Source: Desulfobacteraceae bacterium (GTDB taxonomy: Bacteria; Desulfobacterota; Desulfobacteria; Desulfobacterales; JAABSP01). Taken from it: DNA of 33,547 nucleotides. The stretch covers positions 1-33,547 of the forward strand of contig JAABSP010000056.1 in NCBI GenBank assembly GCA_011390345.1. Direction: 5' to 3'. The notes under the pieces are model-generated. The model searched no databases and was not told where the DNA came from. It saw only the letters and a list, made by a program, of their open reading frames with translations. The position numbers were made by a program, and so were the translations under genes. Below, in pieces: positions 1 to 33,547 of this stretch. Positions within the stretch are counted from its first letter, which is position 1; each line of letters begins with the position of its first letter.

Positions 1-81
1 ATAAAGACCAAAATCGGGAGCGAAATCCAGACCGAGATCGGGACCAAAATCGGGACCGAGATCAAGACCGAGATCAGGATG
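1..81 (+). repeat. Degenerate 12-nt tandem repeat before thpR
   Basis: Six 12-nt units run from 10 to 81 (10-21, 22-33, 34-45, 46-57, 58-69, 70-81) with a partial one at 1-9. The consensus is close to GAGATCGGGACC, and the last unit ends in ATG at 79-81. In the thpR frame it encodes an Asp/Arg/Gln/Asn-rich stretch; frame 1 is also open through it. It may be the tail of an upstream gene or an extension of ThpR. Confidence 0.8.
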
Positions 82-665
82 GCAAAAAGGATACCCTCCG
101 GGCATTTGTCGCGATCAGACTTCCCGGGGAGCTGCTGACGCGCCTGAAATCCCTACAGGCCGATCTGGTCCGGGAATACGGATTTCCCATCCGCTGGGTC
201 GCCCCTGAAAAGATCCATCTTACACTGAAGTTTTTAGGGGAGATCGAGCCGGATCAGGTTGATGAGATCCGGGAGGCCATGACCGGTGCGGCCCGAAAAT
301 CGGCTCCGCTCTTTCTGCGGGCAAGGGGGCTGGGGGTCTTCCCGCGGATCGCAAATGCAAAGGTGTTCTGGGTCGGACTCAAGGGGCAGACCCATGAGCT
401 GATCGAGCTGCAGAAGCGCCTCGATGAAGAACTTGCCCGGGTCGGCTTTCAAAAAGAGACCCGGCCCTTCCGGGCCCACCTGACCCTGGGAAGAACCAAA
501 GGAAAGATCGACCCCAAAGCACTGGGAGAAGCCCTCACAACCTTCGGCGGATTCGAGACCGAGCCCTTCTGCGCGGATCGGTTCCATCTTTTCAGAAGTC
601 AGCTCAAACCGGCCGGAGCCGTCTATACGCGGCTTATTGATGTGGATTTCAAAGATAAACCGTAA
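3..665 (+). CDS. thpR: RNA 2',3'-cyclic phosphodiesterase (2H family), 5' end unresolved
   Basis: The frame is open from the window edge to the TAA at 663-665. The recognisable protein begins at RAFVAIRLP (codons from position 99) and carries both 2H-family motifs, HLTLKFLG and HLTLGR, whose histidines form the active site. The family hydrolyses 2',3'-cyclic phosphate RNA ends and was first described as 2'-5' RNA ligase. From position 99 the length is about 188 residues, normal for ThpR. No ATG, GTG or TTG lies in this frame between the edge and the conserved start, so either the protein has an Asp/Arg/Gln-rich N-terminal extension (encoded by the 1-81 repeat) or the true start is the ATG at 79-81. 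That ATG is out of frame by one base at an A5 run; one more A would give [10 protein letters not shown]. recA follows after 44 nt. Function is confident, the start is not. Confidence 0.85.
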
Positions 666-709
666 ATATCATGCAACAGATCATGATGTTCAACGAGGAG
701 GAGTATTTT

Positions 710-1768
<1,059 letters not shown>

Positions 1769-1796
1769 CTGAACTACAACATCAGGAAGGCGATCC

Positions 1797-4430
<2,634 letters not shown>

Positions 4431-4435
4431 TATTT

Positions 4436-4480
4436 GCGGCCAAGGGGGCCCCGAAAGACTCTCTTTTGGGCCCCTGCCGC
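4436..4480 (+). terminator. Strong GC-rich hairpin after alaS (no U tract)
   Basis: GGGGCCC (4445-4451) pairs with GGGCCCC (4468-4474). GAAAG and CTTTT extend the stem inward, and GCGGC/GCCGC (4436-4440, 4476-4480) extend it outward past a small bulge. No T run follows. It begins 5 nt after the alaS stop, so it may reduce read-through into the sensory operon or protect the 3' end of the upstream message. A promoter for 4512 was not evident here. Confidence 0.45.
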
Positions 4481-4511
4481 GGACAGACAGATATGCACAG
4501 GGAGGTTTGGC

Positions 4512-5264
4512 ATGAAATTTCTAAAAAAAACAGCCATCGTCGGACTGTTTCTTTCCATCCTGTGGCCGATGCCGATGGCCGGTGCCGGCGAGACCCTGAC
4601 GTTGGCCACCGGCGAATGGGCCCCCTATGTCTCTAATGAGCTTGAGGGCCAGGGGTTCATCACCGAGATTATCACCGAAGTCTTTGCGGAGATGGACATG
4701 GTCCCGGTCTATGTATTCTATCCCTGGCGGCGCTGCTATGAATCGGTGGTCGTAGGCAAGGTCTGGGCCGCATTTCCCTATTCCCTCACTGAAGAGCGTG
4801 AAAAAGAGGTTCTTTTTTCAGACAATCTCTCCTACTCAGTCACCCGCTTTTTCTATTATGGAAAGCCCAAAATCAAGGATTTCAACAGCCTGAAGGCTCT
4901 TAAATCTCACCGGATCGGCGGGGTGAACGGCTATTTCTACGAAGAGGACTTTCAGCAGGCCGGACTGAATATAGATTTTGCCGCAAAGGAGATCAGCGCG
5001 ATCGAGAAGCTGATGATGGGCCGAATCGATTTTTTGCCCTTAAACGAGCTGGTGGGATGGCATCTGATCAATCAGAACTTTCCAAAGAACCCGGAGAAGT
5101 TCGGAATGCTGGATACCCCATATTCGGTGAACGATCTCAACCTGATCGTCTCCAAGAACTTCCCCGACAGCCGAAAACTGCTCAAACGCTTCAACGAGGC
5201 CCTGCAGACCATCAAGGACAGGTATATCTATCAGGATATTCTGGAAAGGTATCGGATTCAATGA
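4512..5264 (+). CDS. Periplasmic solute-binding protein, SBP_bac_3 type (copy 1)
   Basis: A 250-residue protein with a Sec signal peptide (MKFLKKTAIVGLFLSILW, then an AGAGE cleavage-like region). The mature part starts LTLATGEWAPY, the typical opening of family 3 (polar amino acid type) binding proteins. It shares YPWRRCYESV, WAAFPYSLTEER, RIGGVNGYFYE and NELVGW with the next gene, so the two are duplicates. The start at 4512 fits AGGGAGG at 4499-4505; the longer upstream frame has no signal peptide. The stop overlaps the next ATG by 4 nt (ATGA), implying coupled translation. No ABC permease or ATPase is nearby, so with the hybrid kinase at 6061 it more likely serves sensing than uptake; that is inference, and the ligand is unknown. 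Confidence 0.88.
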   Translation: MKFLKKTAIVGLFLSILWPMPMAGAGETLTLATGEWAPYVSNELEGQGFITEIITEVFAEMDMVPVYVFYPWRRCYESVVVGKVWAAFPYSLTEEREKEVLFSDNLSYSVTRFFYYGKPKIKDFNSLKALKSHRIGGVNGYFYEEDFQQAGLNIDFAAKEISAIEKLMMGRIDFLPLNELVGWHLINQNFPKNPEKFGMLDTPYSVNDLNLIVSKNFPDSRKLLKRFNEALQTIKDRYIYQDILERYRIQ

Positions 5265-6046
5265 AAAAAATCACTCTCCTTCTGATATTTGTACTCTCTT
5301 TGGGAGGTACGCAGCCGGGAAGCACAGAACCGCTGAAGCTCGGAACCGGAGAGTGGGCTCCGTATACCTCTGCTGAAATGGAAGAACATGGGGTCGCTTC
5401 AGAGATCATTGCGCGAGTGTTCGAGAAGATGGGCGTGGAAATCGAATTGGTCTACTACCCCTGGACCCGGTGTTACGAGTCGGTCAAGCACGGAATGATC
5501 TGGGGGGCTTTTCCCTTTGCCTATACCGAGGAGCGGGCTCAAGATGTCGATTTTTCCAAATCGATTCTCCCCTCCACCACCAGGCTTTTCTATTACGGCA
5601 AAAACCCGAAGCAGTTCCGTTTCGAGCGCCTGAAGGATCTGAGCGCCTTTCGCATCGGGGGTCTCAAGGGATATTATTATGAGAGCATTTTTAAAAAGAA
5701 TGGTATTCCCATCGATTATGTAAAGAAGCTTGAAAATGGCTTTGAGAAGCTGAGGTTGGGGAGAACCGATCTGCTGGTGGTCAACGAGCTGGTGGGCTGG
5801 TACACAATCCGCAGCAAATTCGGGCAGGAGATCCGGAATTTTAAAACCCTGCAAAAGCCCTTGAGCCAACACGGCCTTCGAATGATTGTTTCCCGGGAGT
5901 ATGCCGGGGCAGAAAAGATGCTGGATCGATTCAATGCCGAGCTGATGAGCGTCAAAAGCGAGATTTTCTACAACACTCTTTTGCAAAAGCTCGAAATTCG
6001 GCAAAAGGAGGATTCGGCCGCACCGGCTTCGACCTCCCAGTACTGA
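5261..6046 (+). CDS. Periplasmic solute-binding protein, SBP_bac_3 type (copy 2)
   Basis: A 261-residue paralogue of the preceding protein with its own signal peptide (MKKITLLLIFVLSLGG). The mature part begins PLKLGTGEWAPYTSAEMEEHG. Conserved blocks are YYPWTRCYESVKHGMIWGAF, TRLFYYGK, RIGGLKGYYYE and LLVVNELVGW. The start is the ATG within ATGA at 5261, inside the stop of copy 1; longer upstream frames overlap copy 1 and lack a signal. The C-terminus has a short Ser/Ala/Thr-rich tail absent from copy 1. The kinase gene starts 14 nt after the stop. Two diverged copies could give two ligand specificities for one sensor (inference). Confidence 0.88.
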   Translation: MKKITLLLIFVLSLGGTQPGSTEPLKLGTGEWAPYTSAEMEEHGVASEIIARVFEKMGVEIELVYYPWTRCYESVKHGMIWGAFPFAYTEERAQDVDFSKSILPSTTRLFYYGKNPKQFRFERLKDLSAFRIGGLKGYYYESIFKKNGIPIDYVKKLENGFEKLRLGRTDLLVVNELVGWYTIRSKFGQEIRNFKTLQKPLSQHGLRMIVSREYAGAEKMLDRFNAELMSVKSEIFYNTLLQKLEIRQKEDSAAPASTSQY

Positions 6047-6060
6047 TTCGGTTTTTTTAA

Positions 6061-8352
6061 ATGATTGATTCCCCTCGAAAACGTTCTCTTTCCAAAGAGC
6101 TGACCCTCAGCATCGCGATCACCATTATCGTTATCTCCGCGGCAGCCATCTCCGTGATCTATTTCAATCTTTCCCACCGCGCCGAAAAGCTTTTGAACAA
6201 CAAGGCCGACGAGTATATCGAGTTCACCACGGATACGTTGGCCGTCCCCCTCTGGGACATCTCCAGGGAAAACATCCGGGATATCGGCCTATCCCTGGCC
6301 CGCAGCGAATTCATGGCCGGCATCCGGGTCATCGACGCCTACAACCGGGTGATCTTCGAGCATCAGGAGGAGAAGAGCGGCCGGCTGGTCCGCCGGGCCG
6401 AGCCGATCTTCTATCAGGGCGAATATATAGGCCGGGTGGAGATCGCACTCTCTGCAGACCGGTTTCTGGAGACCCGCCGGCAGATGCTCTTCACGACAAT
6501 GGCAACCCTGCTGGTGGTGCTGATCTTCCTGCTGGTGCTGACGGGCCTCTACACCCGAATACTGCTCAAAGCCCCCCTCAATCGGATGGGAGAGATCGTC
6601 AACGCCTACGCACTGGGGCAGTATGACGCGGCCCAGGAGGGTATTCCCTATGCGGAATTCAAGCCCCTGGTGGAGGTTCTCCGGAAGATGGGAAACACCA
6701 TCACGGCCCAGGTGACGGAGCTGAAGTCTGCGGAGGAGAAGTACCGGGGGATCTTTGAAAACGCGGTGGTGGGGATCTATCAGGAACATCCGGACGGCTA
6801 TTTCGTCAGTGTAAATCCTACATTGGCCCGGATGCTCGGATATGACCGGCCGGCGCAGGTCACCGCCGGTTATACGAATATCGCCAGACAGCTCTATGTG
6901 TTGGAGGAGGACCATCAAAAAGTCCTTTCCATCTGCGACGCGCAGGGCCGCTTCACCGACATCGAGACCCGGTGGCAGAAAAATGACCGGGAAGAGATCT
7001 GGGTGACGCTCTCCGGCAGAAGGGTGACGGACAACAGGGGCCAACTGCTCTATTACGAGGGGGTGGTGGCCGACATTACCGAAAAGAAGGGGTTTGAAGA
7101 GGAGCTTCGGCAATACCGGGTGCATCTGGAGGAGCTTGTGGAGCAGCGGACCCAGGAGCTTCAGGCCGCGATGGAGGAGGCCAAACGCGCGAACAAAGCC
7201 AAAAGCGAATTCCTGGCCAACATGAGCCATGAGATCCGAACCCCCATGAACGCAATCATCGGCATGTCCCATCTTACCCTGAACCTCGATCTCCCCCCCA
7301 AGGCCCGGCGCCACATGCAGACCCTGCGCACCTCGGCCCACCACCTGCTGGAGCTGATCAACAACATCCTCGATTTCTCCAAGATCGAGGCCGGAAAATT
7401 GACGCTGGACAATGTCGATTTCTCCCTGCAGGAGATAATGGACGACCTCGCGGAGATGTTTGCGGGCCCGGTAAAGGCAAAGGGGATCGAGATCCTTTTT
7501 AACATAGGAACCGATGTGCCCCAATATCTGTCGGGGGATCCGCTCCGTCTCCGGCAGATCCTCATCAATCTGGTCAACAACGCGATGAAATTTACGGACC
7601 AGGGAGAGATCTCGGTGACGGCAGAACTGCTGGAGGAAGATTCAGGCGGGGTGACGGTTGTCATCTCGGTTCAGGATACGGGCATAGGCATCACGGAGGC
7701 CGATCTCTTTCGGCTTTTCGGCTCCTTTATCCAGGCCGACGGCTCCACCACACGGAAGTATGAGGGGACTGGTCTGGGGCTGGCTATCTGCCGCCATCTG
7801 GTAGGGCTCATGCAGGGCGAGATCCATGCGGACCCCAATGTGGAAAAGGGGGCACGCTTTTTTTTCACGGCCCGGTTCGGAAAAGGAGAGAGAAAAGATC
7901 TGGAGCGCGATGCCGCAGAGGAGCCAGATACCCCATCTCCGGAGGAGGCGGGCTCCGCAGCTCATCGGGGGGCTCGGGTGCTTCTGGTGGAGGACAACCA
8001 GATCAATCAACTGGTGGCCAGTGAGATCATCGAGGACGAGGGATTTCAGGTCGATATCGCGGAAAATGGGATTCAGGCCCTGGACGCGGTGCGCACCAAG
8101 CCCTATGATGTGGTGCTGATGGATGTGCAGATGCCGGAGATGGATGGTTTCGAGGCCGCACGGATTATCCGCCAGGACCCCGCGTTTTCAAAGCTGCCCA
8201 TCATCGCGATTACGGCCCACGCCCTGGATGGGGACCGGAAGAAATGTCTGGCGGCCGGGATGAACGATTATATCTCCAAACCGATCGACGCGGACAAGTT
8301 GATCGCCACTCTGAACCGATGGATCGGCAAGACTCCATCGGAGCCGGTCTGA
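6061..8352 (+). CDS. Membrane hybrid histidine kinase: PAS-HisKA-HATPase-REC
   Basis: A 763-residue sensor kinase. TM1 is at about 15-35, a periplasmic domain at 36-141, TM2 at about 143-165, then a HAMP-like/linker segment and a PAS domain (about 225-350: [14 protein letters not shown]...MLGY). A short coiled coil leads to HisKA with His390 in [10 protein letters not shown]. The HATPase has an N box (NLVNNAMKF), a DTGIGI box and [14 protein letters not shown]-terminal receiver has [11 protein letters not shown], phospho-acceptor Asp688 ([13 protein letters not shown]) and a KP motif (YISKPID). It has no HPt or output domain, so phosphate probably passes to a separate HPt protein. The start codon lacks a good ribosome site, which fits coupling to the binding-protein gene 14 nt upstream. 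Its periplasmic domain is small enough to read those proteins' liganded state (inference). Confidence 0.95.
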
Positions 8353-8383
8353 AGAAGGAATTGAAAAGAGGATTGCGCTGCCC

Positions 8384-9307
8384 ATGAAACTGCCCCAGCA
8401 TGTCACCCTGATCGAAGTGGGCCCCAGAGACGGATTCCAGTTCGAGAAAAAGCCGATTCCCACCGATCTGAAGCTTGAGATCATCCGCGGCCTGAGCCGG
8501 GCCGGGCTCTCCAGAATCCAGGCGGCCTCCTTTGTTCATCCGGCAAAGGTTCCGCAGATGGCCGATGCAGATGAGATCATCTCCCAACTCCAGAGCCCGG
8601 AAGGGGAGGGGGATGGGCCCGTCTATACGGGGCTTGCCCTGAACCTGAAGGGGGTGGATCGGGCCGGGGCCGCGGGGCTGAAGGCCATCGAGGTATCGGT
8701 ATCGGCCAGCGAAACCCATTCCCGGAAGAATGCGGGGCTGACGCTTGAGGCGGGAAGAGCCCAGATGATCGAGATGATCCGCGCGGCAAAGGCGTGGCGC
8801 ATGACGGTGCGGGCCGGGGTTCAGTGTGCGTTCGGGTGCGTCTACGAGGGAAATGTGCCCCGTGAGCGGGTGATTTCAATGGCCCGGGGATTTGCCGGGG
8901 CCGGCGCGGATGAGATCTGCCTTGCCGACACCACCGGGATGGGGAATCCGCTTTCGGTGGATCGTATGCTCGAAGCGCTGATCCCGGTGATCGGAGACAT
9001 TCCCATTGCGCTCCACTTTCATGATACCCGGGGGCTGGGGCTGGCCAACGTGACAGCAGCCCTGCTGCGGGGGATCACAAGATTCGACACCGCGCTCGGC
9101 GGCATGGGCGGATGCCCCTTTGTGACGGGCGCGGCCGGCAACATCGCAACCGAGGAGACGGCCAATTTAATGGCTTCTATGGGAATCGGGACCGGAGTGG
9201 ATATCGAAAGGGTGGGCGAGTGTACAATCCGGATCGAGAAATTCCTGGGGAAGGTCTTTCCGGGAAAGATCCATCAACTTGAAAAAAGCGGCGTGAATTG
9301 TCCCTGA
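8384..9307 (+). CDS. Hydroxymethylglutaryl-CoA lyase family protein
   Basis: HMG-CoA lyase splits 3-hydroxy-3-methylglutaryl-CoA into acetyl-CoA and acetoacetate, the last step of leucine degradation. The 307-residue DRE-TIM barrel protein keeps the catalytic set: Arg15-Asp16 in EVGPRDGFQ, the two metal histidines in HFHDTRG, the Cys in GGMGGCPF, and the Asn in GAAGNIATEE. The GGCP cysteine loop separates it from isopropylmalate and homocitrate synthases. The start at 8384 gives the usual N-terminus (MKLPQHVTLIEVGPRDG); the best ribosome site, AGAGGA, is somewhat far (about 12 nt). It sits 31 nt behind the kinase and could be cotranscribed, but no other leucine or acyl-CoA genes are here. A related acyl-CoA lyase with another substrate cannot be excluded. 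Confidence 0.9.
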   Translation: MKLPQHVTLIEVGPRDGFQFEKKPIPTDLKLEIIRGLSRAGLSRIQAASFVHPAKVPQMADADEIISQLQSPEGEGDGPVYTGLALNLKGVDRAGAAGLKAIEVSVSASETHSRKNAGLTLEAGRAQMIEMIRAAKAWRMTVRAGVQCAFGCVYEGNVPRERVISMARGFAGAGADEICLADTTGMGNPLSVDRMLEALIPVIGDIPIALHFHDTRGLGLANVTAALLRGITRFDTALGGMGGCPFVTGAAGNIATEETANLMASMGIGTGVDIERVGECTIRIEKFLGKVFPGKIHQLEKSGVNCP

Positions 9308-9321
9308 TGATTATGCAAGGA

Positions 9322-9834
9322 TTACGCCTCGATCTCGATGATTTCGGCCTCGGCGCGGCCGTTTTCGATGTGCAGCAGCCCGACCGATACCGGTTTTCCC
9401 GATCTTTTGGGCCCGGCACTCCCCGGATTGAGATAGAGAACCCCGTTTTGAGATCGGATCGCAGGCCGGTGGGTGTGGCCGTTGATCACCACGGAAAACC
9501 CGTCTGCAGAGGGCGCGATATCCAGATCGTATAGATCATGCAGAACATAGATGTTCAGGCCGCCGATGGAAACCGCCTCAAAGGGCGGAAGCCCCTGTGC
9601 CCATTCTCCGCCGTCCATATTGCCCCGGACCGCGGTCACGGGCGCGATCTTCTGTAGTTCCTCCATCACCGAAAACCCTCCCACATCACCGGCATGAAGG
9701 ATTCTGTCGATGTTTGAAAAGATCCTGGCCACCCCGGGCCGAAGCAGGCCGTGGGTGTCGGAGATGACGCCGATCCGAAAACGATTTTTGTCCGGGTTGG
9801 TTTTGTTCTGAACAGTCTTGACAGGTTTTTCCAT
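9322..9834 (-). CDS. YfcE/MJ0936-type metallophosphoesterase
   Basis: A 170-residue calcineurin-like phosphoesterase of the small YfcE group, which hydrolyses phosphodiesters with two metal ions. The metal ligands are in order: DTHG (near residue 26), GDVGG, GNMDGG, the His in VLHDLYDL, and GHTHRP. I prefer the ATG at 9834, because GAAAGGA lies about 11 nt upstream on this strand. An in-frame ATG at 9864 would add ten Lys-rich residues and place the ribosome site inside the gene. It converges on the HMG-CoA lyase gene with a 14-nt gap and is divergent from the RND operon. The physiological substrate is not indicated. Confidence 0.92.
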   Translation of the reverse strand: MEKPVKTVQNKTNPDKNRFRIGVISDTHGLLRPGVARIFSNIDRILHAGDVGGFSVMEELQKIAPVTAVRGNMDGGEWAQGLPPFEAVSIGGLNIYVLHDLYDLDIAPSADGFSVVINGHTHRPAIRSQNGVLYLNPGSAGPKRSGKPVSVGLLHIENGRAEAEIIEIEA

Positions 9835-9944
9835 GATGATTTTTTTTCCTTTCTTCAAATGCATATTTTATCCCGCCTGCCGGTTTTGTCAAGAGATCGG
9901 ATCGGGAATTGCCGCAGAAATGAAAAAAACGATTGAAGAATGAG

Positions 9945-9973
9945 TTGCTTTATCATCAATTCCTAATTATAGT
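9945..9973 (+). promoter_or_regulatory. Candidate sigma-70 promoter for the RND operon
   Basis: TTGCTT (9945-9950) and TATAGT (9968-9973) are separated by exactly 17 nt in an AT-rich stretch. The -10 matches 5 of 6 consensus bases and the -35 matches 3 of 6. The expected start point (~9980) gives a leader of about 80 nt before the adaptor gene at 10059. Confidence 0.55.
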
Positions 9974-9983
9974 ATGAAATTTT

Positions 9984-10007
9984 GAAAAGGAATATTATTG
10001 TCCTTTC
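9984..10007. promoter_or_regulatory. Operator-like inverted repeat downstream of the RND promoter
   Basis: GAAAAGGA (9984-9991) and TCCTTTC (10001-10007) are inverted arms around an AT-only spacer apart from one G. The repeat lies just after the predicted start of transcription, where a repressor such as a TetR-family protein would act. No regulator gene is adjacent, so the binding partner is unknown. Confidence 0.35.
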
Positions 10008-10058
10008 AATTTCGATGGTTTCAAAAAGTGGAAAAATCCAAAATATATCGAGGTGATT

Positions 10059-11159
10059 ATGAAATGGGCGATTTCTACATTGCTGATGCTCTCTCTTCTT
10101 GCGGCTGCTCTTCCTGTCACGTTTGCTCAGGGAGGGCCTCGGGCCGCCCGGGTGGTGACGGCCGAGGTCTTTGAAAAGGAGATCTCCCCGACCAGCCGGA
10201 TCGTGGGCGTGGTCGATTTCGACCGCCGCGCGGGGATCTCTCCGGAGGTGAGCGGCCTGATCGAGAGCCAGTCCATCGTGGAGGGCGCCACCATTAAAAA
10301 GGGTGATGTCCTGGTGAAGCTCAATACCGAATTTATCCAAAAGGATATCGACATCAGGCGGAAAGAGGCCGAGGCCATCGGGGTCAAGATCGCCAACACC
10401 CGGAAGAACCTGAACCGGTACAAGGCGCTGCTGAAAAGCCAGGCCGCAAGCGAAAAGGCGACCGAGGATCTCGCGGATGCGCTCCGGGAGCTGGTGAAAC
10501 AGCGGGAGATGGTGAGGCAGGGCATCGAAAAGCTGAAGCTCCAACTGGAGAAGAGCACCATCAAAGCCCCCTTTGACGGGCTGGTGCTGGGGCAGTACAA
10601 GTATGTGGGCGAGTGGATCTCTCCGGGAACGCCGGTGGCCGCCTTGGGCGCAATCGATTCGGTCTATGTGAATGCGGCCATCTCCGAGGATCTGGTCCGA
10701 TATTTCGAGCCGGGAAAGGAGATCACGGTCTTTATCAACGCGATCGACCGGGAGTTTACAGGAACCGTGGCCGGATTCGTTCCGGTGGCCGATCCTGCAA
10801 CCAAGACCTTTCAGATGAAGATCGACATCCCCTATTTCGAAGAGGTTATTCAGAACATGTCGGCAACCGTCAATGTGCCGACCGGCAATGTCCGCAAATT
10901 GATGATGATCAAGCGGGATGCGCTGATCCGGAACGAGGGAAAGGTCTTCGTCTATACCGTCAAAGAGGGCAAGGCGAGCATCCTGCCGGTGAACATCGTC
11001 TCGTATGAGGGGGAGTTCGTGGGGGTTGACAATCCCCATTTCCAGCCGGGAATGCCGGTGGTGATCGAGGGAAACGACCGCCTTAGGCCCGATCAGCCCG
11101 TTGAGGTGATCGAAACAAAGGATCTGAAAGCCGCGTACAACCAAACCCATAAAGGATAA
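10059..11159 (+). CDS. RND efflux periplasmic adaptor (membrane fusion protein)
   Basis: The adaptor links an inner-membrane RND pump to an outer-membrane channel. The 366-residue protein has a signal peptide (MKWAISTLLMLSLLAAALP, ending VTFAQ), a split lipoyl/barrel-sandwich domain (GLIESQSIVEGATIKKGDVL and STIKAPFDGLVLGQYKYVGE), a coiled-coil hairpin between them (about residues 98-165), and the beta-barrel and membrane-proximal domains. No lipobox is seen, so it is probably periplasmic rather than lipid anchored. The ATG at 10059 is preferred: GAGGTGAT directly upstream is nearly full complement to the 16S tail. The in-frame GTG at 10053 lies inside that site. The pump gene begins 18 nt after the stop. 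No TolC-type gene is in the window. Confidence 0.93.
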   Translation: MKWAISTLLMLSLLAAALPVTFAQGGPRAARVVTAEVFEKEISPTSRIVGVVDFDRRAGISPEVSGLIESQSIVEGATIKKGDVLVKLNTEFIQKDIDIRRKEAEAIGVKIANTRKNLNRYKALLKSQAASEKATEDLADALRELVKQREMVRQGIEKLKLQLEKSTIKAPFDGLVLGQYKYVGEWISPGTPVAALGAIDSVYVNAAISEDLVRYFEPGKEITVFINAIDREFTGTVAGFVPVADPATKTFQMKIDIPYFEEVIQNMSATVNVPTGNVRKLMMIKRDALIRNEGKVFVYTVKEGKASILPVNIVSYEGEFVGVDNPHFQPGMPVVIEGNDRLRPDQPVEVIETKDLKAAYNQTHKG

Positions 11160-11176
11160 TTGCAAAGGATAATTGC
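11151..11176 (+). repeat. 13-bp tandem duplication spanning the adaptor stop codon
   Basis: AAAGGATAATTGC occurs twice head to tail (11151-11163 and 11164-11176). The first copy holds the adaptor's last codons and TAA. The second supplies the AAGGA ribosome site 8 nt before the pump ATG at 11178. Confidence 0.85.
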
Positions 11177-11177
11177 A

Positions 11178-14100
11178 ATGGATTTCATCCGTTTTTCCAT
11201 ATCCAAACCCGTAACGGTGGCCGTCGGCATCATTCTCGTGATGCTCTTCGGAATTATCGGCATCACGCGCCTTCCGGTGCAGCTCACCCCTGATGTGGAG
11301 CAGCCACAGATCTCGGTCTCCACCATCTGGCCCGGCGCGACCCCCTATGAGGTGGAAAAGGACATCGTCGAGGAGCAGGAGGAGGTCTTGAAAGGCATCC
11401 AGCGCCTCACCCTCATGGAGAGTTCTTCCTACAACAGCATCGCGGAGATCACCCTGACCTTCGAGGTGGGAACCGATATCGACGCGGCTCTGCTGCAGGT
11501 CTCCAACAAGCTCAACGAGGTCAAGAGCTATCCGGAGAACGTGCAGAAGCCGGTGATCGACGCTTCGGGCGCGGAGAGTTCGCCGGTGATCTGGATGGTC
11601 TTGAAGACCGAAGAGGGTGATCCCGAGGCCATCAAGACCTACAGAACCTTTTTTGAAAACGAGGTGCGCCAGTACCTGGAGCGGGTTCCGGGGGTCGGCT
11701 CTCTCTTTGTCTTCGGCGGCTCCGAAAAGCAGCTCGAGGTGGTGATCTCGCCGGAGCAGTTGGCCAGGTACAATCTCACCTTCGATCAGGTTATCTCGCG
11801 CCTCTCCACGGCAAATACCAACATCTCGGCAGGGGTGCTGGGGCTTGAGAAGTACAATTACCGGGTGCGGACCGTGAGCGAGTTTCAGACCGTTGAAGAT
11901 CCCCTGGATGTGGTGCTGGTCGATGACGGCATCCGAAGGGTCTATCTGCGGGATGTGGCCCAAACCCGTTACGGATTCGCGGCCAACGATGTTACGGTCA
12001 TGCACAACGGCTTTCCGGTGATCGTCGTCGGCGTCCGAAAGCAGCAGGGCGCAAACGTCATCGAGCTGACCGAGCGGACCAATGCGGTGGTGGATGAACT
12101 CAACAAGGGGATTCTCGAACGAAACGGCCTCTTCTTCGACATCGTCTATGAGCAGACCCCCTATATCAACCGCTCCATCAATCTGGTGAAGACGAACGTG
12201 ATCATCGGCGGCTTGCTCGCGCTTGCGGTGCTGCTGATCTTTCTCCGTTCCATCAGCTCGACTTTGGCCACAGCCATCGCGATTCCCATTTCAGCCATAG
12301 GAACCTTTATCTTTTTATGGCTTTTCGGCCGGAGTTTGAACGTGGTCAGTCTTGCGGGCATCTCCTTTGCCGTGGGGATGCTGGTGGACAACGCCATTGT
12401 GGTGCTTGAGAACATCGACCGCCACCGGAAGATGGGCAAAAGCGCGTTCCGGTCCTCCTACGACGGCGCGCAGGAGGTCTGGGGTGCGGTCTTCGCGTCC
12501 ACGGCCACCACGGTCGCGGTCTTTCTGCCGGTCATCTTCATGCAGGAGGAGGCGGGACAGCTCTTCAAGGATATCGCGATCGCGATCACCTTTGCCATCA
12601 TCATCAGCTTCATTGTTTCGGTCTCCGCGATTCCCTCCATCACCAACCAGCTCTACCGGGTGATCCGGAGAAAGAAGAATGGGCCCGGGGCCATCGACCG
12701 GTTCGGGGGAAGGATTGCCGGGGGAATTCACTCTCTTTCCCGGCTCACCCTGAAAAATGTCTTTACGCGGCTGGCCACCATTATCATCCTCACATCCATC
12801 GCGTTTTTGACGGTCTATATCCTCATGCCCAAGGCCGAATATCTGCCCCAGGGGAACCGGAACCTGATTTTAAACATTCTAATCCCGCCGCCGGGATATT
12901 CGGTGGACAAGCGCCAGGAGATCGGCGAGTACATCTTCAAGACCACCAAGCCGTACTTCGACGAGGACTACAAGGACGGGGTTCCCCAGATCGAAAACAT
13001 CTTCTTTGTGGCAGCGGACAGGATCACCCTGTTCGGCGCGATCAGCAAGCACGAGACCGAGGCCGCAAAGATGATGCCTCTGTTCAACCGGGTGATCAAT
13101 TCCATTCCGGGGGTCTTCGGCGTCAGCATCCAGGCCGGGATCTTCCAGAGCGGCATCGGCCGGGGCCGAACGGTTCAGGTGAATGTCTCAGGAGATGACA
13201 TCGACGGGATCATCGGGGCATCAAGGACCTTATTCGGCGCGATCCAGGGGAAGATTCCCGAAGCCCAGGTGCGGCCCGTCCCCTCTCTGGAGAACACCTA
13301 TCCCGAGGCCAATTTCATCCCCAACCGGGAGAAGGCTCTGGCCAACGGGATCACCGAGCGGGAGATGGGGATCTATGTGGATGTGCTCATGGACGGCCGC
13401 AAGGTGGGCGAGTTCAAGCCGCAGCAGGCCAAGAAGATGGACATGGTGGTCCGGAGCACCGAGGTGGAGATCGGGGTTCCCGAAGACATCCTCCAGAGCC
13501 TGATCTCAAACCGCCAGGGCAATCTGATCCGGGTATCGGACGTAGCAGACCTTCAATACGGCCAGGGCATGATGCAGATCGACCATCTGGAGCGGAAGCG
13601 GAACATCACCCTGGAGGTGACGCCGCCGCCGTCGATCCCGCTGCAGTCCGCGATGGAGATCATTGAAAACGAGGTGGTGGCCGGACTCAAGTCGGCCGGA
13701 CAACTGGAGGGAGTCACCATCAGCGTCGGCGGCAATGCAGACAAGCTGACCCAGGCTATCAAGGCCATTGCCATCAACCTGATCATGGCCGCTATCATCG
13801 TCTATCTGCTCATGAGCGCGCTCTTCGAAAACTTCTTCTACCCCTTCATCATCATGTTCACGGTTCCCCTTGCCGGGGCCGGCGGCTTCATCGGACTGAT
13901 GCTGGTCAATTTCTTCATCGCGCCCCAGTCCTTTGATATCCTCACTATGCTCGGCTTTATTATATTGATCGGAACCGTGGTCAACAACGCGATTCTGATT
14001 GTCCACCAGTCGTTGAACAACATCCGATTCAACGGCCTTGTCGGTATGGCGGCCATCGACGAGTCGGTCAGGACCCGGATCCGGCCCATCTTCATGAGCA

Positions 14101-14444
14101 CCACCACCAGCCTCTTCGGGATGCTGCCGCTGGTGCTCTCCACGGGTGCGGGAAGCGAACTCTACCGGGGGCTGGGCAGCGTCATCCTCGGGGGGCTTGC
14201 CATCTCCACGATCTTTACGCTCTTTGTCATTCCCTCGCTGCTCTCCTTTTTCATCGGATTCGAGAAGGTGCGGGATATCGAGGCCGATGATGCCCCGGAA
14301 CCGGAGAAGGTAGAGGAGGCGGAGGCGGTTGATGTCGAAGATGTTGAAGATACTGACGGAGAGGACCAAGAGGAAATAGAGGAAGAAGAGGACCAAGAGG
14401 AAGAAGAGAAGAAATCGGTGAAGGCGCTGCACCGGGTCGGATAA
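11178..14444 (+). CDS. RND efflux pump inner-membrane transporter
   Basis: A 1088-residue RND permease of the AcrB/HAE type with two halves of six helices and two large periplasmic loops. The N-terminus MDFIRFSISKPVTVAVGIIL is standard. TM4 reads GMLVDNAIVVLENIDRH: Asp404 matches the first proton-relay Asp of AcrB, but the second is Asn405. In TM10, VNNAILIV has Asn936 where AcrB has Lys940. Arg residues remain in the RIRPIFMS segment. The last ~55 residues form an acidic, Glu-rich cytoplasmic tail beyond the family's normal end. The start at 11178 has AAGGA 8 nt upstream; the TTG at 11160 is less likely. Substrates probably include drugs or hydrophobic compounds, but the sequence does not say which. 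Confidence 0.95.
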   Translation: MDFIRFSISKPVTVAVGIILVMLFGIIGITRLPVQLTPDVEQPQISVSTIWPGATPYEVEKDIVEEQEEVLKGIQRLTLMESSSYNSIAEITLTFEVGTDIDAALLQVSNKLNEVKSYPENVQKPVIDASGAESSPVIWMVLKTEEGDPEAIKTYRTFFENEVRQYLERVPGVGSLFVFGGSEKQLEVVISPEQLARYNLTFDQVISRLSTANTNISAGVLGLEKYNYRVRTVSEFQTVEDPLDVVLVDDGIRRVYLRDVAQTRYGFAANDVTVMHNGFPVIVVGVRKQQGANVIELTERTNAVVDELNKGILERNGLFFDIVYEQTPYINRSINLVKTNVIIGGLLALAVLLIFLRSISSTLATAIAIPISAIGTFIFLWLFGRSLNVVSLAGISFAVGMLVDNAIVVLENIDRHRKMGKSAFRSSYDGAQEVWGAVFASTATTVAVFLPVIFMQEEAGQLFKDIAIAITFAIIISFIVSVSAIPSITNQLYRVIRRKKNGPGAIDRFGGRIAGGIHSLSRLTLKNVFTRLATIIILTSIAFLTVYILMPKAEYLPQGNRNLILNILIPPPGYSVDKRQEIGEYIFKTTKPYFDEDYKDGVPQIENIFFVAADRITLFGAISKHETEAAKMMPLFNRVINSIPGVFGVSIQAGIFQSGIGRGRTVQVNVSGDDIDGIIGASRTLFGAIQGKIPEAQVRPVPSLENTYPEANFIPNREKALANGITEREMGIYVDVLMDGRKVGEFKPQQAKKMDMVVRSTEVEIGVPEDILQSLISNRQGNLIRVSDVADLQYGQGMMQIDHLERKRNITLEVTPPPSIPLQSAMEIIENEVVAGLKSAGQLEGVTISVGGNADKLTQAIKAIAINLIMAAIIVYLLMSALFENFFYPFIIMFTVPLAGAGGFIGLMLVNFFIAPQSFDILTMLGFIILIGTVVNNAILIVHQSLNNIRFNGLVGMAAIDESVRTRIRPIFMSTTTSLFGMLPLVLSTGAGSELYRGLGSVILGGLAISTIFTLFVIPSLLSFFIGFEKVRDIEADDAPEPEKVEEAEAVDVEDVEDTDGEDQEEIEEEEDQEEEEKKSVKALHRVG

Positions 14445-14451
14445 GAAATAG

Positions 14452-14507
14452 CCGGGATTCAAATCCCGGCCTCTAAAAACCGGCTGAAAGCCGGTTATGG
14501 CTGTTTT
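14452..14507. terminator. Paired hairpins between convergent genes, REP-like
   Basis: Two perfect hairpins lie in tandem. GCCGGGAT/ATCCCGGC (14452-14459 and 14464-14471) has a TCAA loop. AACCGGCT/AGCCGGTT (14479-14486 and 14490-14497) has a GAA loop. An A run precedes the second (14476-14480) and a T run follows it (14503-14507), so it can act as a terminator on either strand, ending the RND operon and the convergent esterase gene. The GC-palindrome pair resembles dispersed REP-type elements. Confidence 0.6.
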
Positions 14508-14565
14508 TGGAATGGCGAGCATGATTCTTGCGGCGGCAAGTGCCCCCGGGATTAGGGTGTCGGGT

Positions 14566-15177
14566 TTACAGATACGGCTCGATAGCATCGTAAAACTTGT
14601 CTGCCATAATCGTGTATCCACGGCCATTCGGATGAATGAGATCACTCATCAGCTCCGAGTGCCCCATGATGCCGTCAAAGAGATTGGGGATCAGCACAGA
14701 TCCGGTCTCCCGGGCCAGTTCCTCATATGCCTCACCAAATCCCCGCCCGTATAAGGGTACATCGATTCCGCCGATGACGACCAGCGCCCCTTCATCATGA
14801 ATCCTTTCGATGATGGCCTTCAGGTTCTCAAAGGCCGATTCTTTGGAAAGCCCGTTCTTGAGATCGTTTCCGCCCAGGGTGATCAGCACCATCTTTGGGG
14901 AGCGGGAGAGGACATCTTCCTCCAGCCGGGCCTGTGCGCCGGATGTGGTCTCTCCCGGAACCCCGGCATTGATCACCGGCAGGCTGATCTTCAGGGAGAG
15001 CTGCGCGGGGTAGCTCATCCCGGGCCGCGCGCCCGTTCCATAGGTGAGGCTGTCGCCGAAGCTGATGATGTTTTCTCCTGCCGGGTTCGGATTCCGGATC
15101 TCGTATCCGGAAAAAAAGAGCCTGTATCCGACAAATCCGACCAGCAGAAGGGCGATCGCTATAAGGGTATTTTTCAT
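14566..15177 (-). CDS. GDSL/SGNH hydrolase (TesA-like esterase)
   Basis: A 203-residue SGNH-fold esterase, related to TesA/arylesterase. Block I has the nucleophile Ser43 in FGDSLTYGTG, block II Gly72 in INAGVPGETTSG, block III Asn104 in GGND, and block V Asp179 and His182 in SDLIHPNG, so the catalytic set is complete. The N-terminus (MKNTLIAIALLLVGFVGYRL) is one hydrophobic segment, either a signal peptide or an anchor; with no clear cleavage site I favour a periplasmic enzyme tethered to the inner membrane. It converges on the RND pump and ends just past the paired hairpins. Substrates may be short-chain esters or lysophospholipids; family knowledge does not settle this. Confidence 0.93.
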   Translation of the reverse strand: MKNTLIAIALLLVGFVGYRLFFSGYEIRNPNPAGENIISFGDSLTYGTGARPGMSYPAQLSLKISLPVINAGVPGETTSGAQARLEEDVLSRSPKMVLITLGGNDLKNGLSKESAFENLKAIIERIHDEGALVVIGGIDVPLYGRGFGEAYEELARETGSVLIPNLFDGIMGHSELMSDLIHPNGRGYTIMADKFYDAIEPYL

Positions 15178-15338
15178 GGCGGCACCATTTGAAAGCTGTT
15201 CCTGTTCAAAAGAGATCTTCCAGCTCGGGTCATCCTCCTGAGCATTGCAGAAATCCTTTCATCAAAGAGATATACTGCCCGATCTGTCGGATGAAATCAA
15301 GTCCATACCCAAGGGCTTTTGTTGAAAATATTTTAAAA

Positions 15339-15368
15339 TTCAAAGGCAAATCTGGTAGACTGTATAAT
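15339..15368 (+). promoter_or_regulatory. Candidate promoter for the HPt hybrid-kinase gene
   Basis: A perfect TATAAT (15363-15368) follows TTCAAA (15339-15344, 4 of 6 consensus) with an 18-nt spacer. It is the only good promoter match I see in the 281-nt gap between the esterase and the kinase start at 15459. The leader would be about 85 nt. Confidence 0.5.
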
Positions 15369-15458
15369 GGTAAAGAAGAAAGAAGGACGATCTGATGATA
15401 TCGATAAAAAATAACCCCTGCGGAGAAGGCCGCGGGCAAATCGGAATTGAATTTTTTT

Positions 15459-17438
15459 ATGGCGGATAATCTGCAGGATAAGCAGTCACTTTCTTTTGAT
15501 CAGGGTACCTGGGAGCAGATTTTTGAAACGATTCCGGCACTGATTATGATCATCGGCAGGGATCATAAGATCATCCGGGCCAACCAGGCCCTGGCTCAAC
15601 TGGTGGGGACCACGCCGGAGGCGCTGATAGGAAAAACCTGCTACAGCGTGTTCCATGAAACCGATGCCCCACCTCTCTTCTGCCCCCATTTCAAGCTCTT
15701 GGAGGAGGGAAAGCCCCAGACCATAACCACTGAGGAGAAACGGCTGGGGGGTCACTTCATCATCACGGAAAAGCCTCTGTTTGACTCAAAAAACCGCATT
15801 GTCGGCGGGGTTCATGTGGCATGGGACATCAGCGAACAGAAAAGGGCCGAAGAGGCGGCCGAGTCGGCCAACAGAGCCAAAAGCGATTTTCTGGCCAGAA
15901 TGAGCCACGAGATCCGCACCCCCATGAACGCCATCCTCGGAATGACCGAACTGACCCTTTCTTCGGATCTGAAGCCGGATCATATGGATAATATCAAGAC
16001 GATCCGAGACACTTCAGAGCATCTTCTGGGCATCATCGATGATATCCTCGATCTCTCCCGGATCGAAGCCGGAAAAACCGAACTTCAAAGAATCGATTTT
16101 TCCCTGGATGAACTGCTGAATAAGGTTCTGCAGATCTTTACGCCCATGGTCCGACAAAAGGATCTCTATCTTAACCTTAACCGAAAGCCCTCCGCGCCCG
16201 GCCATTTAAAAGGAGATCCCCAGCGGCTGCAGCAGATCCTGGTCAACCTCATCGGCAACGGCATCAAATATACCGAGACCGGCGGCGTCACCATTACGGT
16301 TTCAGATACGGTTTCAGATGAGGTTTCAGGGGCTTCATCAGATGAAGATCTTCTCAATGAGACCGCAAAAACCCTCTCCTTTTCCATAAAAGACACCGGC
16401 ATCGGCATTCCCTTTGAGAATCAGCCCGATATTTTCAACAGCTTTACCCAATTCGGCGATATGAAGCGGCGGTACGGCGGAACCGGCCTCGGGCTTGCCA
16501 TCAGCCAGCGTCTGGTGAAGCAGATGAATGGTGAGATGGGCCTGAAAAGCCGGCCCGGGGAGGGGAGCGAATTCTTCTTTACGGTTCGCCTGGAGTTGGG
16601 AGAGGCAAAAGAGAGACCGGTGCAGAAGGAGGAGGCAGAAGCTGTGGGCCCTGAAAATCAGCCCCTCAAGATCCTTCTGGCCGAAGACAATCCCCTCAAT
16701 GCCAGAATCTCGAAGCTGCTGATCGAGAAGCTGGGCCACAGCGCGGTTGTGGTGGAGGATGGCCGGAAGGCCCTGGTTGCCCTGTTCAAAGAGCCTTTTG
16801 ATCTGGTGCTGATGGATCTGGAAATGCCGCATATGGACGGTTTTGATGCTGCAAGTCGCATTCGCCGGGGCGAAGCCGGAAGGGAAAACAGCAATATTCC
16901 CATCGTCGCGTTGACCGCGCATGCACTTGCAGAGTTCAAAAGCCGGTGCGAGGAGGCCGGAATGGATGACTACATCACCAAACCGGTCGATTTCCACAAA
17001 CTCTCTTCGGCCATCCGGAGAAATGCCGATAGCAGCGCCGGCGCAGCGCCGAGACCAGAGCGCCTTTCCCTTTCCCGCTTAAAGGATCATCCGGTGCTGA
17101 ACCGGCAGGAGGCTCTCCACCGGCTGGGGGGGGATGAATCCCTGTATGAAAAGGCATTGAAGATTTTCTCGGAAAAGGGAGGTGAAGCGCTTGCAAAGCT
17201 TCAAAGTGCCCTGGGAGAGGGGGAGATGGTGGAGATCCGCAGATATGCCCATTCCCTGAAAAGCCCCTTTGGACTGATCGGAGCCGAATCCTGTCTGGAA
17301 CTCTCCTCCCGGATCGAAAGAGCTGCGATTGCCGGGGATCGCAAGAATATCGATGCCCTTTTCAAGCTTCTGGAGGAGGAACTGAACCGGCTGAAAAAGG
17401 AGCTGGAGCCCTTCTCCGAGAGTGCTGCTACGATATGA
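15459..17438 (+). CDS. Soluble hybrid histidine kinase: PAS-HisKA-HATPase-REC-HPt
   Basis: A 659-residue cytoplasmic kinase without membrane segments. Order: PAS (about 15-130) with a Cys/His pattern (Cys61, His66, Cys75, His77 in CYSVFHETDAPPLFCPH); HisKA with His150 in [10 protein letters not shown]; HATPase with an N box (NLIGNGIKY), DTGIGI and GTGLGLAIS; receiver with Asp453 (VLMDLEMPHMDGF) and YITKPVD; and a C-terminal HPt with His598 in RYAHSLKSPFG. All modules of a phosphorelay except the final response regulator are present. A repeat-encoded Asp/Ser-rich insert (about residues 280-305) interrupts the ATPase domain. I chose the ATG at 15459 over the TTG at 15447; neither has a strong ribosome site. 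The HPt domain could also accept phosphate from the other hybrid kinase in the window (inference). Confidence 0.95.
   Translation: MADNLQDKQSLSFDQGTWEQIFETIPALIMIIGRDHKIIRANQALAQLVGTTPEALIGKTCYSVFHETDAPPLFCPHFKLLEEGKPQTITTEEKRLGGHFIITEKPLFDSKNRIVGGVHVAWDISEQKRAEEAAESANRAKSDFLARMSHEIRTPMNAILGMTELTLSSDLKPDHMDNIKTIRDTSEHLLGIIDDILDLSRIEAGKTELQRIDFSLDELLNKVLQIFTPMVRQKDLYLNLNRKPSAPGHLKGDPQRLQQILVNLIGNGIKYTETGGVTITVSDTVSDEVSGASSDEDLLNETAKTLSFSIKDTGIGIPFENQPDIFNSFTQFGDMKRRYGGTGLGLAISQRLVKQMNGEMGLKSRPGEGSEFFFTVRLELGEAKERPVQKEEAEAVGPENQPLKILLAEDNPLNARISKLLIEKLGHSAVVVEDGRKALVALFKEPFDLVLMDLEMPHMDGFDAASRIRRGEAGRENSNIPIVALTAHALAEFKSRCEEAGMDDYITKPVDFHKLSSAIRRNADSSAGAAPRPERLSLSRLKDHPVLNRQEALHRLGGDESLYEKALKIFSEKGGEALAKLQSALGEGEMVEIRRYAHSLKSPFGLIGAESCLELSSRIERAAIAGDRKNIDALFKLLEEELNRLKKELEPFSESAATI
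16298..16333 (+). repeat. 12-nt tandem repeat inside the kinase ATPase domain
   Basis: Three units of about GGTTTCAGATAC (16298-16309, 16310-16321, 16322-16333) encode a repeated Val-Ser-Asp insert between the N box and the DTGIGI box. The position is a surface loop in this fold, so the insert is probably tolerated. Confidence 0.75.
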
Positions 17439-17478
17439 TCTTTATCCATTTTTACCTGATTCGATACAGGAGTCAATG

Positions 17479-17892
17479 ATGAAAAGATTGCTCATCCGGT
17501 GGATTGTCTCCACCATTGCCATTCTCTTTGCGGCATATTTATTTGAGGGCATCCGGATCAGCGGCTTTTTTGCGGCCTTTTTCGCCGCGGCCGCGCTCGG
17601 TATCCTGAATGCCCTGTTCCGGCCCATTCTGCTGATTTTGACACTGCCGATCAATATCCTCTCTTTGGGGCTTTTCACCTTTGTGATCAATGCGTTGATG
17701 CTGATGATGGCCTCGGGCTTGATCTCCGGGTTTCATGTGGCCGGGTTCTGGTCCGCGCTGGGCGGATCTCTTCTGATCAGTATCGTCAGTTGGCTGCTCA
17801 ACTCCTTTGTTTATGAAAAGGAGAAGGTGACCGATGAAAAACCGACGGCAATCGACATGCGCTATGACCATGATCAGGATCGCTGGGAGTAG
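17479..17892 (+). CDS. YvlD-like small membrane protein (phage holin 4_2 family)
   Basis: A 137-residue integral membrane protein with about four hydrophobic segments. It has the family's features: RWIVSTIAILFAAYL at the start, the central GILNALFRPILLILTLPINI with conserved Asn/Pro, and LGLFTFVINALML. The C-terminal ~30 residues are charged and cytoplasmic (KEKVTDEKPTAIDM). Despite the Pfam name, chromosomal members such as YvlD are not phage genes; their role is not established, though some link to envelope stress. The second of two adjacent ATGs (17479) lies 6 nt after AGGAG and is preferred over 17476. It sits 40 nt after the kinase and 11 nt before the FAD gene, so the three may form one operon. 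Confidence 0.88.
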   Translation: MKRLLIRWIVSTIAILFAAYLFEGIRISGFFAAFFAAAALGILNALFRPILLILTLPINILSLGLFTFVINALMLMMASGLISGFHVAGFWSALGGSLLISIVSWLLNSFVYEKEKVTDEKPTAIDMRYDHDQDRWE

Positions 17893-17903
17893 GAAGAGGC
17901 CGA

Positions 17904-19469
17904 ATGTCTTATATTTTTGAGATCGCGGTCGATCCCGATTACATCCACGACCGGGATCATCTCCGGCGCCAGATCGAAAAACGGGCCGGGCGGTCTTTTG
18001 CCGATTTTGCGGTCCGAAGGCGTTCTGTGGATGCAAGATCGAGACACCCGAAATTCATGCTGCAGGTGGAGCTTCTGGAGGAGGCCCCCGATGCTTCAAT
18101 GATCGCATCTTCGATCCTTTCACAGTTCGAACCGGTCAAAGGGGAGAAGCGGATTGCCGTGATCGGGGCAGGGCCTGCCGGCTATTTTGCGGCATTGGAG
18201 CTGATCCGGTGCGGGGTCAAGCCGATTGTTTGCGAGCGGGGCCGGGATGTTCTGGCCCGGCGGAAGAGCCTGAAGCTGATCCAGCAGGACGGGGTTGTTG
18301 ATCCGGATTCCAATTACTGCTATGGTGAGGGGGGCGCAGGGGCCTATTCCGACGGGAAGCTCTACACCCGATCCGTCAAGCGGGGAAATGTGGGGGAGAT
18401 TTTAGATATCTTCGTGGCTCACGGAGCAGTTCCGGATATCAAAATCGATGCGCACCCGCACATCGGCTCCAATCGTCTGCCCCGGATCATCGAACGGATG
18501 CGGGAGACGATTATCGGATGCGGGGGCATTATCCGATTTGGTGCGCGGGTCGAGGATATTTTAATTGAGAATGGTGCCGCGGTCGGGGTACGGCTCCAGG
18601 ATCGGGAGAAGATCGAAGCCGACGGGGTGATTCTGGCGTGCGGCCACTCTGCAAGGGGGATCTTCAGGATGCTTTGCGAGAAGAAGATCCGCATCGAGGC
18701 CAAGCCCTTTGCGGTCGGTGTCCGGGTGGAGCATCCGCAGCATATGATCGATGAGATGCAGTACCATTCCAACAAAAGGCATCCGAATCTGCCGGCCGCA
18801 AACTACCGGTTGAGCTGCCAAATAAATGGGCGCGGGGTCTACTCTTTCTGTATGTGTCCCGGCGGGTTCATCGTGCCTACAGCCACGGAGCCGGGGGAGA
18901 TTGTTTTAAACGGCATGAGCCTTGCCGGAAGAGACGCGCCCTTTGCCAACGCGGGAATGGTGGCCGAAATCCGGGAGGAAGATCTTGCCCCCTATGGTGA
19001 AGAAGGCCCTCTTGCCGCGATGGCCTTTCAGGCCGATATCGAAACGCGGGCATTCGATGCCAGTGGCGAGAAAAGCCAGCGGGCGCCTGCCCAGCGGATG
19101 ACCGATTTTGTGGAGGGAAGGGTCTCTTCGACGCTGCAGAAGACCTCCTATATTCCCGGTGTCCATTCCTATCCGCTGGATCGGCTGCTGCCGGCTTCTG
19201 TGACGGAAGCGCTGAAGGGGGCCTTTACGGAATTTGGCCGGCGCAAAAGGGACTATTATACCGAAGATGCGCTGCTGCTGGCGGTGGAAACGAGGACCAG
19301 CTCTCCGGTGCGGATTCCCAGGATCGAGGTGACGATGATGCATCCGCAGGTTCGCGAGCTTTATCCCTGCGGGGAGGGGGCAGGCTATGCCGGGGGGATT
19401 GTATCCGCGGCAATGGACGGGGTGCGGGTGGCTGGGGCTGCAGCGGAAAGCTTTGGGCCAAAGGACTAA
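17904..19469 (+). CDS. FAD-dependent dehydrogenase, COG2509 type
   Basis: A 521-residue flavoprotein of the uncharacterised FAD-dependent dehydrogenase group. After a ~85-residue N-terminal domain with ferredoxin-like character comes the dinucleotide fold (IAVIGAGPAGYFAALE) and then the family hallmark GEGGAGAYSDGKLYTR. Further conserved pieces are ILACGHSARGIFRML, FAVGVRVEHPQ, YSFCMCPGGFIV and the C-terminal FAD block LYPCGEGAGYAGGIVSAAMDG. The CMCPGG cysteines are conserved in the family. An AGGAAGAGG ribosome site precedes the ATG at 17904. The physiological electron partner and substrate are not known for this group, so I give no more specific function. Confidence 0.92.
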   Translation: MSYIFEIAVDPDYIHDRDHLRRQIEKRAGRSFADFAVRRRSVDARSRHPKFMLQVELLEEAPDASMIASSILSQFEPVKGEKRIAVIGAGPAGYFAALELIRCGVKPIVCERGRDVLARRKSLKLIQQDGVVDPDSNYCYGEGGAGAYSDGKLYTRSVKRGNVGEILDIFVAHGAVPDIKIDAHPHIGSNRLPRIIERMRETIIGCGGIIRFGARVEDILIENGAAVGVRLQDREKIEADGVILACGHSARGIFRMLCEKKIRIEAKPFAVGVRVEHPQHMIDEMQYHSNKRHPNLPAANYRLSCQINGRGVYSFCMCPGGFIVPTATEPGEIVLNGMSLAGRDAPFANAGMVAEIREEDLAPYGEEGPLAAMAFQADIETRAFDASGEKSQRAPAQRMTDFVEGRVSSTLQKTSYIPGVHSYPLDRLLPASVTEALKGAFTEFGRRKRDYYTEDALLLAVETRTSSPVRIPRIEVTMMHPQVRELYPCGEGAGYAGGIVSAAMDGVRVAGAAAESFGPKD

Positions 19470-19567
19470 ATGACCAAAAGGACATAAGGGGCATAAAGGA
19501 CCGGGGCGGGGCGGAGCGGAGGGCGGTACTTGAAGTTTTGAAAAGAATTTTCCTTTATCCTAAGCTT

Positions 19568-19594
19568 TGTTTTGTGTTAAATAGATGCAAAACA
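19568..19594. promoter_or_regulatory. 7-bp inverted repeat upstream of the thiamine-binding gene
   Basis: TGTTTTG (19568-19574) and CAAAACA (19588-19594) flank a 13-nt AT-rich spacer, 46 nt before the ATG at 19641. It could be an operator. The rest of the 19470-19640 gap is G-rich near its start (a GGGGCGGGGCGGAGCGGAGG run near 19503) and AT-rich afterwards, with no convincing promoter boxes. Confidence 0.3.
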
Positions 19595-19640
19595 GCAGAA
19601 GAATGAGGGAGAGCCATAAGAAGAGAAAAGGAGCAGCAAC

Positions 19641-19949
19641 ATGAAGGTGATCGTCGATTTGGGCGTCATTCCTCTGGGAACGGGCGTCTCGGTTTCCAAA
19701 TATGTCGCGGCCTGCCATCGAATTTTTGATGCCTGCGGGCTGAAGACCCGGCTCCACGCCTTCGGCACCAACATCGAGGGCGAGTGGGACGATGTCTTTG
19801 CGGCCATCAAACGGTGTCACGAGGTGATCCACGAGATGGGCGCACCCCGGATCACCACGACGATAAAGGTGGGAACCCGCACAGACCGGGAGCAGAGCGG
19901 AAACGACAAGATCAGAAGCGTGGAAGAGAAACTGAAGAGTAAAAAGTAA
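19641..19949 (+). CDS. MTH1187-family thiamine-binding protein
   Basis: A 102-residue protein of the MTH1187/YkoF-like (DUF77) group, which folds as a ferredoxin-like sandwich and in characterised members binds thiamine or its HMP part. The match rests on MKVIVDLGVIPLGTG, the central LHAFGTNIEGEWDDVFAAIK, and RITTTIKVGTRTD; the Gly-Thr-Asn-Ile-Glu-Gly segment is the ligand-site signature. The Lys-rich C-terminus is not conserved. The AAGGAG ribosome site (19628-19633) fixes the start. No thiamine transport genes and no TPP riboswitch are visible beside it, so its link to thiamine comes from family knowledge only. Confidence 0.9.
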   Translation: MKVIVDLGVIPLGTGVSVSKYVAACHRIFDACGLKTRLHAFGTNIEGEWDDVFAAIKRCHEVIHEMGAPRITTTIKVGTRTDREQSGNDKIRSVEEKLKSKK

Positions 19950-19980
19950 AGGAGCGTTTTACCCAGTGGAGAGTAAAAAA

Positions 19981-20184
19981 ATGGAGTGTAAGAAGGAGAA
20001 GAACCTCGCATCCTGCAACTGCAGCTATGACCCCTGTTCCCGAAAAGGCATCTGCTGCGAATGCATCAGTTTTCATCTGAAAAGCAGGGAACTGCCCGCG
20101 TGCTGCTTTACAAATGACGCGGAACGGACCTATGACCGATCCTTCGAGCATTTCGCCCGGCTGGTCAAGGATAAAAGGGTCTGA
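19981..20184 (+). CDS. Cysteine-rich DUF6485 family protein
   Basis: A 67-residue protein with eight cysteines, several in close pairs: Cys-Asn-Cys, PCSRKGICCECI and ACCF. The order CNCSY-PC-RKG-CCECI...ELPACCF...YDRS is the DUF6485 pattern. The spacing suggests a zinc site or small Fe-S cluster (inference); the family has no assigned role. The start at 19981 has GGAG 9 nt upstream. A GTG at 19966 would add five residues. It sits 31 nt behind the thiamine-binding gene and its last 55 nt overlap the end of the endonuclease IV gene on the other strand. Confidence 0.85.
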   Translation: MECKKEKNLASCNCSYDPCSRKGICCECISFHLKSRELPACCFTNDAERTYDRSFEHFARLVKDKRV

Positions 20185-21029
20185 AGGTTGATCTTGTCCC
20201 AGTCCTTCTCCCCTTTGGGATTGGGGGTTTCCAGGATCTTGGGGATCTTTGAAAGGCGCGGGTCGCACATGATGCAACCGAACGCATCGATGCCGATCTT
20301 GCCGTAGCCGATGTGCTCGTGGCGATCCACCCTGGAGCCGAAATCGCTCTTGGAATCATTGATGTGGATGACGGACAACTGATCCAGGCCCACGATCCGG
20401 TCGAATTCCGCGAGGGTTCTCTCATAGGTTTTCGGGGTGCGGATGTCGTATCCCGCGGCAAAGATGTGGCTGGTGTCGAGGCAGACGCCGGTCTTTTCGG
20501 GCATTCCGATCTTTTCGAGCATCTCCGCGATCTGCTCGAAGGTGTGGCCGATGCCGGAACCCTGGCCGGCCGTGGTCTCCAGCAGAAGCCGGGCCGTGCA
20601 GGAGGAAACCTCGTCAAAGATCCGCCGGATACTATCGGTGATCTTCTCCATGCCGACATCCATTCCTGAATCCTTATGGGAGCCGGGATGGAGCACCACA
20701 TAGGGGATGGAAAGGGCGGTTGAACGGTTCAGCTCCTCTTTCAGGGCAGCACAGGATCGCTCATGGACCGTGGGGTCCGGGGCAGCAAGGTTGATGAGAT
20801 AGGCGGTGTGGGAGGCTATCTCTTTGATCCCGGTCTGCTCGCACCCTGCGGCAAACGCGTCGATATCGTCCGCGGTCAGCTTCTTGGGCTTCCAGGTGCG
20901 GGCGTTTGCGGTGAAGATCTGCATCGCGGTGCAGCCATATTCGCTGGCGCTCTCCAGAGCTTTATGGAGCCCGCCTGAAACCGAAAAATGAGCGCCGACT
21001 AATGGCCGTTTGGGGGCAGTCGTTTTCAT
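20130..21029 (-). CDS. nfo: Endonuclease IV (AP endonuclease)
   Basis: Endonuclease IV cuts DNA 5' of abasic sites in base excision repair, using three zinc ions in a TIM barrel. The 299-residue protein has GAHFSVSGGLHKAL, the metal-binding Glu in LLETTAGQG, the motif CLDTSHIFAAGYDI, and HINDSKSDFGSRVDRHEHIG. The ATG at 21029 gives the standard start of the fold (LVGAHFSVSGG soon after) and has AGGAG 5 nt upstream; the frame stays open for 119 codons further, but that part does not resemble the family and overlaps the methyltransferase gene on the other strand. Its stop lies inside the DUF6485 gene, a 55-nt convergent overlap. The gap to the divergent methyltransferase gene is only 54 nt. Confidence 0.97.
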   Translation of the reverse strand: MKTTAPKRPLVGAHFSVSGGLHKALESASEYGCTAMQIFTANARTWKPKKLTADDIDAFAAGCEQTGIKEIASHTAYLINLAAPDPTVHERSCAALKEELNRSTALSIPYVVLHPGSHKDSGMDVGMEKITDSIRRIFDEVSSCTARLLLETTAGQGSGIGHTFEQIAEMLEKIGMPEKTGVCLDTSHIFAAGYDIRTPKTYERTLAEFDRIVGLDQLSVIHINDSKSDFGSRVDRHEHIGYGKIGIDAFGCIMCDPRLSKIPKILETPNPKGEKDWDKINLQTLLSLTSRAKCSKDRS

Positions 21030-21060
21030 ACGGTCTCCTATAACACCGGAAGAGAAGATT

Positions 21061-21080
21061 GTAAACAGAAAGGAGTTTAC
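21061..21080. promoter_or_regulatory. Inverted repeat enclosing the methyltransferase ribosome site
   Basis: GTAAAC (21061-21066) and GTTTAC (21075-21080) are perfect inverted arms around AGAAAGGA, which holds most of the Shine-Dalgarno for the ATG at 21084. It could be an operator in the 54-nt divergent gap or, as RNA, a weak hairpin that presents or hides the ribosome site. Confidence 0.4.
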
Positions 21081-21083
21081 TTC

Positions 21084-21710
21084 ATGGGCAAAATGATAGA
21101 AGATCTCGAAGGCTATTTCAAAAGCTTTTCTCCCCGCGGGGATGATCTGCTGGCAGAGTTGCAGGAAGAGGCTGAAAAGGAGAACATCCCCATTGTGGGG
21201 CCCGTGATGGGCCAGCTTCTTTCCATCATGGCCGGCGTCACCGGTGCAAGGCGGATTCTGGAGCTGGGAACCGCAAACGGCTACTCCGCGATCTGGTTTG
21301 CAAAGGGGTGTGCGGTTGCGGGGGGAAAGGTGGTCTCTCTTGAAAGTGATCCGGAGATGGCAAAAAGAGCCCGGAAGAATTTCCAACGCGCGGGTGTGGC
21401 GGACAGAGTTGAGGTTCGGGAGGGCGATGCCATGACCGAGATGGTCGCGATGAAGGGGCTTTTCGACCTCATCTTCTTAGATATCGACAAACAGAGCTAC
21501 GCAAAGGTATTAGGAGAGTGCGAACGCCTCTTAGAGCCGGGTGGACTGCTCATTGCAGACAACACCGCGTTCAACGATGCAAAGGAATTCAATGCCGCCA
21601 TCTGGGAAAGCGACAAATGGGAGGCCGTCAACCTGCTGACCTTTCTGCCGCATCACTCCGAGAATTACGACGGTCTCTGCTTTGCAAAGCGGGTCCTTCA
21701 GCATATGTGA
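21084..21710 (+). CDS. Class I SAM O-methyltransferase (COG4122 type)
   Basis: A 208-residue methyltransferase of the catechol/caffeoyl-CoA O-methyltransferase-like family. Motif I is ILELGTANGYSAIWFA (about residues 58-73), followed by the acidic ribose-binding residue in VVSLESDPEMAKRARKNF, then FDLIFLDIDKQSY (metal and SAM site) and LLEPGGLLIADNTAF. Asp and Asn at the family's metal positions are present, so it is probably Mg2+-dependent. A strong AAAGGAG ribosome site (21069-21075) precedes the start. The acceptor substrate is unknown; neighbours give no pathway. The Uma2 gene follows after 26 nt and may share its transcript. Confidence 0.92.
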   Translation: MGKMIEDLEGYFKSFSPRGDDLLAELQEEAEKENIPIVGPVMGQLLSIMAGVTGARRILELGTANGYSAIWFAKGCAVAGGKVVSLESDPEMAKRARKNFQRAGVADRVEVREGDAMTEMVAMKGLFDLIFLDIDKQSYAKVLGECERLLEPGGLLIADNTAFNDAKEFNAAIWESDKWEAVNLLTFLPHHSENYDGLCFAKRVLQHM

Positions 21711-21736
21711 ACTGAAGAGGGGAGGGGGGCACACGG

Positions 21737-22219
21737 ATGAAATGGTCCGATGTCTGCAAGGATGAGCAGCTTCATAATCTTCCCTATAAGATCGAGCTGA
21801 ACGAATGGGGAAATATCGTCATGAGCCCTGCATCGAACCGGCACGGCAACATCCAGAGCAAGATCGCCTTCTTCCTGATGACGTTGATGTCAGAGGGAAC
21901 CGTTCTGACGGAATGCGCGGTGGAGACGTCAAAGGGGGTGAAGGTTGCAGATGTGGTCTGGGCCTCTGCGGAATTTCTGGAAAGAAACCGTGGAACCACG
22001 CCCTATATCGAAGCCCCGGAGATCTGCGTGGAGATCCGCTCCCCCTCCAACAGCGATAGGGAGATGTTCGAGAAAAAGGATCTATATTTTGCAAAGGGAA
22101 CAAGGGAATACTGGCTCTGCGATGAGGAGGGAAGGATCGTGTTTTACAATCACCGGGGAGAGATGAACGGCTCCGGGATTTACCCTAAGATGCCCCGTTC
22201 CGTTGAAGTGGATGCCTGA
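21737..22219 (+). CDS. Uma2-family (DUF820) PD-(D/E)XK nuclease-fold protein
   Basis: A 160-residue protein of the Uma2/DUF820 group, which has a restriction-endonuclease-like core. Core residues are visible: Asp72 in VADVVWAS, Glu99 in ICVEIRSPSNS, a Lys in the following helix (FEKKDLYFAKG), and the closing REYWLCDEEGRI. A GAGGGGAGGGG ribosome site lies upstream. The family is common in cyanobacteria and Desulfobacterota in many copies; it is often near mobile DNA, but I see no transposon ends here. Whether this copy cuts DNA is unknown. Confidence 0.9.
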   Translation: MKWSDVCKDEQLHNLPYKIELNEWGNIVMSPASNRHGNIQSKIAFFLMTLMSEGTVLTECAVETSKGVKVADVVWASAEFLERNRGTTPYIEAPEICVEIRSPSNSDREMFEKKDLYFAKGTREYWLCDEEGRIVFYNHRGEMNGSGIYPKMPRSVEVDA

Positions 22220-22258
22220 ATTGTTTCTTTTTTATCAACCATCATCGGGAACTTCTCC

Positions 22259-23497
22259 ATGAATCGAAAAACCCTCACCAAGATCAGCCTCTGGTCATCG
22301 GCAATTGTCGTGGTACTGATCATCGGCGTCCATTTTTTCCCCAAGGAAGATCCGACCCTCGGCTTCTGGGGCGCGTTCTACTATTCCCTTCGGGTCTTTA
22401 TTCTGGAGCATGATCTGGGGCATTTCCCCCACACACCGGCGCTGGTCTTCATCTATTTCTTTGCGCCGCTGCTGGCCCTTTCGGCCGTGGGAACCGCGCT
22501 CTCCTATTTTCTCCGCCTCTCCCCCGCGCTGCAGAGCCGATTTCTCAACCACCATGTGATCATCTGCGGCGTGGGCCGGACCGGCAAGCTGCTGGCAGCG
22601 ACACTGAAGGAGCGGGGTGTCCCGGTCGTGGGCGTGGACAGCGGCAATCCCGATGAATTCGAGGAGTGGTCATCTGAGCATAAGGTTCCCATCATCTACG
22701 GGAGCTTTCTCTCCGCCAAGATCATGGAGAAGGCCGGAGCTTTCCGGGCCAGAACCGTGATCTTTGCCTCGGGGAGCGATCTGGCGAACCTTGAAGGGGT
22801 GGTCTCATCCTACAACCTGCTCCGGGGAACCAACAGTTCTCCCAAACTGCTCTGGGCGCACATCGCAAACGAAAGGCTGGCCGACACGGCCAGAAAGGCG
22901 CTTCAGACCGAGGGGCTGCTCTCCATCCGCCTCTTCGATACCTACAGAATTTCTGCCACAAGGATGATCAATCAACACTTCAACCGGGAGGTCCGAAACA
23001 GCGTCACCGAAATTACGATCCTGGGCTTCGGAAAGTTCGGCAGAGACCTGATGGAGGTGCTGGTGCGGGATGCTCAGGATGGGGAGAGCTGGAGCATCCG
23101 GGTGGTGGATGTCCGGGATGTGGAGACCGAGGTCCGGGCACTTGCCCTGGAACTGGGCATTGAAGAATATGTCAGCTTCACCCGCTCGGCCATCCAGGAG
23201 CTTTCCTTAGAGGACAGCGAGGAGCGGGCCTTTTTCATCTGTACCGATGACGACATCGGCAATCTGGCCGCGGCCCTGATGCTGGCCAAAAAGACCGGCT
23301 GCACATTTATCTTCGTCCGCATGACCACATGGCCCATGCCGGCCATCTCCGATCATCTGGGACAAAACGGGCTCACCTTCGTCAACATAAACGATCTGGT
23401 GGTGCAGGGGATCGACGATCTGCCGGGGATCTTTACGGCACCGACCGAGGCCGATCTGAAGCGACGGAAATCGGATGAGCCGGAGTCGGTGGAATAA
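22259..23497 (+). CDS. Membrane RCK (TrkA-N) protein, channel-like, no K+ filter
   Basis: A 412-residue protein with TM1 (about 9-26), a re-entrant-like segment (36-60), TM2 (about 61-85) and two tandem Rossmann/RCK domains. The first has HHVIICGVGRTGKLLAA (Gly104, Gly106, Gly109), the second ITILGFGKFGRDLME near residue 245. The layout is that of a two-helix K+ channel with cytosolic RCK domains, but the filter TVGYG is absent: the pore segment reads FWGAFYYSLRVFILEHDLGH. Similar proteins with a 'LRLFVLE' pore segment exist in other bacteria, mostly annotated as NAD-binding or TrkA proteins. It may be a non-selective channel or a nucleotide-sensing membrane protein (inference). It converges on the giant CHAT gene with a 38-nt gap. 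Confidence 0.82.
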   Translation: MNRKTLTKISLWSSAIVVVLIIGVHFFPKEDPTLGFWGAFYYSLRVFILEHDLGHFPHTPALVFIYFFAPLLALSAVGTALSYFLRLSPALQSRFLNHHVIICGVGRTGKLLAATLKERGVPVVGVDSGNPDEFEEWSSEHKVPIIYGSFLSAKIMEKAGAFRARTVIFASGSDLANLEGVVSSYNLLRGTNSSPKLLWAHIANERLADTARKALQTEGLLSIRLFDTYRISATRMINQHFNREVRNSVTEITILGFGKFGRDLMEVLVRDAQDGESWSIRVVDVRDVETEVRALALELGIEEYVSFTRSAIQELSLEDSEERAFFICTDDDIGNLAAALMLAKKTGCTFIFVRMTTWPMPAISDHLGQNGLTFVNINDLVVQGIDDLPGIFTAPTEADLKRRKSDEPESVE

Positions 23498-23535
23498 AAT
23501 TCATCGGGGCTTACTCTCTATCAGAAGATCTCTCA

Positions 23536-26500
23536 TCAAAAGTAATCCCCAACCAGCGTAAAGGGCGCCCAGTACCCCGGATGGGGATACCGCGCCTTTA
23601 CATGAAGAATCGCCTGCCGAAGGCTTACCGCCTTGTTCTGATTCACATACTCCCTGTAGAACTCCCGGATCAGGATCGCGGTCGATACATCGCTCACCCG
23701 CCATAGGCTCGATATCAGGGTATGGGTTCCTGCGTAGAAAAACGCGCGGTTGAGTCCGATCACGTCATCGCCGGGGGTCACTTTTCCCAATCCTGTCTGG
23801 CAGGCGCTCAGCACCACCATGTCCGCGTCCACCTTCAACCCGAAGATCTCGGCCGCTGCAAGATCGCCGTCCTGGTTGCCGCCTTTGGCCAGCTTCAGCG
23901 AGGAGAAGAGCGGATTGACCGGGTTGAACTCGCCGTGGGATGCGATGTGGATGATGCCGAAATCCCTGATGTTCTCCACCACCCATTCCTCGGTGGCCCG
24001 CGTGTCGGTCAGAACCTTGATGTCGGGAAAGTTCCACCCGATGGAGCCTACCTCGTATTCGGCAAAGGGCAGCTCCAGGGCCGGGTCCTTCAGATCGGGA
24101 TTTCCCACCGCCAGTACCTTTACATTCTTCCCATCCCGCCTGCGGCTCAGGGTATATTCCAGAAGGCTGGCCGACGGGAGATAGAAGATCGGGAACCGCT
24201 CGATCAGAAATTCGTTTCCGTCCGTGATCGCGGCAAAGGAGAGATAATGGAGCGCATTGTGGGGGATGATGCCGATGGTTCTAACGCCAGAAAGGGCATT
24301 TTCAACTGGCGCGATCAGCCATCGGTAAAGCTCTTTTGAGGCATCAGTCAGCGGCTCCAGGTTCTGGATCATCCGGCGATAGTCGAGCAGCGATTCCCCA
24401 AGGGTTTTCCGTCCGATAGGGGTGCGGAAGAGTTCGATTCCATCCTTCCGGACGACCCAGCAGAGGATCTCCTCGGGGACCGCGTAATAGACCAGCAGCG
24501 CGATCTCCGGTTCCACCAGTTCCATGATCTTTGCAGCCGAAAGGGGGGAGATGGAGACCATGGATGCCAGTTGCGGGTTCTTTGCCTGCATCTCGATCAT
24601 CAGGTCGTCCAGCTCCCCAGTCAGCCGTTCCAGCGCGTTTCCATAGAGCGCCTTCTCCTCGGGGCTTTCCGACTGGGCAAGCAGGGCTTCGTGCTCTTCG
24701 ATTCTGGCCTTCAGGGTCTGCTGCCTTTCATAGAGGAGTCGGTCCGCGCCGGCCAGAGAGAGACGCTGATTTCCCAGAAGGTCGATGAAGTTCCGGGAGC
24801 GGGAGCGCTCGGCCGTCTCCAGAGCATCTTGGATCCGGCCCATGTCCGACAGGAGGGATACCAGGGTTTCGTAGACATTGAGCTTGTTGATGATGAAGCT
24901 CTCTTTGAGCCCCTCTACCTTGATGTCGGCCCGCATCTCTTCGATTACGTCCACGGCCGCAAAGAGGTTTTCAGCGGCGCCGCTCCGGTCATCTGCGGAG
25001 AGGCGGAGCAGGGCAAGGCCATATAGGCTTCGCCATTCCATCTCTCGGAGGGCCATTTCCCTTGAAAGTTTCAGCGCATCGGTATAGGCGGCTTCCGCAC
25101 CGCTGCCGTCTCCGACGGCTCGCAGTGCATCCCCCAGACCGACCCGGCATCGGGCTTCGTTGATCCGGTTGCCGATGGATGCGGCAACTTCAGCGGCCTG
25201 TTGAAAGAGCGGCAGGGCCTCCTGTGCCCGGTCCATCTTCAGGAGGGTCTGGGCCTGGTTCCGCAGATCATGCGCGATGGCCCACCTGGAGCCGATCCGC
25301 TGGTCGATCTCAAGGGCTGCGCTAAACTTCTCTAAGGCATCCTCGTTTCGGCCCATCTCCCGCAGCACCTGGCCCATGTTGTTAAGGGTGGTTGCGATTT
25401 CGTCATCCCTTGCTTTCAGTTCTTCAGCCGCTTTCAGAGCCGTGGAAAGCTCACCCAGAGCCCGATCGTAATCGCCCAGGGTCCACCATATCAGCCCGCC
25501 GGTGTTCCTGGTGATCACCTCCATCAGAGGCCAGTCAAAGGATTGGGCCAGGGTGAACGCCTCCCGCTGGAGGGTGAAGGCTTCTTCATACCGGGCCTGG
25601 TACCAGGCGTTGTTGGCCTGTTCGATGATGATCTTTGCCCGGAGCTGCTGAAAGGCCGGGGCATCTTTGCCGGCCCTTGCGATCTTCAGAGCTTTCCCAT
25701 AATGTTCGTCTGCAGCCCTGAAATTTCCCAGCAGACGGTAACAGCGCCCCATGTCCAGCAGGGCCTGTGCCGCGCCTTGAGGATTTTCCATATCCTGGTG
25801 GATCGCAAGGGCATTTTCATAATGTTTGAGGGCCACTGCATACTGGCTCAATCGAAGGTCGTAGATTCTGCCGATGTTCGTCTGCTGCTGTGCCAGCAGT
25901 TCATCCTTTGCCAGGTCCCGGCTCAGGGACGCGGCCGACGCAAACCGCGTCAGGGCCCGGTCGTATTCGGTGGCATTTTCAAGGGCAACCCCCAGGCTGG
26001 CAAGGGCTGCGGCCTGTTCGGGGCCAAGATCGAGGTTTGCCATCATCTCGGCTGCCTCCTCCAGCAGGGGAACCGCGGCCTCATACTCCTCGTTCTGCGC
26101 GTAGAGGATGCCCAGCCGGAGGACCGCCTCGGCATGTTCTTTTGAATCGGGGGCCGCACTTTCATAGAGGTCGGAAAGGGCTTTTGCATAGCTGATGGCC
26201 CGATCCAGTTCCTCGGACCGGTATGCGCTCTCCCGTCCAAAGGAGTAAAGGGCAGGGAGATATTTTGAGAAGGCGTCCATCTCCTGCGCGATCCGGATGG
26301 CGTTCTGGAAAAGCCTTAGGGCCCGGGAAAAGTCGCGGCTTCCGAATGCCGCGCGGCCCTCTTTGATATATCCGGCGAAGTTGGCCTTGGCAAACAGTGC
26401 GGCCTCTTCCGCGTCCATGCCCCGATATCCCAGAACGGCCCAACCATCGGCTCCGGCTTGGGCCAAGGCCTGGGCCGCGTTCTTCTCTTGATAGGATTGC

Positions 26501-29500
26501 AGAAAGGGGGCTGTGGGAAAGGCTTTGTCTGTTTTCTTTTTCGGAAGCACCAGCGAGGGGAGCCCGTAGATCGCAGCCAGTTGGGAGATCAACTCCTGGT
26601 CCGGCAGCGCGGCCTTGGGCATTAAACCGAGGGAGAGTTCCGGCGAGGCAGAAAAGAGTTCTTCCAGACGGATTTTTCCTTTTCCGCTTTCCCCGGCAAT
26701 GGCCGGATATCGCTCCGGAAGCTCTCCGGCTCGGGTGGGAACGGTGGAGAAGATTTCCAGCGGTTCCAGAAGGATCAGGGTGTGGGCCTGGTTTGGATCT
26801 TCTGCTATGGTGTATCCATCGGGTGGGGGTTTTTTATAGGGAGTGGACTGAGTGGACTGAGTGGGAAAAGTGGAGGGAGTGGAGGGAATGGAGGGAATGG
26901 ACAGGATCTCCCGACGGAAGGGTTTTCGTGCCGTAACCGATCGGACCAGATGGGTTCCGCTCCAGACCTGAACCGGTTTTTTTTCACCGGCCCGACATTC
27001 TGCAAGGTCATCTCCTGCGATATAATCGGCGTTGCAGGGAATTGCTTTGGATTCAACAGTTTCAATCTCCCCGTGAAGATCATTCGCGTCGATTTCAAAG
27101 CGGATAAATCTTCTGTCCGGGCCGGGAAGTCTGATGCGATACGCCAAGTGTTCCCCATTTGGAAGGGCTTCCATCACGGACATTGCGTCGGCCGGGACTG
27201 GTCCGAACAGGGCAATGGGGCCGATGGATTGATCCCCGGATCTTGCGGAAATTGCCTCTTTGAAAATCCGTTTATATGCTTCGATCTTCTCTTCCTGCGC
27301 GGAAAAGTCGCCTTGCCGGGCCGCGGCATCGGCTTCGAGGGCGAGTCCGGTCAGGATGATCATGGTCTGCGCGGTCTTCTGGTCTGAGATCCGATAGAGA
27401 TCGGGCAGTCCGGATCGATCCGGACCGATCCGTCTGGCCAGAAGCCCTTTTTCCCCTTCCAATTGCTTCTCGATGTATCCTTTTTCCTCACCGGCCGCGG
27501 CCCAAAGCTTTTCCTTCAGATCCCAAATGCGCGTTGCCCGGGGCAGGATTTCCGCAAAAAGAGATCCCTGATTCTCCGAAAGATTTCCCAGCAGAAAGGC
27601 CATCCGATGGTACCGCTCGATTTCAAAGATTCGCTCCGCAAGGTTGAAGCCGTCTTCAATTTTTCCGGCTTTCACTGCACGGGCTACAAGGGGCGCAAAT
27701 GTCCCGACGATCTCGCCGGAGGCCGCATCCGCATCCGTAACCATTACCGATGCCAGGGCCGAAAGGGCCTTCTCCAACTCTCCCAAACCCGCAAGGGCTC
27801 GCCATTTCAGATGGTACAGCCCTCCTGCATCGGCATGTTCCAACGCTTTTTGAAAATGGGGAGCCGGGTCCTCGCCGAATTGGTCTGCCACCCCTGCAAG
27901 GTTGAGCCAAAGTGTGGCAAGCATTCCATGTGCATCCCGATTCAGGCGGTTTTCCGCGGTTTCCCCGTCTTTCGGGTTGAGGATCTCGATCCCCCGAAGA
28001 AAATGAATTCCGGCCTCCTTGAACCGGTGCATGGAAATCCCCACTGCTTCAGGATCAGCTTCAGGATCAGCTTCGGGATCAGTTTTGGAATCAGTTTTGG
28101 AATCAGCTTTTGAATGAGGTGATGCGGCTTGGGCCAATCCCATCCGGCCGATATGAACCCCCATGGTGTTCTGGTATCGAGCGGCCATCACCGGATCGGT
28201 TCCTGAAAGCTCCCGGTTGACCAGCCGGGTGGTGCGGTCTTTCAAACGGAACAGATCCCGGACCCGCTTCTGGTTCTCCGGCTTTTCAAGGCCGAGATTC
28301 TCTGCGATATGAGCGAGATTGATGGTGTTGATGAGCGCGCTCACTACGTTTTTCATGGTGAGGGCCATTTCCGCGGATTGCATAAACCGATCAAAGGCCC
28401 GAGGGGTCTCTTTTCTCGCGGCCGCGAGGTGGCCCGCACGATGATAGAGCAGCGCCACGCCGTACCGATCCCCTTGGGGAATGGTCTCCATCTTTCCATA
28501 TTCGGCCAGTTGTGCTTCAGCGGCCTCGGCTGCGGCCCCCAGTTGATCCAGCTCTGTCCGGATGCGGAAGATGAATGCCTGTGCAAGGCGAATCTCCTGA
28601 TCCTTTGTAAAGCCGTATGCGGCCTGTGTGGCAGATCCCGCATCCAGAGCAATCGATACCTGAATTCCGATGAGCCCTTCGCTCTTGCTCTCCGCTTTCG
28701 TCGGTTCCGGAACCCCGTACTGCTCTACCAGCCCAAGGGCCTCTTCAAATCCCGCGGCCGAGCGCAGAAGCATCTCCTTTCTGGCATCGCCGGACAGGGT
28801 TCCCGCGAGCTGATACTGATTATAAGCTGCAGAACGCCGGTTCCGTGCCATGTTTTGGTTCAGCCCCAAGTCCCGGTTGAGGGAGAATGCCTCAGAAAAT
28901 GCCTCTGCTGCCTTCTCCCACTCTCCAGCCTCCTGATAGGCAAGCCCTAGCCGGTCCGTCATCTCGGCCTTGAGCTGAGCCAGCCGCGGGGGAAATTCCA
29001 AAGCCTCCTGCACCCGCCGTGCCATGTGGTTCAGGGTCTGGCCCGGATTGTCGGGTCTGGGGGGCGGCAGCATCCTGGCCAGCTCGGCCCCTTGTGGGAG
29101 GAGGGGCATCTGCTCGCTTAACAGTGCGGACATCCCCTTTTCATAGGCGTTCCATTCCGGGGAGGGCGGCGGCTTCACTGTTTCCCCGGTCAGCCGGTAG
29201 AGCTTCCGATGGATTCCGGCCTGCTGTTCTCCCAGGGCTTGGGCCTGCCGGTTCTCGCGATTTCCCTGGATCAGCGGCGCCACTACCCGATCCATGATAT
29301 ACCGGTTGATCCGATCCATGGCTTCGGACGCGGTCTTGGGGGCCATGTGATCGTCGATGAGCGCGATCGATTTTTCAAATGCGAAGATGGTCCGCTCCGG
29401 CTCCCGGGCCTGGAACGCGGATGTACCCAGCCGGCGATAGAAGAGGATCTCGGTGTTGGGATCGTCAAAGGGCACATCCGCTTCCAGCCGCTGGGTGTAA

Positions 29501-32052
29501 TAGCGGAATGCGTTCCGGTACTGGTTAAGCAGGAAAAAGGTATTGGCCAGATTGAGGCGAAGATCGGCCGCATTCCGCGGATTTGCGGCCTGATCATTCA
29601 GAAAATAGGCTTTTTTATAGGATTCCAGGGCCTTTTCCAGGTTTCCCTTTTTCCCATAGACCGTCTCCAGCACCTCGAAGACATACCCCAGGGTCTGGTG
29701 GAAATACTCGACCCGGCCGTCCAGCGCCACTGCCTGCATCAGCAATTCTCTGGCCTCTTCGATGGATGGTTCGTCTTCGAGGTAGGTGAGAGCAAGCCCT
29801 GTAGCATAGACCCTTACCGGATCATTCGGATTTTCGGCCCGCTGATTTCGATAATCCGCGATCAGGCCTTTGATGTCGCCCATGGCCGCGGCCGATCTGA
29901 TATAGCCCCGGTGTGCCTCCACAATGGAGGGATCGTAGGTGAGCAGTTCCTTGAACTTGTTCCGCGCGGCAGGAACCTCTCCAAGGCGGAAGAGGTAATC
30001 CCCGGCTGCGGCCGATTTCCGGATATAGCCGGTCCGGGCCAACTGGTAGATCCGGTCCGCATAGGGTCGGGTCGCCATCTCCGCCTCATACAGCGCGAGG
30101 GCCTGGCTGAATCGCTCTTCCCGATAGAGGATTTCGGCCAGGGCAAGACGAGCCCCGGCGGTCTGGGTGATCATCTCTGAAAAACCTTCCAGCACCTGCC
30201 GGTAAACCCCCTTGGCCAGTGCCCATTCATCGGCCTCGTAATAGAGATCCCCCACCCGGTTGAGGGCCCCGGCTGAAAGCCTCGGCATATGCTCCTTGTT
30301 CTCCTGGGCAATCCCCCGCAGACGCTTCACCTTCTCCGGCAATGCATCGGAAATCTCCGATTCGAGCTGTAGGTCGATGATCCGGCTCACCGCGATATCG
30401 GCCTGGGGCAGCACATCCGGGTAGTTTTCCACCACCGAAAGATAGAGGGGATAGATCTGATCGGCCATGCCCAGAGCCCCATAGAGATCGGCCTTCAGCA
30501 GCGTGGCCTGGGCCCGATCCTTTGGGGTCTGTGCGTTCTCTTCGATCACCCGATCGAGTTGATCTGCCATTGCCAGCATCTCCGAGGCATCGGGTCCGAC
30601 CTTCAGCAGAAGTCGTGCCTGTCTGATAATCGCATGTGCAGAGACCGGGGGACGGTTATTCGCCGCACCCGCGGCCTTTAACTGCGAAAGACCCTGTGCA
30701 AGGGCTTTTTCCAGATCTTTCTCTGCCCCATCAATCTCCTTTGAAGTCTTCACCGCGATTCTCGAGATCCGGGCCAAGGGGCCATAGGGCCAGACATCTC
30801 CATACCGCTCTTCCACAAGCTCGAATGACCAAAGCGCAGCCTCTGCCATCTCCGCTTCATCGTAGATCCGGCCGATCTCATACCCGGCCTGCGCGGCAAG
30901 CTCCCGGCTTTCAGGGAATCTCTCCAGCATCCGGTAAAAGGCCAGCGCGGTCAGATGGGGATCAAAGGGAAGGGTCGATGCGATATGTTGGGCCAGGGCT
31001 ATCTGATCCTCGGGGCCCGGCTGCAGGGGGATCTGCCCATCTGAGGGAAGAGCCCAGGCATTGGTGATTCCGCCCCGGTCCGACAGGAAAAAGAGCTTTC
31101 CGCGGCCGGTTTTGGGCATAAATGACGCATATCCGGCCGAGGTCAGGGGATACGGGATCTCGACCCCCTTTCCCCGGGTCTTCTGCTTTTCCCTGTCGAT
31201 CCTGATCCGGTAGATCGCGGGGTTGTCTCCGGCCGTGACGGCCCCATCGCCGTCGGTATCGGCAAAGAAGCGGGAGAAGAGAACCCAACCGCCATCCTCT
31301 GACCAGGCCGGAAAGAGGTCGGTGTAGGCGTCATGGGTCAACCGGATGATCTGTTCCGTTTTCAGGTCGATCATATGGATATCCCCTTCCCGATGCCCCT
31401 GAAAGGTGACGAACGCGATCCGGGTTCCATCCGGAGAGACCGCGGGAAATGTGCCGTTCTCCGCGATCGTTTTGACCGAATGGGCGGGATCGGTTAGATC
31501 CATCGCCACAATTCGACGAACCCCTTCAATGCCCCTAACCTGATGGAAATATAGGGTCTTTCCGTTTGGAGAAAAGCAGGGCCCTCCATCCTCGCTCTCC
31601 GAACCCGTGAGGCGGATCGGTTCGGAAGATTCACTGCTGAGATCCAGCAGAAAAAGGTCCCCCTTCACATCGTTTCCGGTTCCCACATAGACGACTTTCC
31701 GCCCGTCCCGGGAGATCGCGGGAAAGGATTTGTCCGAAGGATCATCGGTCAGGCGCCGGGGAAGCACCACCTGCGCGGGATCGGCCGACAGGAGCCAGAG
31801 ATCGGTCTCCGCGCCCGGGCCCGTTCCCCGGGCGGCCGTATAGACCAGCCATCGGCCATCTTTGGAAACCGAGACATGGCGCACCGGGCTGGTCTCCGAT
31901 GTGATCTGCTCGGGCTTGTGGATCGGGAGCTGAACCGGGAGCTGAACCGGGCCTTTGGCACTGCCGCTTTGGACCGGGAAAATGAGGAGCGCCAGGGAGA
32001 GCAGAAGGATCAGGCTCGGGATTTCAAGGAGATGTTTGTCAGGGGTTTTCAT
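23536..32052 (-). CDS. Giant exported propeller-TPR-pseudoCHAT-TPR-CHAT protein
   Basis: A 2838-residue protein. Signal peptide at 1-34 (LLEIPSLILLLSLALLIFP). Residues ~45-330 are PD40/TolB-type propeller blades (VSVSKDGRWLVYTA, PCFSPNGKTLYFH, AVSPDGTRIAFVT, PAWSEDGGWVLFS) with an EF-loop-like DTDGDGAVTAGD near 262. TPRs fill ~370-1470. At ~1470-1890 an AERIF helix, a coiled coil and a CHAT-like core recur without His or Cys. A second TPR array covers ~1890-2410. The C-terminal CHAT protease has His2706 (IASHGEF) and Cys2751 (LSACQTGLG), then AGTHTLISSLWRV. CHAT peptidases are caspase-like. The ATG at 32052 is chosen because the longer frame's TTG lies in the -35 box. A propeller and signal suggest a periplasmic or secreted location (inference). 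Confidence 0.9.
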   Translation of the reverse strand: MKTPDKHLLEIPSLILLLSLALLIFPVQSGSAKGPVQLPVQLPIHKPEQITSETSPVRHVSVSKDGRWLVYTAARGTGPGAETDLWLLSADPAQVVLPRRLTDDPSDKSFPAISRDGRKVVYVGTGNDVKGDLFLLDLSSESSEPIRLTGSESEDGGPCFSPNGKTLYFHQVRGIEGVRRIVAMDLTDPAHSVKTIAENGTFPAVSPDGTRIAFVTFQGHREGDIHMIDLKTEQIIRLTHDAYTDLFPAWSEDGGWVLFSRFFADTDGDGAVTAGDNPAIYRIRIDREKQKTRGKGVEIPYPLTSAGYASFMPKTGRGKLFFLSDRGGITNAWALPSDGQIPLQPGPEDQIALAQHIASTLPFDPHLTALAFYRMLERFPESRELAAQAGYEIGRIYDEAEMAEAALWSFELVEERYGDVWPYGPLARISRIAVKTSKEIDGAEKDLEKALAQGLSQLKAAGAANNRPPVSAHAIIRQARLLLKVGPDASEMLAMADQLDRVIEENAQTPKDRAQATLLKADLYGALGMADQIYPLYLSVVENYPDVLPQADIAVSRIIDLQLESEISDALPEKVKRLRGIAQENKEHMPRLSAGALNRVGDLYYEADEWALAKGVYRQVLEGFSEMITQTAGARLALAEILYREERFSQALALYEAEMATRPYADRIYQLARTGYIRKSAAAGDYLFRLGEVPAARNKFKELLTYDPSIVEAHRGYIRSAAAMGDIKGLIADYRNQRAENPNDPVRVYATGLALTYLEDEPSIEEARELLMQAVALDGRVEYFHQTLGYVFEVLETVYGKKGNLEKALESYKKAYFLNDQAANPRNAADLRLNLANTFFLLNQYRNAFRYYTQRLEADVPFDDPNTEILFYRRLGTSAFQAREPERTIFAFEKSIALIDDHMAPKTASEAMDRINRYIMDRVVAPLIQGNRENRQAQALGEQQAGIHRKLYRLTGETVKPPPSPEWNAYEKGMSALLSEQMPLLPQGAELARMLPPPRPDNPGQTLNHMARRVQEALEFPPRLAQLKAEMTDRLGLAYQEAGEWEKAAEAFSEAFSLNRDLGLNQNMARNRRSAAYNQYQLAGTLSGDARKEMLLRSAAGFEEALGLVEQYGVPEPTKAESKSEGLIGIQVSIALDAGSATQAAYGFTKDQEIRLAQAFIFRIRTELDQLGAAAEAAEAQLAEYGKMETIPQGDRYGVALLYHRAGHLAAARKETPRAFDRFMQSAEMALTMKNVVSALINTINLAHIAENLGLEKPENQKRVRDLFRLKDRTTRLVNRELSGTDPVMAARYQNTMGVHIGRMGLAQAASPHSKADSKTDSKTDPEADPEADPEAVGISMHRFKEAGIHFLRGIEILNPKDGETAENRLNRDAHGMLATLWLNLAGVADQFGEDPAPHFQKALEHADAGGLYHLKWRALAGLGELEKALSALASVMVTDADAASGEIVGTFAPLVARAVKAGKIEDGFNLAERIFEIERYHRMAFLLGNLSENQGSLFAEILPRATRIWDLKEKLWAAAGEEKGYIEKQLEGEKGLLARRIGPDRSGLPDLYRISDQKTAQTMIILTGLALEADAAARQGDFSAQEEKIEAYKRIFKEAISARSGDQSIGPIALFGPVPADAMSVMEALPNGEHLAYRIRLPGPDRRFIRFEIDANDLHGEIETVESKAIPCNADYIAGDDLAECRAGEKKPVQVWSGTHLVRSVTARKPFRREILSIPSIPSTPSTFPTQSTQSTPYKKPPPDGYTIAEDPNQAHTLILLEPLEIFSTVPTRAGELPERYPAIAGESGKGKIRLEELFSASPELSLGLMPKAALPDQELISQLAAIYGLPSLVLPKKKTDKAFPTAPFLQSYQEKNAAQALAQAGADGWAVLGYRGMDAEEAALFAKANFAGYIKEGRAAFGSRDFSRALRLFQNAIRIAQEMDAFSKYLPALYSFGRESAYRSEELDRAISYAKALSDLYESAAPDSKEHAEAVLRLGILYAQNEEYEAAVPLLEEAAEMMANLDLGPEQAAALASLGVALENATEYDRALTRFASAASLSRDLAKDELLAQQQTNIGRIYDLRLSQYAVALKHYENALAIHQDMENPQGAAQALLDMGRCYRLLGNFRAADEHYGKALKIARAGKDAPAFQQLRAKIIIEQANNAWYQARYEEAFTLQREAFTLAQSFDWPLMEVITRNTGGLIWWTLGDYDRALGELSTALKAAEELKARDDEIATTLNNMGQVLREMGRNEDALEKFSAALEIDQRIGSRWAIAHDLRNQAQTLLKMDRAQEALPLFQQAAEVAASIGNRINEARCRVGLGDALRAVGDGSGAEAAYTDALKLSREMALREMEWRSLYGLALLRLSADDRSGAAENLFAAVDVIEEMRADIKVEGLKESFIINKLNVYETLVSLLSDMGRIQDALETAERSRSRNFIDLLGNQRLSLAGADRLLYERQQTLKARIEEHEALLAQSESPEEKALYGNALERLTGELDDLMIEMQAKNPQLASMVSISPLSAAKIMELVEPEIALLVYYAVPEEILCWVVRKDGIELFRTPIGRKTLGESLLDYRRMIQNLEPLTDASKELYRWLIAPVENALSGVRTIGIIPHNALHYLSFAAITDGNEFLIERFPIFYLPSASLLEYTLSRRRDGKNVKVLAVGNPDLKDPALELPFAEYEVGSIGWNFPDIKVLTDTRATEEWVVENIRDFGIIHIASHGEFNPVNPLFSSLKLAKGGNQDGDLAAAEIFGLKVDADMVVLSACQTGLGKVTPGDDVIGLNRAFFYAGTHTLISSLWRVSDVSTAILIREFYREYVNQNKAVSLRQAILHVKARYPHPGYWAPFTLVGDYF
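26841..26900 (-). repeat. 9-nt tandem repeat in the CHAT gene
   Basis: Units such as GAGTGGACT, GAGTGGAGG and GAATGGAGG (plus-strand reading) repeat about six to seven times. On the coding strand they give a Ser-Thr/Ile-Pro/Gln-rich linker (around residues 1715-1737) inside the degenerate CHAT region. Confidence 0.8.
28052..28111 (-). repeat. 12-nt tandem repeat in the CHAT gene
   Basis: Five 12-nt units (28052-28063, 28064-28075, 28076-28087, 28088-28099, 28100-28111), about GGATCAGCTTCA on the plus strand, encode a Lys/Asp/Ser then Pro/Glu/Ala/Asp linker (about residues 1314-1334) between TPR groups. Confidence 0.85.
31924..31947 (-). repeat. 12-nt direct duplication after the CHAT signal peptide
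   Basis: CGGGAGCTGAAC (plus strand) occurs twice in tandem and encodes Pro-Val-Gln-Leu twice, in the linker between the signal peptide and the propeller. Confidence 0.8.
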
Positions 32053-32113
32053 CTTTCTTTTTTTTCCTGTGGCAGCGGGTGAAAGAGCGGACTTTGGTTG
32101 CCGTTTTAAGTGT

Positions 32114-32142
32114 ATGATAGGCCAATTTTGCCGGGTTGACAA
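32114..32142 (-). promoter_or_regulatory. Sigma-70-type promoter for the CHAT gene
   Basis: On the minus strand TTGTCA (32142-32137) and TATCAT (32119-32114) are 17 nt apart; each matches consensus at 5 of 6 bases. The leader would be about 55 nt, with the ATG at 32052. Confidence 0.6.
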
Positions 32143-32243
32143 GAAGAAGTCTATGGCCGGGGAGGGGAGGAGGTCGCTTTTGCCGGATTTGTCTGCTCAA
32201 AAGCATTGACCTAAAAAGATAATGGATGTTAAAGTTCATCGAA

Positions 32244-32318
32244 GTCTCTTCTGCAATAAGAGACAGGAGCCTTGTGTTCCTAGCCCACTTGTCATCAGCC
32301 CGGAGATTATCAGGGCTG
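32244..32318 (+). promoter_or_regulatory. Hairpins in the leader of the lipoprotein gene
   Basis: GTCTCTT/AAGAGAC (32244-32250, 32258-32264) and CAGCCC/GGGCTG (32296-32301, 32313-32318) form two hairpins, with a weaker AGGA/TCCT pair between. They lie 42-116 nt before the ATG at 32360. No known riboswitch class fits what I can see. The rest of the 307-nt divergent gap holds the CHAT promoter and an AT-rich stretch near 32205-32235; no clear plus-strand promoter was found. Confidence 0.35.
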
Positions 32319-32359
32319 TATGTATAAAATGCTTTGATCGACCGAATAAGGAGATTTTC

Positions 32360-33547
32360 ATGAAACGAAAACAGACCACATTCAAATTCTTATGCCTGCT
32401 GCTCTCACTGATCGCCATAAGTTTTCTGGCCGGATGTGATGACAGTGACGACACACCAGAGCCATCCTCCGCGGAGCCCACCTTCTACGGAAGGGCAATT
32501 GACGGCTATATCTCGGGAATGAAGATCTTTGCCGACATCAATGGCAATGGGATATGGGATGCGGATGAGCCTACGGCCAATACGACAAAAAACGGCAATT
32601 TCAAGCTCAAGGGAAAAGGGCTGAAAAAGGGCATAAAGATCCTGGGGATCGGGGGAACAGATGTATCCACGAAGATCAAGATCAACTTTAAATACAAATC
32701 CATCCTGACCTTCGATCCGGTGGAAACCCCGGAAGAGAGTCCGATGCTGGTTCTCACTCCGCTGACGACTTTGGCGGTGGATGCCGGAGAGGATGCCGTG
32801 ATTTCGGCTTTGGGTCTTTTCGGCCTTGAGGATATCTTCACATTTGATCCCATTTCAGCAGCCTTGGGAACAGATTCGGCTTTGGCCACTCTGGGGGTGA
32901 AAGTACAAAAAGTAACGGTCAAGATCAACAATATCATTATCACAACCAATAGCGTCTTTGCCGGCGCAGTCCAGGAGGATTTCTCCGAAGAAGAGGAGGA
33001 GTCCGTCAATGCCGATATCCTCTCTGTAATAGCCTCTTCCATTCAGGAAGGCATCTTCACGGAGACGGATCTGAATTCCAGCGTGGCCATCACCAATGTG
33101 ATCCAGAGGGTCAAAGTCAAGATTAAGACTACCAATATCATTGTTATCAATGAGAATGCGGTCGATGATATGGATGACCATGCCGCGGGTCTGATCGTGG
33201 AGTATAATGATACTGCAGATCAGGCCGCCCAGGAGGCCATCAACGATCCTACACGGATTCTGATTACTTTTTCCAGCGTCCAGAAGGTCTCCTATGAGGC
33301 AAAGATCAAGGTAAAGGAATCCGTCAGAGTTCAAAATGCGGAAATCATCACCCAGGTGAAGGTGCAGGTGCAGGTGCAGGTGCAGGAGACAACGATTATC
33401 ATCATCGATAATGGCGGATATACGCCGAAACCCCCAATTGACGATGATTATGACGATGATTATGATGATGATGGGGATGATGATGGGGATGATGATGGGG
33501 ATGATGATGGGGATGATGATGGGGATGATGATGGGGATGATGATGGG
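32360..33547 (+). CDS. Repeat-rich lipoprotein with Asp/Gly tail, 3' end cut by window
   Basis: The reading frame is open for 396 codons to the window end. AAGGAG (32348-32353) lies 6 nt before the ATG. The signal peptide ends in a lipobox (FLAGC, Cys26), and the residue after Cys is Asp, which in E. coli would keep it in the inner membrane; whether this holds here is unknown. The next part, AIDGYISGMKIFADINGNG and WDADEPTANT, is the start typical of SdrD/B-type and calcium-dependent surface proteins. Several beta-rich segments then recur (VKVQKVTVKINNIIIT, VKVKIKTTNIIVI, QVQVQETTIIII). The end is Asp-Asp-Asp-Gly repeats. I do not recognise a specific function; cell-surface or periplasmic location is likely. 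Confidence 0.85.
   Translation, partial: MKRKQTTFKFLCLLLSLIAISFLAGCDDSDDTPEPSSAEPTFYGRAIDGYISGMKIFADINGNGIWDADEPTANTTKNGNFKLKGKGLKKGIKILGIGGTDVSTKIKINFKYKSILTFDPVETPEESPMLVLTPLTTLAVDAGEDAVISALGLFGLEDIFTFDPISAALGTDSALATLGVKVQKVTVKINNIIITTNSVFAGAVQEDFSEEEEESVNADILSVIASSIQEGIFTETDLNSSVAITNVIQRVKVKIKTTNIIVINENAVDDMDDHAAGLIVEYNDTADQAAQEAINDPTRILITFSSVQKVSYEAKIKVKESVRVQNAEIITQVKVQVQVQVQETTIIIIDNGGYTPKPPIDDDYDDDYDDDGDDDGDDDGDDDGDDDGDDDGDDDG
33353..33388 (+). repeat. 6-nt tandem repeat encoding alternating Gln-Val
   Basis: Six units of CAGGTG or a close variant (33353-33388) encode an alternating Gln/Lys-Val run, a beta-strand pattern, in the lipoprotein. Confidence 0.8.
33464..33547 (+). repeat. 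12-nt tandem repeat (GATGATGATGGG), seven perfect copies to the edge
   Basis: Seven identical units fill 33464-33547 exactly and continue past the window. They encode Asp-Asp-Asp-Gly, an acidic run like those that bind calcium or serve as a stiff spacer. Perfect identity at the DNA level points to recent slippage expansion. Confidence 0.9.

Follow-up and report, generated by a model that had tools for sequence, protein, structure and literature searches.

In separase, a eukaryotic protease of clan CD, a helical solenoid leads into a caspase-like protease of two lobes, one a pseudoprotease and the other active. Csx29, which is cytoplasmic, also carries one protease unit. This unit is reported to go with a TPR region and to be composed of a pseudo-caspase lobe (CHAT1) and an active lobe (CHAT2; PMC10028731, PMC9729208), and binding of non-self RNA to bring the catalytic dyad together (PMC9729208). 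A membrane-tied CHAT protein is represented by DdvA (PDB 8rot/8rw5, "CHAT domain-containing protein", transmembrane anti-sigma factor), a chain of 991 aa. With respect to the genetic context considered here, the closest described system is the E. coli ydbH-ynbE-ydbL locus, an AsmA-type lipid transport locus in which an AsmA-like protein is encoded beside a DUF1318 (YdbL-family) protein. YnbE is described to act with YdbH in lipid transport (PMC11784454), and a plasmid carrying ydbH-ynbE-ydbL to enable growth on MacConkey agar in a double mutant of tamB and yhdP (PMC8593681). A search of the open-licence PMC literature returned neither a tandem CHAT protein nor a CHAT protein associated with AsmA or DUF1318. 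Here, we describe a bacterial protein with a signal-like N-terminus and a TolB-like propeller in which, unlike in separase or Csx29, the whole two-lobed unit is predicted to occur twice, the first time with a dead second lobe.

Results

The window (the whole stretch of DNA analyzed, 33,547 nucleotides from a Desulfobacteraceae bacterium) contains an intact giant gene on the minus strand (23536-32052; ATG at 32052, stop codon at 23536-23538) encoding 2838 aa; all parts of the protein given below are encoded on the same strand. Residues 1-34 (31951-32052) resemble a signal peptide by hydropathy and are followed by TolB-like PD40 propeller repeats (residues ∼60-270; 31243-31875; Pfam PD40, E 4.8e-17), for which TolB models stayed below their cut-offs and TolB chains were matched in the PDB. 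A first TPR/helical solenoid, recognized by Pfam TPR families (residues ∼380-1430, boundaries approximate; 27763-30915), leads to module 1 (residues 1440-1915; 26308-27735), which comprises linker helices and a dead two-lobed CHAT/separase-like domain, as assigned from profiles, a structure model, structural matches, and the distant homologue L183. The second TPR solenoid (residues 1916-2380; 24913-26307) was delineated by Pfam TPR_12 and other families and by helices in the model of homologue L142. Module 2 (residues 2385-2838; 23539-24900) again comprises linker helices and a CHAT domain; the latter was matched by Pfam CHAT (PF12770) at residues 2571-2836 with 214.2 bits (gathering score 24; E 3.5e-63), the strongest of the seven CHAT matches in the genome of the window. 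Some 500 residues lie between module 1 and the C-terminal CHAT domain. A first-pass annotation of this DNA had described the C-terminal CHAT domain as intact, with His2706 and Cys2751; both residues are correct, and the motifs it had quoted are found in place (GFNLAERIF at 1468, ALPNGEHLAYRI at 1629, LPKKKT at 1836, and LETAERS at 2411).

Of the 291 genomes searched in the order, 37 had the giant, as a rule at a single locus per genome, and the module-1 region found relatives in three of the four genomes of the family, that of the window included. Module 1 of the window alone, used as query in the first contig scan of genomes, found no relative; an alignment of residues 1410-2240 yielded 98 relatives in a collection of 84,980 species, with two search patterns bounding what was findable. 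The best 80 of the 98 were kept and, together with the window, form an alignment of 81 rows. The record titles among these best 80 name Desulfobacterales, Desulfovibrionales (Humidesulfovibrio and others), Desulfuromonadales/Geobacteraceae, and one Desulfobulbaceae, all of which we take to belong to the Desulfobacterota; some titles give "Deltaproteobacteria" or "Proteobacteria" only. Locus L096 is from Desulfonema magnum 4be13 and locus L144 from Geobacter sp. OR-1. ORFs longer than 2500 aa were present in 64 sequences of this set (the window plus the best 80 of 98) and span 2706-3188 aa from stop to stop. In 59 of the 64 full-length sequences, a hydrophobic 15-mer precedes the propeller, and in one of the 64 a transmembrane-like stretch was seen further along, both judged by hydropathy only and not by a trained predictor. 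Going by these N-termini, the giant is probably exported.

According to the first-pass annotation, the layout of the C-terminal module recurs in module 1, which had been concluded by eye. Single-sequence comparisons did not bear this out: self-comparison of the giant gave a best E of 0.078 with BLASTP, no match with phmmer, and nothing significant with hhalign, and the Smith-Waterman self-alignment score of 53 was equalled by 4 of 300 shuffles. Profile against profile, the recurrence was significant. With 81 and 75 rows (from the best 80 of 98 relatives plus the window), hhalign aligned module 1 (1440-1915) with module 2 (2385-2838) over 282 colinear columns at a probability of 92, a score of 60.4, and an E of 5.3e-7, which holds for one pair and not for a database; an earlier comparison with 37 and 33 rows had given a probability of 80 and an E of 1.3e-5. 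The controls were clean, with scores of 19.3 and 17.4 for reversed profiles, a mean of 17.9 and a maximum of 25.2 for 20 column shuffles, and at most 22.9 for nine segments of the same protein not overlapping module 1 (overlapping segments scored 20.6 to 56.7). Judged by their profiles, the two modules are thus homologous, and the by-eye observation ran ahead of the single-sequence statistics.

The profile signal peaks over the helical linker and the first strands. The CHAT core alone, within the family of the window, gave a weak match (score 29.9, E 0.0027, versus 17.2 reversed), and that of the catalytic lobe alone (score 23.6, E 0.0026, obtained without a control) was not convincing; for this part of module 1, the assignment depends on the structure model and L183. 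Pfam CHAT was found in none of the 79 module-1 sequences (from the best 80 of 98 relatives plus the window) at E ≤0.1, nor, among the matches listed, in module 1 of the window at E ≤10. A sequence search of the PDB with the module-1 profile returned four matches at E ≤1. Three of them were S-layer chains, the best with an E of 0.003, and the fourth was a mitoribosome chain; all were judged to reflect a helical/coiled-coil effect and were discarded.

For residues 1440-1915, AlphaFold2 with 79 sequences returned a model with a pLDDT of 90.7 and a pTM of 0.91. Foldseek alone was weak for this model, with a single match below 0.001: the best hit was DdvA, whose host is presumably Myxococcus (E 1.8e-4), and Csx29 ranked third (E 0.05). 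DdvA also matched the C-terminal half of the giant (E 3.4e-15); it differs by its anti-sigma role and its chain length. A second look with VIA-align, which ranks the candidates of Foldseek only, placed human separase first (Z 16.7, 281 aa, rmsd 4.0), with the Craspase TPR-CHAT protein Csx29 at Z 16.5 (292 aa, rmsd 4.2, model residues 2-438). Separase and Craspase chains scored Z 10-17 within model residues 1-449, and their matches together span model residues 2-442, i.e., the linker helices and both lobes. For comparison, module 2 in a second model matched separase ctSPD (5fc2) with Z 26.5 (rmsd 3.0, 296 aa). This second, joint model, which holds both modules (homologue L142, 1199 aa), had a pTM of 0.66 and moderate inter-domain confidence; by eye, the secondary-structure elements of the two modules run nearly parallel in it. 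The fold that the first-pass annotation had anticipated for this region is hence the one predicted: over its whole length, module 1 is modeled as caspase/separase-like. Cleavage of cohesin and control by securin, as in separase, would not be expected of a bacterial protein. The module-1 model was also matched by the ciliary central pair chains 7n6g_1N and 9ijj_B (Z 15.0 and 12.6), and an axonemal protein may accordingly hold a CHAT-like domain.

When the search with the module-1 profile was extended to the phylum, 14 of 395 genomes gave matches. Two distant homologues, L182 (genome G316) and L183 (G350), were matched at the C-terminal part of the profile only, and an ordinary CHAT protein of genome G025 was matched with an E of 8e-6. 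The latter (L181:1265-3655) is a TPR-CHAT protein of 797 aa with a lipobox-like start (LSQISGC), possibly another exported CHAT protein. Module 1 of L183 (aa 1300-1760) is 23% identical to the CHAT domain of the window over 389 columns (two-sequence E 7e-23) and is itself matched by Pfam CHAT with 68.2 bits (cut-off 24; E 1e-18) over positions 7-288 of 289. At the sites of the dyad, it has MIHITDSL where CHAT has IIHIASHG (His to Ser), and VVITAVSG for VVLSACQT (Cys to Val). Although it is a single sequence, for which G411 contains a partial relative (225 residues at 80% identity), L183 provides the clearest evidence for module 1 being a CHAT domain. In the more diverged L182, module 1 had no Pfam CHAT match, the only one being that of the C-terminal domain, and BLAST against CHAT gave an E of 0.11. 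A tree was computed from module 1 of L182 and L183, eight module-2 CHAT domains, six other CHAT domains of the window's genome, and the G025 protein, with module 1 of the window left out. The two module-1 rows paired (support 82) outside a group (support 95) comprising all module-2 rows, the G025 protein, and two of the CHAT domains from the window's own genome. This topology gives no support to a tandem duplication, although the long branches of the tree weaken the argument. Within the dead CHAT domain of L183, a stretch of ∼28 codons (L183:7740-7823) matches many short stretches in G350, G411, and G384; the copies are mostly 63-91% identical, and the stretch resembles an in-frame repeated element inserted in a protein domain.

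That the modules resemble each other by coincidence, module 1 having an unrelated fold, would agree with the non-significant single-sequence tests, with the lack of Pfam CHAT in the 79 module-1 members, and with the failure of BLAST to link L182 directly to CHAT. It is contradicted by the Pfam CHAT match of L183, and the controlled profile match, the AlphaFold model, and the matches to separase and Csx29 structures also argue against it, which leaves this reading with hardly any credibility.

In module 2, both His2706 (23935-23937) and Cys2751 (23800-23802) are present in 74 of 74 covering rows among the 81 (best 80 of 98 plus the window). Not counted were the other seven rows (L087, L089, L092, L109, L112, L132, and L133), in which the ORF or the contig stops short of this stretch or within it; odd residues shown by L092 and L132 in the alignment are artefacts of ORF ends. 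Module 2 is, judging from this conservation, probably a working cysteine protease. In module 1, the site equivalent to the catalytic His falls into LLEPL (∼1762-1766; 26755-26769), as placed by the L183 alignment and the strand order, its columns being variable, and that equivalent to the catalytic Cys into LMPKAA (∼1810-1815; 26608-26625), as placed by profiles and L183 with a register uncertain by 1-2 residues. Row L185 of the alignment with L183, an antisense ORF, was disregarded. Across the 81 rows (best 80 of 98 plus the window), His occurs in at most four in any column of 1758-1768, and Cys is absent from 1809-1819 and present at 1808 in two. Conserved histidines are found elsewhere in module 1, at 1701 (89%), 1824 (80%), and 1757 (62%), and the commonest cysteine of the catalytic lobe is at 1831 (38%, in a GCPS motif); none of them is at an aligned dyad position. 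As the alignments and the predicted fold together show, module 1 is devoid of the catalytic His and Cys and is retained as a pseudoprotease.

The essence of the first-pass annotation, a pseudo-CHAT and an active CHAT domain in one chain, is thus supported by the caspase-like model, by Pfam CHAT in L183, and by dyad positions that are unconserved in module 1 and fully conserved in module 2, but its register was partly wrong. It had taken LPKKKT for a replaced LSACQT; since the profile and L183 register puts the Cys site in LMPKAA, LPKKKT is no degenerate LSACQT and instead pairs, via L183 and profiles, with the strand after the next helix, SSLWRVSD. The other pairing out of register was that of AGTHT with AGADG. 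In the profile alignments, the counterpart of AGTHTLISSLWRVSD is not AGADGWAVLGYRG but IYGLPSLVLPKKKTDK; WAVLGY is located at the end of the module 1 fold (model strand 432-436). Because a CHAT/separase protease already consists of a pseudo-caspase lobe and an active lobe, module 1 is more than the usual pseudo lobe, namely, a complete two-lobed unit with a dead second lobe.

Module 1 belongs to the less conserved regions of the giant, with a mean column identity of 0.27-0.38 over residues 1501-1900 versus 0.52-0.82 over 2551-2838. This, its distance from module 2 in the chain, and the moderate inter-domain confidence of the L142 model are what would be expected if the dead CHAT domain did not regulate anything and were retained only to fill the space between the two TPR arms. 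However, the region was occupied (≥60% of its length) in 81 of 81 rows (best 80 of 98 plus the window), although these rows had been found through patterns outside module 1, in the second TPR region. Moreover, the 79 module-1 sequences share invariant or nearly invariant positions of their own and the conserved stretches THLxRSxxxRKPF, VPTRxG, GHLxSLxGxPS, and LLGxxGM, which argues for a maintained domain and not a relic. We therefore regard a filler role as rather doubtful. The same stretches could mark a peptidase-dead module 1 that has become a binding domain (for a lipid, a peptide, or a lipoprotein) or another enzyme. Among the 12 Pfam families matched at E ≤0.1, each in one or two of the 79 members and none of them CHAT, the best E was 0.014 and no ligand or enzyme family was included, so that a function of this kind, too, would be a somewhat unexpected outcome.

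The gene neighborhood was surveyed at the 80 loci of the best 80 of 98 relatives. Of these, 54 combine a long ORF for the giant with an upstream flank exceeding 4.2 kb, and 51 have a downstream flank exceeding 2.5 kb. Upstream, an AsmA-like protein was encoded at 48 of 54 loci and a DUF1318 protein at 42 of 54 (at 40 within 400 bases of the frame of the giant), all on the same strand; the six loci without an AsmA-like neighbor are L076, L082, L096, L103, L104, and L127. Downstream, within 2 kb and on the same strand, an M48 peptidase was found at 35 of 51 loci and an SH3 protein at 26 of 51. Misses are likely in these counts because the neighboring ORFs were picked mechanically. The usual gene order is AsmA-like, DUF1318 (YdbL-family) lipoprotein-like, giant, often followed by SH3 and M48. 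DUF1318 was matched with 33.3 and 32.5 bits (cut-off 27) in L131 and L090, and the AsmA-like protein of L080 by AsmA (52.1 versus 29.8) and DUF748 (59.9 versus 50); its relative in L126 had no Pfam match. A strict pattern found a lipobox-like N-terminus in 34 of 49 DUF1318 proteins. As for the deep homologues, that of G316 keeps the order AsmA-like, DUF1318, giant (L187), L188 keeps the AsmA-like gene, and that of G350 (L186) has neither an AsmA-like nor a DUF1318 gene within the 19 kb examined. At a separate site of genome G000 (contig C194; L176:1331-4912), genes for a 952-aa protein, an 85-aa lipoprotein-like protein, and a DUF1318 protein stand in a row, possibly a classical ydbH-ynbE-ydbL cluster distinct from the giant-associated lipoprotein.

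In the window, a TrkA-type gene flanks the giant on one side and an ORF reaching the contig end on the other; the genes around it here have other functions. The contig-end ORF (window:32222-33547) is divergent and runs off the contig; its product has a lipoprotein-like start and a DDDG repeat tail, and no Pfam match. In the genome of the window, the AsmA-like gene is on contig C141 and that for the DUF1318 lipoprotein on C129, both unlinked to the giant; in G002 and G116, the two genes adjoin each other but not the giant. Across the 291 genomes of the order, 37 had the giant, 38 the lipoprotein, and 36 both, with one genome having the giant only and two the lipoprotein only (Fisher 1.8e-42, which ignores relatedness); the two lipoprotein-only genomes contain the first 800 to 1400 residues of the giant running off a contig end. 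Because the genes co-occur also where they are unlinked, the association goes beyond adjacency, as far as presence tells.

The match to the Csx29 structure might also point to defence, with the giant serving a conflict system as a CHAT effector, be it Csx29/Craspase-like or of another kind, and the NCBIfam model of Csx29 (NF041237) did match it weakly. The score, 55.8 bits, is nevertheless far under the cut-off of 300, no Cas family was detected in the 20 window ORFs scanned, the usual neighbors are of the envelope type, and neither the single locus per genome as a rule nor the signal-like N-terminus fits such a role, which is accordingly very improbable.

Discussion

The combination of features described above would be best explained by an exported envelope giant in which a TolB-like propeller and two TPR solenoids form the scaffold for two CHAT/separase-type domains. 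The pseudo-CHAT domain, having lost cleavage, would serve as a docking or regulatory platform and, via the TPR arm, might control how accessible or how active the C-terminal CHAT domain is. Operon structure and co-occurrence suggest that the giant works with the AsmA-like membrane protein, the DUF1318 lipoprotein, and M48 peptidases. Since this partner set resembles ydbH-ynbE-ydbL, the giant would likely exert proteolytic control or quality control over an intermembrane lipid-transport bridge; the set differs from that of E. coli in that its DUF1318 protein looks like a lipoprotein and in that the giant CHAT protein, SH3, and M48 are added. Taken as a whole, an exported scaffold that combines a protease with a putatively regulatory pseudoprotease and cooperates with an AsmA-type intermembrane lipid system is the reading we favor, with fair but limited confidence. 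What counts against it is that a location outside the cytoplasm would be unusual for a CHAT cysteine protease, that the joint model of both modules reached a pTM of only 0.66, that the neighbors in the window have other functions, and that an AsmA-like neighbor is missing at six of 54 loci and both partners at the G350 locus within 19 kb. A bolder version, in which a separase-like envelope protease gates the AsmA-type lipid bridge by regulated cleavage while the dead copy acts as a securin-like sensor or inhibitor, seems unlikely to us.

The known CHAT and separase structures compared here contain one two-lobed unit, and the giant a whole second, catalytically dead one. This dead unit is conserved across several delta-proteobacterial lineages and was missed by Pfam in 79 of 79 sequences scanned. 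The ties of the giant to AsmA-like and DUF1318 genes, seen in gene order and co-occurrence, would give a caspase-like protease a part in the lipid homeostasis of the outer membrane.
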